A DNA stretch of 64,000 bases, from the NCBI RefSeq assembly GCF_031127815.1, contig NZ_JARXHY010000021.1, positions 1 to 64,000 of the forward strand, written 5' to 3'. Source of the stretch: Pelagicoccus sp. SDUM812003. Lineage in GTDB: Bacteria > Verrucomicrobiota > Verrucomicrobiia > Opitutales > Opitutaceae. Shown piece after piece: positions 1 through 64,000 of the stretch (position 1 is its first letter; the number at the start of each line of letters is the position of its first letter). Made by a program: the position numbers and the translations under genes. Below the pieces are notes generated by a model, which was given only the letters and a program-made list of their open reading frames with translations, did no database searches and was not told the origin of the DNA.

Positions 1-1476
<1,476 letters not shown>

Positions 1477-1519
1477 CTCCCCCCTATCCAACCAGCACCC
1501 TATAACCCCACTCGCTAAC

Positions 1520-3964
1520 ATGTCTCACCTACGACTCGTATCCGCTTTTCTATCACTAGCGTCCTGCGCATCCTGCTTCGCCCAAGGCTTCGGCGAATCG
1601 CAACCGATCCACGAATGGCAGTTTCATCTCGGAGACGACGTCAGCGTGGTAAATCGAGAGCTACGGTCCGGAGATGCCGAGTGGCGAGAGGTGGTGGTAC
1701 CTCACGACTGGAGCGTGGAGCATCCGGCCAGCCCTGAGCTGGCCAGCGCCACAGGCTATCTCCCGGGCGGCGTAGGCTGGTACAAGACTGAGCTCGAGAT
1801 CCCCGCCGAGAGCGAAGGCAAGCGTTTCTACCTCTACTTCGAAGGCGTGTACAATCGAAGCGAAGTCTTCGTAAATGGAGCATCGGTCGGGTATCGTCCG
1901 AATGGATACGTCTCCTTCATGTACGACATCACTCAGCATGTAGAAGCAGGCGAGGGCAATCAAGTGGCGGTTCGCGTCGACCACAGCCTCTCCGCCGACT
2001 CCCGCTGGTACACCGGCTCCGGCATCTATCGCCCCGTTCAGCTCGTCACCGCAAATCCGATACACCTCGATCTTTGGGGAGTGAACTACTGGGCGGAATT
2101 CGACGATAGCGGAGACGCCACCTTGTTCGTAGACGCCCAGATTCGCAACCACGACGCCCAGTACTCGAACACTCCCAAGAGCGCGGCGCTCACTCTCGTG
2201 CACAAGCTGAAAGACGCGTCCGGGGCCCTTGTCGACAGCGTGACGGCGGAGCTCGCGACGCAAAACCAGAGCGAGTTGAGCAAGCGGCTTCAGTTCGCCG
2301 TGACGGAGCCTAGACTCTGGAGCCCCCAGAATCCGACGCTCTACGAACTCGAAACGACGCTCTATCAAGGCGACCAGATCGTAGACTCCACCTCCACTCG
2401 CGTCGGCTTCCGTTCACTCACCTTCGATCCCGACCAGGGCTTCGCCCTCAACGGGGAATGGATGAAGATCAAGGGCGTTTGCTTGCATCACGACGCAGGC
2501 ATTCTCGGCGCCGCGGTTCCCAAGATCGTCTGGCGCGAGCGACTGGAAACGCTCAAGGAAATCGGCGTGAACGGCATTCGCATGAGCCACAATCCTCAAG
2601 CCACCGACCTGTACGATCTCTGCGACGAGATGGGATTTTTGGTCATGGATGAAGCCTTCGACGAGTGGGAATACCCGAAGAAGAAATGGATCGAAGGCTG
2701 GAATCTAGGCGAACCCGGCTTCCAAGGCTCGGCCGACTTCTTTCACGAGTGGGGAGAACGCGACCTGGAGGCTGTCGTCAAACGCGACCGCAACCATCCT
2801 TCGGTCATCATGTGGAGCATCGGCAACGAGGTCGACTACCCGAACGATCCCTATAGCCATCCCGTTCTGGACGAGGAAGGCATCGACCAGCAGCATACCT
2901 CCGGCTACCAGAAAGACCAGCCCCCTGCCGAACGACTGGGAGCTATCGCTCACCGACTCGCCGACGTCGTGCGCAAGTTCGACACCTCTCGCCCCGTCAC
3001 CGCAGCCCTCGCAGGACCGGTCATGTCCAACGAAACGACCTATCCCGACGCCTTGGACGTAGTTGGCTACAACTACACGGAGCGACGCTACGATCAGGAC
3101 CACAAGAAGTACCCGAACCGCATCCTCTACGGTAGCGAAACGCGACACGATCTCGACGCTTGGAAAGCCGTTTCCGAAAACGACTTCATCTTCGCTCAAT
3201 TCATCTGGACGGGCTTCGACTACCTCGGCGAAGCGGGAGCTTGGCCCTCACGCGGCTTCACCTCAGGGTTGGTCGATCTGGCCAACAACATCAAGCCGCG
3301 CGGCTATTTCCGCAAGGCGCTCTGGTCGGACCAACCCGTCGCCTATCTCGGAACGTATTTGAGCCGCGACGACAGGCCTGCCTGGCGCACGGTCTACGGA
3401 ACGCAGTCGTGGGACTACGAAAACGGGCAGCAAGTCACCGTGGTCTGCTACACAAACGGCGACGCCGCGCAGCTTCGCTTGAACGGAAAGAAGATAGGCA
3501 AGCGCAAGCAATACGATCCCGACACCGCGACCATCCAGTGGGAAATACCCTTCGAGGCTGGCGAGCTGGAAGTGACGGTCTTCCGAGATGGCAAGCCCAT
3601 CGCGTCCGATACCATCTGGACGGACGGCGAGCCGAGCTCCCTGCGCGCCGAGCCGGTGGAAACGACCTTGAGCGCCAAATACGACGTCGTCCCGATCGAG
3701 GTGACGGTCATCGACGCCCAAAATCGCTTGGTCTACGGATCCGATCATGAAATCACCTGCACCGTGACCGGGCCCGGCCAGTTGCTGGGTCTCGAAAACG
3801 CCTCCCGCGACGCCTCCGAAAACCATCTCGACAACGTCGCACCCGTCAATCACGGCAAGCTCGTGGCTTACGTCAGGTCCACCGCCGACTCAGGAGTGGT
3901 TGAGGTCGAATTCACCGCCGAAGGCCTCAAGCCCGCTTCGGTCCGACTGCCCATCGCGCCCTAA
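1520..3964 (+). CDS. Secreted GH2 glycosidase, beta-galactosidase-like
   Basis: An 814-residue glycoside hydrolase family 2 enzyme with a signal peptide (cleavage expected after residue 22, ...ASCFAQ), so it acts in the periplasm or outside. The order is sugar-binding domain, immunoglobulin-like domain, TIM barrel and C-terminal beta domains. The barrel shows KGVCLHHDAG and RMSHNP; the acid/base is probably Glu437 in SIGNEVDYP and the nucleophile Glu540 in YGSETRHD. The C-terminal region resembles the extra domain (DUF4982-like) of many Bacteroidota and Verrucomicrobiota GH2 enzymes. It is not a copy of the upstream LacZ: it is shorter and exported. Specificity could be beta-galactosidase, beta-mannosidase or beta-glucuronidase; galactosidase is favoured by similarity of the barrel and by the neighbour. 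Confidence 0.92.
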   Translation: MSHLRLVSAFLSLASCASCFAQGFGESQPIHEWQFHLGDDVSVVNRELRSGDAEWREVVVPHDWSVEHPASPELASATGYLPGGVGWYKTELEIPAESEGKRFYLYFEGVYNRSEVFVNGASVGYRPNGYVSFMYDITQHVEAGEGNQVAVRVDHSLSADSRWYTGSGIYRPVQLVTANPIHLDLWGVNYWAEFDDSGDATLFVDAQIRNHDAQYSNTPKSAALTLVHKLKDASGALVDSVTAELATQNQSELSKRLQFAVTEPRLWSPQNPTLYELETTLYQGDQIVDSTSTRVGFRSLTFDPDQGFALNGEWMKIKGVCLHHDAGILGAAVPKIVWRERLETLKEIGVNGIRMSHNPQATDLYDLCDEMGFLVMDEAFDEWEYPKKKWIEGWNLGEPGFQGSADFFHEWGERDLEAVVKRDRNHPSVIMWSIGNEVDYPNDPYSHPVLDEEGIDQQHTSGYQKDQPPAERLGAIAHRLADVVRKFDTSRPVTAALAGPVMSNETTYPDALDVVGYNYTERRYDQDHKKYPNRILYGSETRHDLDAWKAVSENDFIFAQFIWTGFDYLGEAGAWPSRGFTSGLVDLANNIKPRGYFRKALWSDQPVAYLGTYLSRDDRPAWRTVYGTQSWDYENGQQVTVVCYTNGDAAQLRLNGKKIGKRKQYDPDTATIQWEIPFEAGELEVTVFRDGKPIASDTIWTDGEPSSLRAEPVETTLSAKYDVVPIEVTVIDAQNRLVYGSDHEITCTVTGPGQLLGLENASRDASENHLDNVAPVNHGKLVAYVRSTADSGVVEVEFTAEGLKPASVRLPIAP

Positions 3965-4007
3965 GCGTGCAGCAATAGCGGTGGCAGGCGACCCACGCCT
4001 GGTCCGC

Positions 4008-4682
4008 TCAGTCTAGGTGCACGATGCCATGGCGAATCCCTGCTATGGCTGCTTCGGTCCGGTCCCGCACGCCGAGCTTCGAATACAGGGTCTTCATGTG
4101 CGACTTCACCGTCTCGTCTGAAATGCACAGAGACCGAGCGATTTCCTTGTTGCTTCGTCCTCGGATCAGGGACTCGAGGACCTCCCTTTCCCGTTCTGTG
4201 AGCGGCTGCCTTTCGGAGCGTCGCGCCAAACGCTCCGCGACCTGGCGAGGCAGGATCGCCCCTCCCTCGAACACCTCCCGGATAGTGCCGGCGATTTGTT
4301 CGACCGACATGTCCTTGAGCAGGTAGGACTTCGCCCCTGACTGGATCGCTCGATGAATCTCTTCGTCCCAGTCATAGGTCGAGAGCACGATGATCTTTGC
4401 TGCGGGATCCTTGCGGCAGATCGAGAGGATGGCCTCCACTCCGCCCATGCCATGCATGCGCAAGTCCATCAAAACCACATCAGGCGATACGTCTTCGTAG
4501 ACTTCGATCGCCTCTTCGCCATCCGATGCTTCCGCGATAACCTCCATGTTCGGCTGGCTATCGACCAGAGCGATGATTCCCATCCGCATGGAGGGGTGGT
4601 CATCAACTACGAGGAGACGGATGCGGTCCCGCGCCTGCGCCACGTACGATTCGGTCGCCCGATTGCCTAGATCTTGTTTCAT
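4008..4682 (-). CDS. LuxR/NarL-family response regulator
   Basis: A 224-residue two-component response regulator. The receiver domain (residues about 21-140) carries the acidic pair VVDDHP, the phospho-acceptor Asp73 in VVLMDLRM and the conserved lysine in YLLKDM. The C-terminal LuxR-type helix-turn-helix shows LTEREREVLESL and SNKEIARSLCISDETVKSH. I start it at ATG 4682; the longer frame begins at a TTG at 4727 and adds residues not typical of the family. The gene is divergent from a histidine kinase starting near 4866. A second, very similar regulator lies downstream of that kinase at 7029, so both are plausible partners of it. The target genes are not evident; the GH2 genes and the TonB receptor flank the unit. 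Confidence 0.93.
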   Translation of the reverse strand: MKQDLGNRATESYVAQARDRIRLLVVDDHPSMRMGIIALVDSQPNMEVIAEASDGEEAIEVYEDVSPDVVLMDLRMHGMGGVEAILSICRKDPAAKIIVLSTYDWDEEIHRAIQSGAKSYLLKDMSVEQIAGTIREVFEGGAILPRQVAERLARRSERQPLTEREREVLESLIRGRSNKEIARSLCISDETVKSHMKTLYSKLGVRDRTEAAIAGIRHGIVHLD

Positions 4683-4865
4683 GGGGTTCAGGTGTGGTGG
4701 CCATTCGCTGATACGATTCGCCGACAATCATCCTATCAAAAAACGGGCTTTCATTTCTTCACTCGATTAGGGGAAAGCGCCGTTTTCCCAAAGCAATACC
4801 TGACTTTCCGAAGGCAATTCAGCTTGCCGAGGGCTCGGCATTTCGGCGATTCTATTTACAGAACT

Positions 4866-7010
4866 GTGCGCTCGAACTCCCCCAACCGCCCCCTCGTCTT
4901 GCCTGCAAGCGGCCTCTTCGCCATCCTTCTCGGACTGCTGGCGCTGACGGCGCCTGCGCAAGCTCCAGCCAAAGAAGCCGAGTCGCGCCGCGTTCTCACC
5001 ACAGCGGCTGAGGTGCGAGCCCTCACCCCCGAAGAGGCTGACCAGGGAATACCCATTCGACTCCGCGGCTGCTTCATGACGAGGGAGCTCAGTTCATTCG
5101 CCATGATCGATGAGACCGATGGCATCTTTCTCTTCACCGAAGCAGACTTCGTCATCGATTTTCAACCCAAAGACCTAGTCGAAGTTGAGGGAGTCACGCT
5201 CGCGGGAGACTACGCTCCCTGCGGCGTCGCCCACTCGGTGCGGCGTATTGGCTACACGGATATGCCAGAGCCTCGCCCCGCCACGATCGCCGAGCTGCAT
5301 ACCGGTCAGCTGGACGCCGCTTGGGTGGAAGTCACTGGAATCGTTCGAAGCATCGAGCACTTGCCGGACACCGTCCCAGAGGACCCCTATGCAGCGGCCG
5401 ACCCATCCTTGGTCACGGAACCGCACGACTATACCTTGTTGAAACTGGCCGACGGCCATTCCGAGGTCGCTGTCGAGCTGCAGGAAGTCTTGGACCCCAA
5501 AAAATACCTCGACGCCAAGATCCGACTGCGAGGCATCAATTTCTACTTGCAGAACGACAACCGGCAGGCCGTTCGCCCAATCCTCCACTCCACAAACGGA
5601 ATCGTGCCGGAAATCATCCAACCGCCGCTAACCACGGATTTCAGCGGCCCGCCCCGCCCCGTATCCAGCCTAATCACCTTCGACCCGACAGGCGGACACC
5701 CCGGGCACCGCGTGCACGTGCGCGGGGTCGTCACCCACCATCGCCCCGGGCAAGCCCTTTGGATACGCGACGAAACCCACAGCCTGCAAATCCACACCAC
5801 GCAAGCGGACCATCTCGTGCCAGGAGACATCGTCGACGCCCTCGGCTTTCCGGAAATGGGCACCTACAGTCCGGTCCTTCAGGACGCCGTGTTCCGCAGG
5901 AGCGACTCGCAATCCAGTCCAGATCCGGTGCGGCTTGACGATATCGAGATGATCACGCAGCACGACTCCAACCTCGTGCTGGTGGAGGCCCGGCTGGTGG
6001 AGGTCCAGCGCTATCCAGAGAGCGTAGAGCTGACGCTACAAGGCCTAGGCACCACAATCAGCGCCTCGCTCCCGACCGGATCCGAGACCACCGACCTTCC
6101 CAACTGGGAAGCGGGCAGCACCGTTTCCGTATCAGGCATCGCCTCGGTGGGCGTAGAAGACACCATCCCCAGAAACGGTCGCTGGACGCCCCAGTCCCTT
6201 CATATCCTTCTGAGGTCTCCCGGGGACCTCGCGGTGATCGTGCCGGCGCCTTGGTGGACCTCGAAACGCATCTCCTACGCCCTCGCGTTGGTGCTGACGC
6301 TCGCGGTGATCACGATCGCTATCGTAGTGCTTTTGTCACGACGACGCATCCACGAGCAGAAACAGCAGCGAAGCATGGCTGAGTCCGAGTTCTCCGCCAT
6401 TCTCAACGAACGAAATCGGGTGGCCCGCGAGATTCACGACACACTGGCTCAAAGCATCGGAGCCATATCCGTGCAGCTGGAGCTGGTCCGGACCGATGCC
6501 AGCAACTTGAGCGATGGGACGCTGAAGCACGTGAAAACGGCCCACATGCTGGCCCGAAACGCCCTCACCGACGCTCGTGATTCGATTTGGAACATGCGCT
6601 CGCAGGTACTCGAGAAACACGATTTGGGCGAAGCCCTGAAACGAATCGTGAAACAGCTGACCGATGGCACCGAGATCGTGGCTTCCGCGCAGGTCGAAGG
6701 TCAACGCAGGCGTCTGCCGCCGATAGTCGAAAACAACCTGCTTCGAATCGGACAAGAGGCGGTCACCAACGCCTGCAAGCACGCCAATCCCCACCGTATC
6801 GACGTCACCATCACCTACCACAAGCGACGCGTCGAACTGGAGGTCTCAGACGATGGCAACGGATTCGATCCGGACGCAGTCTCCCGCGATGAAAACCGAA
6901 GCTTCGGACTCGTCGGCATGCGAGAGCGCATCGAACTGATCGGCGGCAACATCGAATTTCGAAGCGCCATCGGGAAAGGGACCCGCATCTGGGTCGAGGC
7001 GAACGACTAA
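4866..7010 (+). CDS. Membrane sensor histidine kinase, NarL/DegS type
   Basis: Sensor kinase of the HisKA_3 class. From GTG 4866 the protein has 714 residues and begins with a signal peptide (LFAILLGLLALTAPAQA). About 430 residues of beta-rich extracytoplasmic region follow; I do not recognise a named sensor fold, though repeated OB-like segments are possible. One membrane helix lies near residues 469-490. The dimerisation helix has the phospho-acceptor His524 in EIHDTLAQ. The ATPase domain shows LLRIGQEAVTNACKHA, DDGNGFD and FGLVGMRERI. The open frame extends up to a TTG at 4674, but that would overlap the divergent regulator and bury the signal peptide. It is followed 18 bases later by a response regulator, its likely partner. 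Confidence 0.93.
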   Translation: MRSNSPNRPLVLPASGLFAILLGLLALTAPAQAPAKEAESRRVLTTAAEVRALTPEEADQGIPIRLRGCFMTRELSSFAMIDETDGIFLFTEADFVIDFQPKDLVEVEGVTLAGDYAPCGVAHSVRRIGYTDMPEPRPATIAELHTGQLDAAWVEVTGIVRSIEHLPDTVPEDPYAAADPSLVTEPHDYTLLKLADGHSEVAVELQEVLDPKKYLDAKIRLRGINFYLQNDNRQAVRPILHSTNGIVPEIIQPPLTTDFSGPPRPVSSLITFDPTGGHPGHRVHVRGVVTHHRPGQALWIRDETHSLQIHTTQADHLVPGDIVDALGFPEMGTYSPVLQDAVFRRSDSQSSPDPVRLDDIEMITQHDSNLVLVEARLVEVQRYPESVELTLQGLGTTISASLPTGSETTDLPNWEAGSTVSVSGIASVGVEDTIPRNGRWTPQSLHILLRSPGDLAVIVPAPWWTSKRISYALALVLTLAVITIAIVVLLSRRRIHEQKQQRSMAESEFSAILNERNRVAREIHDTLAQSIGAISVQLELVRTDASNLSDGTLKHVKTAHMLARNALTDARDSIWNMRSQVLEKHDLGEALKRIVKQLTDGTEIVASAQVEGQRRRLPPIVENNLLRIGQEAVTNACKHANPHRIDVTITYHKRRVELEVSDDGNGFDPDAVSRDENRSFGLVGMRERIELIGGNIEFRSAIGKGTRIWVEAND

Positions 7011-7028
7011 CACCACAGAACGCTCATC

Positions 7029-7673
7029 ATGACAAACGGAGAAGCCAAAGCCCCCATTCGCGTGCTCATCGCAGACGATCATCCATCCATGCGGATGGGC
7101 TTGATCGCTCTGATCAACAGCCAAGCTGGCATGGAAGTGATCGCCGAAGCCTCCGATGGCGAAGAGGCGCTAGAAGTCTACAAGGACACGAAGCCCGACG
7201 TCACCCTGATGGACCTGCGCATGCCGGGCATGGGCGGAGCGGAGGCCATCCTGGCCATACGAAAATGCGACCCCTCCGCAAAGATCATCGTGCTCTCCAC
7301 CTACGATTGGGACGAAGACATTCACCGAGCCCTGCAGTCCGGGGCGGCGTCCTACCTGCTCAAGGACATGCCGATCGAGGACATCGCCGAAACGGTGAAA
7401 CGCGTGAACGAAGGCGAAGCGTCGCTGCCCAAGTCAGTGGCGAAGCGGTTGGCGGAACGCTCGCATCGAGAACAGCTCACCGAGCGGGAGCGGGACGTGC
7501 TCGAAGCGCTCACCAAGGGTCGCAGCAACAAGGAGATCGCGGCCAGTCTTTCCATCTCCGAAGAAACCGTGAAGTCGCACCTGAAAACCTTGTTTCAAAA
7601 GCTAAAGGTACGCGACCGGACCGAGGCCGCCATCGAGGCCATCCGGCACGGCATCGTGCATCTCGACGAGTAA
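7029..7673 (+). CDS. LuxR/NarL-family response regulator, paired with kinase
   Basis: A 214-residue response regulator directly downstream of the sensor kinase (18-base gap), hence its expected cognate partner. The receiver has IADDHPSMRMG, phospho-acceptor Asp62 in VTLMDLRM and lysine in YLLKDM. The DNA-binding domain has LTERERDVLEAL and SNKEIAASLSISEETVKSH. By eye it matches the regulator at 4008-4682 over the whole length at well over half of positions, including ASDGEEA, KIIVLSTYDWDE and VRDRTEAAI, so the two are paralogues from a local duplication. They differ most in the linker between domains. A hairpin at 7740-7771 probably ends this transcript. Confidence 0.95.
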   Translation: MTNGEAKAPIRVLIADDHPSMRMGLIALINSQAGMEVIAEASDGEEALEVYKDTKPDVTLMDLRMPGMGGAEAILAIRKCDPSAKIIVLSTYDWDEDIHRALQSGAASYLLKDMPIEDIAETVKRVNEGEASLPKSVAKRLAERSHREQLTERERDVLEALTKGRSNKEIAASLSISEETVKSHLKTLFQKLKVRDRTEAAIEAIRHGIVHLDE

Positions 7674-7739
7674 TCCTTCCAACGAGGAAGTTGGCGCGAC
7701 CAGCTCCGCAAGGATCGCAAAAGGAGGATCGCGAAGCGA

Positions 7740-7771
7740 AAAGAGGCCCCTTCAAGCGAAGGGACCCCTTT
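7740..7771. terminator. Bidirectional terminator-like hairpin
   Basis: The inner stem CCCTTC (7748-7753) pairs with GAAGGG (7758-7763) around the loop AAGC. It is extended by AAAGAGG (7740-7746) against CCCCTTT (7765-7771) with a mismatch. It lies between the convergent response regulator (ends 7673) and the TonB receptor (ends 7799). The minus-strand side runs into TTTT, the plus side into GAATTTT. Confidence 0.6.
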
Positions 7772-7798
7772 GAATTTTAACCTAACTAGATTTCCTCC

Positions 7799-10700
7799 TT
7801 AGAAACTAAAGGTATTCGAAAGAGTCCATGTAGTTTCAGCAGGGATACGCACTTGGGCGATCGATCCATCCGGATTCGCTAGAATCGGGATCATGTCGTC
7901 ATCCGCGAAGAGGTTTCTGGCATTGAGCTGCACGCGGTACTCGATCTTGTCGTTGATCGGCCGTTGGTAGCCGATCCACATGTCGAAGTTCTCCTCCGAC
8001 GGACCGTAGATCGGGCGTTCCACGTCCGTCACCCAAATGCCGGCTTCTTCGTTGTATTTGGGATAGTAGCCGACCGCGGACTTATCCTGCCAACGGACCG
8101 CTCCACCCACGTTGAAGCCCTTGAAGGGGCCGTCATCGGCGAACTGGTAGTTGGTGATGAAGTTGAAGCGCCATTTGCGCAGCTCGTTCACGCCCTGTCC
8201 TTCACCCGCCTTGAAGTTGTGGTAGGGAGCGTAGACAGCGTTCATCATGCGGCCTCCGGTCGTCTCTCCGTAGCTGGAATAGCCTTCTTCGCCGTACCAG
8301 TGCCGAACGTCAGCGTAGCCGTCGATGGTCCAGTAGTTCAGCTCGTCGACCTCCTCTTGGGTGTTGTTGAAACCGTCGAACCAAATCGGGGCCATGGCTT
8401 CGATGAACTCCGGCCAGTCCGGCAGGATGTTGGTGCGAGTCGCCTCGTTCTTCGAAGCGTTGAAGCTCATGCGCCAGCGATCGGTCGGGTTGGCGGTGAT
8501 TTCGAATTCGACCCCCTTCGATACCAGATCGTTGGTCAGCTTCTGACCACCCGGGGCGGCTGACTCCCAGAGGTAGTAGTCTTCGCCGATCCAGCGGAAG
8601 TTCTTGAAGTCGACCCACTCCTGATCGAGCGGACGGAACCACTCGGCATCGGTGCGGGCTTCGAACCAGGCTCGGCGGTACTCCTTTTCCTCGGCCGTAA
8701 GCGGTGGGCCCAGATACGGCAAGCCTGAGTCAGGATTGATGTCGCCCTGAGCGACGTAGTTCGGCGAGCCTTCTACCGCGGATTGGCGGATGCGAAGCGG
8801 CTGGTTGACCAATGTCGAAAGCTGGCTCTCCCAATCAGCGGGAATCGGTTGATTCATCACGGCCGTGTCATAGCTGCCTTCTCCGAAGAACCACTTGTTG
8901 ACCAGCCACTCGGGAACGGGCTGCTGGTAGCGATCGCCAGAATTCGCCCCCCAAATCTCCATGGCGAGACCGTCGACGTGGCGAATAATGCCTCCGGCGG
9001 ACCAACCGATCATACCCGGATCGCTCAGCGTGGTGTTCTGCTGAGTGGTCTCGTACCAAGTGGTGCGAAGCTCGAGCTTGTTATCGAAGAGGGCCAAACG
9101 GAAGCCATAGTCCTCTGTGGTGCCCGAGGGAGACGCTAGATCGTTGCCATAGTTGTCGATGCCCACGTCAGCCGGACGGAAGCTGCTGGAGTCGTTGTAG
9201 AAAACGCTCAGCTCCGTGCCGCCGGGCAAATCGCTGCCGAACAGGTCAAGCAGCTGATTGACATGCACCACCACGCCCCAGCTTTCGCGCGAGGCCTTGG
9301 CGTAGATGGGTTCTCTACCCTCGTAGGTCCATTCAGGATCGAAGGGCAAAACGTAGTTGTAGGTGGCATCGCGCGGGGGGCCTTCCTTGTCCCAGCGCTC
9401 GTACTCGTCTTCACGCCAACCGAAGAGAGGGATGATGGCGTCGTTGAGCAGACGGCCTTGCCATACGAAGGCGAGCGACTCGGTGGTGTCGTAGCCCTGC
9501 CAGGCGCCGTTGTAGAGAGGCGTCTTGTCGTCAGTGTAACTGAGAATCTGCGATGTTCCGGTCACCCATTCGCGACTGTCGGAATAGTCGAAAGTCAGCA
9601 CGTGGTTGCTGGAACCCGGCGTATGCACGGCATTGAGTCCTGGCACTGCCGAAGCCGGAATCGCATCCATGCTCGCGTAGTTGCTCAAGTTCTCTCCGAT
9701 ATAGTGGATCCCCCAGGTGCCTCCGTAGGTCAAGCTGTTGTTGTAGCGTTGGTTAAACGTCTCGGCATCCCAGACGAACGGATTGAAGTTGGCCCCGAAG
9801 TTGGTCTTCTTCTCGTCGGTGTAGACAGCGGTGAACGTCTGCTCGCCGAAGAGCTTACCTAGGAAGTCGTTGCTGAAGGCCTCGCCTGGACGGAACCGGT
9901 AGAAGGCGGTGGTACGGAAGGAATCCACGGTATCCCTGGAGTCGTTTCCGCTATTGCCCCCGAGAACGAACGGACGCCCCGCGTCCGGATTGTTGTAACC
10001 CGCGCGCAGGTTGGCGTTCACGTCGATGGAGACGGAGTTCGTATCAATAAAATTGGTACGCCCATGCTCGTAGGTCTCATCGTAGTATCCAACATTGAAA
10101 CCCAGATCCCCGTTGAGGAAGGTCTGAGAGAACGCCAGCTCCAAGGATTCGAAGTCGTTGTACTCGCTCTTGTTAGGGCCTTGAATGGTCTGGTCGATCA
10201 TGGCCAGAGGTCCTGACAGGAGGTTCTGAGTCGGCCAAAGCGAGCCAAAGCCTTCGAAGGACTGACCGGTCTCGCTTTGATACTGGCTGATGAGCGGAGC
10301 GATCACCGGATTGTTCGCGTAGTAGGAAACCTGATCCTTGTCGTTGGACCAGTTTCGAGCTGCGAGACCGCTGAGGCCACCCCAGGGGCTGCCGTCGCGT
10401 TGGCGGTAGGCGTCCAGCTGGCCGTTGCCCACGACCCCGGAGTTCGGGTCCTGATAGATCGTAGCGGGCCAGCCATTCCACCAGGACCCCGCTGGAGCGC
10501 CGGTGAAAAAGGTGGCGATATCGTCACGGCGAGTATACGGATTCTCGGGGTCGCCCGTTGGCTCTTGCGGAACGCCATTGGAACCGATCGGAGTATGCGT
10601 GTACAGCTGCTCAGCTCTCCACCAATTGGAAGCGAAGTCAGCAGCCGTGGTCGCCACCGGACGGTTGGAATCGATCTCGCCGTACTCCGCTCTCACGTCG

Positions 10701-11518
10701 AACTGCATGAAGACGCCGTCTCCCATCTTGGGCTGCCAGCGGAGAGCGCCGTAGTAGCGTCGATCGTCGCTGAAGGTATGCTTCTGACGGTATTCTGACT
10801 CGTCGTTCATCGCGATGAAACGGACCGCCAGCACATCGTCGATGATGGGCGTGCTGACATCGATCACCTCGCGGTGCGAGCCGTAGCTGTCGAAACCGAT
10901 CTCGAATGCTCCCCCCGAGTCGTTCATGTACGGGTCCTTCAAGGCTCCATTGATGATGCCCGCCGGACTTCCCAGTCCGAACAGGATCGAGTTGGAGCCA
11001 CGCTGAATATCCACCCGAGAAGTGTTGTAGGAATTGGTGGGGATGTTCGAGGTGAAGTAGTTGCGCGTGATGTCCGCCTGATTGAGGCCACGCAGGCGGG
11101 TGCCTCGCTGTGGGTTGACGAGCATCTCGTTGCGATAGCCGCCATCGTCAGCATTCGTGCCGTAGTAGTTGCCGCCGATACCCGCCACTTCGGAATTGGT
11201 GGTGTAAACCAATATGTCCTTAAGATCGGTCGATGCCGTGTCGTCCAGGAACTCCTCGGTCACGACCGAGATAGCCGACGCCACGTCCTTCAACTGGGTC
11301 TTGAGACGAGAGCCCGCGAGCGAAGAGGTCGCACGGTAGCCTTGGTTCTCGTCAGAACTCACTTCGAAGGGAGAAAGCTCGAAAACCTCCTCTCCATCTT
11401 CGGTGTCGGACACCTGGGCAAGCGCGATTGGCGAGAACCACGCCGCAAGTCCGGCCAAGGCAAGCAGTTCCGCCTTGGCAAGAGCCCTAGGGCTCCTTTG
11501 ATCAGTTTTCATAGTCAT
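7799..11518 (-). CDS. TonB-dependent outer-membrane receptor, Opitutales type
   Basis: Large TonB-dependent receptor of 1239 residues from ATG 11518 (a second ATG lies at 11512). The frame is open further upstream to 11704, but the signal peptide (LALAGLAAWFSPIALAQ) fits the start at 11518 or 11512. After the signal come an acidic stretch and a TonB-box-like segment (EVFELSPFEVSSDENQGY), then a plug with LKDVASAISVVTEEFLDD and a long barrel ending in an aromatic residue (LSNTFSF), as usual for outer-membrane porins. I see no N-terminal carboxypeptidase-like domain. Receptors of this build are numerous in Opitutales and usually take up oligosaccharides or other large nutrients. The ligand cannot be read from the sequence; the nearby two-component system and GH2 genes make a sugar plausible. 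Confidence 0.93.
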   Translation of the reverse strand: MTMKTDQRSPRALAKAELLALAGLAAWFSPIALAQVSDTEDGEEVFELSPFEVSSDENQGYRATSSLAGSRLKTQLKDVASAISVVTEEFLDDTASTDLKDILVYTTNSEVAGIGGNYYGTNADDGGYRNEMLVNPQRGTRLRGLNQADITRNYFTSNIPTNSYNTSRVDIQRGSNSILFGLGSPAGIINGALKDPYMNDSGGAFEIGFDSYGSHREVIDVSTPIIDDVLAVRFIAMNDESEYRQKHTFSDDRRYYGALRWQPKMGDGVFMQFDVRAEYGEIDSNRPVATTAADFASNWWRAEQLYTHTPIGSNGVPQEPTGDPENPYTRRDDIATFFTGAPAGSWWNGWPATIYQDPNSGVVGNGQLDAYRQRDGSPWGGLSGLAARNWSNDKDQVSYYANNPVIAPLISQYQSETGQSFEGFGSLWPTQNLLSGPLAMIDQTIQGPNKSEYNDFESLELAFSQTFLNGDLGFNVGYYDETYEHGRTNFIDTNSVSIDVNANLRAGYNNPDAGRPFVLGGNSGNDSRDTVDSFRTTAFYRFRPGEAFSNDFLGKLFGEQTFTAVYTDEKKTNFGANFNPFVWDAETFNQRYNNSLTYGGTWGIHYIGENLSNYASMDAIPASAVPGLNAVHTPGSSNHVLTFDYSDSREWVTGTSQILSYTDDKTPLYNGAWQGYDTTESLAFVWQGRLLNDAIIPLFGWREDEYERWDKEGPPRDATYNYVLPFDPEWTYEGREPIYAKASRESWGVVVHVNQLLDLFGSDLPGGTELSVFYNDSSSFRPADVGIDNYGNDLASPSGTTEDYGFRLALFDNKLELRTTWYETTQQNTTLSDPGMIGWSAGGIIRHVDGLAMEIWGANSGDRYQQPVPEWLVNKWFFGEGSYDTAVMNQPIPADWESQLSTLVNQPLRIRQSAVEGSPNYVAQGDINPDSGLPYLGPPLTAEEKEYRRAWFEARTDAEWFRPLDQEWVDFKNFRWIGEDYYLWESAAPGGQKLTNDLVSKGVEFEITANPTDRWRMSFNASKNEATRTNILPDWPEFIEAMAPIWFDGFNNTQEEVDELNYWTIDGYADVRHWYGEEGYSSYGETTGGRMMNAVYAPYHNFKAGEGQGVNELRKWRFNFITNYQFADDGPFKGFNVGGAVRWQDKSAVGYYPKYNEEAGIWVTDVERPIYGPSEENFDMWIGYQRPINDKIEYRVQLNARNLFADDDMIPILANPDGSIAQVRIPAETTWTLSNTFSF

Positions 11519-12055
11519 TGGGTTTGCGTTAGTTTGTATTTTTGGGGTGAAGGAAAGAGCGCATCTCAACCGCAGAATCCAATGCATGAGGGTTCGTCGG
11601 ATTCCTCTGCCAAAGCGATGCGAAGCCCCGACAAAACAGGGGGCGCGAGACGACCGTCGATGAGCGAATCGCGAATTCTGGCACAATAGGGTACGGCAAA
11701 GCACAGACGTCCTCTCAGGGGTATGCGGGGTGATGAGTCAGGGGATCGAGGATTAACTAATAGTATAGCCCATCATCCTCATTCCATCCACCCCCCAAAA
11801 GGGGGAAATTTCGTGTAAGAACCGCCCACCGTCATGGCAGAGCACGCATCCACACGGGAGAGAACAACGCTCAGGAAGGAACGTTCATTCTCCAATTGCT
11901 CGAACAACTGGGCGTCCTTACGTAGGGATAATCATAATACACGCATCCGGCATCGCTCCGAATAACAAAGCCGGGCCGTTGTGGTTCTTATAAAAACGAA
12001 AAAAAGCCGCTGCTCCTTCGAACAGCGGCAATGAAGAAACAGGTATGAAGAAAGC
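11519..12055. other. Intergenic region upstream of TonB receptor
   Basis: A 537-base stretch without a convincing gene. It must hold the promoter of the TonB receptor starting at 11518; a TATACT hexamer on the minus strand (11762-11767) is a possible -10 element but has no good -35 partner and would give a leader of about 240 bases. A small C5-A4-G5 hairpin lies at 11792-11805. The right end holds a terminator at 11999-12029. I find no riboswitch or small RNA that I recognise. Confidence 0.5.
11999..12029 (-). terminator. Rho-independent terminator of phosphatase operon
   Basis: Stem GCCGCTG (12006-12012) with CAGCGGC (12023-12029) and a 10-base loop, followed on the minus strand by seven T (complement of 11999-12005). 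It lies 27 bases past the stop of the tyrosine-phosphatase gene and is a textbook intrinsic terminator. Confidence 0.87.
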
Positions 12056-12922
12056 CTACTCTAGATAGTACGAGCGGAGTTTCGCTAGGTTTTCTCCGCC
12101 CAGGCCAAGTCCTTCTTCGAAATAGGCCTCGAAGGAGCCATACTTCGCCTTAATCGCCGCGAAGGCCGACCGCAGCCACTTCTCCTTGGTGCCCATAAAC
12201 TGCTTCATTACTTCGGGAGCGATGCCGTACTTGTCGGCGTACTGCTCGATCATCTCGTCCGGCATCGACCACACCTTTCCTGAGATCATGTAGTCCTGTA
12301 TGACCGTCTCCTCGTCCACGCCGAGAGCCAGCAAGACCAGAGCGGAGCCGACTCCAGCGCGGTCCTTTCCTGCCTGACAGTGAAAGACGAGGGCGTTCTT
12401 GTCGTCTTCGAGAAGCTCGTCGAATATTCTTGAATACAATGGCGCTCCAAAAAGAACGAAGCCCGCGTAGCCTTGCTCCATAAACTGGTCGCCGATGACC
12501 TCCAGTTCCGCCGGCGACTTGTCCTTCAGCTTCATCAGCGCTTCCGCGTCCAGCTTGCGGCCGGTCGCCTCCGCCATGGCAGCTTGGATATCGAGATGCA
12601 GATACTCCACATCCGCATCTTCAGGCAGGCGATCAGGCGACTCCTGCAGCTCGCGCGCTTCGCGCAAGTCGCAGACCGTATCGATCCCCAGCTCCTGGAA
12701 GAGCTTCAAATCGTCATCCGTCAACTTGTCCAGGGCGTTCGAGCGATAGATCTTACCCCACTTTATCGTCCTGCCGTCTTTGGTTTCGTAGCCACCTAGA
12801 TCACGGAAGTTGATCGCTCCTTCCATGCCAGGGAAACGCTTTTCTTCCGACGCGTCCAGGCTGAGCGTCATCGTCATTGCGGCGGCAGCGACAAACGCTG
12901 CCTTGTGTATCCATTTTTCCAT
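12056..12922 (-). CDS. Exported tyrosine-phosphatase-like protein (IphP family)
   Basis: A 288-residue phosphatase of the Y_phosphatase3/IphP type. A hydrophobic leader (KAAFVAAAAMTMTLSLDA) suggests export. The N-terminal motif INFRDLGGYETKDGRTIKWG and the P-loop HCQAGKDRAGVG (Cys182, Arg188) are those of this family, which removes phosphate from phosphotyrosine or other phosphoesters. The start at ATG 12922 is fixed by a strong GGAGG ribosome site 8 bases upstream. It follows the TonB receptor gene by 20 bases and ends in a strong terminator, so the two form an operon. A phosphatase in operon with an outer-membrane receptor suggests that the imported ligand is a phosphoester, such as an inositol phosphate or phosphosugar; this is inference. 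Confidence 0.92.
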   Translation of the reverse strand: MEKWIHKAAFVAAAAMTMTLSLDASEEKRFPGMEGAINFRDLGGYETKDGRTIKWGKIYRSNALDKLTDDDLKLFQELGIDTVCDLREARELQESPDRLPEDADVEYLHLDIQAAMAEATGRKLDAEALMKLKDKSPAELEVIGDQFMEQGYAGFVLFGAPLYSRIFDELLEDDKNALVFHCQAGKDRAGVGSALVLLALGVDEETVIQDYMISGKVWSMPDEMIEQYADKYGIAPEVMKQFMGTKEKWLRSAFAAIKAKYGSFEAYFEEGLGLGGENLAKLRSYYLE

Positions 12923-12930
12923 TTTCGGTT

Positions 12931-12935
12931 CCTCC
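12931..12935 (-). promoter_or_regulatory. Strong ribosome-binding site of phosphatase gene
   Basis: GGAGG on the minus strand, 8 bases before ATG 12922. It sits in the short gap after the receptor gene and decides the start of the phosphatase against the much longer open frame that runs up to 13129. Confidence 0.8.
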
Positions 12936-12942
12936 GATCGAG

Positions 12943-15534
12943 TTAGAATTTGGCCCGTAGTCCGAGCATGTAACGAGGTCCGAAGCCTTCCACTTCCACT
13001 GGTTGGGCGACGGTCGCCTGGTACCGAATCCCGCGCTCGTCCGTCAAGTTGTTGGCATCGAAGTAGATTGAGTAGACATCGTTGACCTGGTAGCGGGCCG
13101 AGAAGTCGACGCGCTCGGTGGCCTTCCAATAGATGTCGTCAGCATCGCCGAAACCCACGTCGTCGAGCCAGTCATCGCGCCATTGGTAGCTGAGGCGGAG
13201 CGAAAAACCGTGGTTTTCGTAGAAGAGCGATGAGTTGATCACCGCGTCCGATGTCCCTGGGAACGCGGCCTCGCGCCCGGCCGGCGTGTCGAAGGAGCCA
13301 TCGAGCAAAGCGAGGTTCACTTGCATGCCCAGTCCATCGAGCGCATCTGGCAGACCGAGCGGACGGTGCAGCAAGTTGAACTCCAGTCCGGAGAGCGAAC
13401 CGTCGCCACCATTGAGCGTGGTCGTGTATTGGTAGTCCGAGCGATCAATGCCCCCCGAATCGTAGCGACCGTCCCCCACTACGGTGGTGAAATCGAAAAT
13501 CACGTCCTCGACTTCGCGATGGAAAAAACCGGCCGAGAGCAGCGACGACTTCGAGAAGTACCACTCGATCGACGCATCCACTCCATATGCGCGCTCCGGG
13601 TCGAGCAACGGGTTTCCGCCTATCACCGATTCATCGGTGTCGCTGATGCTGGCGCTGTAGCGCAGCTCTCCGAAATCAGGTCGGCCGATGCCGGAAACGG
13701 CAGCGAGGCGCAGCTTCGTATCGTTGTTCAAATCGTAGTTGTAGTGGACGCTTGGAAACAAGTCGGTGTAATCGTTTCCGATCTCCTGGGGAACGATGGC
13801 ATCGCCCGCCACTAGATTCCCCGAGCTCGTTATATCCACTTGTTCGATACGCAATCCTGTGACGAGCTGGTGCTTGCCCGACTCAATCGTCGCCATGGCG
13901 TAGGTGGATTTGATTTCCTCCTGGATTTCGAACACGCTGTCCGGCGAAACGCCGCTGCTGGGATCGTAGAGGCCTGCCGCGGAAAGCGTTTCCAAAGCTG
14001 AGTCGATTTCTTCGCGCAAGCCGATGTTGTCGACGTAGTGGGTCGTAAATCCGAGATCGAAATCGGATACCCAAGCGTCGTTGGTGACGAACCGCCCCGA
14101 ATCCCAATCGCCGCCGATGGCTGCCATGTAGGGCGATAGCGGCACCGTGTTGGCCACCGTAAAGGTGTTTCCGTCCGCCTGCCGATCGTCCATCTGCAGA
14201 CCCAGCTTGAGCGTGACGTCGCTCTCACCCGCTGCGAACGCTCGCTCGGCATCGACCGATATCGTGTAAGCGTCGGAAAAGGTGCCTGAATCGATCGGGA
14301 GCAAAAGGTCCATGCCGAAACCTGCCTGATTCAGCTGTCTCTGCGGGGCGCCGAAACCAACGATCCCCTCGCTCGGCCGAAAGTCGGTCGCATAGAGATC
14401 GATGATCGGCGTGCCAGAAGCTAAACCGGTGTAGCTCAGACTGGGAAAGAGCGAAGGATCGGTCTGAATCTGCATCAGAATGGGCAAATAAGTGGATGAA
14501 TCGGTTTCGGTGAAGTTGGCTTTCCACTGCAGGTCCCAATCCCCTATCGCGTGCTGGAAGCCCGCCGTATTGGTCCAGGTCGAATTGCGGTACTGGCCGT
14601 ATTCCAGCATACCTCGCATGGGTACGCCGATCAGGTTTCCGGTATCCGCGCCGGCAGCGCCTCCAATCGCATCCTCAAGCGTGAGCACGTATTGGTTGCG
14701 TTGCTCGTCGTCCGAAAATTCCGAATACACCGTGGAAAGATAGAACAGCGAGTCCTCGCTCGGCGCGTACTCGAGCTTCAAGCTACCTGCGTTGTTCTGA
14801 CGGGTGATCTTGTAGCTGCGAAAATCGATGCTGGTCGGAGCGCCATCCGCCCACTCAAATTCGCGATTATCGGTGGTCTGATCCATTCGGAAGTGCGTCG
14901 CGGATACCGATACGCCCCATTTCTCGCCGCCCTGAATGTATTTGACCGAAGCCCGTCGCTGCAGGCCGTCGCCTAACTCGAGATTCCCGTATCCAACCTC
15001 CGACGACAGTTGCGGATCCAATAGGCCGATCGCGGAACTGGTAGCGATGTTCACACGCCCAGAAATCGACTCCGCAGGCATGTCCGGAGTCATCGTCTTG
15101 TGGACCTCTAGCTTGTCGATGATAGCGGAAGGAACGGAATCGAACCGGAAGATGCGCTCCTCCGCTCCGATCACGTTCACGCCATCGAAAGCAACCGAGG
15201 TCCAGCGGGCAGGCGCTCCGCGCACCTGAATGAAACGAGCCTGCCCCTGGTCGCGCTGAACCGCTACCGCCGGCAAACGCGCGAGGGCGGCCGCCGCATT
15301 CTGGTCCGGAAAATTGCCGATCGCGTCGGAGGCGATCACGTTCAGCACCGTCTTGGCGCGACGCTGCAGATCCACCGATTCCTGCTGGCTGTGAAAGATC
15401 GGGGACGCGGATACCGTGACCGCGTCAAGCGTCACGACGTTTTCATCGTATTCAGATTGTTGCGACATCGCTGCGCTGGTTATTCCAAGCCCCAACGAAA
15501 ACGGAACGAGAAGAGTTCTGGTAAGAGAATTCAT
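12943..15534 (-). CDS. TonB-dependent receptor, TIGR01782 type
   Basis: An 863-residue TonB-dependent receptor of the class first described in Xanthomonas and Caulobacter. It has a signal peptide (PFSLGLGITSAAMS), a TonB box region (VVTLDAVTVSASP), and the diagnostic plug text NFPDQNAAAALARLPAVAVQ, FIQVRGAPARW, VPSAIIDKLEVHKTMTPDMP and SISGRVNIAT. The barrel ends RYMLGLRAKF. Such receptors import oligosaccharides and other organic ligands. It is the first gene of an operon with the phosphatase 20 bases downstream. It is divergent from a TetR regulator, and the 182 bases between them hold two palindromes, so TetR control is likely. Confidence 0.94.
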   Translation of the reverse strand: MNSLTRTLLVPFSLGLGITSAAMSQQSEYDENVVTLDAVTVSASPIFHSQQESVDLQRRAKTVLNVIASDAIGNFPDQNAAAALARLPAVAVQRDQGQARFIQVRGAPARWTSVAFDGVNVIGAEERIFRFDSVPSAIIDKLEVHKTMTPDMPAESISGRVNIATSSAIGLLDPQLSSEVGYGNLELGDGLQRRASVKYIQGGEKWGVSVSATHFRMDQTTDNREFEWADGAPTSIDFRSYKITRQNNAGSLKLEYAPSEDSLFYLSTVYSEFSDDEQRNQYVLTLEDAIGGAAGADTGNLIGVPMRGMLEYGQYRNSTWTNTAGFQHAIGDWDLQWKANFTETDSSTYLPILMQIQTDPSLFPSLSYTGLASGTPIIDLYATDFRPSEGIVGFGAPQRQLNQAGFGMDLLLPIDSGTFSDAYTISVDAERAFAAGESDVTLKLGLQMDDRQADGNTFTVANTVPLSPYMAAIGGDWDSGRFVTNDAWVSDFDLGFTTHYVDNIGLREEIDSALETLSAAGLYDPSSGVSPDSVFEIQEEIKSTYAMATIESGKHQLVTGLRIEQVDITSSGNLVAGDAIVPQEIGNDYTDLFPSVHYNYDLNNDTKLRLAAVSGIGRPDFGELRYSASISDTDESVIGGNPLLDPERAYGVDASIEWYFSKSSLLSAGFFHREVEDVIFDFTTVVGDGRYDSGGIDRSDYQYTTTLNGGDGSLSGLEFNLLHRPLGLPDALDGLGMQVNLALLDGSFDTPAGREAAFPGTSDAVINSSLFYENHGFSLRLSYQWRDDWLDDVGFGDADDIYWKATERVDFSARYQVNDVYSIYFDANNLTDERGIRYQATVAQPVEVEGFGPRYMLGLRAKF

Positions 15535-15567
15535 AGGTGAGCAGTTGAGTTAAACTACGGCCAATGA

Positions 15568-15581
15568 ATAACGTTCGTTAT
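15568..15581. promoter_or_regulatory. Palindrome, probable TetR operator 1
   Basis: ATAACG-TT-CGTTAT, a perfect 6+6 inverted repeat with a 2-base centre, 34 bases upstream of the TonB receptor start. A near-identical copy lies at 15664-15677. Both sit between the receptor and the divergent TetR gene, the usual place for an autoregulated TetR operator. Confidence 0.65.
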
Positions 15582-15663
15582 CGTCCTGACTAGGAAATTT
15601 AGGCGTTCTAGCGTTACGTTTCACTACATGCCGGTTACGCAAAGGTTACAGGCGACACATCGA

Positions 15664-15677
15664 GTAACGTTCGTTAC
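15664..15677. promoter_or_regulatory. Palindrome, probable TetR operator 2
   Basis: GTAACG-TT-CGTTAC, a perfect 6+6 inverted repeat sharing the AACGTTCGTT core with the copy at 15568-15581. It ends 39 bases before the TetR start, just before a TTGACA hexamer at 15682-15687 that could be a -35 element of the TetR promoter. Confidence 0.65.
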
Positions 15678-15716
15678 TATATTGACAGATTCCGCGCACC
15701 GTCGAAGCTTCACTCG

Positions 15717-16379
15717 ATGGCACTCTCGGACCCCTTAGTCGACACCGTCACCTTCGAACGAAACGCCCGGACCTTTCGCGAGCTTGGTTTGCAGGAGCCG
15801 ATTTGTTTTCTGGCAAGGGAGGGCGATACTCGAAAACGCATTTTAGAGGCGGCATTGGAGCTGTTCGCGACCATCGGCTTCGATGCCACGCCGGTCGACA
15901 TGATCGTATCGAAATCCGAGACATCGCCAAATACCCTGTATCGACAGTTTGAATGCAAAAGCGGTCTTCTGAACGAACTCTACCGAATCCTGCAGCTCGA
16001 GTTCCGCAGCTACTTCAGCGAGATCGGGATGGAGGATATCGGCACCAACATAAGCTTCATCGAGGTGGTTCGCCGTTGGTTCGCTTACGCGATCTATCGC
16101 CCGCATCGGCATGATCTGCTCTTCGTGCGCGATCTATCGATGCACCTCGACGAGCGAAATCGGGCGCGATTGGCGGAATTCCAAGAAGGCAGCGAGCGCT
16201 TCTACCAGAAAGGCCAGCAAGGCAGGCACCTTCGCCCGGGGGACCCCGCCCTGCTGAGAGCTGCGATCGAAGGCTGCCTCAACGGAGTGCTCGCCCAGAT
16301 CAACAGGGGCAAGCTCGAGCTGAACAAGGATACTTTCGAGCTCGCCCTCAAGGTGGCCTGGGACTCGATTCGCTACTGA
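15717..16379 (+). CDS. TetR/AcrR-family transcriptional regulator
   Basis: A 220-residue TetR-type repressor from ATG 15717. The helix-turn-helix lies at residues about 38-85 (TRKRILEAALELFATIGFDA, then MIVSKSETSPNTLYRQFECK), preceded by an unusually long leader of some 35 residues. The C-terminal half is a helical ligand-binding domain that I cannot assign to a ligand class. It is divergent from the TIGR01782-type receptor and phosphatase operon and probably controls it through the two palindromes between them. It ends in a hairpin shared with the convergent chemoreceptor gene. Confidence 0.92.
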   Translation: MALSDPLVDTVTFERNARTFRELGLQEPICFLAREGDTRKRILEAALELFATIGFDATPVDMIVSKSETSPNTLYRQFECKSGLLNELYRILQLEFRSYFSEIGMEDIGTNISFIEVVRRWFAYAIYRPHRHDLLFVRDLSMHLDERNRARLAEFQEGSERFYQKGQQGRHLRPGDPALLRAAIEGCLNGVLAQINRGKLELNKDTFELALKVAWDSIRY

Positions 16380-16403
16380 GCGTCTCGCTGCCACGCAACC
16401 GAA

Positions 16404-16428
16404 ACGCCAGCCTTTCATTGGCTGGCGT
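16404..16428. terminator. Hairpin between convergent tetR and chemoreceptor genes
   Basis: ACGCCAGCC (16404-16412) pairs perfectly with GGCTGGCGT (16420-16428) around a 7-base loop, between two convergent stop codons. On the plus strand a T-rich stretch (CTTTCGTTTT) follows after a few bases; on the minus strand TTTC follows directly. Confidence 0.7.
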
Positions 16429-16447
16429 CCGACTTTCGTTTTAAAAT

Positions 16448-18031
16448 CTAGTTCCAGAACTCGCCTTGATCGGCATGGCTGGTCGCCAAGCGGCGATCGC
16501 CGGACCTGGTCGGAGAGGATGGGGCTGCGAAGCGATTTGAGCTGCGTGTCCCGCCCCTGGTCGGCCCTCGGCTTGTCCGGCGATTGAGGCTGCCATCTTC
16601 GGAGATGTTCAGGAGCTGGTTGAGCTCCTCGACCACCGAATAAAGGTTTTCCGCCTGGCTGCTGAGCTCGTTGGCGGAGCTGGCCGTTTCTTCGGCGGAG
16701 GCGGCGTTGCCTTGGGTGACGACCTCCATCTGCTCCATGGAGCTGTGCAACTTGGAAACGCTATTCGACTGTTCGCTCGAGCTGTGGGCGATGCTGCTCA
16801 TCAGCTGATCCATTTCGCTGGAGCGTCCTAGGATCTCGTCCAGCTTGCCGGAGACGCGACGGCTGGTTTCCATGCCTTTGGCGCTTCTTGTAAGCGATTC
16901 GTCGATACGCTCGCTGGTTTCTCGGGCCGCGACGGCGCAGCGCTGCGCCAGGGCTCGTACTTCGTCGGCCACTACAGCGAATCCGGCTCCCGCCTCGCCA
17001 GCACGAGCCGCTTCGACCGCCGCGTTCAAAGCGAGAATATTGGTTTGGAAAGCGATCTCGTCGATGGTTTTCAGGGTGTCGGCGATGTTGTCGCTCGACT
17101 GCTGGATTTGCTCCATGGCTTTGACCATGGTTTTCATTTCCGAGAACCCTTCCTTCGCGGAACGATCGACTAAGGTGGCTGCATCGCGAGCCTTGCCGGC
17201 CGCTTCGGCGTTCTTGGTGATCATGGAAGAGGTTTCTTCGAGAGCCGCGTTGGTTTCCTGCAGCGACGCAGCCTGTTCGGAAGCGCCTTCGGCGACCCGC
17301 TGACTGCTGGTGCTGATTTCGTGAGCCGCTGAGCTGGTGCGGTCCGCGTTGTTGGAAAGCTCGCCGACGATGGTCAGCAGTTTCCTGCTCACTCGAACGC
17401 CGAACGCCCAGACGATGAAGACGCCCACGGCGAGAGAAAGAACGGTCACCGCGATGATCAGCCATTTGGAACGCGCCGCAACCTGATCGGAGGAAGCCTT
17501 CAAATCGCTGGCCATTCGCTCCATGCCCTCGGTGAGCTGGTCTATGCTCTTGCGGGCCTTCTCGAAGAGCTCCGCTCCGGATCCCAGCGAACGGGTGGCC
17601 GCCTGCTCCCAAACGATCGTGTCCTCCGATTTCAGGCCCTTGAGAATGGCGAGGGCGCTGCGTTTCCAGATTTCGAAATCGCTCTCGAACTGCTCGGAGG
17701 TAGCTAGAATCGATTGGTCGTCGAAGTGAACGACGGTATCCTTGAACCCTTGCCACCGCTGCTCCACCTGCCCGATGTTTTCCCGGATGGCTGCTTCCAA
17801 GGGAGCCTTATCGGTGGAATTGATCAGCGTGCGCTCCGCGACCAAGGCCTGCTGCATGTCTCGGTCCAACTGCAGGAGCGTGTCGGTGGCAGGCAGGACT
17901 TTGCTGTAGAACACGTTGAGCTCCCTGAGAATCGCATTGCTCGCGAGGACTCCGATGATCCCGGTGCAAATGCAGAGCAAGAGGAGGGTCGACATGCTGG
18001 CGACCGTTTTAGCTGTGTACGTTAGTTTCAT
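16448..18031 (-). CDS. Methyl-accepting chemotaxis protein
   Basis: Transmembrane chemoreceptor of about 527 residues. The first membrane helix lies near residues 11-32 and the second ([20 protein letters not shown]) near 190-210, enclosing a periplasmic four-helix-bundle-type sensor domain (4HB_MCP-like) of some 155 residues. The cytoplasmic signalling hairpin is fully conserved at its tip ([20 protein letters not shown]). The C-terminus is a basic, Ser/Arg-rich linker ending GEFWN; it is not the classical NWETF tether. Two starts are possible, ATG 18052 and ATG 18031; I prefer 18031 because MKLTYTAKT is the usual beginning of this family. No other chemotaxis gene is nearby. The ligand is unknown; the adjacent purine genes are suggestive only. 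Confidence 0.95.
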
Positions 18032-18062
18032 TCGATTTCTTGGTTCGCGCATGCAGCGTCGA

Positions 18063-18118
18063 CGATAGAGAGAGCCCCTCTCCCTCCATGGTAGACACGC
18101 GGTCTACATCCTCTATCG
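18063..18118 (-). promoter_or_regulatory. Nested inverted repeats in chemoreceptor leader
   Basis: CGATAGAG (18063-18070) pairs with CTCTATCG (18111-18118), and inside it GTAGAC (18091-18096) pairs with GTCTAC (18102-18107) around ACGCG. They lie 11-87 bases upstream of the two candidate chemoreceptor starts. This could be a leader RNA structure or an operator; nothing identifies the factor. Confidence 0.4.
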
Positions 18119-18258
18119 ACTGAGCGATTGCGCTGCTCAAAGCATCGTCCTCCGGTCTAGGTACTTGACAGAGGAGAACACCTCGATTTTAGGGCCAGCC
18201 CACCCTAGCCTATCCCGATCGAATCGGAGACGCTCGGCGGATTCTCTCAAAACCCGGC

Positions 18259-19302
18259 CTAGTCCGAAGACAGTTTCAGCACTTCCTCCAAGCTATTGGC
18301 GACGCTGTAGTATCCGGTCTCCTTCCACGGATCGAGCATTCTGACCAGGTGATCCCAAAAGCCGACACCTCCCGGCAGCTGCTTGTTGTAGATGACGACC
18401 GGCTTGCCCTTCATGAGCGGACTCCCGAGTTGCTTGAAGATCAGCAGCGCCAGCATCTCCTGCACCGTGCCCGCCCCGCCAGGAAAAATAACGAACGCAT
18501 CCGAATTCTGGATCATAGCCTCCATGCGAGTGTAGATGTCCGGGCGCAGCCAGAAGCTAGTCATGCCCTCGGGCAAGCCTTCCAGCTCGATGATGTGCGG
18601 CACGTTGGAACCTCCGGTCCATCCTCCCGCTTCCACCGAGCCGCGCACCACCGCGCCCATCACGCCCGTCGTGCCCGCTCCGGAAACGCAGCCGATGCCT
18701 CGCTCCGCCAACATCTTCCCTAGTTCGTATCCTTCCGCCAAATACGAAACGTCCTCGATGCTGGCCGAGCAAAACACGCACACCTTGCGGGTGATCTGGC
18801 CTTGATAATCCTTTTCGAAGGACTCCGCATGGCATTTCATGATCTTCTCCCGCCCGACGTCCGGCAGTCCTTCCTTGTCCACGCGTTCCAGCGAGTCCAG
18901 CACGTCCTGCGGATGGTTGACCTGCAAGAGAAACTTGCGATAGTTCTGCCGGATGGTGCCGAGCTCGCGCAGGCTGTCCAGGAGCTCGAACAAGCTGTCC
19001 CACGAGCGGTCGGAATTGAGGATGACCGTGGCTTTGCCAAACAGGTGCACGTCCAGCGTCTGGTAGCCTACGAAGATCGATACCGCCTTGAACAAGTCCT
19101 CCAGCGAAGCCCCCGGCATGAAGACGAAGGCGTCGGACTCCACGATCTTTCGCTCGATGTTGGAGAGCGTGATCTGCTGGTCCCCATTGGAGTTGTAGAT
19201 GTCCCAGCCGTTGGCGAAGAGCAGGTAGAGGATGCGGGCCCGAGCCTCGCGGCTTGGATCTTTAGTTCCTGATATCTTTCCGGATAATCTGACGAATGGC
19301 AT
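18259..19302 (-). CDS. LOG-family protein with two Rossmann-like lobes
   Basis: A 347-residue protein of the LOG (lysine-decarboxylase-like) family. Known members are phosphoribohydrolases that release the base from nucleoside 5'-monophosphates, such as plant LOG and E. coli PpnN. The C-terminal lobe (residues about 170-347) is complete, with CVFCSAS, the glycine-rich GAGTTGVMGA and the signature PGGAGTVQE. The N-terminal lobe (1-120) looks like a degenerate copy: FMPGASLEDLFKA stands where the signature would be. The gene overlaps the 3' end of the upstream permease gene by 41 bases in another frame, which suggests translational coupling. In this trio it may supply or recycle free bases; DNA processing or another nucleotide role is possible. 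Confidence 0.88.
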   Translation of the reverse strand: MPFVRLSGKISGTKDPSREARARILYLLFANGWDIYNSNGDQQITLSNIERKIVESDAFVFMPGASLEDLFKAVSIFVGYQTLDVHLFGKATVILNSDRSWDSLFELLDSLRELGTIRQNYRKFLLQVNHPQDVLDSLERVDKEGLPDVGREKIMKCHAESFEKDYQGQITRKVCVFCSASIEDVSYLAEGYELGKMLAERGIGCVSGAGTTGVMGAVVRGSVEAGGWTGGSNVPHIIELEGLPEGMTSFWLRPDIYTRMEAMIQNSDAFVIFPGGAGTVQEMLALLIFKQLGSPLMKGKPVVIYNKQLPGGVGFWDHLVRMLDPWKETGYYSVANSLEEVLKLSSD

Positions 19303-20944
19303 GTTTGAGAGGTAAAGTCTGCGGTTTCTCGCGGCTCGGCTTGCATTCGACCGGAGCTTTCGCCGCTTGTTCTTGCGCCACGAAAACGTAGCGGAAAACG
19401 GCGAAGACGATCACTGCGAGAAGGTAGCCTAGCGCGATTGTCCATGCAGGTCCAATGCCCGCAGTGACATCGGTCTCGATGACCTCGAACCGATGCATCA
19501 CGCCAGTCAAGGAAAGACCCGCCGAGGCGGCCAGCCAGCCCATCGCGACCAGAGGCCGCTTTTCCACGATGGCGACCATCACCGAAGCGAAGACGATGGA
19601 GGCGTACAGCCAACCCTGCTCCAGCGCGAAAACGCCCTCCGCGTAGAAGTTTCCCGCCGCCATATCGGCTAGCAAGCCCTCGCTATAAGGCTGATCGGAC
19701 GATCCGTAGCCCACCGCCCCGAGCACTCGCTTGGCGATCAAGGCCGCAAAGGCTCCGATGCCGGGCAGCAAACCCGCGACCACCGCAGGGATGTGGGCTT
19801 TCGGCACCGATGAGAAGGCCTGCGTGCTGATGGTGAAGCCGATCCAGATCAGAATCGCCATGCCGGCCTCGATGGGGATCAGTTCGGAAAGCAGCCCGAT
19901 GGCCCCGGTGAGGCAGAGGAGCGACATCGCCACCCCATTGATCAGCGAATAACCAGAACGCGCCCCGATCGCCTTCCAGCCAGGGTGCCCGATGTATAGA
20001 GTTGTTGGATACGGAGATCCCAGAACGCCGGCCAGCACCGAACCCCAGCCGTTGATCAAGAGCGAAGGCTTTGCCGGGAAATCGTCCCCCGACGCCACTG
20101 CCGATTCCAGCGCCTGCATGGAACCGATCACATTGATCAGCCCCATCGGCAAAATGACTGCCGCGAAGGACAGCATGTAGCCGATCTCCGCAAACGCCTC
20201 GAATCCGTAGGGAAACGGCCAATACATGCCAAGCGACAGATTCGTTTCTCCAAGTCCGCCGACTGGACTGCGTAAACCTAGCCAATGGCTTCCCCAAGCG
20301 ATGGATACACCAGCCAAAAGCACGATCAGCCCGCCGGGTATGTTCCAGCGAATCCTGACCGATCCGTAGTAGAAATAGAGGGTGAGGAACAGCGTAGGCA
20401 AGCCGACCAAGGGAAACGCGTACGCTCGGAACGCGTAGTCCGCGGCGATGAAGAAAATGCCAACTGCCGCGAGGGCGGAGAGCATCGCGGCCCGCGAGGC
20501 GACCTTTCGCAGGTGATGCACGAGATAGGAGCCGACCACTTCCACCAATCCAGAACCCACGCAGGCCAGCACGCCCGCGATCCATGCGATGCGGTTCGCT
20601 TCCTCCTGGCTCGCTCCATCCGCCAACGCCATCTGCTGAGCCGGCAGCATCACGTAGAAAGTGAAGAAGAAGATCGGCAGCAGATTGATCCCGTACGGCA
20701 AGGCGCAGACATCGTCCCGCCCCGTGCGCTCCGCCAGCCTACGAGCCTGCCAGGCGTAAAAGAGATTGCCGAAAAGCAGCCCGATCGCCATGCCGGGAAG
20801 CACGCGGGTGGCGATGAACTCGGCGCTGAATCCAAGCACGCTCTGGCTCAGACTGATGATCAGCAGGAGATTGATAAAGTTGTTCAGCCCCAAGCCGAAA
20901 AAGCCGTCCCAATCTCCTTTCGATATCACTTTCACAGAGGCCAC
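19262..20944 (-). CDS. Nucleobase permease, NCS2/AzgA-like
   Basis: A 560-residue inner-membrane permease with about 12-14 hydrophobic helices, related to the xanthine/uracil and AzgA-type transporters. Recognisable are GDWDGFFGLGLNNFINLLL near the N-terminus, DVCALPYGIN, NVIGSMQALESA and the late IPIEAGMAILIWIG, which match the COG2252 layout. The start is taken at GTG 20944; GTG codons at 20935 and 20929 are alternatives. It lies 39 bases after the secreted nucleosidase gene and overlaps the LOG gene by 41 bases, so the three form an operon. Its likely task is to bring in the base released outside; which base is not known. Confidence 0.85.
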   Translation of the reverse strand: MASVKVISKGDWDGFFGLGLNNFINLLLIISLSQSVLGFSAEFIATRVLPGMAIGLLFGNLFYAWQARRLAERTGRDDVCALPYGINLLPIFFFTFYVMLPAQQMALADGASQEEANRIAWIAGVLACVGSGLVEVVGSYLVHHLRKVASRAAMLSALAAVGIFFIAADYAFRAYAFPLVGLPTLFLTLYFYYGSVRIRWNIPGGLIVLLAGVSIAWGSHWLGLRSPVGGLGETNLSLGMYWPFPYGFEAFAEIGYMLSFAAVILPMGLINVIGSMQALESAVASGDDFPAKPSLLINGWGSVLAGVLGSPYPTTLYIGHPGWKAIGARSGYSLINGVAMSLLCLTGAIGLLSELIPIEAGMAILIWIGFTISTQAFSSVPKAHIPAVVAGLLPGIGAFAALIAKRVLGAVGYGSSDQPYSEGLLADMAAGNFYAEGVFALEQGWLYASIVFASVMVAIVEKRPLVAMGWLAASAGLSLTGVMHRFEVIETDVTAGIGPAWTIALGYLLAVIVFAVFRYVFVAQEQAAKAPVECKPSREKPQTLPLKHAIRQIIRKDIRN

Positions 20945-20983
20945 AAAAGCAGGGATCAGACCAACTCCCGCCCGCGGACTCGC

Positions 20984-21805
20984 TTATTTCCAGTTGGAAA
21001 CCAAATAGATCGTGGCCTTGGCGGCGCTTTCGGCGGCGAACGGGCCGTAGGTCAAATAGTCGTCGCTCGGCGTAGGCTGAGCTTGGTTGCTTCCGGAGCG
21101 CACCACCAGAAACGGCACGCCGAAATGCCCGCAGACCAGGGCGAAGGTAGCGGACTCCATCTCCATCAGATCCACGTCGAGCGTCCTGAGTTCGCTGATA
21201 CGTCGAGCGTTCACCCCAAAAAAGTCGCCAGAGGTCACCACCCCGCTTCGAATGGACACCGGATAGGTTTCGCCATCGACCGTCACGGAATGCGGCTCGT
21301 ATTCGGATATCAAGGACATAGCCTTTCGGTGCATCACGGCGGGGATGGAGAAATCGTTGGCCAGCAAGGGTGCGCGGTTCGGCACGGAAGGCGGCTGCAG
21401 TCCGGCCATGGTGATGCCGTCGTCGCCGAGGCTACCGTAGTCATGCAGAAAGACGCGAGCGGGCAGGATGACATCCCCGGTACGCAGTCCGGCGTCGATG
21501 CGGGCCGCCGTACCTGTCATGAACGCAGCATCCGGTTCGAATTCCTTGAGAAAAACGGCTGTCACCATCGCGGTATAGCTCTTGCCCACGCCAGTCAGCG
21601 ACACCACGACTTCGTTTTCCCCTAGCCGCCCTCTCGTATACGCCAAGCCACTACATTCGCCCTCCACCGGATCCTTGAGGGCCGCCACGATCGGTTTCGT
21701 CTCTTGCGGCACCGCGCCGAGAATCAGGTAGAGCGGGTTTTCGGAACGGGCTTGGCTCGGAAAAACCAGGCACAGCAGGGCGACAGCGGAGAGAAACGAT
21801 TTCAT
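20984..21805 (-). CDS. Secreted nucleosidase/phosphorylase of PNP-UDP superfamily
   Basis: A 273-residue protein of the PNP/UDP phosphorylase and MTA/SAH nucleosidase superfamily with a cleavable signal peptide (FLSAVALLCLVFPSQARS), so it acts in the periplasm. Family landmarks are the N-terminal strand ILGAVPQE, GVGKSYTAM, MTGTAARIDAGLRTGDVIL and the purine/ribose-binding MEMESA with Glu217. Where MTA/SAH nucleosidases have an aspartate (ISD.A), this protein has Asn240 in SGSNQA. In the superfamily an asparagine there goes with 6-oxopurines, so guanosine, inosine or xanthosine are the better guesses. I use ATG 21805; the longer frame starts at GTG 21844 and would spoil the signal peptide. 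It is the first gene of the trio with the permease and LOG protein. Confidence 0.87.
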   Translation of the reverse strand: MKSFLSAVALLCLVFPSQARSENPLYLILGAVPQETKPIVAALKDPVEGECSGLAYTRGRLGENEVVVSLTGVGKSYTAMVTAVFLKEFEPDAAFMTGTAARIDAGLRTGDVILPARVFLHDYGSLGDDGITMAGLQPPSVPNRAPLLANDFSIPAVMHRKAMSLISEYEPHSVTVDGETYPVSIRSGVVTSGDFFGVNARRISELRTLDVDLMEMESATFALVCGHFGVPFLVVRSGSNQAQPTPSDDYLTYGPFAAESAAKATIYLVSNWK

Positions 21806-21869
21806 TGCCCGCCCCTTAGCAGCTCGTTTGCCAGAACCGTCCACGTTCGCCCTTTTGACCCTCGCAAAA

Positions 21870-21881
21870 ACGAAGATTCGT
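21870..21881. promoter_or_regulatory. Palindrome in divergent purine promoter region
   Basis: ACGAA-GA-TTCGT, a 5+5 inverted repeat in the 131 bases between the divergent nucleosidase operon (start 21805) and the 15-gene purine operon (start 21937). Placed to serve both promoters, it is a candidate operator, but it is short and no regulator gene is adjacent. Confidence 0.35.
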
Positions 21882-21936
21882 GAAAGTTGGCGCTTAATCC
21901 GCTAAAGGCCTCAGGGCGACTCGCTACGCCTAACCT

Positions 21937-23295
21937 ATGCTGGTCTTCTACAACGACGATTCCTTCCAAGTCCTGCGGGGACGATTCCTGAATCCGCAAA
22001 CCGACACGCAGTGCCAATACCTGCGCGACGCCCTGCTGATCGGGGAACGCCGAGAGGACGGCTGCCGCATCGTGGACTTCGGCGACGCCACCTCGCTGGC
22101 CGAGCGCTACGGTTGGGACCTGGACCGGATCCCCTGCAATCCGGGGCTGATCCTGCCGCCGTTTTACGACTTGCATTTCCATTGGGTCCAAGACGACGTG
22201 CGCGATGCTCCCAAGGTCTCGCTGCTGGAATGGCTGGAGCGCTACACCTTTCCCGAAGAGGCGCGCTTCGCCGACGCGGACTACGCTGAAATCAAAGCGA
22301 AGGCCTTCTGGCGGCGCATCCACTCGCTCGGCACCGTGGGCGGTCTATGCTACAGCTCCATCCACGACGAAGCCCTCGATGCCGCCATGCGCCACGCGCC
22401 TGCGGGCTTTCACATCGGCGGCGTGCTCATGACCATGAACTGCCCAGCCCTGCTGCGACAGTCCAAGCAAGAGGCAATCGAAGCCGCGAAACGCGGGGCG
22501 GCTTCCTACGGCTCCCGCTACTGCGTCACCCCTCGCTTCGCTCCCACCACCCATCCCGAGGTGATGAAGGCAGGAGCTGGCATCGCCCGCGAAAACGATC
22601 TTTTCCAACAAACCCATCTCGACGAGACCCTGGCTGAAATCGATTGGGTGCTGGGCATTTACGAGGAGTTCGAAGGCTTTCAGGACGTGGGGAGCTACAC
22701 CGAAATCTATCAACGCTGCGACATGCTCGGCCCCAAAACGGTCATGGGCCACGCCATTCATCTCTCGGAGGACGAGCTGGAGCTGCTCGCCCAGAGCGAT
22801 ACCGCGATCGCGTCCTGCCCGACCTCCAACGCTCCCACCGAGGTACGCGGACTGGGTTCCGGCTTGTTCAATTTTGAGCAAGTGGAAAGCGCGGGGATTC
22901 GCTGGGGACTGGCTTCCGACATTGGCGGAGGGCCCTACCTGTCCATGTTCGACGTGATCGACTCCTTCGTCAGCCAGAATCGAGAAGCGGGAAGGGACGG
23001 GGCCACCTACGCCAAAGCTCTCTACCGCTCGACGCTGGCCGGGGCCGAAATCCTGCAGGTGGCCGAAAGCAAAGGCAATTTCGCCCCTGGAAAGTCCTTC
23101 GACTGCATCCACTGCCCGCTTCCGGATACTGCGGCCCGCCTGAGCTCGGCGGAAACCCTTCTCCCGGTCCTCATCGCCCAAGCCTCCGCTCGCTCCCAGC
23201 GCGACGAGCTGGTGGAAACCACCGTGCTGGAGGGGAAGCAGGTCTTTTCCCGCCCCCAGCTCCTGCTCAGCCAAAGCAAAAGAGGAATCGCCTGA
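21937..23295 (+). CDS. guaD: Guanine deaminase, amidohydrolase type
   Basis: A 452-residue amidohydrolase that should convert guanine to xanthine and ammonia in the cytoplasm. Motifs in order: the metal-binding DLHFHW (His80, His82), RYCVTPRFAPTTHPEVMKAG, the QQTHLDE histidine, MGHAIHLSEDELELLA with the next metal ligand, CPTSNAP, and the metal aspartate in LASDIGGGPYLSMFD. The series TPRFAPT...GHAIHLS...CPTSN...DIGGG is that of GuaD/guanine deaminases. The first 75 residues are less conserved than usual. It opens the long purine operon, and its stop overlaps the start of xdhC by one base, so guanine-derived xanthine feeds directly into the dehydrogenase encoded next. Confidence 0.92.
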   Translation: MLVFYNDDSFQVLRGRFLNPQTDTQCQYLRDALLIGERREDGCRIVDFGDATSLAERYGWDLDRIPCNPGLILPPFYDLHFHWVQDDVRDAPKVSLLEWLERYTFPEEARFADADYAEIKAKAFWRRIHSLGTVGGLCYSSIHDEALDAAMRHAPAGFHIGGVLMTMNCPALLRQSKQEAIEAAKRGAASYGSRYCVTPRFAPTTHPEVMKAGAGIARENDLFQQTHLDETLAEIDWVLGIYEEFEGFQDVGSYTEIYQRCDMLGPKTVMGHAIHLSEDELELLAQSDTAIASCPTSNAPTEVRGLGSGLFNFEQVESAGIRWGLASDIGGGPYLSMFDVIDSFVSQNREAGRDGATYAKALYRSTLAGAEILQVAESKGNFAPGKSFDCIHCPLPDTAARLSSAETLLPVLIAQASARSQRDELVETTVLEGKQVFSRPQLLLSQSKRGIA

Positions 23296-24290
23296 TGCAA
23301 GACCTCTGGAGAAACGCTCGCGAAGAGCTGCGAGCCGGTCGGCGGGTATTCTTGGCTTTCGTGGCGCAAGCCCAAAACGGCTCTCCCGGCACCCCCAAAG
23401 CCCGCCTTCTGGTGAGAGAAGATGGCAGCCAAGTCGGTACCATCGGGGGCGGCATCATGGAAAAGCGACTGCTCGAGAGCGCGGTCAAAGCCCTGCGGCT
23501 CCAAGCCTGGTCCCCACGCTTGCAGCATCTCGAACACTCCGCCCTCTCGGACCACCCCTCCGGCCTGATCTGCGGAGGCCGCCAAACCAACGCGCTGGCG
23601 ACCCTCACCCCCGATCGCGACCTCGCCACCGTCGCGGAAATCGTGCAGCGCATGGACGCCAGACAGGAAGGCGTCATCGAGCTCAATGCCCGCGGACTCG
23701 CCTTGCGGACCCGAACCCGCCAGCCCCGCTTCGCTTTTCTATTCCAGCAGGAAGCGGGAAGCTGGACCCTGCAGCTCAGCCTGCTCCCCGATCGACGCAT
23801 CGCCATATTCGGAGCGGGCCACTGCGGACAAGCCCTAGCCCGCCAAATGCTTCGACTCGGCTTCGCCACCCGCTTGTTCGACGAGCGAAAGGACCTGCCC
23901 CTTTCACCCGAGCTGAAAGACGAAGCCGTTTCGCTCGGCGACACGCCTCACGCCTTCGTATCCAAGTTTGACGACTGGCGAGACACGCCCTCCGTCGTCA
24001 TGACCCACTCCTACCCATCCGATCTCAGAGCACTGCTAGCGGTGATGCCGGAACGACCGAGCTTCCTCGGCCTGATGGGCAGCCCGCCAAAACTGGCCCG
24101 CATCTTCGCCGAGCTCCGACGGAACGGCATCCCAGAGGCGAGCATCAAGCGTCTCCAGGCGCCGGTCGGACTTCCCATCGGCAGCGACACGCCCGAGGAG
24201 ATCGCAGTGAGCGTCTCCGCCCAGATTCTACTCAATCAACACACTTCCCGAACTCATGAGCAACACTTCGCAGATTACGCTGTTACTTAA
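23295..24290 (+). CDS. xdhC: Xanthine dehydrogenase accessory factor XdhC
   Basis: A 331-residue protein of the XdhC/CoxI family, which binds the molybdenum cofactor, helps its sulfuration and inserts it into xanthine dehydrogenase. The N-terminal domain (residues about 1-120) has GSPGTPKARLLVREDG and GTIGGGIME; the C-terminal Rossmann domain has IFGAGHCGQALARQ, SFLGLMGSPPK and LQAPVGLPIGSDTPEEIAVS. Length and motif order are normal. The start overlaps the guaD stop as TGATG, and its end overlaps xdhA by 35 bases. The gene lies before the structural genes it serves. Confidence 0.95.
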   Translation: MQDLWRNAREELRAGRRVFLAFVAQAQNGSPGTPKARLLVREDGSQVGTIGGGIMEKRLLESAVKALRLQAWSPRLQHLEHSALSDHPSGLICGGRQTNALATLTPDRDLATVAEIVQRMDARQEGVIELNARGLALRTRTRQPRFAFLFQQEAGSWTLQLSLLPDRRIAIFGAGHCGQALARQMLRLGFATRLFDERKDLPLSPELKDEAVSLGDTPHAFVSKFDDWRDTPSVVMTHSYPSDLRALLAVMPERPSFLGLMGSPPKLARIFAELRRNGIPEASIKRLQAPVGLPIGSDTPEEIAVSVSAQILLNQHTSRTHEQHFADYAVT

Positions 24291-25689
24291 CGACGAACTC
24301 GTGACAGCTGATCTCCCACCGGGTCTCGTAGCTCTCGACTTTCTTCGCAAGCATCGCCAACTCACCGGCTCCAAAGAGGGCTGCAAGGAGGGGGATTGCG
24401 GAGCTTGTACCGCAATCGTGGGTACGCTCGAAGGAGAAGACGTCAACTACCAGCCCATGACCTCCTGCCTGCTTCCCATGGGAGAGCTGCACGGCAAGCA
24501 CCTGGTGAGCATCGAGGGGCTCAACATGAGCCAGCTCTCGCCCGTGCAAGCAGCGATGGTGGATTGCGGGGGGACTCAGTGCGGATACTGCACACCTGGA
24601 TTCATCGTAGCCATGACAGCTGGCTTGATGGACCCAGGCCTGCCTCTCGACGCAAAGGGTTGCGAGCGGGCTATCTCCGGAAACCTGTGCCGGTGCACTG
24701 GATACAGATCCATCAAGCAAGCCGGAGCGGACGCCATTCGGACCCTATCTCCCATGCTCGCTGGCAAGCCCCGCATCGAAGCCCTCTGCCAGGCGAACGC
24801 CCTGCCCGACTCCTTCCGAACCGTAGCGACGAAGCTCAAGTCGATAAAAAACGATTCGCCTTCGAGCCCTTCCTTCTCTCCACCCTTCGTCGCCGGAGGC
24901 ACGGACCTGTACGTGCAGCAGGGCGAAACCCTCCCGGAAAAGCCGGTGCAACTGCTCAATCGCAAGCCCCCTCTCGAGCCCCAGTTCTTCGATGGCGCGC
25001 TGCGGCTGGACGCTCGCATGAGCTTCGAAGCCTTCGCCCGCCACCCGCTCGTGCAGGAAGCCATTCCGGAGATCCTTTCCTACAACGACCAAATCGCCAG
25101 CTGGCCCATCCGCACACGAGCCACCCTAGCGGGAAACATCTGCAACGCGTCGCCCATCGCGGACCTCACCTGCCTACTGCTGGCCTTGGAGGCGGAGCTC
25201 ATCCTGCAAGGTCCGGATGGTCAGCGCGCCGTCCCCTTGAACCGCTTCTACCTCGGATACAAGAAACTGGCCAAACGAGCCGAAGAGATCGTCAGCCACA
25301 TCAGCTTTCCGAAACCGGATCCCGACACGAAAGTCCATTGGGAAAAGGTATCCAAACGGCGGGTACTCGACATAGCGACAGTGAATGCCGCTATCAAGAT
25401 CAAGGTCGTGAGCAACGAGATCCGAGACGTCCACCTGGCATTGGGCGGCGTCGCCCCGATCCCGCTCTATCTCGCAAAGACCAGCAAGTTCCTCCGTGGG
25501 AAAAGACTGGAGCTGCCTGTGGTCCTGCAAGCCCTGGAGCTCGCTCAAAGCGAGTTCGACCCGATTTCCGACGTGCGCGGATCTGGGGATTACAAGCGTT
25601 TGCTCGCTCGCCAGCTTCTCCTGGCCAATCTCACGCGCCTCTTCCCGGAAACCTTAAACTCCGATCGTATCCATGCGGCACTGCGATAG
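24256..25689 (+). CDS. xdhA: Xanthine dehydrogenase small subunit (2Fe-2S, FAD)
   Basis: A 477-residue iron-sulfur and FAD subunit of xanthine dehydrogenase. The plant-type 2Fe-2S domain has Cys43, Cys48, Cys51 and Cys71 (CKEGDCGAC); the second, helical cluster domain has Cys109, Cys112, Cys145 and Cys147 (CGYC, NLCRC). The FAD domain follows (FVAGGTDLYV, then TRATLAGNICNASPIADLTC), and the CO-dehydrogenase flavoprotein C-terminal domain ends the protein. It passes electrons from the molybdenum subunit to NAD+ or another acceptor. It overlaps xdhC by 35 bases and xdhB by 17, so the three are tightly coupled. Confidence 0.96.
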   Translation: MSNTSQITLLLNDELVTADLPPGLVALDFLRKHRQLTGSKEGCKEGDCGACTAIVGTLEGEDVNYQPMTSCLLPMGELHGKHLVSIEGLNMSQLSPVQAAMVDCGGTQCGYCTPGFIVAMTAGLMDPGLPLDAKGCERAISGNLCRCTGYRSIKQAGADAIRTLSPMLAGKPRIEALCQANALPDSFRTVATKLKSIKNDSPSSPSFSPPFVAGGTDLYVQQGETLPEKPVQLLNRKPPLEPQFFDGALRLDARMSFEAFARHPLVQEAIPEILSYNDQIASWPIRTRATLAGNICNASPIADLTCLLLALEAELILQGPDGQRAVPLNRFYLGYKKLAKRAEEIVSHISFPKPDPDTKVHWEKVSKRRVLDIATVNAAIKIKVVSNEIRDVHLALGGVAPIPLYLAKTSKFLRGKRLELPVVLQALELAQSEFDPISDVRGSGDYKRLLARQLLLANLTRLFPETLNSDRIHAALR

Positions 25690-27970
25690 CGAACTCCACG
25701 TCACCGGCAAATCCGAATACGTCGACGACGTCGCTCCGCCCGCTGGCATGCTGCATGCGGCCGTCTTCGGATCCCCCGAAGCCCATGGAAACCTCGTCTC
25801 CATCGACGTTTCGGGAGCTCTGAAAACCGATGGAGTGGTATCTGTATTCACATTCTCAGACATTCCCGGAGAGCCCTACTTCGGGCCAGTGGCGCAGGAC
25901 GAGCCGCTATTCGCGGACAAGAAAGTGCTGTTCCAAGGACAGCCTATCGCCTTGGTCGTGGCGACCAGCCACGAAGCGGCTCGCAAAGGCGTGACTCGCT
26001 GCAAGGCGGACATCGACGCGCTTCCAGCCATCACCTGCCCTCGCCAGGCCTTCGAGAATGGGGAGATCCACCAGGAGCTACGGACCTTCAACAAAGGAAA
26101 CGTGGACGAGATCTGGGACCGCTGCGCCCATGTCTTCGAGGGTCGGATCGACCTCGCAGGCCAGGAGCATCTCTATCTGGAAACCAATCGCAGTCGGGCC
26201 ATCCCCTTGGAGGACGGGCAGCTCAAGGTGTTCGCATCGACGCAAAGCCCCAGCGCCACCCAGAAAACCATCGCATCAGTGCTGGGCCTTCCCATGAACA
26301 AGGTCGAGGTTGACGTAAAACGCCTCGGGGGAGGCTTCGGAGGCAAAGAGGACCAGGCCACGCACTGGGCGGTCATGGCCTCCTTGGCAGCCTACGCCCT
26401 CAAAAAGCCGGTGCAGATCGTTCTCAGCCGTCCGGACGACATGCGCATGACCGGCAAGCGCCATCCCTACAAGCAAGACTACAAGATCGGCCTCGATCCC
26501 GAAGGACGCATCCTGGCGTATGAAGTGAGCCACTACCAGAACTCCGGCGCCTTCATGGACCTTTCCAATCCAGTTCTGGAGCGGACATGCATGCACTCCA
26601 GCAACGCCTACAGCATCCCGAACATTCGCATCCGCGCCGTGCCGTGCCGCACCAACCTCCCTTCCAACACCGCCTTTCGAGGCTTCGGCGGACCTCAGGG
26701 CATGTTTCCGCTGGAAGTCGCGATCGAAAAGGCGGCCGCTGGCCTTGGCGTACCCCCAGACTGGATACAAGAAAGAAACCTCGCCCGCGAGGGCTACGTC
26801 TTTCACTACGGACAAACGCTGGAGGACGATCGACTGAAACGCGCTTGGGACGAGGCCAAAGAAACCTTCGATCTCGCCTCGATTCGCGAGAGGATTCAAA
26901 CCTACAATCAAAGCAACCCGCTCTCGAAAAAAGGCTTCGCCCTGATGCCGGTCTGTTTCGGTATCAGCTTCACCAAGACATTCCTCAACCAAGGCAGCAG
27001 CCTTGTTCACGTCTATACCGACGGAACCATAAACGTCACCACCGGGGGGATCGAGATGGGGCAAGGCGTCAGCTCCAACATGATCGCCATTTGCTCACGC
27101 GTCTTCGGCGTGAACCACAAGCGTATTCGCTGCAACAGTACAAACACCTCACGTATCGCCAACATCTCCCCCAGCGCCGCGAGCGCCACTAGCGACCTCA
27201 ATGGAAACGCGACCATCATGGCCTGCGAGGAGATCCTGACTGGCATGAAAGCGGTCGCGGCAAAGGAGCTTTCCTGCGAGGCTGGGCAAATCAGCATCGT
27301 CGCCGAACGCGTGCGCGTCGATGGGCAGGAAACGGAACTCACCTGGGAACAGCTGGTTCTCAAAACCTACTTTTCCCGAGTCCAGCTCATGGCGCACGGA
27401 TTCTACACGCCGCCTAACATCTCCTTCGATCCCATCGCTGGCTGGGGCAAGCCGTTTCACTACTACACCTACGGGACCTGTCTCGTCGAAGCTACCGTCG
27501 ACTGTATCCGCGGCACGTATACGATCGATTCCGCCAAGCTGGTGCACGACCTGGGCCGCGGCATCATCCCATCGGTCGACCTGGGTCAGGTCGAAGGCGG
27601 ACTGGCTCAAGGCATCGGATGGTTGACGCTGGAGGAGCTGGTGTTTTCAGACGAAGGCAAGCTGCTTTCCAACGCCCTCTCCACCTACAAATGCCCGGAT
27701 GGGGATGCCTTGCCCGACGACATACAAGTCACGTTTCTGGAAAACGCGGACAATCCAGGCGGTCCCCTCGGCAGCAAGGCGGTGGGCGAACCTCCCTTCA
27801 TGTACGGCATCGCCGCCTACTTCGCCATTCGCCGAGCCATCGAAGCGTTCGCTCCTCTCGAAGAAACGGAAACCCGCGCTCCCATGACCCCGGAGCAAAC
27901 GCTGCTCAAGCTCTACCCGAACGGCCTCTCCTCTCTGATGCGAAACTCGAATCCCTCCTCCATTTCATGA
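25673..27970 (+). CDS. xdhB: Xanthine dehydrogenase molybdenum subunit
   Basis: A 765-residue molybdopterin-binding large subunit that oxidises hypoxanthine to xanthine and xanthine to urate. The N-terminal a/b-hammerhead domain begins SELHVTGKSEYVDD. Cofactor-binding motifs are RLGGGFGGKE, TAFRGFGGPQGMF, GGIEMGQGV and the late GSKAVGEPPFMYG, whose Glu706 is the expected catalytic base. Length is normal for the XdhB type. The start at ATG 25673 overlaps xdhA by 17 bases, and the stop overlaps the puuD start as ATGA. Other members of the family oxidise aldehydes or nicotinate, but the neighbours settle the substrate. Confidence 0.95.
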   Translation: MRHCDSELHVTGKSEYVDDVAPPAGMLHAAVFGSPEAHGNLVSIDVSGALKTDGVVSVFTFSDIPGEPYFGPVAQDEPLFADKKVLFQGQPIALVVATSHEAARKGVTRCKADIDALPAITCPRQAFENGEIHQELRTFNKGNVDEIWDRCAHVFEGRIDLAGQEHLYLETNRSRAIPLEDGQLKVFASTQSPSATQKTIASVLGLPMNKVEVDVKRLGGGFGGKEDQATHWAVMASLAAYALKKPVQIVLSRPDDMRMTGKRHPYKQDYKIGLDPEGRILAYEVSHYQNSGAFMDLSNPVLERTCMHSSNAYSIPNIRIRAVPCRTNLPSNTAFRGFGGPQGMFPLEVAIEKAAAGLGVPPDWIQERNLAREGYVFHYGQTLEDDRLKRAWDEAKETFDLASIRERIQTYNQSNPLSKKGFALMPVCFGISFTKTFLNQGSSLVHVYTDGTINVTTGGIEMGQGVSSNMIAICSRVFGVNHKRIRCNSTNTSRIANISPSAASATSDLNGNATIMACEEILTGMKAVAAKELSCEAGQISIVAERVRVDGQETELTWEQLVLKTYFSRVQLMAHGFYTPPNISFDPIAGWGKPFHYYTYGTCLVEATVDCIRGTYTIDSAKLVHDLGRGIIPSVDLGQVEGGLAQGIGWLTLEELVFSDEGKLLSNALSTYKCPDGDALPDDIQVTFLENADNPGGPLGSKAVGEPPFMYGIAAYFAIRRAIEAFAPLEETETRAPMTPEQTLLKLYPNGLSSLMRNSNPSSIS

Positions 27971-29172
27971 GTCCAGAACTTATCGACTTCTTCAACATCA
28001 CGCTCCGCTACGTGCACATCGTGGCGGCGATCATGTGGATCGGCAATTCCCTGCTCTTCACTTGGATGGAGATCAATCTACTGCAAAAGAAGGAGGACAA
28101 GGACCTGATCGGCTACATGGACATGCTGCACGGCGGTGGCGTTTTCCATCTGCAAAAACGTATCCTGAAACCGGATTCGATCCCCTCCCCGCTCCACTGG
28201 TTCTACTGGCAAAGCTACACGACCTGGCTCTCTGGATTCTTTCTTTTGGTGACCTACTTTTTCACTCGAGCGGATACCTTGATGATTGACCCGGCGAAAA
28301 CCGACCTCTCCAGCGCCGGAGCCATCACCATCAGCCTGGCGGGTATCTTCGGCGGTTGGCTGCTCTACGATCTCTACTGGCGCAGCCCGCTGAAGAACTA
28401 CCTGAAAACCGGAGCCGTGGTCTGGATCAGTCTGGTGGTGCTGTACGCGTGGGGGCTCGACTCCGTTTTCAACGGGAGAACGGTCTTCCTCCAAGTCGGC
28501 ATGACCTTGGGCTCGTTCATGACGGCCAACGTGTTCTTCCACATCATCCCCAACCAGCGCCGTTTCATGAAGGCCCTGAGAGAGGGCAAGGAGCACAACC
28601 TAAACGTCGGCAAAGCGGCGAAGTTCCGGTCGTTGTCGAACCACTACATCACCTTCCCCGTCATCTTCCTCATGCTCAGCGGCCACTATCCATCGCTCTA
28701 CGGCGGAGAGCGGCGGGTGCTGGTTCTTAGCGTCATCGTGCTCGGCTTGATCGTCATCAAGTACATGATGAACATTCGCAACACCTTCAAACCATGGCTG
28801 GCGGTGGCGGGAGCCACCTTTGCAGGCAGTGCATCCATCATCGCCGCCGCCATCTCCTTGCCGACTGGAAACGAGCCCGAACGCAGCGAACTGGCCATCA
28901 AAGGCGAGACCGTTTTCACCCAGACGGGTTGCAACGCTTGTCACCAGGGAGCCAATACAAGCATCGCTCCGAGCCTTGAAGGGATTTACGGCAGCCTGCG
29001 CCAGCTGGCCGATGGCAGCGAAGCGGTGGCGGACGAGGCCTACCTGAAGGAGTCCATCCTGCGAGCCCCGACAAGAGTCTCAAAAGGGTACGCCCCTGCC
29101 ATGCCGGTCTACGAAAACGTACTAAGCCCAACTCAAGTCGAGCAGCTGGTCGCCTACTTGAAGGAACTCTAG
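27967..29172 (+). CDS. puuD: Membrane urate hydroxylase PuuD with cytochrome c domain
   Basis: A 401-residue integral-membrane urate oxidase that turns urate into 5-hydroxyisourate and passes electrons to the respiratory chain rather than to oxygen directly. The N-terminal part (residues about 1-300) has some eight helices with FNITLRYVHIVAAIMWIGNS and the family text LHGGGVFHLQK and TANVFFHIIPNQR. The C-terminal cytochrome c domain has one heme site CNACH (Cys322, Cys325, His326) and a probable methionine ligand in YAPAMP. The open frame extends back to 27619, but that part is inside xdhB; ATG 27967 overlaps the xdhB stop. No soluble uricase gene is present, so this is the urate step here. 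Confidence 0.95.
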   Translation: MSPELIDFFNITLRYVHIVAAIMWIGNSLLFTWMEINLLQKKEDKDLIGYMDMLHGGGVFHLQKRILKPDSIPSPLHWFYWQSYTTWLSGFFLLVTYFFTRADTLMIDPAKTDLSSAGAITISLAGIFGGWLLYDLYWRSPLKNYLKTGAVVWISLVVLYAWGLDSVFNGRTVFLQVGMTLGSFMTANVFFHIIPNQRRFMKALREGKEHNLNVGKAAKFRSLSNHYITFPVIFLMLSGHYPSLYGGERRVLVLSVIVLGLIVIKYMMNIRNTFKPWLAVAGATFAGSASIIAAAISLPTGNEPERSELAIKGETVFTQTGCNACHQGANTSIAPSLEGIYGSLRQLADGSEAVADEAYLKESILRAPTRVSKGYAPAMPVYENVLSPTQVEQLVAYLKEL

Positions 29173-29184
29173 TCCAAACCCCGA

Positions 29185-30468
29185 ATGCAAACACACCCGC
29201 TTCTCAAGCAAATCAATCCACCTCCACGTCTCATGATGGGCCCCGGCCCTGTGAATGCGGACCCGCGCGTGCAACGAGCCATGTCGGCCGACCTGCTAGG
29301 TCAGTACGATCCGGCTATGACCTCCTACATGAACGAGCTCATGGCCCTCTACCGGGAGATCTTTCGATCCGACTACTGCTGGACCTTCGTCATCGACGGA
29401 ACCAGTCGGGCGGCGATCGAGAGCGCTCTGGTCTCCCTCATCGAACCCGGAGACAAAGTTCTGGTGCCTGTATTCGGTCGCTTCGGGCACCTTCTGGCGG
29501 AAATCGCTTCCCGCTGCGGAGCGGAGGTGGTCACCCTTTCTCAGAAATGGGGCGAGGTCTTCGCTCCCGAGGAAATCGAAGCCGCCCTGGACCAGCATCG
29601 CCCGAAGCTGCTCGCCATCTGCCAGGGCGACACATCAACCACCATGAACCAGCCGTTGGCTGAGATCGGCAAGCTCTGCCACGAACGCGGCGTCATCAGC
29701 TACGTCGACGCCACCGCTTCCATCGCCGGGAACGAGCTGCTCATCGGCGAATGGAAGATCGATGTATGCACCGCAGGACTACAGAAATGCCTCGGCGGAC
29801 CTTCCGGTTCCGGGCCAATCACCATCTCGAATCGAGCGGCCGACCTGATCAAGTCCCGCTGGCATGTGGAAAAAGGGATCGAACCCGCAGGCTACTCGCC
29901 GGGACCTCGTTCGCGCATTCAGAGCAACTACCTGGACCTGGCAATGGTCATGGCGTACTGGAGCCCTCAGCGACTCAATCACCATACGGAAGCGACCAGC
30001 ATGCTCTACGGAGCTCGAGAATGCGCTCGCTGCATCCTCGAGGAGGGACTCGAGGCCGGCATCGCTCGGCACTGGCTAGCCAGCGAGGCCATGACCAGCG
30101 GATTGCAAGCCCTCGGCCTCAAGCTGTTCGGAAACCAGAGCCAAAAGATGTCAAATGTCACCGGAGTCTACATACCGGACGCCGTCGATGGCGAGGCGGT
30201 GCGTCGCGACATGCTGCACCACTTCGGAGTGGAGATCGGCACCTCGTTTGGGCCGCTTCACGGCAAGATCTGGCGTATCGGCGCCATGGGATACAACGCT
30301 CGCAAGGATGCCGTTCTTCGCACCCTCAACGCTCTGTCGTCCTGTTTGCGCCTTCACGGATACCAGGTACCCGAGCAGGACGCCGCTCTGGCCGCTCTCG
30401 AAGTCTACGCCGCCTCCGAATCAGCCCCCGCCGATATAGAGGTTTCTCCCGCTTCCGAAACGAAGTGA
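29185..30468 (+). CDS. pucG: Ureidoglycine-glyoxylate transaminase PucG
   Basis: A 427-residue PLP enzyme of the alanine-glyoxylate aminotransferase fold. The lysine that binds PLP is Lys201 in GLQKCLGGPSG, preceded by SYVDATASIAGNE. The N-terminal LLGQYDP (Gln40) matches the GQ.DP signature of PucG proteins, in which this glutamine distinguishes (S)-ureidoglycine-glyoxylate transaminase from ordinary alanine-glyoxylate transaminase. The reaction gives glycine and oxalurate. The C-terminal 30 residues are acidic and poorly conserved. The gene follows puuD by 12 bases. Ordinary serine- or alanine-glyoxylate transaminase remains possible, but the motif and the allantoate amidohydrolase in the same operon favour PucG. 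Confidence 0.9.
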   Translation: MQTHPLLKQINPPPRLMMGPGPVNADPRVQRAMSADLLGQYDPAMTSYMNELMALYREIFRSDYCWTFVIDGTSRAAIESALVSLIEPGDKVLVPVFGRFGHLLAEIASRCGAEVVTLSQKWGEVFAPEEIEAALDQHRPKLLAICQGDTSTTMNQPLAEIGKLCHERGVISYVDATASIAGNELLIGEWKIDVCTAGLQKCLGGPSGSGPITISNRAADLIKSRWHVEKGIEPAGYSPGPRSRIQSNYLDLAMVMAYWSPQRLNHHTEATSMLYGARECARCILEEGLEAGIARHWLASEAMTSGLQALGLKLFGNQSQKMSNVTGVYIPDAVDGEAVRRDMLHHFGVEIGTSFGPLHGKIWRIGAMGYNARKDAVLRTLNALSSCLRLHGYQVPEQDAALAALEVYAASESAPADIEVSPASETK

Positions 30469-30505
30469 GCGCATCCACCCTCCCTCACACACTTCCGATC
30501 ACCTC

Positions 30506-31867
30506 ATGCTTCAGCACGGCTCACTGCTCATAGAAAACATCGACTACCTCGTCACGGCCAACGAATCGCAAGACGTTCTGACCGACGCCTGGCTTGTCAT
30601 CGAAAACGGTGTGATCACCGAGGTCGGCTCCGGACGCGAGCAGCCGAGTATCAATATTTCCGCTACACTCTCTGGGAAAGGAAAGATCGCCACACCCGGT
30701 TTCATAAACACCCACCATCATCTCTATCAGAACATGGCTCGGGCCTACACGCCGGGCAACAACCTCCCGCTGCTTCCTTGGCTGTCTCATATGAACAAGC
30801 TGTGGAAGGGGTTCAGGGAAGACGATCTCCACGCCTGCAGCTTGTTGGGAATCGCGGAGCTCATGCTTAGCGGAGCGTCAACTATCGCCGACCATCACTA
30901 CGTTTTCCCCGCAGGAGCGAAAGACATGATCCCCGCCCAATTCCGGGCCGCCGAAACCATGGGTGTCCGTTTCCACGCCAGCCGCGGATCCATGGACCTG
31001 CATTCCGAGCTGATCTCCGAATGGGCTCTACAGGATGGAGAGACCATTCTGAGCGAGACGGAGTCGCTGATAAAGACCTACCACGACGCTTCGCGCGGCA
31101 GCTGGCGACAAATCATCGTGGCTCCTTGCGCCGCCACTTCCTGCTCGCAAGGACTGCTTCGCGACAGCGCCTTTCTCGCACGGAAATACCAGACCGGGCT
31201 GCACACCCACTGCGGCGAAACGATCGAGGAGAATTCGTTTTCCCTGGAAAAATTCGGCCGCCGCCCGCTGGACTACTTGCTGGATTGCGGTTGGGACTAC
31301 GATCGGGCCTGGCTCGCTCATGGCATTCACTTCGACGATCGCGAGCTCGCCCTGCTCGCCGAATGCGGCATCGGCGTGGCCCATTGCCCAAACGCCAACA
31401 TGCGCCTAGGCTCCGGGATCTGTCGCGTGCCGGAACTGATCCAGCTCGGCATCAAGGTCGGGGTGGGCGTCGACGGCAGCGCTTCGAACGATTCGGGACA
31501 TATGCTCGCCGAGCTGCGTCAAGCCCTGTACCTCGCCCGCGTGCGCTACGGAGCCGAGGCGATGAGCCCGCTCGACGCTATCGATCTAGGCACATGGAGA
31601 GCCGCCGAAGTGATGGGGCGATACGATATCGGTCGTATCCAAAAAGGATACTGTGGAGACGTGGCGCTTTTCCCCACAGAGGATCTGTATTCAAACGCCG
31701 CAGAAAACCCCGTCGACGCCTTGCTCATCTGCCACGCTCGCCAAGTCAGCGAACTTGTCGTGGCTGGACAACTACGCATATCCAATGGGGAGTTTCTCGA
31801 CATCGATCTGGCCCGGATTCAGAGCGATCACCAACAACGAGCCCTGCGCGTCAGAGCCTCAGCCTAG
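30506..31867 (+). CDS. 8-oxoguanine deaminase-like amidohydrolase
   Basis: A 453-residue amidohydrolase of the TrzN/AtzB and 8-oxoguanine deaminase group. Metal ligands appear in PGFINTHHHLYQ (His70, His72), LHTHCGET, AHGIHFDD and VGVDGSASND. The stretches CPNANMRLGSGICRVPEL and VDGSASNDSGHMLAELRQAL are those of the bacterial 8-oxoguanine deaminases, which convert 8-oxoguanine to urate. That product would enter the pathway at PuuD, which fits the operon. It is clearly different from the guanine deaminase that opens the operon. Other substrates such as isocytosine or hydroxyatrazine cannot be excluded from sequence alone. Confidence 0.9.
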   Translation: MLQHGSLLIENIDYLVTANESQDVLTDAWLVIENGVITEVGSGREQPSINISATLSGKGKIATPGFINTHHHLYQNMARAYTPGNNLPLLPWLSHMNKLWKGFREDDLHACSLLGIAELMLSGASTIADHHYVFPAGAKDMIPAQFRAAETMGVRFHASRGSMDLHSELISEWALQDGETILSETESLIKTYHDASRGSWRQIIVAPCAATSCSQGLLRDSAFLARKYQTGLHTHCGETIEENSFSLEKFGRRPLDYLLDCGWDYDRAWLAHGIHFDDRELALLAECGIGVAHCPNANMRLGSGICRVPELIQLGIKVGVGVDGSASNDSGHMLAELRQALYLARVRYGAEAMSPLDAIDLGTWRAAEVMGRYDIGRIQKGYCGDVALFPTEDLYSNAAENPVDALLICHARQVSELVVAGQLRISNGEFLDIDLARIQSDHQQRALRVRASA

Positions 31868-31876
31868 CGAAGCCAC

Positions 31877-32254
31877 GTGAACATCGTAACCATAAGGAAC
31901 TGCCCGGAATCCATCGCTCCCGATCTCGCGGTCGCGAAGGAATTCATGTCGCCTCGCGTATCAGGCCTGGCAAACTTAAGCATTGCGGAAATCACCATTC
32001 CTCCGGGAGTGACCATCAAGAAGCACTACCATCGGGAAAGCGAGGAGGTCTATCAGGTCGTCTCGGGATCGGGAGTGATGTTTTTGGACGGAGAATCAAA
32101 AGCGCTGCACAGCGGACAATCCGTCGCCATCAAGGTTGGACAATGGCATCGCATCGCAAATCCAAGCGATCGGCCGTTGGTGATGATCGTGACTTGCTCG
32201 CCGCCCTGGCGGGCGGAGGACCAGGTCTTCGAGGAGGGGCCTGAGGAAACGTGA
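31877..32254 (+). CDS. Small single-domain cupin protein
   Basis: A 125-residue cupin from GTG 31877. The metal-binding cupin motif 1 is intact (HYHRESEEVYQVVSGSG: two histidines and a glutamate) and motif 2 carries the last histidine (GQWHRIANPSD). It is not the two-domain ureidoglycine aminohydrolase AllE, which is about twice as long, but its place in the operon, between the deaminase and an exporter, makes a role with a pathway intermediate possible. Its stop overlaps the exporter start (GTGA). Catalytic or sensory function is open; I do not recognise an exact subfamily. Confidence 0.88.
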   Translation: MNIVTIRNCPESIAPDLAVAKEFMSPRVSGLANLSIAEITIPPGVTIKKHYHRESEEVYQVVSGSGVMFLDGESKALHSGQSVAIKVGQWHRIANPSDRPLVMIVTCSPPWRAEDQVFEEGPEET

Positions 32255-33153
32255 ATCAGGCCCTAGCGAATCCGAAATCACGAGGAGCTGCCTTGGTCCT
32301 CCTTGCGGGCGTCTGCTGGGGCTTTCATGGCGTTCTGATAAAGTTCGCCTACGCCATGGGCGCGTCCTTCATGGAGGTGTTTCTCTCCGAGGGCATCGTC
32401 GCGAGCGTCGTATTCGCTTTTCTGTTACGTCGTTCAAAGTCGGTCCAGCTTCCTCAATCGGCTAAGGAATGGGCCTGGCTCGCTTTAGCCGGCGTTACCT
32501 CTCTCGGCGTCGGCAGCTTTCTGTTTCTATCGTTTAGCCTGGGTCCAGTAGCGATCGGAGCTACGCTGCTCTTTCTCTACCTGCCACAAATCTACCTGTT
32601 CTCGATTCTGAGCTCGCGCCACGCGTTTCGATGGAGCCAGTTGGCATCGGTCATCATTCTGCTACTTGGAGCCGCTATCGCCACCGACGCCCTATCCGTT
32701 TTCCAAGGACTCGAGTCAAAAGGAGCCTTGCTAGCAGGATTCGCCGCTTCGGTCTGCTACGCGACGATCTTTCTCATCACCCCTCGCATCAGCCAGCATT
32801 CCTCCGCCACCTTCCGCTCGCTCTTCCTATCGCTGGCGAACGTGCTCGGCAGCCTGCTGGTGCTTTCGAGCCTGCCCATCACTCGCGGAGAAATCAGCAG
32901 CGAGCCCATCTCCTTCGTCGCTCTAGCGCTTGTATTGGGATTCGTGGGACAGGCCATACCGATCATTGCGATGATGAAAGGCATCCCGCTGGCGGGCTCC
33001 AGCCTTTCCGGCGTGCTTGCTTCCACAGAGCTTCCGATCGCAGTGATCTCTTCTGCCCTCATCCTCGACGAAGCCATCACGCTCCAGCGAGGAGCAGGGG
33101 TGGTTTTGGTTTTTCTCGGCATCGTTCTCTTCAACCTTCGTTCCTCCAAATGA
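32251..33153 (+). CDS. EamA/DMT-family transporter
   Basis: A 300-residue inner-membrane protein with ten predicted helices in two EamA repeats (GAALVLLAGVCWGFHGVLIK at the start and an inverted partner from about residue 155: LLAGFAASVCYATIFL). These drug/metabolite transporters often export metabolites such as amino acids or purines (RhtA, NepI-like functions exist in the superfamily). The start at GTG 32251 overlaps the cupin stop and the end overlaps the next gene by four bases, so it is a true member of the operon. Substrate is unknown; export of a surplus purine or a nitrogenous product is a guess from context. Confidence 0.92.
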   Translation: MNQALANPKSRGAALVLLAGVCWGFHGVLIKFAYAMGASFMEVFLSEGIVASVVFAFLLRRSKSVQLPQSAKEWAWLALAGVTSLGVGSFLFLSFSLGPVAIGATLLFLYLPQIYLFSILSSRHAFRWSQLASVIILLLGAAIATDALSVFQGLESKGALLAGFAASVCYATIFLITPRISQHSSATFRSLFLSLANVLGSLLVLSSLPITRGEISSEPISFVALALVLGFVGQAIPIIAMMKGIPLAGSSLSGVLASTELPIAVISSALILDEAITLQRGAGVVLVFLGIVLFNLRSSK

Positions 33154-33680
33154 GCCGGATCTCACTCGCTGAACTCAACGCCCTGCCAGGCCCGGAGTAC
33201 CTCTTTCGCTTAGGCGAACTCTACGAATACTCCCCCTGGGTGGTGGAGGAATCCTGCGGCCGGCGGCCCTTCGCTAGCCTGAAAGCCATGCAAGCCACGC
33301 TGGAAAGCATCATCTACGGAGCCACCCAAGCGGAGCAGCTTTCCCTTTTGCGAGCCCACCCGGACCTAGCGGCCAAGATAGAGCAGGTCGCTTCACTGAC
33401 CGAATTTTCGCGCGGCGAGCAAACCCGAGCTGGGTTCGCGGAGCTCCCGGCGGCCCAGCTTAAGGAGCTGCGATTCAAGCTCGAAGCCTACCGCGAACGC
33501 TTTGCACACCCGTTTATCCTTTGCGTGAGCGAGCACAACGCTAGCGAAACGCTGCCGATACTGGGCGCTCGCCTGGAAGCTTCGATCGATTCCGAGCGCA
33601 TCGCCTGCCTTGCTCAAGTGGCCCGAATCGGCTGGCACCGCCTGAGCAAACTTGTAACCACCGAACCCCTACAATCATGA
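33150..33680 (+). CDS. uraD: OHCU decarboxylase
   Basis: A 176-residue 2-oxo-4-hydroxy-4-carboxy-5-ureidoimidazoline decarboxylase, which makes (S)-allantoin after HIU hydrolase. The all-helical fold shows the family beginning (ISLAELNALPG), the catalytic histidine His70 in RAHPDLA, the helix TRAGFAEL and the phosphate-type site FILCVSEHNASE. I start it at ATG 33150, overlapping the exporter stop as ATGA; the open frame upstream to 32631 is only an overlap with the transporter gene. It is followed by HIU hydrolase with another ATGA overlap, as expected of two consecutive steps. Confidence 0.95.
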   Translation: MSRISLAELNALPGPEYLFRLGELYEYSPWVVEESCGRRPFASLKAMQATLESIIYGATQAEQLSLLRAHPDLAAKIEQVASLTEFSRGEQTRAGFAELPAAQLKELRFKLEAYRERFAHPFILCVSEHNASETLPILGARLEASIDSERIACLAQVARIGWHRLSKLVTTEPLQS

Positions 33681-34033
33681 GCGGAAAACTGAGCACACAC
33701 GTCCTCGACAACTACCACGGAAGACCGGCCCAAGGCGTCTATTGGAAACTCTCGCGACTCTCCGCAGAGAATCAATGGGAGGAAATGAGCGAGGGACAGA
33801 CCAACGCCGACGGTCGCACCGACGGGCCCTTGCTCGCAGACGGGGCTCTGACCACCGGTCGATACCGCTTGAGTTTCAAAATCGACCACTACTACGCCGA
33901 CTCCAAAGTCCCTCTTCCTTCGACTCCGTTCCTCGACGTCATTTCCATCGAAGTCAATTTGCAGGCGGGTGAACGCTACCATGTGCCATTGCTCATGACT
34001 CCTTGGAGCTATTCAACCTACCGGGGAAGCTAA
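33677..34033 (+). CDS. hiuH: 5-hydroxyisourate hydrolase (transthyretin-like)
   Basis: A 118-residue HIU hydrolase of the transthyretin-related family. It shows the N-terminal signature LSTHVLDNYHGRPA with catalytic His8, a central TDGPL, the second histidine in RYHVPLL, and the C-terminal tetrapeptide YRGS that marks the true hydrolases. It opens the ring of 5-hydroxyisourate made by PuuD and gives OHCU for the decarboxylase encoded just upstream. No signal peptide, so cytoplasmic. The four-base overlap upstream and three-base gap downstream fit coupled expression. Confidence 0.96.
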   Translation: MSGKLSTHVLDNYHGRPAQGVYWKLSRLSAENQWEEMSEGQTNADGRTDGPLLADGALTTGRYRLSFKIDHYYADSKVPLPSTPFLDVISIEVNLQAGERYHVPLLMTPWSYSTYRGS

Positions 34034-34036
34034 CCC

Positions 34037-35341
34037 ATGAGACCCGATCCCAGAGACGTCGTCTTTCAAAAATTGCTCGAGCGTATTGAGATACTCGGCA
34101 CAATCAGCTCGTCGGACCATTGCTTGACACGCATATTCCTGTCACGAGAGATGGATACAGCCTCCCGACTCATTCAGTCTTGGATGAATTCGGCCGGCTT
34201 GATCACACAGGTGGATGGCATGCAGAACGTGGTCGGCTCCTGGCCCTCCGAAAACGCCCAGTCTCCCTCCCTACACATCGGATCCCACTACGACACCGTG
34301 ATCAACGCCGGGAAATACGATGGCACGCTGGGTCTGTTGCTGAGCATCGCTGCGGTGGAATTGCTTCAACAGGAAGGCTATCAGCCTCGCCATTTCATCA
34401 ACGTGCTCGGCTTCTGCGACGAGGAAGGGATCCGATTCAGCTCGACCTTCCTAGGCAGCAGCTACTTATGCGGCGCATTCGATCTTGGCATGCTCCACCG
34501 CAAGGATCGAGACGGTATCACCATGGGCGCAGCTTTGGAGGCCCGCGGGTTTGATACGAGCTCCATCAATCGACCACCCGCCCTAATCCAGGAAGACGAC
34601 ATATTTCTGGAGACGCATATCGAGCAAGGTCCGATTCTCGAGTCCCTCGACTTGCCGCTGGGAGTCGTCGACGGGATCGCCGCCCAGATGCGTATCAAAA
34701 TTTCGCTGACAGGAAAGTCAGGCCACGCAGGCACCACTCCTTTCCCGATGCGAAAAGACGCTTTGGTGGCGGCCTCGGAAATGATCCTCGCTGTCGAAAC
34801 CCTTTTCGCCCAAAACCCAAACGCTCGGGCCACGGTCGGCTACCTAAACAATCAGCCCAACGCGATCAACGCCATTTCAGGAGAAGTCGATTTCACCATC
34901 GATCTCCGGCATCCCGTCACTGCCGGACTCAACGCCTTGTTCGAAAAGCTTGAAAGCGATCTTCGCCGCATCGCCAGAAATCGCTCCATCGAGATGGAGA
35001 TCGATGTCATGCAGCGGACCGAGTCCATCGAATGCGATCGCGACGTGCAGAAGGCTATCAGCAAGTGCATCAGTCGACACCAGAAACGACTGACCAGCTT
35101 CACCAGCGGAGCGGGACACGATACGCTGAAGATCGCTCAAACCTGCCGAGCAGGCATGATGTTCGTACGCTGCCGCGACGGGTTGAGTCACCACCCGGAT
35201 GAATACACCGACCCTAGCGACATCCGTTCCGCCCTCGATGCATGGGTGGATGTCATTCGCGAAATCGATCAAAACTTCCCATCGAAAAAAGCCGCGAGCA
35301 GCATGGAGCAAAAGCCCGTGACGCAATCAAGCCGATCATGA
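34037..35341 (+). CDS. allC: Allantoate amidohydrolase (M20 family)
   Basis: A 434-residue M20-type metallo-amidohydrolase of the hydantoinase/carbamoylase family, best fitting allantoate amidohydrolase, which releases ammonia and carbon dioxide from allantoate to give ureidoglycine. Metal-binding motifs are IGSHYDTVINAGKYDG, CDEEGIRF and LETHIEQGP; the dimerisation lid domain has TGKSGHAGTTP and the last metal histidine follows in SHHPDEYT. N-carbamoyl-amino-acid hydrolases have the same motifs, but the neighbours (HIU hydrolase before, allantoinase after) decide. The stop overlaps the allB start (ATGA). Confidence 0.92.
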   Translation: MRPDPRDVVFQKLLERIEILGTISSSDHCLTRIFLSREMDTASRLIQSWMNSAGLITQVDGMQNVVGSWPSENAQSPSLHIGSHYDTVINAGKYDGTLGLLLSIAAVELLQQEGYQPRHFINVLGFCDEEGIRFSSTFLGSSYLCGAFDLGMLHRKDRDGITMGAALEARGFDTSSINRPPALIQEDDIFLETHIEQGPILESLDLPLGVVDGIAAQMRIKISLTGKSGHAGTTPFPMRKDALVAASEMILAVETLFAQNPNARATVGYLNNQPNAINAISGEVDFTIDLRHPVTAGLNALFEKLESDLRRIARNRSIEMEIDVMQRTESIECDRDVQKAISKCISRHQKRLTSFTSGAGHDTLKIAQTCRAGMMFVRCRDGLSHHPDEYTDPSDIRSALDAWVDVIREIDQNFPSKKAASSMEQKPVTQSSRS

Positions 35342-36666
35342 TCGACCTCTGTATTCATAACGTTACGACATACATCGACGGCTCCTGGAGGACCTCGAGC
35401 TTGAGCGTCGATGCAGGAAAGATCGTTTCCTTCGATCGCGAACGGGCTCGTCTGGTCGTGGACGCCGAGGGCAAGCGCTGTCTTCCTGGAGCAGTCGACC
35501 TGCATGTTCATTTCAACGAGCCTGGTCGAACCCATTGGGAAGGCTTCGCCACCGGGGCACTAGCAGCAGCTGCCGGAGGGGCCACCTTCGTAGTGGAGAT
35601 GCCGCTCAATAGCATCCCGTCCACCGTATCCACGCAGGATCTCGCGACCAAGCTCTCCGCGATCGCGTCGAAGTCCATGATCGACTTCGGCCTCTGGGGT
35701 GGGCTAGTGCCAGGAAACGTCAATCAAATCGCGCCACTGGCCAAGGCGGGCGTGGCGGGCTTCAAGGCATTCATGTCGCCCAGCGGAACCGATGATTTTC
35801 AGAACAGCGACTACGCCACCTTGAAAGCGGGCATGAAGGAGATCGCTCACACGGGCAAGCTCCTCGCCATCCACGCGGAGGATCCCCAGGTTTTGGATAC
35901 AGTGGACTTTGCAGGACGAACGCGCATCAGCGCCTTCGACTGGGAGTACTCGCGTCCGGTAGAGGCGGAGATCAAAGCAGTGGAAATCGCCATGGAGCTC
36001 TCCCAGGAAACGGGCTGTCCGATCCACATCGTGCACGTCAGCTCGCCAGCGGTGCTCGATCGCATCGCCCTCGGCAAGCAGGCGGGAGTGAAGGTCACCT
36101 GCGAAACCTGTCCCCATTATCTGCTGCTTTCCACCGAAGACGCCCATCGCATCGGCCCCAACGCAAAGTGCGCCCCTCCGCTTCGACCGGAGGAGACTCG
36201 CCTCGCACTATGGCAGGCTCTGGATCAGGGAAAACTGGACACCATCGGCTCCGACCACTCGCCCTGCCCGCCCGACATGAAGACGGGAAGCCCGTTCTAC
36301 GACGCTTGGGGCGGCATCAGCGGATTGCAGCACGGTCTGCCCCTTCTGTGGAATTTCGGGCGCCAAGACGAGGCGCGATTCGCGAAGTTGATTAGCCTAA
36401 CCTGCGCCCAGCCCAGCGCCCTGATCAGCCTACCTAATAAAGGCGCTCTTAAAATCGGCTACGACGCCGACTTCGTCCTGGTGGAAGAGCTCCCTTCCCC
36501 TCTGAGCATCGATGCAGATAGTCTGCTCTATCGCCATCGCCATAGCGCCTACTGCGGCCTGAAAACTCGGTACAGGATAAGCGAAACCTGGCAACGCGGT
36601 CGCTGCCTGCTTCGCGATGGGAAAGCGGTGGCCCCGCCCGCAGGTACCTTCATAGCCTTTAACTAG
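35338..36666 (+). CDS. allB: Allantoinase
   Basis: A 442-residue cyclic amidohydrolase that opens allantoin to allantoate. It has the metal-binding DLHVHFNEPGRTHWEGF (allantoinases typically have EPGR.EWEGF), the bridging region GVAGFKAFMSPSGTD with the lysine that becomes carboxylated, HAEDP, HIVHVSSP, ETCPHYLLL and the aspartate in GSDHSPCP. Dihydroorotases and hydantoinases share the fold, but the GFKAFM and SDHSPCP text and the operon fit allantoinase. I start it at ATG 35338, overlapping the allC stop, and not at the extension to 35242 that runs within allC. Confidence 0.95.
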   Translation: MIDLCIHNVTTYIDGSWRTSSLSVDAGKIVSFDRERARLVVDAEGKRCLPGAVDLHVHFNEPGRTHWEGFATGALAAAAGGATFVVEMPLNSIPSTVSTQDLATKLSAIASKSMIDFGLWGGLVPGNVNQIAPLAKAGVAGFKAFMSPSGTDDFQNSDYATLKAGMKEIAHTGKLLAIHAEDPQVLDTVDFAGRTRISAFDWEYSRPVEAEIKAVEIAMELSQETGCPIHIVHVSSPAVLDRIALGKQAGVKVTCETCPHYLLLSTEDAHRIGPNAKCAPPLRPEETRLALWQALDQGKLDTIGSDHSPCPPDMKTGSPFYDAWGGISGLQHGLPLLWNFGRQDEARFAKLISLTCAQPSALISLPNKGALKIGYDADFVLVEELPSPLSIDADSLLYRHRHSAYCGLKTRYRISETWQRGRCLLRDGKAVAPPAGTFIAFN

Positions 36667-36727
36667 TCGCCCTGCCCGGCCGAAGGCGCTGGTACAGATC
36701 GTGCTGAAAGTCCTCTTCCCTAGAAAA

Positions 36728-37639
36728 ATGGAAAATGCCATCCCCATCGTAGACTTCAGCGGAATGCTCGGCGACTCGATCGAGCGTCGAAAAGCGGTCG
36801 CAAGAGAGGTAGACCGCTGCGCTCGCGAGGTCGGTTTCATGTATTTGAAAAACTTCGGCATCGCGCCGGAAACCTTCGAAGCGCTGCGCGACACCGCGCA
36901 TCGATTCTTCAGCGCGAACCAGGATCTCAAGGAACGCTACCTTTTCGATCAGCGCCTCAACTTTGGCTACCATGCCATCGGCAAGGAGGGGCTCGATCCG
37001 AGCAAGCCGAAAGATCAAAAGGAGTCCTTCACAATGAGGGATGTATCCAGCATTGTGAGACACGCCGACCTGTGGCCAAGCCTGCTGTTCCGTCAGGTTA
37101 CGGCTGATTTCTACCATGATTGCCGTCGCCTCGCGGAACGACTCATGAGCGCCTTCGCCATGGCGCTCGATCTACCGGAGGATTTCTTCACCGACAAGCA
37201 CAGCGGACGCACCCAAACCTTGCGTCTGCTCCACTACCCTCCGAGCGAAACCCACGAAGAGGGCCAGCTCGGAGCTGGAGCCCACACGGACTACGGAACG
37301 CTCACCCTGCTCTATCAAGACAACACAGGCGGACTGGAGGTCATGAGCCAAACCGGAGAGTGGCTGCCAGCGCCTCCCCTGCCGGGAACGATCGTCATCA
37401 ATACCGGCGACCTGCTCGCGCGATGGACCAACGACGTCTACCGCTCGACTGCCCACCGCGTTCAAGTCCGCCCCTCCGCCGCGAAGAGCGGCCGACTATC
37501 GATCGCCTTTTTCAGCGATCCTGATCCGGACGTAGTTATAGACCCACTACCGTCCTGCATTAGCGAGGACAACCCCTCTCGCTACGCCGCAATCACCGCA
37601 GAGGAACACATCAACGCCAAGATCGCCGCGACCAACTGA
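36728..37639 (+). CDS. 2-oxoglutarate/Fe(II) dioxygenase, IPNS-like
   Basis: A 303-residue non-heme iron dioxygenase of the isopenicillin N synthase-like family. The iron ligands are His186 and Asp188 in AHTDYGTLTLL and His243 in STAHRV; the 2-oxoglutarate-binding pair is Arg256 and Ser258 in RLSIAFF. The N-terminal domain begins IPIVDFSG, as usual. I choose ATG 36728 over GTG 36701. The gene is 61 bases after allantoinase and 3 bases before a deaminase, on the same strand, so it is probably in the purine operon. The family includes fungal thymine 7-hydroxylase but also many unrelated hydroxylases. The known bacterial and fungal xanthine hydroxylase XanA is from a different (TauD) family. The substrate is unknown. 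Confidence 0.92.
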   Translation: MENAIPIVDFSGMLGDSIERRKAVAREVDRCAREVGFMYLKNFGIAPETFEALRDTAHRFFSANQDLKERYLFDQRLNFGYHAIGKEGLDPSKPKDQKESFTMRDVSSIVRHADLWPSLLFRQVTADFYHDCRRLAERLMSAFAMALDLPEDFFTDKHSGRTQTLRLLHYPPSETHEEGQLGAGAHTDYGTLTLLYQDNTGGLEVMSQTGEWLPAPPLPGTIVINTGDLLARWTNDVYRSTAHRVQVRPSAAKSGRLSIAFFSDPDPDVVIDPLPSCISEDNPSRYAAITAEEHINAKIAATN

Positions 37640-37642
37640 TTC

Positions 37643-38116
37643 ATGACTCGAAAGCAAATGCTATCCCACCTGCGAGCCTGCAACGAAGTCGCAGCTATCG
37701 CCGTCGCCAACGGAAACCACCCATTCGGCGCAGTGCTGGTCGCTCCGGACGACGAGGAGATCCTGCTCACCCAGGGAAACGTCGACACCGTGCGCCACGC
37801 TGAAACCGAGCTTTCTCGCTACGCGTCCAGCCTTTTCCCCAGCGACTACCTCTGGAACTGCACTTTGGTCAGCAGCTTCGAACCCTGCGCCATGTGCTCG
37901 GGCACGCTGTACTGGGCGAACATCGGACAGCTCGTCTATGGCGTATCCGAAAAACGGTTGCTAGAGGTCACCGGTTCCGACGATCGAAACCCCACGCTGA
38001 GCCTCACCTGCCGAAACGTTTTACGCTCGGGACAAAAACGCATCAAAATCCACGGACCGTTTCCCGAGATCGAAGACGAACTGCTCTCGCTGCACGCCGA
38101 TTTCTGGCACCATTGA
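37643..38116 (+). CDS. Nucleobase/nucleoside deaminase, CDA fold
   Basis: A 157-residue zinc deaminase of the cytidine deaminase superfamily. The zinc site is complete: His52-Ala-Glu54 and Pro81-Cys82-Ala-Met-Cys85. The size and PCAMCSGTLYWANIGQLVYGVS are close to the guanine deaminase/tRNA adenosine deaminase branch, and B. subtilis GuaD has the same length. A tRNA-editing role (TadA) is less likely given the operon and the text after the zinc site. It is the last gene of the purine operon. With the amidohydrolase GuaD already at the operon start, this enzyme may use another aminated purine or be a second guanine deaminase. Confidence 0.92.
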   Translation: MTRKQMLSHLRACNEVAAIAVANGNHPFGAVLVAPDDEEILLTQGNVDTVRHAETELSRYASSLFPSDYLWNCTLVSSFEPCAMCSGTLYWANIGQLVYGVSEKRLLEVTGSDDRNPTLSLTCRNVLRSGQKRIKIHGPFPEIEDELLSLHADFWHH

Positions 38117-38130
38117 GTAGGCGATCGCAG

Positions 38131-38799
38131 CTAGCACACGCTTTCCACATCGCCTTTGGCTGTCCAGGACCCAGTGATCCAGCGCACGATCAGGTAGACC
38201 ATCGGCGTATCCACGATGGCGACAAGCATCTTGAGCAGATAGGATCCGAGAATCACCTTCGGCAACACCTCGTTGGGAATCACGCCGTAGAACGCGATGA
38301 CGTAGAAAATCGATGTATCCAAAAGCTGGGAACCGAAGGTCGACGCGTTGTTTCGCAGCCAGAGGTATCGCTGGCCTGTTTTTCGTTTCACCCATTCGAA
38401 TACATAGATATCCCAAAGCTGGGCTACCATCGTGGCCACTAGGGACCCGGCTACGATACGAGGGGCTCCCTGGAACAGGACTCGATACGCCTCGTTGTTT
38501 TCCCAGCCTTCGGCGGGTGGCAGCTGCACGCCTATGAAAAGCATCAGCGTGCAAAAGAGGTAGACGACCACCCCCATGTAGACCATGGAACGAGCCCGCT
38601 TGGCTCCCCAGATCTCCGCGACCGCATCGGTGCAGGGAAAGGTGAGAGCGTGCACGAACGAACCATAGCTAAAGGCCAAAGTTCCCAGCCCCATCCAGGC
38701 AAGATCCAAGGGGACCAGCTTCACCGTCAGACTCTGGAGCATCCCCCAGAAGCCGACGTAAAAGCCAAACAGGACGAGGTATTTGCTTTCGCGACTCAT
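38131..38799 (-). CDS. Queuosine precursor transporter family (YhhQ/VUT)
   Basis: A 222-residue inner-membrane protein with about six helices of the VUT/YhhQ (DUF165) family, whose E. coli member imports the 7-deazaguanine queuosine precursors preQ0 and preQ1. Typical segments are FPCTDAVAEIWGAKRARSMV, LVATMVAQLWDIYVFEW and RNNASTFGSQLLDTSIFYVI. The gene is convergent with the purine operon, 14 bases away. I looked upstream (38800-38951) for a preQ1 riboswitch and did not see one. A 7-deazapurine importer beside purine genes is fitting, but the link may be accidental. Confidence 0.92.
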   Translation of the reverse strand: MSRESKYLVLFGFYVGFWGMLQSLTVKLVPLDLAWMGLGTLAFSYGSFVHALTFPCTDAVAEIWGAKRARSMVYMGVVVYLFCTLMLFIGVQLPPAEGWENNEAYRVLFQGAPRIVAGSLVATMVAQLWDIYVFEWVKRKTGQRYLWLRNNASTFGSQLLDTSIFYVIAFYGVIPNEVLPKVILGSYLLKMLVAIVDTPMVYLIVRWITGSWTAKGDVESVC

Positions 38800-38951
38800 A
38801 CAAAGTCGCCCTTGAGCAGGTTAAGCGCCCGGAGAGCTTTCGAGCGCCGATCCACATACGCTTCTCGACCTGTCAACACGCTCCGATCCCCGGCCTGATT
38901 CTTCCGTATCCATCGGGCGAATCTGGTAGGGTTTGTGCTCACGGAATCGCG

Positions 38952-40319
38952 ATGCTAGTCGAAACGCCGCCCCCTGAAGCTTCTTCCTCGAAACCGGCCG
39001 TGGCAGGGCAAAGCTCCCTGCTCTACCCGCACGATTCCACGATGCCAGCCCCTAAAGCCCTGCTCGCAGGATTCCAGCAGGTCATCGCCATGTTCGTGGG
39101 CTGCATCACGCCAGTGCTCATCTTCTGCTCGGTCGTGGACGTGAGCGACGCCGACCAGCGCTACATGATCAGCATGGCCCTTTTCGCTTCGGGAGTCGGC
39201 ACCTTTCTGCAAGCCAAGCGCTTCGGCATGATAGGCTCGGGATTGCTTTCGGTAAACGGAACCAGTTTCGCCTACGTCGACCTCCTGCTCCGAGCTGGCA
39301 GCGAAGGCGGCGTCCCACTGGCTTGCGGCATGGCCCTCGCAGCGGTTCCCGTGCAGTTCGCCCTCGCCTTCTTCCTGCCAAAGCTTCGCTCGATCATCTC
39401 CCCGCTGGTTGCCGGTATCGTGGTTCTGATCATCGGCTTAGACCTTATCCCCGTGGCTGGCTACTACATCGCGGGCGATCTGGGGGAAGGCATCAGCTGG
39501 AGCGTCAACGCCTCTATCGCTTCGCTCGTGGTCCTGGCCCTGCTGCTTTCCCAACTCTCGGCCAAACCCTTGCTGCGCATGAGCGCCCCTATCATCGCCA
39601 TCCTAGCAGGATACGCCCTGAGCGCGGCGCTCGGGATCATCCAATGGCCGGCCACGGACAGCGAACAATGGATCGTGCTCCCACAAGCGCTTCCCTTCGG
39701 ACTGGATTTCAAATGGGAGCTTCTTTTGCCCTTCGCCATCATCTACATCGTCTCCTCCATCGAGGCGATCGGCGACCTGTCAGCGACCGCGAGCCTCTCC
39801 GGCCTAAAAACGCATGGCAGCGACTTCTGGAAGCGGGTGCGCGGCGGCATTCTTTCCGACGCCATCACCAGCGCCTTCGCATCGTTGTTAAACGTCTTCC
39901 CGACCGCCACCTTCTCCCAAAACAACGGGGTGATCCAGCTCACGGGGGTAGGCAGCCGAAAGGTCGGATTCTACGTCTCAGGAATCCTGATACTGACCGC
40001 CTTGCTTCCTCAAACCGGCTACCTTTTCAGCATCATGCCCAGTCCCGTGCTGGGCGGGGTCACACTGGTGCTCTTCGGCATGATCGCTACCGCCGGATTT
40101 CGCATGATCGTAGGAGCGGGCCTGGACAACTCCGCCATGCTCATTCTCGCCATCAGCCTCGGGCTCGCCTTCAGCATCCCCAGCCAGGAAGACTTCGTCG
40201 CCAGCCTGCCCGAGTTTCTCTCGGCCATCTTTTCATCCAAAGTGGCGACTGGTGGTCTGACCGCCATGATCATGACTCTGGCCCTCGCCTCGACACGAAA
40301 GCTGCGAGCCGCCTCGTAG
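38952..40319 (+). CDS. NCS2 xanthine/urate permease
   Basis: A 455-residue nucleobase:cation symporter of the NCS2 family with 12-14 helices. The family signature is FPTATFSQNNGVIQLTGVGS, and the second conserved block IYIVSSIEAIGDLSATA holds the glutamate of the binding site. The text agrees with the xanthine and urate branch (XanP/XanQ, UacT, PucJ/PucK) more than with uracil permeases. With XDH and PuuD encoded nearby, it should import xanthine or urate into the cytoplasm. A soluble N-terminus of about 35 residues precedes the first helix. Confidence 0.94.
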   Translation: MLVETPPPEASSSKPAVAGQSSLLYPHDSTMPAPKALLAGFQQVIAMFVGCITPVLIFCSVVDVSDADQRYMISMALFASGVGTFLQAKRFGMIGSGLLSVNGTSFAYVDLLLRAGSEGGVPLACGMALAAVPVQFALAFFLPKLRSIISPLVAGIVVLIIGLDLIPVAGYYIAGDLGEGISWSVNASIASLVVLALLLSQLSAKPLLRMSAPIIAILAGYALSAALGIIQWPATDSEQWIVLPQALPFGLDFKWELLLPFAIIYIVSSIEAIGDLSATASLSGLKTHGSDFWKRVRGGILSDAITSAFASLLNVFPTATFSQNNGVIQLTGVGSRKVGFYVSGILILTALLPQTGYLFSIMPSPVLGGVTLVLFGMIATAGFRMIVGAGLDNSAMLILAISLGLAFSIPSQEDFVASLPEFLSAIFSSKVATGGLTAMIMTLALASTRKLRAAS

Positions 40320-40461
40320 GAGGAGCCGTCAAAAAAAGCGTACCACTAGCCCGCAGCGCCTGCGCCCTGGCGCGTTCGTCCAGCCGGAGGCTCGTTCGCA
40401 AAACCGAAAAGCTCATTGCCCCCAAGCCTTGGAAAGCAAATGATGCCATCCTTCTCCGATC

Positions 40462-41472
40462 ATGCCAGTTCGAATCAAGAATCTCCTCGCCAGCCAAAGC
40501 TTCACTCTCGCTCTGGTCGGCGCCGTTGTAGTTGCCATTCTCCTACCGGACCTCGGCGTAAAGGGAGGACCGCTTCGGGCCGAGCTCACCACCAAGATCG
40601 CCGTTTTCCTGACCTTCCTTCTGCAGGGCCTTTCGCTACCTACCCGTCAGATCGCCGCCAGCGCCGCCAAGTTCAAGATCCACTTCTATTGCCAGGTCGC
40701 GAACTTCGTGATCGCCCCCCTGCTCATGCTGGGCTATCTTCCCCTTGTAGGGATGTTTCTGATACCAGACATACATCCAGGCTTCCTCTACCTCGCCGCC
40801 CTGCCGACCACCATTTCGTCAGCCATCGTGATGACTTCCTCCAGCGGCGGGGACGGATCGACCGCGCTCTTCTCCACTACGCTCTCGAATATCCTGGGCA
40901 TATTCATCACCCCTACGCTCTGCGCCTTCCTCCTTGCGACGGGTCCCAGTCAGGGAGGGTCGCTTGGCGAGCTCATCGGAAAACTCTCGCTGCTGGTCCT
41001 GCTGCCCATCGTAGTTGGCCAACTGCTACGTCCATTCGTTCGCGAATGGGTAAACCGCTCCAAGAAGCTCTTCAAGCGCCTTAGCAACGGCTTCATCGTA
41101 TTCATCGTGTACGCGGCATTCTGCCAGAGCGTGAAAAACGGGATCTGGCTGCAAATCGGGGCTCCTGCGGTGCTCGCCACTCTCGTCGTCACCCTGGTCT
41201 TTCTGCTCCTCTTTTCGTCCGTGGTGTGGTTTGGCTCGAAACTGATCACGAGCCGCCGCCCCGAGCGAATCGCCGCCTTCTTTTGCGGTTCTCAAAAAAC
41301 GCTGGCCACCGGCGTCCCGATGGCATCGGTCATTTTCGCCAATCAAAGCGGAAGCATGGCGGCGGTCTCCATCGGGTTGATCATTCTCCCACTGATGTGC
41401 TACCACCCGCTGCAGCTCATACTGGCAGGCCTGCTCTCGCCTCGTTTCACCAAGTGGGCTGAAGAAGCCTAA
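40462..41472 (+). CDS. SLC10A7/YfeH-like sodium-dependent transporter
   Basis: A 336-residue inner-membrane protein with about ten helices of the bile acid:sodium symporter superfamily, P7/YfeH branch. It shows KIAVFLTFLLQGLSLPTRQI, ALPTTISSAIVMTSSSGGD and the late GSQKTLATGVPMASVIF, which match the two sodium-binding crossing regions. Substrates of this bacterial branch are largely unknown. It lies 142 bases after the xanthine/urate permease on the same strand, so shared expression is possible but not certain. The TonB receptor gene downstream is convergent. Confidence 0.9.
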   Translation: MPVRIKNLLASQSFTLALVGAVVVAILLPDLGVKGGPLRAELTTKIAVFLTFLLQGLSLPTRQIAASAAKFKIHFYCQVANFVIAPLLMLGYLPLVGMFLIPDIHPGFLYLAALPTTISSAIVMTSSSGGDGSTALFSTTLSNILGIFITPTLCAFLLATGPSQGGSLGELIGKLSLLVLLPIVVGQLLRPFVREWVNRSKKLFKRLSNGFIVFIVYAAFCQSVKNGIWLQIGAPAVLATLVVTLVFLLLFSSVVWFGSKLITSRRPERIAAFFCGSQKTLATGVPMASVIFANQSGSMAAVSIGLIILPLMCYHPLQLILAGLLSPRFTKWAEEA

Positions 41473-41599
41473 GCGCTCGCTTCGAGATGCGCCCCCGAGA
41501 CGCTCGATGGGCGCAGATGCGTCGTCAACGGTCGGCCCGGCGCCAGTCGGCACTCCCGCTTTCCGATGCGCGGCCCCTCGTCTTCAGCCGTGAGGGCAT

Positions 41600-41634
41600 A
41601 AAGAAAGCGGCCGCCTTCCGAAGAGGGCAGCCGC
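41600..41634 (-). terminator. Terminator of siderophore-type receptor gene
   Basis: GCGGC-CGCC (41607-41615) pairs with GGGCA-GCCGC (41625-41634) with one bulged region, followed on the minus strand by TTTCTTT. It lies 33 bases after the stop of the receptor gene at 41667. Confidence 0.7.
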
Positions 41635-41666
41635 TGTAGCTCAGAGTTAGATGTCCTGTCGAAAAG

Positions 41667-44186
41667 CTAGAACGAGTACTTAGCCGAGAGCTCGAAGCGA
41701 GCTGGCTGACGGGGAAGGATGGAACCGTTTCCGTATCCGGAATTGTTTACATCCCAATTCTCCTCGTCCGTCACGTTGAAGATGGTGAGCTTGTAGGCCC
41801 AGTTTTCGTACTCGTAAGTGAAGCTCAAGTCCGCTTCGTATTGGAATCCCAATACAGCGGTATTGGCGGTGAGGATGTAGTCTTCACCTCCGTTGGCGCC
41901 GGTAAGGTCCGGAACCGCGATCTCGAAATCCGAGTAGCCGGAATAGGTATCGCCCCAGCCGATGAAGCCGAGCGTCATGCCAAATCCGTTATCCCATTTG
42001 TAGCGAATCAAGCTGTTGACCAGCTTCTCCGGGATGCCAGGCGCCGGCACGAGCTCGCTCGGAGCGAGGAACAGCGGAGAGATGTAGATGCCGCCCGTTT
42101 CGTCCGCTCGGTCGATGGTGTAGGGAGAGGCGAAGAAACCAGCGGTACGCTCCGCATCCATGTAGCTGAATCCAAGGGTGGCGAAGAGGTTCCGATTCGG
42201 CTGATAGTTGAACTCGATTTCGTAGGCGTCGATGAATACCTGGTCGACCGATCCGTCGATATTTCGCTCGGTGAACTCGCGATCCACGAGAGCCGCGTTC
42301 AGGAAGAACTTGCCATCAGCGAAAACGAACTTGGTTCCGAATTCGAGCAGGTCGCTCTCCTGGGTATCGCCAAAGCTGGACGGCAGAATACGTCCCCCTG
42401 TATCCACGCTGTAGGTCTCGCTGAAGTTGTAGGTGGCGTAGAGCGTGGAGATTTCCGAAGGCTTGTAGATGAAGCTGAGGTTGTAGTTGTCCAGCTCCGT
42501 GCTCTCATCGAGCAGGTAGCCGCGCTCCGCCATGTCGTCGGCGATGGTTCCGTCGCCGCTGAAATCGAAGGATCCCGATTCTCCGAGCACCGGGTGAACT
42601 TCTTCCGCATCGACGAAGTCGGTGGTGAAGCCAGCCAGCACGCTGAAGGTGTCGTTTAGCTTGAGATCGAACTGGGCGAACGGACCGAAGATGAAATTCT
42701 TGCCGTCGCCGCCGGTGACGTACGGCACGTCGGCAAAGGCGTCGATGCCGATGTACCAGTGGTCGAGCACACCGCGAGGCTCTTCGTCGAAAACCCATGC
42801 GGCGCTTCCGAGGAAGCCTTGATCGGGCACGCGTCGGGTGTCCGGATCGCGGGTCATATCCCAGAAGTTGACCGGCTCGTTGTAGAAGTGATTCGCCGAC
42901 CAGATGTCGTCGTAGCGAAGGCGAACGCCGGCGTTGATATCGAAGGAGCTTTCGTCGCCGAACTCGTTGTTGAAGCGAATCTCGGTGCGGTTCTCAAAGG
43001 CGATGTTGTCGCGCAACAGCTCGGAGTAGTGATAGGACGAAAAGGTCTGGCGATCCTTCCAGGAGAAGAAGGTCTTGTTGACCAGATCGAAATTCTCCAG
43101 CTTCAAGGTCTGGTCGACACCGCCACTTACCATGCGTCCGAAGGAGTCGTCTCCCGGAGCGGCAAGCTTCCAGGTGCGATCCACCGGCACGGGGTTGTCG
43201 AGGTCGGGCAGAGCGATGGTGGCGAAGCCGGCGCCTCCGAACTGGCTGGCATAGTCCACACCCGGCGTCCCCGCCCAGAAGCCCGCGCCATTGCCCAGCA
43301 TGGCGATGTAGTCCAGATACTCCTGATCGGTCTGAGCGTTCGGCAAATACAAGCCATTGTCCACCAGGTCCTGAGATACGCGATTGATGCCCCAGTTCTC
43401 GGTGTAGTCCGCCTGGAAATACTCGATGTTCGCCTCAAGCGTATACTTCTCGTTGGGGCGGTAGGTCAGGGCGAAGTAGAGGGCTTGCGAGTTCTGCTTC
43501 CAGAGCTCCCAGTAGCCGTCCCACTCCTTTCCTTCGTAGGATACGCGATAGGCCAGCTTGTCGCTCACCGGCTTGCTGTAGTCCACGTTCCAGGTGTACT
43601 GGTCGTAGGAACCGACGCTCACGCCGAAGGAGCCTCGCTCCGCGTCGAAGTAAGGCTTCTTGGTGATGAGGTCCGCATAGCCGCCCAGGTAGTTGGTCGT
43701 TCCATACACCACGCCAGCAGGTCCCTTCACGATGTTGACCGATTCGACCGCGTTGAAGTTGACCGGCAGTCCGTTTCCATTCACCGAGCCGCCGCGGCGC
43801 ATGCCGTTCACGAAAAGGTCCGCTTCCTGGCCGCGCAGGTTGGGCGTGGAGGGCGAGCCGAAATTTGTCTTAGTATAGGAGCTGGACGTGAGCTTGGAAA
43901 AGTCGCGCACGTCCTTGATCGCGATGGAGTCCAATTGCTCTCGCGAGATGATGGTGACGTTTCGCGGCGTATCCAGAATGCTGCGATCCGTGCCGTACAC
44001 GGAGTTGAAGGGTCGTGAGGTTGGAAGGATGTTCTCCTCGATGGGCACTTCCTCCGAGATGAAGGCGTCCAGTTCCTCCGGCTCCTCGTCTTGGGCAAAA
44101 AGGCCTGCGCTGAGCACGCTTGCGGAAACAAGCGCGGGCAACATGCGGGCCGCTCGTCGTATCTGTTGTTTATTTGATTCGTGCAT
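41667..44186 (-). CDS. TonB-dependent receptor, siderophore (FhuA/FecA) type
   Basis: An 839-residue outer-membrane receptor. The signal peptide is AARMLPALVSASVLSAGLFA; the TonB box is probably ELDAFISEE. The plug reads TPRNVTIISREQLD, NLRGQEADLFVNGMRRG and VNIVKGPAGVVYG, as in TonB-dependent siderophore receptors, and the barrel ends FELSAKYSF. Receptors of this form with PIEENILPTSRPF are common in Opitutales. It stands between purine permease and adenine deaminase genes, so a purine-like or iron-chelate ligand are both possible. Two hairpins lie directly before its start codon. Confidence 0.94.
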   Translation of the reverse strand: MHESNKQQIRRAARMLPALVSASVLSAGLFAQDEEPEELDAFISEEVPIEENILPTSRPFNSVYGTDRSILDTPRNVTIISREQLDSIAIKDVRDFSKLTSSSYTKTNFGSPSTPNLRGQEADLFVNGMRRGGSVNGNGLPVNFNAVESVNIVKGPAGVVYGTTNYLGGYADLITKKPYFDAERGSFGVSVGSYDQYTWNVDYSKPVSDKLAYRVSYEGKEWDGYWELWKQNSQALYFALTYRPNEKYTLEANIEYFQADYTENWGINRVSQDLVDNGLYLPNAQTDQEYLDYIAMLGNGAGFWAGTPGVDYASQFGGAGFATIALPDLDNPVPVDRTWKLAAPGDDSFGRMVSGGVDQTLKLENFDLVNKTFFSWKDRQTFSSYHYSELLRDNIAFENRTEIRFNNEFGDESSFDINAGVRLRYDDIWSANHFYNEPVNFWDMTRDPDTRRVPDQGFLGSAAWVFDEEPRGVLDHWYIGIDAFADVPYVTGGDGKNFIFGPFAQFDLKLNDTFSVLAGFTTDFVDAEEVHPVLGESGSFDFSGDGTIADDMAERGYLLDESTELDNYNLSFIYKPSEISTLYATYNFSETYSVDTGGRILPSSFGDTQESDLLEFGTKFVFADGKFFLNAALVDREFTERNIDGSVDQVFIDAYEIEFNYQPNRNLFATLGFSYMDAERTAGFFASPYTIDRADETGGIYISPLFLAPSELVPAPGIPEKLVNSLIRYKWDNGFGMTLGFIGWGDTYSGYSDFEIAVPDLTGANGGEDYILTANTAVLGFQYEADLSFTYEYENWAYKLTIFNVTDEENWDVNNSGYGNGSILPRQPARFELSAKYSF

Positions 44187-44227
44187 GACTGATAAGGTTC
44201 AGTCCCTCTAGCAGACCCCGTGCTAGA
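44187..44227 (-). promoter_or_regulatory. Two hairpins directly before receptor start codon
   Basis: TCTAGCA (44207-44213) pairs with TGCTAGA (44221-44227) around a 7-base loop. Two bases further, GACTGA (44187-44192) pairs with TCAGTC (44199-44204) around 6 bases and abuts the start codon at 44186. No Shine-Dalgarno motif is visible, so this leader structure may influence translation of the receptor. Confidence 0.45.
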
Positions 44228-44407
44228 CCTGTGCATTGGTTCGCATTTTCCCCGCTTTTTTATTTTTGCTCAAGTGTGCCGAGCCCGAATCTCCATGAAG
44301 GGCTTTTTTGAATACAAAGCTCCGCCTCGCCCTGCTTTCTGTAAAAGAAAACAGACCCTCCCCTCGTAGAAACTTGAATTTGGCTCAACTTTGGGCGGCT
44401 GACGTCC

Positions 44408-46210
44408 CTACCGCTCGAAAAGGGGCACGATCTCCATTTCCGGGACCAGCACCAACCCCTTGTCGGTCAGTCGGATCTCCGGAATGACCGATAGCGGCAG
44501 CAGATTGAAGCCCATGTATGGCAGCGTACAGCCCATCTCGCGCCAGACTTTCTTCAGCTCGCTGGATTCCTCGGCCACCTCCGTGGCCCGCTTGTCCGAG
44601 AGCAGTCCTGCAATGGGGAGAGCCACTGACGCGATGACCTGGCCGTCCCTCGCCACCACGACTCCGCCTCGCAGCTCCTTGATGGTCTTGGCCACCAGCT
44701 GCATGTCCGCCTCGTTGGCGCCCGCGATCACGATGTTGTGGGCGTCGTGACCGACGCTGCTGCCGACCGCGCCGCCCTTGAGACCGAAATTCTGCAAGAA
44801 TCCGTAGCCGATTTCGCCCGTCTTCCCGTAGCGTTCCACCACTGTGAGGTAGCAAAGGTCGTTGTCGCTGAGAAACGTGTCCCAGCTGACCGCGGGATCG
44901 AATGCGACGGACTTTCGCAAGGTCACGATCCCCGGGAGCTCCGCCCGAATCAGGTTCACCATTCTGGCGTCAGCAGGCACCTCAGGCAACAAGGAAAGCT
45001 CGTCGCTGTAGTTGATCGTCTCGTAAGCGGGTTTTGGATACACGTAGCGATGATCGCTCAATTGTTCATCCAGGAGCGAGGTGACCTTGCCTGCTTCCAC
45101 CATCAGCGATCCGCCGTACCAGGTGTTCTGCACCTCATAGTCGTCGTTCAACAAAACGATGTCCGCCCGGCGCCCGTGACCGAGCGCTCCAAAGTCCCCA
45201 TCCTTGGCGTAGCGCGTGGCGGGATGCAAAGAGCCTGCGCTCCAAGCCTGAGCTGGGCTGAGACCCGCGACCATTGCCTGACGGGTCACCCAATCGAGCC
45301 CGAATTCGAAGAGATCGTCCGCGTCGCGATCGTCCGTGCAGACGCAGACCCGCTTGTGCGACGCGCCGAGCTCCGTCACTGCCTTGATCGCTTCAGGCAG
45401 GCTATGCCACGGCGTGGTAGGCGGACCTCCACGCAAAAAGACCCAGATGCCGGCCTCCAGAAAATCGTCGGCGATGTCCCGATCGATGGCCTCATGGGTA
45501 TCGGTCACGCCGCTGGCCGCGTAGGCGGAAACGAACTCGCGCCCGTAGATGTGACCGCAGACCGGCTTGCCTCGCTTGAGGGCCTCGGCGATGATGCCGT
45601 GCGAGCGGGGATCCCCCATGCACACCGGCACGAAGTCCATCTTTTCTCCTAAAGCCACGATCTCCGGCCACTTGTCAAACAGCTGCCCTGCCTTATCCGG
45701 CGTCAAATCGCCACCGCAGGTTTCCATGGCGGCATTGGTCGCAGGTATGGTAGAAGGCAAGGTCAGGAAAATGTTGAGCGGCGCCTGTCGGGCATCCTCC
45801 AGCATCCACTCGATGCCGGCGACGTCGCTGACGTTTCCGATCTCATGACTGTCGCAAAAGATAGTGGTGGTACCATTGAGCAAGGCCCCTTCGGCATAGG
45901 CGCAAGCGGTCATCATGCTGCTCTCGATATGAATGTGCGGATCGACGAGTCCTGGGGCGATGATCCCGCCGCCGGCATCGTAGGTTTTGACGCCTGAAAA
46001 ACGGCATGCGCCAGCGGGTGCGACCGCGGCGATGCGCCCTTCCTTTATCCAGATTTCCTTCTCTTCCCGTATCCTCTCAGTGTATACGGATAGTACGCGG
46101 CCGCCCTTGATGACGAGGTCGGGAGCGGCTCGGCCGGAGGCGACATCAGCCAGGGAGCGCGTGACGGCGTGCAGGGGGGCGACGGAGAATCGTGTCAGGG
46201 GAGAAAGCAT
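44408..46210 (-). CDS. ade: Adenine deaminase
   Basis: A 600-residue adenine deaminase, which turns adenine into hypoxanthine and ammonia. It is of the two-metal amidohydrolase type: [57 protein letters not shown] and the C-terminal domain with [21 protein letters not shown]. Length and motif order are normal. The product hypoxanthine is a substrate for the xanthine dehydrogenase encoded at 24256-27970. The gene stands alone, 129 bases downstream of the exported adenosine deaminase gene on the same strand, so read-through from that operon is possible. Confidence 0.96.
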
Positions 46211-46340
46211 AGCGAACGGGGTTGGTGGTTATCGAATTCGGTTGGATGAAGTCGGAGTGAAGCGATGCCGGAGCGAGCGTTTCCATGGGAAGCGCCACAC
46301 TCAGTTCGGGATTTGAGAAACGCGTTTCAGCATCTAGGAA

Positions 46341-47891
46341 TCAAAGCGAGAGGCCGAGGTTTTTAGTACCGTAGTCATAGGTAATGGCGTTCGCCTCGTT
46401 CGCCACCGTTTTCCAGCCTCGCTGCAAGCAATTCTCCGCGAAGCGCTCAAGGTCCGCTTCGTAGTCCGCCAGCAGCTGGGCCTTTTCATCGTCGGCTAAG
46501 AAACTGTAGGACAGGCTGTTGCGGCCGAGCGAAACCATTTCCGACCAGGAAAGATTGAAGCGGGTGACCGCTACGAAATACTCGTCGGTCATGTTGGAGT
46601 GCCACATGCCGCGATCGTCGGTATTGAGACAGACCGGAATCCCCTGTCGCAGATAAATGGGAAAGGGATGCTGGTCCAAGTCCGGCACGTAGCCCAGCAG
46701 CTCGTTGCTGATGAGGTTGATCTCGATGAGAAACGCGCCGCAGCGCATGAGCTGCATGGTCGGCTCGTCCCGATAGAGGTTGATGCCGTGACCGATGCGG
46801 GTGGCTCCAAGTCGCAGAGTATCGAAAATCTGGGTATCGCGTTTTTCCGCCTCGCCCGCGTGTATCGAAATTCCAATGGCAGGATAGGTCCGCAGCATCT
46901 TGTCGAACACCTCGGTGAAACGAGCCGCGTATCCACGGTTGTCATCCTCGCGACCCGCCATGTTCAAACCGACCCAGAAGTCTCGGTGTTTGTCGATGAA
47001 CGCGTAGTAGTCCTCCACCCTCTGCTCCGCGTTGTCCTGAAACCGGATAACGATGCCCTGAAATCGCACCGTCACCCCGGTCGCTACGGCGTCCGGCTGA
47101 GCGATCCTATCCTTGATGGCTTGATTGGCTTCGTCCGGGGTCAACGCGCGACCTGAGGCAGTGCTCCAGCCCCACGGCCCCGTCTGGATCTCCAGGTAGC
47201 GCACCCCCTCCGCGCCGAAGCGTTTCATGTTTTCCACCAGCACCTCGGTCATCACCTCGATGCTGCCGAGCAAGTCGCTGATACGCGGCCAGATGTATTC
47301 GAAGAATTCCGTGCGACCCTCGTGTTCTCGATCCAATACGACGGATGAGAGCCATTCCCCCTTTTCCTCCTCGCTCAGATCCGACAACGCTTTGAAGTCC
47401 GCCTTTTCGCTTGGAGCGAGCGTTTGATAGTTGAGTTCGCTGACTGTGGTCCAGAACGCCACGTCGCGCGAGTCGCGGTGAAAATTCGACTCGGACTGGA
47501 AGTATCCGCTTATTCGATACCTCGTGTAAAACTCCTGTCCGCCATTTCGACTTTTGTCAGTCGCGACCTCCCACCAGGTTTCCGGGAGCACCCCGCCGCC
47601 GAAGTGGTGGTGAATGTCTCCACCTTTGGGAAGCGCGTAGAGAAAGGAGTACATCTCCTCCGGCGAGGCTTCGGCCTTCACGGTCTCGAACAAACGGCCC
47701 ATGGCGGCGCGAGCGGGCTTGGGAGCGAGACTTGCGCTGCTATGCATGGTCCGACCTTCTATAGCCGCCGCAGGATGCGATGGCTTGGCATGGCCAGCCT
47801 GGCCAGCCAGTCCCACAACGCCGCCCGCTAGCAGGCCGGCAGCGAGAAAGTCGCGTCTGGAAAAAGCTTTTTCTGGGTCTTCCGGAATCAT
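46341..47891 (-). CDS. Exported adenosine deaminase-like protein (Tat signal)
   Basis: A 516-residue adenosine deaminase-like enzyme with a twin-arginine signal (SRRDFLAAGLLAGGVVGLAG), so it is folded and cofactor-loaded before export. Metal and catalytic motifs are present: GDIHHHFGG, SIHAGEA (histidine and catalytic glutamate), RIGHGINLY, and LNTDDRGMW. It is longer than cytoplasmic Add and resembles the ADGF/CECR1-like secreted deaminases in layout. The frame is open to 48203, but ATG 47891 overlaps the stop of the upstream permease gene and gives the signal. It should make inosine outside the cytoplasm. Other substrates such as N6-methyladenine compounds cannot be excluded. Confidence 0.9.
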   Translation of the reverse strand: MIPEDPEKAFSRRDFLAAGLLAGGVVGLAGQAGHAKPSHPAAAIEGRTMHSSASLAPKPARAAMGRLFETVKAEASPEEMYSFLYALPKGGDIHHHFGGGVLPETWWEVATDKSRNGGQEFYTRYRISGYFQSESNFHRDSRDVAFWTTVSELNYQTLAPSEKADFKALSDLSEEEKGEWLSSVVLDREHEGRTEFFEYIWPRISDLLGSIEVMTEVLVENMKRFGAEGVRYLEIQTGPWGWSTASGRALTPDEANQAIKDRIAQPDAVATGVTVRFQGIVIRFQDNAEQRVEDYYAFIDKHRDFWVGLNMAGREDDNRGYAARFTEVFDKMLRTYPAIGISIHAGEAEKRDTQIFDTLRLGATRIGHGINLYRDEPTMQLMRCGAFLIEINLISNELLGYVPDLDQHPFPIYLRQGIPVCLNTDDRGMWHSNMTDEYFVAVTRFNLSWSEMVSLGRNSLSYSFLADDEKAQLLADYEADLERFAENCLQRGWKTVANEANAITYDYGTKNLGLSL

Positions 47892-49201
47892 TTGAAAGCG
47901 TAGTAGATGATGAATACCAGAGTGATGATGTGGCTGAGCAAGGGCACCGACCTGGCTCGACCGGAGAGCAGCATGATCACGGTGAAAAGCGTCAGACCGA
48001 GTCCGATGCCTTCGGTGATGCTGAAGGTCAGCGGGATCATGAGCATGGTGATGAAAGCTGGAGCAACCTCGCCGAGATCGTCGAAGTTCAGTTCCTTCAG
48101 GCCCTGCGCCATAAAGATGCCCACCATGACCAGAGCAGGCGCGGTGGCGGCGGCGGGCACGACCAAAATGATCGGCGTGAGAAAGAGAGCGATCAGGAAA
48201 CAAATCCCGGTGGTGACCGAAGTGAGCCCAGTGCGCCCTCCCGATTCGATGCCCGCCGCGGACTCGATGTAGGAGGTGGTGGTCGATGTGCCGAGCAAAG
48301 CCCCGGTGATGGTGGCGATGGAGTCAGCGGTGAGGGCCCGCCCCATCTTGGGCATGCTGCCGTCGGCGTTTACCAGTTTCGCCCGGCGCGAGAGCCCTAC
48401 CAGAGTCCCGATGCTGTCGAACAAATCGAGGATCAAGAGCGTTAGCAGCACGTCGGCAATCTCCGTGAAGTGGGTGAGCGGATACAGCAGATCCAGTTTG
48501 AAAAACGTTTCCCCGATCCCGCTGGGCAGAGAGAAGAGACCGTCAGGAACCGTCGTGATCGCTTCTCCGTTTATGGTGATAAACAGCCCCACGAGCGTCA
48601 CCGAAAGGATGGTGATCAGCAAGGCGCCGGCCACGCGCTTGAGCGTGAGAAAGGTCATCAGGGCCACCCCTCCCAGCACCAGCAAGGACACGGGAGACTT
48701 CAAATCGCCGATGGTGACCAGCGTGGCGTCGTTCCCCACCACGATTCCCACGCTCTTCAGACCGAGGAACGCGATGAAGAAACCGATGCCGCATTGGATG
48801 CCGACCTTGATGCCATTCGGCAGGGCTTCGGCCAGGCGTTTCCGAAGACCGGTCACGGAGAGCAGCAGGAAAAGAACCCCGTTCCAAAAGGTCAAAGAGA
48901 GAGCGGTCTGCCAGCTCAAGCCCGCCCCGATGCAGATGACGAACGCGAAGTAGCTGTTGGTTCCCATGCCGGGCGCCTGGGCGATGGGAAAGTTGGTGAG
49001 AGCCGCCATGAGGAAGCAGCCAATCGCCGCCGCCAGAGCCGTCACTGTGATCAAGGCAGGCACCGGCATGCCTGCATTGCTCAAAATCGCCGGGTTCACG
49101 GCAAGGATGTAGGCCATGGCCGCGAAGGTGGTAAGCCCCGCAAGCGCCTCGGACTTAACCGTTACTCCGTTTTCTTTCAGTTTAAAACAGCGATCGAGCA
49201 T
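47888..49201 (-). CDS. Guanine/hypoxanthine/adenine permease (AzgA/PbuG)
   Basis: A 437-residue NCS2 permease of the AzgA/PbuG branch with 12-14 helices. It begins LDRCFKLKENGVTVKSEALA, then LTTFAAMAYILAVNPAILS and GMGTNSYFAF; later come LLILDLFDSIGTLVGL and STTTSYIESAAGIESGGRTG, all standard. This branch imports adenine, guanine and hypoxanthine with protons. I start it at ATG 49201; the extension to 49294 is not typical. The stop overlaps the start of the exported adenosine deaminase, so uptake and extracellular deamination are expressed together. It is divergent from the tandem NUP gene. Confidence 0.94.
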   Translation of the reverse strand: MLDRCFKLKENGVTVKSEALAGLTTFAAMAYILAVNPAILSNAGMPVPALITVTALAAAIGCFLMAALTNFPIAQAPGMGTNSYFAFVICIGAGLSWQTALSLTFWNGVLFLLLSVTGLRKRLAEALPNGIKVGIQCGIGFFIAFLGLKSVGIVVGNDATLVTIGDLKSPVSLLVLGGVALMTFLTLKRVAGALLITILSVTLVGLFITINGEAITTVPDGLFSLPSGIGETFFKLDLLYPLTHFTEIADVLLTLLILDLFDSIGTLVGLSRRAKLVNADGSMPKMGRALTADSIATITGALLGTSTTTSYIESAAGIESGGRTGLTSVTTGICFLIALFLTPIILVVPAAATAPALVMVGIFMAQGLKELNFDDLGEVAPAFITMLMIPLTFSITEGIGLGLTLFTVIMLLSGRARSVPLLSHIITLVFIIYYAFK

Positions 49202-49373
49202 GAGGGGCCGCCTAGCAGCTTCGATGCCGAGCTTCAACCGTTTGCTCAAAATAGCGCAGCGAACGGCTCCCTGCGCCCATCGCCTCGCCACCATGGACTG
49301 ATTTTATCCAGCGTCAGGCAGCAAGCCTGCCTCCATGCCACTCCATGGCGCAAAACCTGCCTGTCGCCTCGCC

Positions 49374-51440
49374 ATGCTTGATCCATTCGCTCGACGTCTC
49401 TTCGCTATCGCAGCTCTCATGGCGAGTCCGCTCGCCTCTTCCACCGCTCACGCGGAAACTGCCCCTGCGCCGATCAAGGTCTGCGTGCTGGCAATGTTCG
49501 AGATGGGCGAGGTCACCGGCGATCGCCCCGGAGAGCTGCAGTTCTGGGTAGAGCGCGAACCGCTGGAAAACATCTACCCTTTCCCCATGGGACAAACGCC
49601 CCTGCGGGTCAGCGACGACGGCCTAATGGTAGCCCTCACCGGAGGAGGCGTCACCCACGCTGCGACCACCATCACGGCCCTCGGCATGGATCCACGCTTC
49701 GATTTTTCGAATACCTACTGGATCGTGGCCGGCATTGCCGGGGCCGACCCCACCGACGCCTCTCTCGGCAGCGCCGCTTGGGCGAAGTGGGTCGTCGACG
49801 GCGATCTTCTCTATGAGATCGACTCCAGCGAAATCCCGGAGGACTGGCCCTATGGGCTCATCCCTCTCGGCGGCTACGAGCCCAACCAGCTCGACACCGG
49901 TTGGACCGTCGACAATATCGCCTTCAAACTCAACGAGGGGCTCGTGAATTGGGCGTATTCGCTCACCAAGGACATGGAGCTGATGGAGACGCCCGCCATG
50001 AAGGAGTTCCGAGCCCAGTTCGAAGGCTATCCCAACGCGATGCTGCCTCCTCGCGTGATGATGGGCGACGCCCTCAGCTCTTCCACCTACTTCCACGGCG
50101 AGGTGCTCAACCAATGGGCAAACGACTGGATGAAACTCCACACAGGCGGCGAAGCGAACTTCGTCATGACCAATATGGAGGACAGCGGCACCCTGACCGC
50201 TTTGCGAAGCCTCTCCGACGCTGGCTACGTGGACTACGACCGTATCCTCGTTTTGCGTACCGCAAGCAACTTCTCCATGCAGCCGCCCGGCAAACCAGCC
50301 ACCTGGAGCGCCACCGCTCCCTATCCCGACAATGGTCGGCCAGCTCTCGAATCCGCCTACCAAGTCGGCAGCGCCGTGGCCCATGAGCTCATCGCCAATT
50401 GGGATCAATACGAAAACCGCATTCCACGTGCCGAAGCGCCCAAGGAGAAGGTGAAAGCGGTGGTGGTGACCATGTTCGAGATCGGAGACGATACCGGCGA
50501 CCGGCCCGCGGAGTTTCAAAACTGGGTGGAGCGTTTCCCGCTATCCGAAAGGATCTCCTTTCCTCACGGGTATCGCGATCTTCGATACAATCGAGAGAGC
50601 GGGGTGCTCGGCATCGTGACCGGCATCGGCACATTTCGCTCCGCCGCTTCCATCATGGCCCTGGGCATGGACGAGCGCTTCGACCTAAGCGAGGCCTACT
50701 GGCTGGTGGCCGGCATCGCAGGCGTGGATCCGAACGACATGTCCCTCGGCTCCGCGGCCTGGGCGGAATGGCTCATCGATGGCGATCTCTCCCATGAGAT
50801 CGATCCGCGCGAAATGCCCGATGAGTGGGAATTTGGATACACGCCCCTTCGCTCCGCCGAGTACCCTTGGGGACCGATTCCTGAGAATGACGAGGGCGTT
50901 CGCTACCGACTGAAGCCCGAACTGGTCGAATGGGCGTATCAGCTCACCAAAGACATTCCCATCGCCGACACCGACGCCATGAAGGAGATGCGCGCAAAGT
51001 ACAAAGGATACCCGAATGCTCAAAAACCGCCATCGGTGCTGAAAGGCGATCAGCTGGCCGCCATGACCTTCTGGCACGGCAAGCTCATGAACGATTGGGC
51101 CAACGAATGGGTCGACTACTGGACCGAAGGCCAAGGAAACTTCGTCACCTCAGCCATGGAGGAAACCGGCACCATGCAGTCGCTCTCCTTTCTCGCCAAC
51201 GCCGGAAAAGTGGACCTGCAGCGCGTCCTGGTTTTGCGGACCGCCAGCAATTTCTCCATGCAGCCTCCAGGCGTCACCGCAGCTGAAAACCTGAGCGGCG
51301 AAAAGAAAGGCGGGTACTCCGCGTTCATCCCCTCCCTCGAAGCCGCCTACGATGTGGGCAGCGCCGTGATCCGCGAGCTGGTGGAAAACTGGGAGACCTA
51401 CCGAACCACGATCCCCCAGTCCGAATCGCCCCAGAGCTGA
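49374..51440 (+). CDS. Secreted protein with two tandem NUP domains
   Basis: A 688-residue protein made of two complete copies of the purine nucleoside permease (NUP) domain in one chain, behind a signal peptide (LFAIAALMASPLASSTAHA). The copies (about 33-345 and 360-680) repeat the same motifs: GDRPGELQFWVER and GDRPAEFQNWVER, VAGIAGADPTD and VAGIAGVDPND, LGSAAWAKW and LGSAAWAEW, and VLRTASNFSMQPPG twice. NUP proteins, named from a Candida transporter, are single-domain and related to nucleoside phosphorylases, with no obvious membrane helices here. ATG 49374 gives the better signal; ATG 49335 is possible. Divergent from AzgA and the exported deaminase. It may bind or cleave nucleosides in the periplasm. 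Confidence 0.92.
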   Translation: MLDPFARRLFAIAALMASPLASSTAHAETAPAPIKVCVLAMFEMGEVTGDRPGELQFWVEREPLENIYPFPMGQTPLRVSDDGLMVALTGGGVTHAATTITALGMDPRFDFSNTYWIVAGIAGADPTDASLGSAAWAKWVVDGDLLYEIDSSEIPEDWPYGLIPLGGYEPNQLDTGWTVDNIAFKLNEGLVNWAYSLTKDMELMETPAMKEFRAQFEGYPNAMLPPRVMMGDALSSSTYFHGEVLNQWANDWMKLHTGGEANFVMTNMEDSGTLTALRSLSDAGYVDYDRILVLRTASNFSMQPPGKPATWSATAPYPDNGRPALESAYQVGSAVAHELIANWDQYENRIPRAEAPKEKVKAVVVTMFEIGDDTGDRPAEFQNWVERFPLSERISFPHGYRDLRYNRESGVLGIVTGIGTFRSAASIMALGMDERFDLSEAYWLVAGIAGVDPNDMSLGSAAWAEWLIDGDLSHEIDPREMPDEWEFGYTPLRSAEYPWGPIPENDEGVRYRLKPELVEWAYQLTKDIPIADTDAMKEMRAKYKGYPNAQKPPSVLKGDQLAAMTFWHGKLMNDWANEWVDYWTEGQGNFVTSAMEETGTMQSLSFLANAGKVDLQRVLVLRTASNFSMQPPGVTAAENLSGEKKGGYSAFIPSLEAAYDVGSAVIRELVENWETYRTTIPQSESPQS

Positions 51441-51507
51441 CGTCACACTCTTTACCCAAGACTCCGCAGCCGCGTTCCTGCGGAAGGCGCCCTCTGCTTC
51501 CCTGAAG

Positions 51508-52827
51508 TCACTGCCCTCGCGAAATAGACACCAAGCGTCCTGAAAGATCGGATACCTGCGGCACGCCGTAGTTGAAATTCACCTGAATCTCCGGCGACTT
51601 GGTCGCTTCGAAGGCGTAGTCCTTCAGCATATTCGCCAAGACGATAGGCATATGGATGCGGGCAAGGTTCATGCCCAAGCATATATGGGTGCTGCCTCCG
51701 AAGGTCCCGTGCGCCTTCTTCGGGTAGTTGTTTTCCAGCCAGCGCTGCGGCTTGAAGTCGTAGGGATCTTCGTAGATCTCCTCCAGAAAATGGGTCAGGG
51801 TCTGCATGTGCAGCACCTTGGTTCCGGGCTCGAGCTTGCGCCCCTCGAATTCCATGGGTTGGGCGACCACGCGCGCGAGAACGGGCGCAGCGGGAAACAT
51901 GCGCTCGATCTCCATGAGAGTGGCCTTGAGCTTGGGAAAAGCATCCATGCCGCGGGCGAAAGAAAGTGGCTGGTAACTCTCCACTTCCTCCCGAAGGGCC
52001 TCGAGCCACGGCCGGTCCTTCCAGACGCGCTGCAACCCGCAGTTGAGCAATTTGGCGGTGTTTCCCGTACCCGCCATGAGCAGAAGATACGCCTCCGAAA
52101 CGAGCTCCTGCAGGTCGACCTCCTCTCCCCGATCCTCCAAGGTCAGTTTCAGCACTTCTGAAAAGTTGTCCTCCACCTGCTCTCCATCTAGCCGTCGCTG
52201 CACGAGCTGTCCCAAGTATCCGAATACAAAGGCTTTGTCCTTCACGAACGACTCTCGTTCGTAGAAAGCCTTTCGAGCCGAGCTCTCCATGATGGTGCCG
52301 ACGATGAACTCCTCCTCGAAACGGATGAAAGTCTGCACCTCCGTCTCGCTCAACGGAGCCCTAAGCACGGTCTCCGAATTCGCGTAGGTCAGAGATCGCA
52401 TAAAAAGATCGTGCAAGGAAACCTCCTTGTTCGCTGACTCGCCCAGCATCCGCTTCACCACCGCGTCGATGGCGGGAATCAGCCGTCCGATGGAGCTCAT
52501 GGAGAATCCGGGTTTGAGCTGACGGCGCTTCTGGCGGTGCGGAACGCCGTCCATCTGGGTCACATGGCGATCGCCCATGATTTCGCGAAACGGGGTCAGA
52601 GCGGACTCGTAGTCCCACAGATCCGGGTTTCTCCAGGCCATGGCGTTCGCCTCCAGCCCTCCGATGCACACCCATGGTTCGCCACGAAAATGGACTGTGT
52701 AGATGGGTCCCAGAGCCCGGTACGCTCCCAAGTGGTCAAAGGTATCCAGACTGCCATGCTCCATGAAATCGAACTGGGCGAAGTCTTTCTCGTAGGACGG
52801 GATCGCGGCGTGAGCGTCGGTAGGCAT
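51508..52827 (-). CDS. Cytochrome P450
   Basis: A 439-residue soluble bacterial P450. The heme-binding loop FGGSTHICLGMNLARIHM carries the cysteine ligand Cys383; the K-helix E-x-x-R is in LMEIERMFP; the I-helix oxygen-activation region reads LLMAGTGNTAK, with the usual acidic residue replaced. There is no N-terminal anchor and no fused reductase, and no ferredoxin gene is visible nearby. The substrate cannot be told. It is divergent from the PhoD-like gene with 111 bases between, and convergent with the NUP gene. P450s of this sort may oxidise terpenoids, fatty acids or aromatic compounds. Confidence 0.94.
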   Translation of the reverse strand: MPTDAHAAIPSYEKDFAQFDFMEHGSLDTFDHLGAYRALGPIYTVHFRGEPWVCIGGLEANAMAWRNPDLWDYESALTPFREIMGDRHVTQMDGVPHRQKRRQLKPGFSMSSIGRLIPAIDAVVKRMLGESANKEVSLHDLFMRSLTYANSETVLRAPLSETEVQTFIRFEEEFIVGTIMESSARKAFYERESFVKDKAFVFGYLGQLVQRRLDGEQVEDNFSEVLKLTLEDRGEEVDLQELVSEAYLLLMAGTGNTAKLLNCGLQRVWKDRPWLEALREEVESYQPLSFARGMDAFPKLKATLMEIERMFPAAPVLARVVAQPMEFEGRKLEPGTKVLHMQTLTHFLEEIYEDPYDFKPQRWLENNYPKKAHGTFGGSTHICLGMNLARIHMPIVLANMLKDYAFEATKSPEIQVNFNYGVPQVSDLSGRLVSISRGQ

Positions 52828-52845
52828 GAGCGTCTGAAAGCAAAT

Positions 52846-52877
52846 GTTGCGCCGCAGCTACCGACGGGACGCGCAAC
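52846..52877. promoter_or_regulatory. Inverted repeat between P450 and PhoD-like genes
   Basis: GTTGCGC (52846-52852) and GCGCAAC (52871-52877), separated by 18 bases, in the 111-base divergent promoter region. The spacing of about two helical turns would suit a dimeric regulator acting on both genes; no regulator is nearby, so this is tentative. Confidence 0.3.
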
Positions 52878-52938
52878 GATTTCGAGAAGCGCTCGCTTTT
52901 GTGTTAACATCGAGACCTGCCCGCCTACTCTCCCCAAC

Positions 52939-54474
52939 ATGCGCCTTTTCCATCTCTTCATCATCTCCGCATGCCTGCTGCCAAGTCGTCTGATATTTGC
53001 CGACGCGACCCTGCTAAACGGTCCCATGCCCGGCGCCAGCAGCATGACGGAAGTGGTTATCTGGACCCAAACCTCCGAACCGGCGTCCGTGCAAATCGAA
53101 TATTGGCAAAAGAACTCCAAGGTGCAAACGGTCCTCAGAAGCCCTCTCTATCAGACCTCGCGAGATCAGGCTTGCGTGGCAAAGGTCTCGCTCACTGAGG
53201 GTCTGGCGCCGGGAGAGCATTACGAATACGCGGTGCTGGTGGACGGCGAGCCGCACGCGCCAGCCTTTCGCGAGGGCTACGAGCTCCAAGGCCCGGTGCC
53301 CATGGAGTTTCAAGTGAAGCCGCGCTGGCGCTTCGTGCCGGAGGGGGAGCTCGCCCATAGCGTATTCGATTTTCGGATAGCGGCGGGCAGCTGCGCCTAC
53401 ATCAACGAGAAAGGCTACGATCGCGAAGGCGGTACCCCCTATGGCGGAGAATACCACATCTTCGAATCCATCTTCGAGAAGGACCCGGACCTCATGCTGT
53501 GGCTCGGCGACTGCATCTACTACCGAGAAAACGATTTCGAGAGCGAGATCGGCATGCAGCGTCGCTGGACCCACGACCGGCAGCTTCCCGAGCTTCAGCC
53601 GCTGCTGGCCAGCGCCCACCACTTCGCCATCTGGGATGACCATGACTACGGACCGAACGACATCGGACGCAGCTTCACGCTCAAAGGAGCCGCGAAGGAC
53701 ACCTTCGATCTCTTCTGGGCCAACCCAAGCTCCGGACTGCCGGAGACGCCTGGCATCTTCACCTTTCTCAACTGGGGCGACGTCAATATCTACTTGCTGG
53801 ACAACCGCACCTACCTCAGCTCCGCCACCTCGCATCCCGAACGCTTCAACAAACCGAAAGCCATGCTGGGCGAGAAGCAGGTCGACTGGCTGATCAACCA
53901 TCTCGTGTGGGCCCAGAGCCAAATGGAAAACGACGGCAAGAGCTACCCAGCTCGATTCAATCTCATCTGCGTAGGCAACCAGGTGCTCAACGAATCGGGC
54001 AATCCTCACGGGTATCGAAATTTCCATGACGAATGGCAGTACCTCATCGATCGCATCGTGGAGGAAGGCATCGACGGAGTCGTCTTCCTCAGCGGCGACG
54101 TGCATTTCAGCGAGGTCAACCGCCTGGTCTACAAGGGCGGCGGCAGGCCGGGGGTGCCGGGCAAGGCCGGCATCAAGGGCGAGGACTACGTCTTCTACGA
54201 GCTGACCTCCTCCTCCCTCACCTCCGGCTCATGGGCAGGACACGAAAACAACCCCGCTCGCTTCGACATCTTCGACGACCCGAAAGTGGACCGCGTGGGG
54301 CAGCGAAACTTCATGACGCTCGACTTCAAGGGTCCGCTCAAGGACCGCCGCATGGAGGTGCGCTACTTCGACTCGGACGGAAATTTGCTCAACCGAAAGA
54401 GAGGCGGACGCCCCGACGAGATCACCGAGGCGTCGATCTTCCGCGCGGCCGATCTGAGGGCCCCAAAACCCTGA
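52939..54474 (+). CDS. Secreted PhoD-like metallophosphatase
   Basis: A 511-residue protein of the alkaline phosphatase D family with a signal peptide (LFIISACLLPSRLIFA). An N-terminal fibronectin-like domain (residues about 20-125) precedes the metallophosphatase domain with FDFRIAAGSCAY, MLWLGDCIYYRE, AIWDDHDYGPND and LSGDVHFSE, which provide the metal ligands. Such enzymes release phosphate from phosphodiesters or phosphomonoesters outside the cell. The open frame reaches back to 52537, but that stretch is antisense to the P450 gene; ATG 52939 gives the signal peptide. Nucleotides or teichoic-like polymers are possible substrates. Confidence 0.93.
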   Translation: MRLFHLFIISACLLPSRLIFADATLLNGPMPGASSMTEVVIWTQTSEPASVQIEYWQKNSKVQTVLRSPLYQTSRDQACVAKVSLTEGLAPGEHYEYAVLVDGEPHAPAFREGYELQGPVPMEFQVKPRWRFVPEGELAHSVFDFRIAAGSCAYINEKGYDREGGTPYGGEYHIFESIFEKDPDLMLWLGDCIYYRENDFESEIGMQRRWTHDRQLPELQPLLASAHHFAIWDDHDYGPNDIGRSFTLKGAAKDTFDLFWANPSSGLPETPGIFTFLNWGDVNIYLLDNRTYLSSATSHPERFNKPKAMLGEKQVDWLINHLVWAQSQMENDGKSYPARFNLICVGNQVLNESGNPHGYRNFHDEWQYLIDRIVEEGIDGVVFLSGDVHFSEVNRLVYKGGGRPGVPGKAGIKGEDYVFYELTSSSLTSGSWAGHENNPARFDIFDDPKVDRVGQRNFMTLDFKGPLKDRRMEVRYFDSDGNLLNRKRGGRPDEITEASIFRAADLRAPKP

Positions 54475-54557
54475 GCGTCGATACGGCGGCTCACATTCGC
54501 ATTTACCTGAATCCGGCCCTCTCTAAAATCCGCCGCGAATCTGCTCCCATTGCAACT

Positions 54558-55859
54558 ATGTCACCTCTTCCCATTTCGATCTCAGACTGGAAAGCGCTAT
54601 CCGCCGCCGATCCGGACCGGGCCGCCCAAGCTTTCATAGGCAAGCTGGAGACCATACCCTCCAAGACGCGGCGCCGCGTTTTCGCCAGTGTGCCGGATCT
54701 GCTCAGCCTCAGCGACGCCTTCACCGCCGCAGCGGAAAACAGCCCGAAGGCGGCGCCCCTGCTCGGCGTCCCGTTTCTCCTGAAAGATCTTTTCGATTTT
54801 CCTGGCGTTCCCACCACCGCGTCCTCCGCCTTCCTGTCCCGAGTCCGCCCCACGACCAGAACCGAGTCCGCCCTTTCCGCATCCCTGCGCCAGCAAGGAG
54901 CCGTCTTCGCTGGCAAGACCCACCTCAACGAGTTCGCCTACGGCCTCTCCGGAGAGAACCTTCATTTCGGCGACTGTCCGCATCCAAGCTTCCCCGACAG
55001 GGTGAGCGGCGGATCCAGCAGCGGCTCCGCTTGGGCGGTGGCCAAGGGCATCGCCCCAATCGCTACCGGCACCGACACCGGAGGCTCCATCCGCGTGCCT
55101 GCCGCCTGGTGCGGCATCTACGGCTTGCGTACCTCGCCCAACCGCTGGTCCACCGACGGCTGCGTGCCCCTCGCCCCCAGTTTCGACACGCCTGGCTGGT
55201 TCACCGCCACCTCCGAAGATATGGAGTTGAGCATCCTAGCCCTCATCTGCCCGAAAACCAGGCGCAAGCGACCTCTGAAGGGCGTCAGCCTGCTTTCCTA
55301 CGTCGACGGGCTTTCCGACGAATTTCGAGCCAAATTCATGGAGGCGATGGAGATGGTGAACGGAAACCTCGACCCGGCGGCGACCAAGGAGTTCAGCGAC
55401 GCCACCAGATCGGTCGCGCGGCACTACAGCGTGCTGCAAAGCCAGGAGGCCTACAGCGTGCATCAAGCTTGGCTGGACGAGCACCGAGCGGAATACGACC
55501 CGGTGGTGTGGCAGCGCATCGATCGCGGACGACATTGGTCCCCTGCAGACGTAGACGCGGCAAAGAAATCCGAAGCCAAGCTTGCAGCCTTCTTCGAGTC
55601 CGCCTTTCAGTCCTACGACTTCGTAGCCATGCCGGCCACGCAAAGCCCCGCGATCAAAGCCTCGGAGCACACGGACGCGTTTCGCAACGAGCTGCTCAGG
55701 ATCACCGCTCCAGGCAGCTTCGCGCGCTGCCCTGTATTAACCATCCCGATACATCTCAAAGACGGCGAATCGCAAGGCATTCAGATCATGTACAAGGACG
55801 AACGATCAGACCTCCCTCTTCGCGTGCTTGAAGCCTTGCGAGAACGGGTGGAGGAATAA
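54558..55859 (+). CDS. Amidase (amidase-signature family)
   Basis: A 433-residue amidase-signature hydrolase. The catalytic triad is visible as Lys76 in PFLLKDLFDFPG, the cis-serine around 153 in SGGSSSGSAWAVA and the nucleophile Ser177 in GTDTGGSIRVPA. The first 60 residues are not conserved. The family covers GatA, AtzE/AtzF (biuret and allophanate), indole-acetamide and other amidases; the size and the text YGLRTSPNR...TDGCVPLAPSFDTPGWF fit the AtzF-like or GatA-like solo amidases. It lies 83 bases after the PhoD-like gene and is convergent with a formamidase gene. In this window it is a candidate for releasing nitrogen from ureide products. Confidence 0.93.
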   Translation: MSPLPISISDWKALSAADPDRAAQAFIGKLETIPSKTRRRVFASVPDLLSLSDAFTAAAENSPKAAPLLGVPFLLKDLFDFPGVPTTASSAFLSRVRPTTRTESALSASLRQQGAVFAGKTHLNEFAYGLSGENLHFGDCPHPSFPDRVSGGSSSGSAWAVAKGIAPIATGTDTGGSIRVPAAWCGIYGLRTSPNRWSTDGCVPLAPSFDTPGWFTATSEDMELSILALICPKTRRKRPLKGVSLLSYVDGLSDEFRAKFMEAMEMVNGNLDPAATKEFSDATRSVARHYSVLQSQEAYSVHQAWLDEHRAEYDPVVWQRIDRGRHWSPADVDAAKKSEAKLAAFFESAFQSYDFVAMPATQSPAIKASEHTDAFRNELLRITAPGSFARCPVLTIPIHLKDGESQGIQIMYKDERSDLPLRVLEALRERVEE

Positions 55860-55938
55860 TAGGAAAGAGGGTGGTCACAGACGCCGTCAGCAGCGCCAGC
55901 CTCGCGGTTACCCCTCGCGAAAGCAGATCAACCTCAGG

Positions 55939-56868
55939 CTAGTCGAAAATCGCTTCCGGAAGATAGCCCGTGATGGTGGTGGTCGGCACGTTCACCAGTT
56001 GACTGACCTTCAGATCCAGAACGACGGAGCACGTCACGTAGGCTTGCTCCCGGCTAAGCCCGACCCTCTTCACCAAGTAGTCGATCGCTCGTCTCACCAC
56101 GCGCTTGCAGGCTTCTCGCGGGTTCTCATCGGACTCGATAAACGCGTGAAACGGCTTCGCTCGGTATCGAGGGGAAACCAGCTCGCCCGGCGTCAGCAAG
56201 TAAGGAGCGGACAAGGGTGCGTCCTTGATCAAGGTGACTTTCAGACGCACGCTCATCGGCGCCTCCATCCCGTTGATACAAACCTCGCCATCCCCTTGAG
56301 CAGCGTGGCAATCTCCGGCGCAAAGCCCTGCCCCTTCTACCAATACCGGCAGGTGCAGCGTGGAGCCAGCGACGAGGTGCTTCACATCCATGTTTCCACC
56401 GAAGACTCCCGGCGGACGGGTAGCAAACTCTCCCATCTCCTCTCGCTGCACGCCAATGATGCCGCAAAAGGGATTCAAGTCCAAGGTCAGCCCAGGCATG
56501 GAAGTCGTCTGCGCTTCATCGAGTCGCCAGATGTGCAGAAAGTAGTCCTCGAAGTCCTCATCGAGCAACCCTAGTCCGGGCACGATGCTGGTCCAAGCCC
56601 AGCCCTCATGCTTGTATTCGAGAATCTCGATCTTTAGCTGATCGCCCGGCTGGGCATGCGCGACTTCGATCGGTCCGGTCAGAGCGTGGATCAGACTACG
56701 GTCGATCGCCTTATAGCCCTCCGCGTCCATCTCTGGATGAACCTGAGCGTCGCTCGCATCGTTCATCTCGACCCACACGGTATCGCCGGATTCGATACGC
56801 AACCGGGTCGCATAGTCTCGACTCCAACGATTAAAGGTGGTCGATCGATCGAGGGTATGCTCTGCCAT
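55939..56868 (-). CDS. Acetamidase/formamidase family protein
   Basis: A 309-residue hydrolase of the FmdA/AmdA family, which cleaves short amides such as formamide to ammonia and the acid. It shows the family text VHPEMD..., ALTGPIEVAHAQPGDQLKIE, NPFCGIIGV, RPPGVFGGNMDVKHL, GAGLCAGDCHAAQGDGEVC and the late AIDYLVKRVGLSREQAY. Length and motif order are normal. It is convergent with the amidase gene, 79 bases apart. Together the two give this end of the window a second nitrogen-releasing pair next to the purine genes. Confidence 0.94.
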   Translation of the reverse strand: MAEHTLDRSTTFNRWSRDYATRLRIESGDTVWVEMNDASDAQVHPEMDAEGYKAIDRSLIHALTGPIEVAHAQPGDQLKIEILEYKHEGWAWTSIVPGLGLLDEDFEDYFLHIWRLDEAQTTSMPGLTLDLNPFCGIIGVQREEMGEFATRPPGVFGGNMDVKHLVAGSTLHLPVLVEGAGLCAGDCHAAQGDGEVCINGMEAPMSVRLKVTLIKDAPLSAPYLLTPGELVSPRYRAKPFHAFIESDENPREACKRVVRRAIDYLVKRVGLSREQAYVTCSVVLDLKVSQLVNVPTTTITGYLPEAIFD

Positions 56869-56908
56869 AGGTCTCTATGAAAAGGAGCGAAGCAAGCTGA
56901 AGCGAGCC

Positions 56909-58282
56909 CTAGATCGAGCGTAGAGCGGTTTCCAAGCGATCGATGTAATCGTCCAAATAGTCGCGCGGCTCTATGGCATTTGCCCGACGCAGGTTAGCGA
57001 TCGCCTCACGGTACTGCTTGAGCGAGACCTGCAAGCGGGCTAGCGAGATCAAGCCCTTGCTTTCGTATCCCTTCACCTTAGCCGCTCGCTCGTACTGGAT
57101 CATAGCGTTTTCCGTGTCGTCCTGGCTCTTGTAGTAGTCGCCAAGCAGGACGAGCGCCCTGCCGTTTAGTGGATCCTTGGATACAATCGACTCGAGAATG
57201 GTGGCCGCAGCCTCCATCTCGCCCTTGGCGATTGCTCCGCTGGCTTTCAGGTTCAAAAGCGACAGCTCTTCCTGCGGCGAAAGCTTGCCGGCGTAGTCGG
57301 ACTCGATCTGACTAGCGAGCTGCAGCGATTGATCGATCGATCCGCGTTGAGCGAGTCCTTCGGCAGCTTTGAGCAGCTTGGCGACCGGCAGCGTGCCCAT
57401 TCGCGCCGCGCTTCCATACCGCTCGACCGCCAGATCCACAAGTCCTTCGTTGAGCATGATGTCCCCCAAAAGAGCAAGACTGTCCGGCGACGCTTCGCCC
57501 ATGCGGGCCACTAGTTCGAGATTGGCCAAGGCCTTTTGAAACTCGCGCTCGCCCATGTAGGCGTTGGCCTGCATCATCCAGAAGTTCGCTTTGGAGGGAT
57601 CGCGTTCGATGAGGTCGGACAGCATCCCTATCGCCTCGTCGTTCATGTTCATGTCGAGCAGGGAATTCAGCTTGCCAAGCATCCAATCGTTGCTGTCGGG
57701 CTGAAACAGCAAGGCTTGACGGTAGGCGTCTAGGCTCAGGGAGCTCTCTCCGAGATTCAGGAAACAGTATCCAAGCAAACCATACAGCGTACCATTTCCA
57801 CCGCCGATCTCGATCGCCTCGATCAACATCGGCTTGGCTCGCGCGAACTTCCCTTCCTGGACGAGAGCGTATCCGATATTCTGATAAGCTCGAAAGAAAT
57901 TGGGAAACTTGCGGATCGAGTCCTCATACTTCGCGATCGCCTTGTCCGTCTCACCCTCCTGCAAATAGAGGCTGCCAATGGTGTAGTCTAGAGCGGCGGA
58001 CGACTCCTCCGTCATGCCCGCTTCTAGCATCTGGATCGCTTGCGATGGATTCGAATTCATGTATTCCGCGACCGACTTGAGCAGTTCCGATTCGTCCGAA
58101 GTGATCTTCGGGTTGATCTCCATGTCGAAGCCGTAGCTTCCGATGAAACGTTTCTGAAAATCAGGGTTGCTCCATGTGTTCTCGGTGAGTGGATACACGC
58201 CATCGGAAGCGGCGCTCAATTGAGAAGCGAGGAAAACGGCTGCGCCAAGGCTAGCAGCAAGGAATCGGTATCGGCGTTTCAT
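56909..58282 (-). CDS. TPR-repeat protein of TonB2-like system
   Basis: A 457-residue exported protein (leader RFLAASLGAAVFLASQLSAA) with about ten tetratricopeptide repeats from residue 95 to the end, e.g. AIAKYEDSIRKFPNFFRAYQ and AMIQYERAAKV. I start at ATG 58282; the frame runs up to 58396 inside the tonB gene. It is the last gene of the DUF3450-ExbB-ExbB-ExbD-TonB run, 19 bases after tonB. A TPR protein in the same place is known from TonB2-type clusters of marine gammaproteobacteria, where it assists TonB-dependent uptake. Its exact role is unknown. Confidence 0.91.
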   Translation of the reverse strand: MKRRYRFLAASLGAAVFLASQLSAASDGVYPLTENTWSNPDFQKRFIGSYGFDMEINPKITSDESELLKSVAEYMNSNPSQAIQMLEAGMTEESSAALDYTIGSLYLQEGETDKAIAKYEDSIRKFPNFFRAYQNIGYALVQEGKFARAKPMLIEAIEIGGGNGTLYGLLGYCFLNLGESSLSLDAYRQALLFQPDSNDWMLGKLNSLLDMNMNDEAIGMLSDLIERDPSKANFWMMQANAYMGEREFQKALANLELVARMGEASPDSLALLGDIMLNEGLVDLAVERYGSAARMGTLPVAKLLKAAEGLAQRGSIDQSLQLASQIESDYAGKLSPQEELSLLNLKASGAIAKGEMEAAATILESIVSKDPLNGRALVLLGDYYKSQDDTENAMIQYERAAKVKGYESKGLISLARLQVSLKQYREAIANLRRANAIEPRDYLDDYIDRLETALRSI

Positions 58283-58301
58283 AGGCAAAAGGTTTCTCGG
58301 A

Positions 58302-58988
58302 CTAGAATCTCCATCCGAAGGGAATGATGTAGCGGGCTTTGACAGGCTCGCCGTTCTTTTTCGGCGGCGTCCAAACCCACTGTTCAAGGGCTTCAATCGC
58401 AGGCGCGTTGGCGCTTTCGCCCGGCGTTTCCAGAATTTTCAGAACTTTGGTTCGACCGGACTCATCGATCATGATCTCGATGCGAAGCGTGCCTGAGCGG
58501 CGCTCCTTGCGAAATTCGATGGGCGCCACCATGGCCACCTGGCGGACAGGCTTGGGCCGCTCGTCAAGATCCTTGACGTCAAACAGCTCCAAATCGGCCA
58601 AGGCGTCGGGCTGGGCTTCCAACCCGCCAAAACCAAGCCCGGCCGCTTGGGCGTCGCCAATGCCGGGGTTCAGAGCCATCTCAAGCTGAGCGAGGTCTAG
58701 GGGTGGAGGCGGCTCCCGCAGCTCAGGAGGTGGCGTTTCCTGAGGTTCCGGCTCGGGCGGCTCCTCCAGGTCCGGCGGCGCAGGAGGTGGTGGTTGGGCG
58801 ATGTCGAACTCGCGAAACTCGATGACATCCTTCTTCTTTCCACTGATGAATTGGGTCAGCGGAAGCAAGGTGTAGATGGCGAACAAGCTCAGGCCGGCGT
58901 AGATGACGGCTCGAAAGATGGCCACGTTGAAGCGCGTCGGCTTGTATCCATTTTCGAACTTCGAAGCGTTTTGCGATGCGTCCGCCAT
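58302..58988 (-). CDS. tonB: TonB-family energy transducer
   Basis: A 228-residue TonB protein. One N-terminal membrane anchor (residues about 25-47, VIYAGLSLFAIYTLLPLTQF), a proline- and glutamate-rich periplasmic spacer (PPPPAPPDLEEPPEPEPQE and more), and the C-terminal TonB domain with GTLRIEIMIDESGRTKVLKI and EALEQWVWTPPKKNGEPV. It carries proton-motive energy from the ExbB/ExbD complex to outer-membrane receptors. The gene follows exbD by 3 bases. The window holds three receptors that could be its clients. Confidence 0.95.
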   Translation of the reverse strand: MADASQNASKFENGYKPTRFNVAIFRAVIYAGLSLFAIYTLLPLTQFISGKKKDVIEFREFDIAQPPPPAPPDLEEPPEPEPQETPPPELREPPPPLDLAQLEMALNPGIGDAQAAGLGFGGLEAQPDALADLELFDVKDLDERPKPVRQVAMVAPIEFRKERRSGTLRIEIMIDESGRTKVLKILETPGESANAPAIEALEQWVWTPPKKNGEPVKARYIIPFGWRF

Positions 58989-58991
58989 TCC

Positions 58992-59396
58992 TTAGGTATC
59001 CGTTGAGACATTGACCGACTGAGCGCCTGCCAGCTTCGCTTCGTCGATAACGCGAATGAGCAGCTCAGTGGTGACGGTTTTGTCCGCTTGGATGATCACC
59101 GGCATTTTCTCCTTCTGAGAGAGACGCTTCACGGTGGATCGAACTCCGGTCGGGCCTATTTCCCTTCCGCCATAGACCACCTTCCCGTTGGCTGTGATCG
59201 CGATCAGAATGCTGTTCTTCTCCAAGTCCTGGGCGGATGACGCCTGGGGCTTGTTCACCTCCACTCCCGTCTCCTCCACGAACACCGTGGTCACGATGAA
59301 GAAGATTAGAAGAATGAATACCATGTCGATCAAGGGCGAGATGTTGATCTCGTCGGTGCCCTCCTGGACGTCGGAAAATCTTCGTTTGATGCTCAT
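58992..59396 (-). CDS. exbD: ExbD/TolR biopolymer transport protein
   Basis: A 134-residue ExbD-type protein with one membrane helix ([18 protein letters not shown]) that begins with the conserved proton-path aspartate in PLIDMVF, and a periplasmic domain ([20 protein letters not shown]). It forms the proton-driven motor with ExbB. It lies 3 bases after exbB and 3 bases before tonB. Confidence 0.96.
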
Positions 59397-59399
59397 ATA

Positions 59400-60014
59400 C
59401 TAGGCGGCGGGTTTCAGGTTTCCTTTTTCGAAGCGCTTGAGGGTGAAGATCTCCACCTGGGTGCAAAAGGAATCCAGCTGATCGCGGCGGCGCTTGACGA
59501 CGTTTAACATGATGTATCCAGGAATCGCCAACACGAGCCCGGTCTGAGTAGTGATCAGGGCTTCGGATATTCCACCCGCCACCAAATCCACCGTGTTACC
59601 CGCGGTGCTCGTGGAAAGCCCGGCGAAAGTGCTCAACATGCCAGTGACCGTGCCAAGCAGTCCGGTCAGCGGAGCGGTGCCCACGAGGATCGAGGCGAAG
59701 CGTATGCGACCATTGATACGCGAAAGATGGGCGTTTCGAATCTCCGCCATGCGATCTCGGATATCGTCCATGCTCCCCACCTTGTGCTGGGCATATTGTA
59801 TGATGTCACCGAGCGGCCCTTTCGCCTCCTGAGGCCGGTCGATCCAATGCATCCACTGGTCGGAGTTGCTGTTGTAGTAGTCGTTGAATCCGAAATACAC
59901 GATGATTTCAAACAGAGCGAAGTAGATCACGAGGCCGAGAATGGCCAAAGGGATCATCAAGGATCCACCGGCGACCCATATGCGTACAACTTCCTCTGTC
60001 AGCTCCTGCAACAT
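59400..60014 (-). CDS. exbB: ExbB/TolQ proton-channel protein
   Basis: A 204-residue MotA/TolQ/ExbB protein with three membrane helices: one at the N-terminus (SLMIPLAILGLVIYFALFEI) and two in the conserved channel block (TAPLTGLLGTVTGMLSTF, then AGGISEALITTQTGLVLAIP). The second ExbB-like protein encoded just upstream is larger and exported in part, so this one is the classical channel subunit of the ExbB/ExbD pair. Confidence 0.95.
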   Translation of the reverse strand: MLQELTEEVVRIWVAGGSLMIPLAILGLVIYFALFEIIVYFGFNDYYNSNSDQWMHWIDRPQEAKGPLGDIIQYAQHKVGSMDDIRDRMAEIRNAHLSRINGRIRFASILVGTAPLTGLLGTVTGMLSTFAGLSTSTAGNTVDLVAGGISEALITTQTGLVLAIPGYIMLNVVKRRRDQLDSFCTQVEIFTLKRFEKGNLKPAA

Positions 60015-60037
60015 GCGTAGTGGTTTCTTGGATTCGC

Positions 60038-61420
60038 TTAATCGCTTGTGGCCTTGACTCCGTTTACGAACGACATGGCGGAACGCTCCATGGCGGCCAT
60101 GATCGATTTGGCGCGCCGAGCCAGGTAGGCATGGAAAATCAAGGACGGTATCGCTACCACCAGACCGAATTCCGTGGTGATCAGCGCCTCGGAAATACCG
60201 CCGGAGAGCGACTTGGCGTCTCCGGTTCCAAAGATGGTGATCAGCTTGAAGGTATTGATCATGCCGGTCACCGTACCGAGCAGACCCAGCAAAGGAGCGG
60301 TGGCGGCGGTGACGGCGATGACGGATAGCAGGCGCTCGATCTTCGGCTGAGTGGCCACCATCTTCTCCAAAAGGATTTCCTCCAAAAGCTCCTTAGGCTC
60401 GGAGGCGTTCGCTACACCGACTTTCACCAGCTCTCCGCTTGGACCAGAAAGACTGTTCGCTTCATGCCGAGCGGATTCCACCTCGCCCTTGCGCAGCAAC
60501 TTGACCACTTTGGCGATGACACCGTCCGGCAGCCCCTTGACCGACGAGAGTTCGAAGAGCTTGAAAACCGAAACCAGAAGAGAAACCAGAGCGAAGCCCA
60601 GTATCGGAAAAACCCATACGCCTCCCTTTAGAATATGCTCGGTCAAAGTCTCTTCGGTGGAAGCGATGGCGATCGCCTTGCCCAAAGTCGGATCGAGCGG
60701 CAGCGCTCCCGACTTGCTGGAGGCGACTTCGCTGATGCTCCCGTTGGCCCCTTCGATGGGAATGATGGCTGGCTGGCCTGATTTGCCAGCCATGGAGAGA
60801 CCGCTGGCTCCGGAGTTCGAAGCGAAATATGCCACAGGGCCGAACAGTACGAACGATCCCTGCTCGAGCTCGCCGCTCTCCGTGACCGCCGCTCCCTCGA
60901 AGACCTTGCCCCCAATCACCGAATCAACCCGTTCGATTCCCATCTGGATCGCTTCGAGCTGAGCTTCGATCACCATCAATCGCTCCAACTCCGGGTCGTC
61001 AACCGCCAGCAGCGTAGCGTCGATGGTCGGCTGGTATTCATCCAACTCACTGGAATCGGCCCGCGACTCGATGTTGGTGATGTATTCGGTCATCAGACTG
61101 ACCACGTAGTCCACCTCGTCCTGACGCTGCTTCACGTTCACCTCGAGAGAATTGAGGTCCAAGCTCTTTGCATCGCTGGCTCGCGACTCCTTTTCGAACT
61201 CCTTGCGCAGCTCGCTCACCTCGGCGTTCAGACTGTTGAGCTCCTTGGCAAGCGGCGCCTTTTCCGACGAGATGGTCGAGCGCAGCTCCGAAAGTTCGCT
61301 TAGCGAGGTTTCGATGGATTTCTCGACCGACCCGACGGCGCTATCCAAGGAATTCTGCGCCAAGGCGCACGGGGAGACGGCAAGTCCGAAAAGGACGATT
61401 GATGGAATCAGGGACTTCAT
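60038..61420 (-). CDS. TtpC-like ExbB protein with N-terminal coiled coil
   Basis: A 460-residue member of the MotA/TolQ/ExbB family with a large N-terminal periplasmic part. It begins with a signal peptide (IVLFGLAVSPCALA), followed by a coiled coil from about residue 25 to 115 (LRSTISSEKAPLAKELNSLN), a beta-rich stretch, then the membrane helix GVWVFPILGFALVSLLVSVF and the channel block ATAPLLGLLGTVTGMINTF and SGGISEALITTEFGLVVAIP. This architecture is that of TtpC, the fourth component required by TonB2 systems in Vibrio. It lies 12 bases after the DUF3450 gene. Confidence 0.94.
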   Translation of the reverse strand: MKSLIPSIVLFGLAVSPCALAQNSLDSAVGSVEKSIETSLSELSELRSTISSEKAPLAKELNSLNAEVSELRKEFEKESRASDAKSLDLNSLEVNVKQRQDEVDYVVSLMTEYITNIESRADSSELDEYQPTIDATLLAVDDPELERLMVIEAQLEAIQMGIERVDSVIGGKVFEGAAVTESGELEQGSFVLFGPVAYFASNSGASGLSMAGKSGQPAIIPIEGANGSISEVASSKSGALPLDPTLGKAIAIASTEETLTEHILKGGVWVFPILGFALVSLLVSVFKLFELSSVKGLPDGVIAKVVKLLRKGEVESARHEANSLSGPSGELVKVGVANASEPKELLEEILLEKMVATQPKIERLLSVIAVTAATAPLLGLLGTVTGMINTFKLITIFGTGDAKSLSGGISEALITTEFGLVVAIPSLIFHAYLARRAKSIMAAMERSAMSFVNGVKATSD

Positions 61421-61432
61421 GAGAGGATCTCG

Positions 61433-62203
61433 CTATTTGATAGTTACAGGCAAACGAACGAACTCCGCCTGCTTGGTGCCTTGATAGACCGCGAACAGAT
61501 CCACGATCTGCTCCGCAGCGTCCGGAGTTTCCTTCCACTCCCAGCCGTCCGAAGAAGGGTATCCAACTCCTGCATACCTTCCCGTCTTATCCTGAAAGAA
61601 AGCTCCTCCGAGACCGAAATAGAGGATATCCACTTCAGCCGGTCCGCTCTCCAGCTCCTGGATTTTTGAAATGAGTTGAACGCCACCGTTGAACTTGTCG
61701 GCTTGACTCAACACGACTACGATGGTCTGCAAGCGCTGCGATACTGAGAGTCGCGACTTCTCTCCTGATTTGGGTATTCGATTGAAGGATACGCTCACCT
61801 CTTCCTGCAAAGGCGGTGGAAATTTCGCGTGCAACGCGATGATCCTCTCCTCTACCGCGCCAATCCTCTCGCCGAGAAAATCCATGGCGGCGATGTACTC
61901 CTCGCGTTCCTCCACCAGTCCGGCTCGCTTCTTGTCCGCTTCGGATGACGCTGTCTTGGCAAGTTCGATACGCTCCTGCAGAGATTCCCTCTCCTGTTTC
62001 AGAAGAGCGATCATGTCGGCCACGATCTCCTTCTCGGCCTCCCAACTGGAAGCCTCCTCGGAGATCAGTTTTTCGACTTCGACCCATTCCGATACCAGAT
62101 TTCGGGCTTGCTCGATATCCGGAGCACCGACCGTCTGCTGTGATGTTAATGGCAACAGGCCTAGCAGGAAGGCCGCCGTCTGAAGGGTTTTGAATCTTAG
62201 CAC
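61433..62203 (-). CDS. DUF3450 coiled-coil protein of TonB2-like system
   Basis: A 256-residue exported protein of the DUF3450 family. After a signal peptide (LQTAAFLLGLLPLTSQQTVGA) comes a long coiled coil (residues about 35-115) and a small C-terminal domain with ILYFGLGGAFFQDKTGRYAG. The family regularly stands first in TonB2-type clusters, before ttpC-exbB-exbD-tonB-TPR, as here. The start is uncertain: GTG 62203 or TTG 62221; no clear ribosome site decides. It has no enzymatic motif and is probably structural. Confidence 0.88.
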   Translation of the reverse strand: MLRFKTLQTAAFLLGLLPLTSQQTVGAPDIEQARNLVSEWVEVEKLISEEASSWEAEKEIVADMIALLKQERESLQERIELAKTASSEADKKRAGLVEEREEYIAAMDFLGERIGAVEERIIALHAKFPPPLQEEVSVSFNRIPKSGEKSRLSVSQRLQTIVVVLSQADKFNGGVQLISKIQELESGPAEVDILYFGLGGAFFQDKTGRYAGVGYPSSDGWEWKETPDAAEQIVDLFAVYQGTKQAEFVRLPVTIK

Positions 62204-62303
62204 AGAGGCCCCACCAGCCAAATCCGCGCCAAGAAAAGGGCTAGACTCCTTTTAGTCCACTACAGGTCATTATCTAAGGTCGACAGCGCCCGCCTTCCCG
62301 ATG

Positions 62304-62480
62304 CTAACCCCTTGCTCCCAGCGCCGCCGCCATCAGCGTGAAACAACGATTCAGCCACCGGCGGCCGTCGGGCTTCCAGGTCACCGACCAGAGCCGCTCG
62401 CATCCCGCCTGCGGACGCGCAGACGCGAACGTTTGACCCCAGTCGGAATCGAGATCAAATCGAAGCAGGGCCCGTCGCAT
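62304..62480 (-). CDS. Possible small protein, 58 residues, unknown
   Basis: An ATG-to-TAG frame of 58 codons, too short for usual gene finders. It reads as basic and tryptophan-rich (four Trp; FDLDSDWGQTFASARP, ERLWSVTWKPDGRRWLNRC), with mostly G or C in third positions like the real genes around it. No ribosome site is visible and I recognise no family. It would be transcribed toward the DUF3450 gene, 100 bases ahead of it. It may equally be chance. Confidence 0.3.
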   Translation of the reverse strand: MRRALLRFDLDSDWGQTFASARPQAGCERLWSVTWKPDGRRWLNRCFTLMAAALGARG

Positions 62481-62563
62481 TTTTAAGCGCCATAGGATTC
62501 CTACTCAGGGAGAGGCCCCGAATATCCCCCTAGCGCCCGCTCAGCAAAATCGTTCAACAGTAC

Positions 62564-62579
62564 GAAATTTCGAAATTTC
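62564..62579. repeat. Tandem palindrome GAAATTTC twice
   Basis: GAAATTTCGAAATTTC: two copies of the 8-base palindrome GAAATTTC side by side, making a perfect 16-base palindrome in AT-rich intergenic DNA. It could be a protein-binding site; it is not near enough to a start codon to assign. Confidence 0.5.
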
Positions 62580-62669
62580 AAAACCGTCTGCACGAAGTTG
62601 GCGCGTGCGCTGCTTTTCTTCATTTGTCCACGCTTAGCGAGGACATTTGGGGTAACTAAGAAAACGAGT

Positions 62670-62710
62670 GGCGGGTCGCTTAGGGGTAGGCGACCCGCCT
62701 TTTCTTTTTC
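62670..62710 (+). terminator. Plus-strand terminator-like hairpin without a gene
   Basis: GGCGGGTCGC (62670-62679) pairs perfectly with GCGACCCGCC (62690-62699) around 10 bases and is followed by TTTTCTTTTTC. It has all marks of an intrinsic terminator on the plus strand, but no plus-strand gene lies within several kilobases upstream, so it may end a small RNA. Confidence 0.65.
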
Positions 62711-62819
62711 CCAAAGGGCTCACCCAGAGCTCGACTCGCCCTCTCATCCGCCCTTTCGCTTCTTCGCCCTTTCGCCAACTCCGTCCTTCCTCCAGCCACG
62801 GATCTCAGGCGACAGGTGG

Positions 62820-62855
62820 GCAACTCTTTTTTGTAACGTTGCAAAAAAGAGTTGC
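62820..62855. repeat. 36-base near-perfect palindrome
   Basis: GCAACTCTTTTTTG (62820-62833) and its exact complement CAAAAAAGAGTTGC (62842-62855) flank TAACGTTG. With the centre AACGTT the whole 36 bases form a palindrome with a single mismatched pair. Runs of six T and six A lie inside the arms. It is downstream of araD, close before its terminator; it may be a second, bidirectional terminator or a genomic repeat. Confidence 0.7.
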
Positions 62856-62868
62856 GCGTCGGGGCGTG

Positions 62869-62900
62869 AAAAAAGGCGGTCTCCGCGAGGGACCGCCTTT
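62869..62900 (-). terminator. Rho-independent terminator of araAD
   Basis: GGCGGTC (62875-62881) pairs with GACCGCC (62891-62897), extended by AAA and TTT on the outside, loop of 9 bases; on the minus strand six T follow (complement of 62869-62874). It lies 34 bases after the araD stop. Confidence 0.88.
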
Positions 62901-62933
62901 CGCAACCGAATAGACAAATGAACGGCCTGCGCC

Positions 62934-63665
62934 CTACTTCTGGCCGTAGTAGGCGCCGGCGCCGTGCTTGCGCAGGTAGTGCTTGTCGAGCTGAGCTTGG
63001 GTCAGATGCAGCGCGTTCGGGCGCAGCATCAGCGACTTCATCGTCATCTCGGCGATCACCTCCAGAGCGAAAGCGATTTCCACCGCCTTCTTGGCATTCT
63101 TGCCCCAAATGAAGGGAGCGTGGCCGTTGAAGAGGATGGCGTTGACCTGATTCGGGTCGAGGTCCTTGAAGCGTTCCACTATGACGTTGCCCGTCTCCCA
63201 CTCGTAGTGGCGGGAGATTTCCTCGGGAGTCATGACGCGTGACACTGGCACCTCGCCGTAGAAGTAGTCGGCATGCGTGGTTCCCATGCAAGGGATCGCC
63301 ATGCCTGCTTGAGCGAAGGCGGTGGCGTTTCGCGAGTGGGTATGCACCACGGAACCGATGTCACCAAAGGCCTGATACAAACGCATGTGAGTGGGCGTAT
63401 CCGAGGACGGACGCAGGTCGCCTTCGATCTTAGCCTTCTCCAGGTCCAGCTCGTGGTTTGCATCGGGCTTGGCCTCGTAGTCGATGACCACCATGCAGTC
63501 GGGCGTCAGATCGTCGTAGTCCACGCCGCTCGGCTTGATCGCCATCACACCGAGAGAACGATCCACCACGGAAACGTTCCCGAAGGTGATGTCGACGATA
63601 CCGAGCTTAGGAAGCTGCTTGTTGGCCTCGCAGCACGCCTCCTTCAAGTCTTGGTACTTGCTCAT
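62934..63665 (-). CDS. araD: L-ribulose-5-phosphate 4-epimerase
   Basis: A 243-residue class II aldolase-fold enzyme that turns L-ribulose 5-phosphate into D-xylulose 5-phosphate, the third step of arabinose use. It shows FGNVSVVDR, MAIKPSGVDYDDLTP (phosphate site), EGDLRPSSDTPTH with the acidic residue, the zinc histidines in VVHTHSRNATAFAQAG and a third in NGHAPFIWGKNA. Length is normal. The gene follows araA by 4 bases on the minus strand and ends in a strong terminator. Closely similar aldolases such as fuculose-phosphate aldolase are excluded by the araA neighbour. Confidence 0.96.
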   Translation of the reverse strand: MSKYQDLKEACCEANKQLPKLGIVDITFGNVSVVDRSLGVMAIKPSGVDYDDLTPDCMVVIDYEAKPDANHELDLEKAKIEGDLRPSSDTPTHMRLYQAFGDIGSVVHTHSRNATAFAQAGMAIPCMGTTHADYFYGEVPVSRVMTPEEISRHYEWETGNVIVERFKDLDPNQVNAILFNGHAPFIWGKNAKKAVEIAFALEVIAEMTMKSLMLRPNALHLTQAQLDKHYLRKHGAGAYYGQK

Positions 63666-63669
63666 GGTC

Positions 63670-64000
63670 CTACTTCTTGTAAGCGACGTCGTTGAAACGA
63701 AGTTCGTTTTTCACCTGAGCGACGGTGCTCTTCTCATCGATCAAAACCAGCTCGATGCCAGCGATGGTCGCGTAGTCCACCAAGCACTCGGTCGGCAGGG
63801 CCTTGCTGAAGATCGGGTGATGGGAGCCGCCGGCCTGGATCCAGCATGCTGCGGAGGTCTTGAAATCCGGCTTGGGCTGCCACACGGCGCGAGCCACTGG
63901 CAGCTTGGGCAGGTCCGCGTCGGGAGCGACCACATCGACTTCGTTCACCACGAAACGGAAACGATCGCCAAGGTCGATGATCGTTGCGTTGACCGCGGAC
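63670..64000 (-). CDS. araA: L-arabinose isomerase, C-terminal part
   Basis: The last 110 residues of L-arabinose isomerase, which converts L-arabinose to L-ribulose; the rest is beyond the right edge. The frame is open from base 64000 and reads IIDLGDRFRFVVNEVDVV, then LPKLPVARAVWQPKPDF, CWIQAGGSHHPIFSKAL, AGIELVLIDE and FKNELR-like VKNELRFND at the end, aligned with the E. coli AraA C-terminus throughout. It lies directly before araD, so araA-araD form an operon. No araB is seen in the window. Confidence 0.95.
   Translation of the reverse strand, partial: SAVNATIIDLGDRFRFVVNEVDVVAPDADLPKLPVARAVWQPKPDFKTSAACWIQAGGSHHPIFSKALPTECLVDYATIAGIELVLIDEKSTVAQVKNELRFNDVAYKK

Follow-up and report, generated by a model that had tools for sequence, protein, structure and literature searches.

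In a window of 64,000 nucleotides of the marine bacterium Pelagicoccus sp. SDUM812003 (positions 1 to 64,000 of contig NZ_JARXHY010000021.1), we identified a gene whose product joins two complete NUP domains in a single chain behind a hydrophobic leader, and we favour, with moderate confidence, the reading of this fused protein as a tandem purine nucleosidase (a hydrolase) that is exported and feeds base import and deamination. Of this reading, we infer catalysis, its hydrolytic course, the substrates, the cellular location and the pairing of the two halves as a pseudo-dimer. The case for NUP as a secreted nucleosidase is a more useful point than the fusion, and it is testable: if it is true, a family named after transporters would consist of secreted enzymes, nucleoside cleavage would be placed outside the inner membrane, ahead of base uptake, and results interpreted as uptake, such as the growth of yeast on adenosine, would need another reading.

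The open frame of the fused gene (49335-51440, forward strand) is 701 aa long and its better start is the ATG at 49374, from which the protein would begin with the leader MLDPFARRLFAIAALMASPLASSTAHA and continue into the mature chain (Table 1). Hydrophobic leaders also start the homologous fused proteins, and no vestige of another signal peptide was seen between the domains of the fused proteins. A domain search for a NUP-NUP architecture found a single Pfam family in the chain, NUP (PF06516), twice: taken alone, the first domain (T1) scored 348.3 bits over positions 2-310 of the 313-position NUP profile and the second (T2) scored 376.5 bits over positions 1-312, so that each half exceeds the cut-off of 27 more than tenfold. 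The sequence-only reading had proposed two complete NUP domains in one exported protein; both scores agree with this, the leader points to export, and the paired motifs which that reading named are present in both halves. When T1 and T2 were aligned with each other, 160 of 325 columns (49%) were identical and the alignment score was 817; 200 shuffles averaged -73 (s.d. 20) and reached -8 at most. Identity between the two halves is 63, 70 and 45% at codon positions 1, 2 and 3, which indicates that the halves are old copies. The fused gene is the sole NUP gene found in the window's genome.

Table 1. Features of the fused gene and its neighbours, in window positions; residue numbers here and in the text follow the 701-aa numbering.
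Feature	Position	Strand	Remarks
Adenine deaminase	44408..46210	-	Beside 7 of 7 fused loci with enough flank
Adenosine-deaminase/ADGF-like protein	46341..47891	-	Twin-arginine (Tat) leader
NCS2 purine-base permease	47888..49294	-	41% identical to E. coli AdeP, 34% to GhxP
Tandem NUP-NUP protein gene	49374..51440	+	688 aa from ATG 49374
Putative signal peptide	49374..49454	+	Sec-type, judged by eye; cleavage probably after AHA
First NUP domain (T1)	49470..50429	+	Active-site counterparts Glu67, Met281, Glu282, Arg308, Ser311, Asn312
Short linker, APKEK region	50430..50453	+	About 8-10 residues; T2 is counted from within the linker
Second NUP domain (T2)	50445..51437	+	Active-site counterparts Glu393, Met608, Glu609, Arg635, Ser638, Asn639
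Cytochrome P450	51508..52827	-	Adjoins 4 of 8 fused loci
PhoD-like phosphatase	52939..54474	+	Adjoins 6 of 8 fused loci

A frameshift or assembly artefact, which the sequence-only reading had named as a possible refutation, is ruled out because the two-domain frame recurs in eight genomes. These belong to three genus groups of one family and comprise the window's genome, G301, G374 (Verrucomicrobiae bacterium DG1235), G407 (Pelagicoccus sp. SDUM812002), G291 (Puniceicoccaceae bacterium K14), G223, G400 (MAG EAC85) and G455 (MAG UBA7389). Within the genus, four of the eight genomes have NUP and all four have the fused form; the other four (G334, G355, G390 and G421) gave no NUP match, and the module is therefore dispensable. 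Wider samples, which overlap and represent draws rather than a census, contained NUP in 77 of 200 genomes of the family, in 46 of 273 of the order (two of them fused, both among the eight) and in 19 of 288 of the phylum (one below the cut-off; the same two fused). In a sample of 398 Pseudomonadota genomes, NUP was present in 26 (one below the cut-off) and none had two domains per frame. Matches were also obtained in 47 plasmid records, and the 15 listed were all of single-domain match length, even though the search tool joins such matches as if they spanned most of the query. G308, G461, G438 and G303 have long open frames that were considered as further fusions and rejected, since Pfam finds in each a single NUP domain and nothing else. 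In the samples searched, no fused form was seen outside the eight genomes and a single-domain NUP is the usual architecture elsewhere. The earlier statement that known NUP proteins have one domain thus holds as the rule, and the two-domain form is not widespread (8 of the 77 NUP-bearing family genomes). Both halves are under purifying selection: in the three pairs with unsaturated dS, dN was 0.009-0.045 and dS 0.07-1.27, with dN/dS ratios of 0.09 and 0.26 in the closest pair and of about 0.03-0.04 in the other two. Overall, the fusion is real and conserved but phylogenetically narrow, and its novelty in itself is modest.

Single-domain NUP proteins (PF06516) resemble the fused protein in their leader, in having no membrane helix and, at part of their loci, in their neighbour genes; the fused protein differs in having two domains per chain, drawn from two paralogue groups. 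The sequence-only reading had taken the chain to repeat one domain, and on this point the trees contradict it. In a tree of 64 domains, inferred in careful mode, the eight first halves form one clade and the eight second halves another (support 100/99 each), and the first halves cluster with single-domain proteins of G271, of MAG M30B9 and of a gammaproteobacterial MAG (100/99), apart from the second halves. Constraining all halves together cost 108 log-likelihood units (p-AU 4.9e-78), and a simple internal duplication is thereby rejected. The T1/T2 split persists in a larger tree of 102 domains, inferred in quick mode only, in which single-domain relatives of both the T1 and the T2 side are found in other families of the order. 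Judged from their sequences, the halves are members of two old paralogue groups that were later fused and are not the outcome of a recent internal duplication. In relatives of the same order, separate NUP genes form one-strand rows: two genes in G888 (locus L146), four in G898 (L144) and three in G909 (L145). Each row starts with T1-side genes and ends with the T2-side gene, which is the order in the fused chain, and every gene of these rows has its own hydrophobic leader (by eye). The fused form could have arisen from two adjacent paralogue genes in the order T1-T2 through loss of the intervening stop codon and of the second signal peptide; since the linker is so short and holds no trace of a second leader, fusion would have needed a deletion, beyond the lost stop codon. 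A rule by which T1-like domains occur only together with T2-like ones was considered as well and fails, as G867 has a single NUP gene that is T1-like.

The structure prediction that the sequence-only reading had suggested yielded an AlphaFold model of the fused protein with a mean pLDDT of 88 and a pTM of 0.60 (a second run with a shallower alignment was worse, at 65 and 0.50), and the model has a soluble alpha/beta fold. In Foldseek and VIA-align comparisons of this predicted model, both halves match MTA/SAH nucleosidases (MTAN) with Z of 23-24 at best and an rmsd of about 2.5 over about 225 residues; the MTAN matches are 10-17% identical in sequence and include the exported MTAN of Aeromonas. 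Hydrolases head both the Foldseek and the VIA lists, and the 50 Foldseek matches listed are all MTAN, futalosine hydrolase or uridine phosphorylase. Compared as profiles, NUP and MTAN/PNP gave a probability of 83 (E 8.8e-6); in three further profile comparisons the probability was no more than 7, 10 and 17. Futalosine hydrolase (MqnB) has a similar fold (Z 23.2) and a weak profile match (TIGR03664; 35.8 bits, E 6.8e-9), but the fused protein falls below the equivalog cut-off of 124.7 and is predicted to be exported, and the genes that neighbour futalosine hydrolase, those of the menaquinone pathway, differ from those beside the fused gene. A single-protein search found no solved structure related by sequence, and a profile search for one gave chance-like matches only. 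No membrane helix was predicted, the maximum of a 19-residue Kyte-Doolittle window beyond the leader being 1.43. This value and the soluble-enzyme fold of the model sustain the earlier view of a protein free of membrane helices and unlikely to be a permease.

We compared the NUP halves with the active site of MTAN, pairing residues by profile and sequence alignment rather than by coordinates and counting them over the 66 NUP domains of one alignment. PDB entry titles name MTAN mutants at two of these positions (Glu12Gln, and Asp197Asn or Asp198Asn with substrate bound). Glu12 of MTAN corresponds to Glu67/Glu393 (Glu in 66 of 66 domains), Met173 to Met281/Met608 (Met in 60), Glu174 to Glu282/Glu609 (Glu in 66), Arg193 to Arg308/Arg635 (Arg in 66) and Ser196 to Ser311/Ser638 (Ser in 65). 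The catalytic acid of MTAN, Asp197, pairs instead with Asn312/Asn639, a column that contains Asn in 62 domains, Asp in three and Ser in one. Some Pseudomonadota NUPs, in which the first loop is short, show no gap against MTAN through Glu12; three Pseudomonadota NUPs (L076, L078 and L080) combine a short first loop with Asp at the usual Asn column, which supports the pairing of Asn312/Asn639 with Asp197. The Asn at this position is the main weakness of the nucleosidase reading, since cleavage cannot proceed with the acid that MTAN uses, and another proton donor, or activity on 6-oxopurines only, must be assumed. Trimeric PNP-type enzymes that carry an active-site Asn have a preference for 6-oxopurines. 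According to the cited part of PMC3434127, this Asn of trimeric PNP stabilises the transition state at N7. The NCS2 neighbour of the fused gene is nearer to the adenine than to the guanine/hypoxanthine symporter, which fits poorly with an enzyme for 6-oxopurines only. As the invariant polar residues are retained in both halves, both are probably active; they may differ in substrates, as the sequence-only reading had suggested.

The same Asn is what commends the view that the halves only bind and do not cleave, nucleosides or bases perhaps being passed on to the permease encoded by the adjoining gene, for MTAN mutants with Asn in place of the acid are present in the PDB, by their titles, with substrate bound. 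We consider this unlikely, because the other catalytic positions are invariant (66 of 66 domains), which goes beyond the need of binding alone, and the NCS2 permease family is not known to require binding proteins. Of the earlier suggestion of a 'binding or cleaving' protein, the second part is favoured by the fold and the catalytic residues, and mere binding is not.

Distinctly unlikely, in our judgement, is an exported phosphorylase of the same fold, in which phosphate would attack in place of water and give ribose 1-phosphate. This had been the proposal of the sequence-only reading, and it is in keeping with a fold that is common to purine and uridine phosphorylases and with the presence of uridine phosphorylase among the structural matches. 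In hexameric PNP (DeoD), which has the superfamily fold, Arg24 contacts the phosphate and Arg87 the ribose, as stated in the cited part of PMC3434127. In our alignments, neither of the E. coli PNP Arg24 and Arg87 columns contains an arginine in NUP, where Gly, Ala, Pro or His and Val, Ile or Thr are found instead (Val or Ile at the Arg87 column in 65 of 66 domains). The absence of these counterparts favours hydrolysis over phosphorolysis, and an invariant NUP counterpart of the water-activating Glu of MTAN and the hydrolases at the head of both structural lists likewise speak against a phosphorylase.

The genes beside the fused gene suit ordinary purine salvage. The fused gene is divergent from the NCS2 permease gene, which is followed by the ADGF-like gene and then by that for adenine deaminase, and all three are present beside seven of seven fused loci with enough flank (in one, the examined stretch ends within the adenine deaminase gene); the eighth contig begins at the fused gene. 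At 48 single-domain loci, most with 1.5 kb of flank, an NCS2 or deaminase-like gene was found at nine, and a deaminase-like gene also adjoins the separate-gene rows of G888, G898 and G909. Because the deaminase-like protein has a Tat leader and the NUP protein a leader of its own, both would be expected to lie outside the inner membrane. The start of the deaminase-like gene overlaps the stop of the permease gene by 4 bases (47888-47891), as in coupled translation. Genes for a P450 and a PhoD-like phosphatase are also near the fused gene, and the phosphatase could supply nucleosides from nucleotides. The neighbourhood bears on a further alternative, namely that the protein is a nucleosidase for 5'-methylthioadenosine, S-adenosylhomocysteine or 5'-deoxyadenosine and not for ordinary nucleosides. 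MTAN is indeed the closest fold, and the NUP halves have it in common with MTAN, including the exported MtaN-2 of Aeromonas, together with the counterparts of Glu12, Met173, Glu174, Arg193 and Ser196. However, the NUP halves differ from MTAN in their low sequence identity, in the Asn for Asp197, in their tandem arrangement and in their size, each domain being about 90 residues longer and having conserved stretches peculiar to NUP, and the deaminase-like protein, purine-base permease and adenine deaminase encoded nearby fit ordinary purines better; we regard this alternative as quite improbable.

The transporter literature can be read in the light of secreted cleavage. We take the Candida albicans NUP to be a member of PF06516, and 7-deaza nucleosides resist cleavage. 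A secreted nucleosidase would also explain what was seen with this protein in yeast: adenine freed outside would be taken up, and 7-deaza nucleosides would stay uncut. In the part of PMC9431476 cited here, the Candida NUP enabled adenine-requiring yeast to grow on adenosine and gave yeast no sensitivity to toyocamycin or analogues, whereas the Candida CNT transporter gave both growth on adenosine and toyocamycin sensitivity; the authors' reason for the absent toyocamycin effect is a narrower selectivity. The Candida NUP is described as a transporter in the cited parts of PMC9431476 and PMC5541157, and tubercidin is a competitive inhibitor of hexameric PNP according to that of PMC3434127. A permease, as the Pfam name of the family has it and as the growth of the NUP-expressing yeast on adenosine might suggest, is hardly credible, given that no membrane helix is predicted, that the model has a soluble-enzyme fold and that toyocamycin was not toxic to yeast with the Candida NUP (PMC9431476, in the part cited), a result for which a nucleosidase is no worse an explanation. 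In the cited sections of other papers, a coastal bacterioplankton survey classes COG5042 with the transporters (PMC2847192), and a listing of thylakoid lumen proteins includes a cyanobacterial 'purine nucleoside permease' marked 'None' (PMC7880944), which we read as its count of membrane helices. In searches of the open-licence literature for NUP nucleosidase, COG5042/PF06516 and exported nucleosidases, no paper that treats NUP as an enzyme was found. 'Permease', as the name of the family, is probably a misnomer.

In the tandem purine nucleosidase that we propose, the protein would be exported across the inner membrane and each half, with its predicted MTAN/futalosine-hydrolase fold, would cleave purine nucleosides at the N-glycosidic bond; Glu67/Glu393 would activate water, and Glu282/Glu609 together with Arg308/Arg635 would hold the ribose. 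The neighbouring NCS2 permease would then import the freed base and adenine deaminase would deaminate adenine inside the cell, and the Tat-exported adenosine-deaminase-like protein would act on the nucleoside in parallel. In MTAN, each subunit contributes residues to the active site of its partner, and the stretch of NUP from SAAWAKW to REIP-DW, which aligns with the contributing part of MTAN, is one of the best conserved in the family and is present in both halves. This conservation suits a pseudo-dimer in cis, and the pTM values of the two AlphaFold runs leave the arrangement of the halves unfixed. What the fusion might gain is a fixed one-to-one pair of halves, perhaps completing each other's active sites in the manner of MTAN dimer subunits. 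More speculatively, and with rather less confidence than in the nucleosidase itself, we suggest that the whole NUP family could be misnamed and consist of secreted MTAN-fold nucleosidases with Asn for the catalytic Asp, and that the fused protein could be a covalent pseudo-heterodimer whose halves complete each other's sites, recording a heteromer still made by separate genes in relatives. The fused protein and the relatives with adjacent genes offer a direct test of a T1/T2 heteromer.

A minor observation concerns another gene of the window, a PNP_UDP_1 gene of the phosphorylase superfamily on the reverse strand (21014-21727; 105 bits), which is MTAN-like and has the motif RSGSN, and so also Asn for MTAN Asp197.
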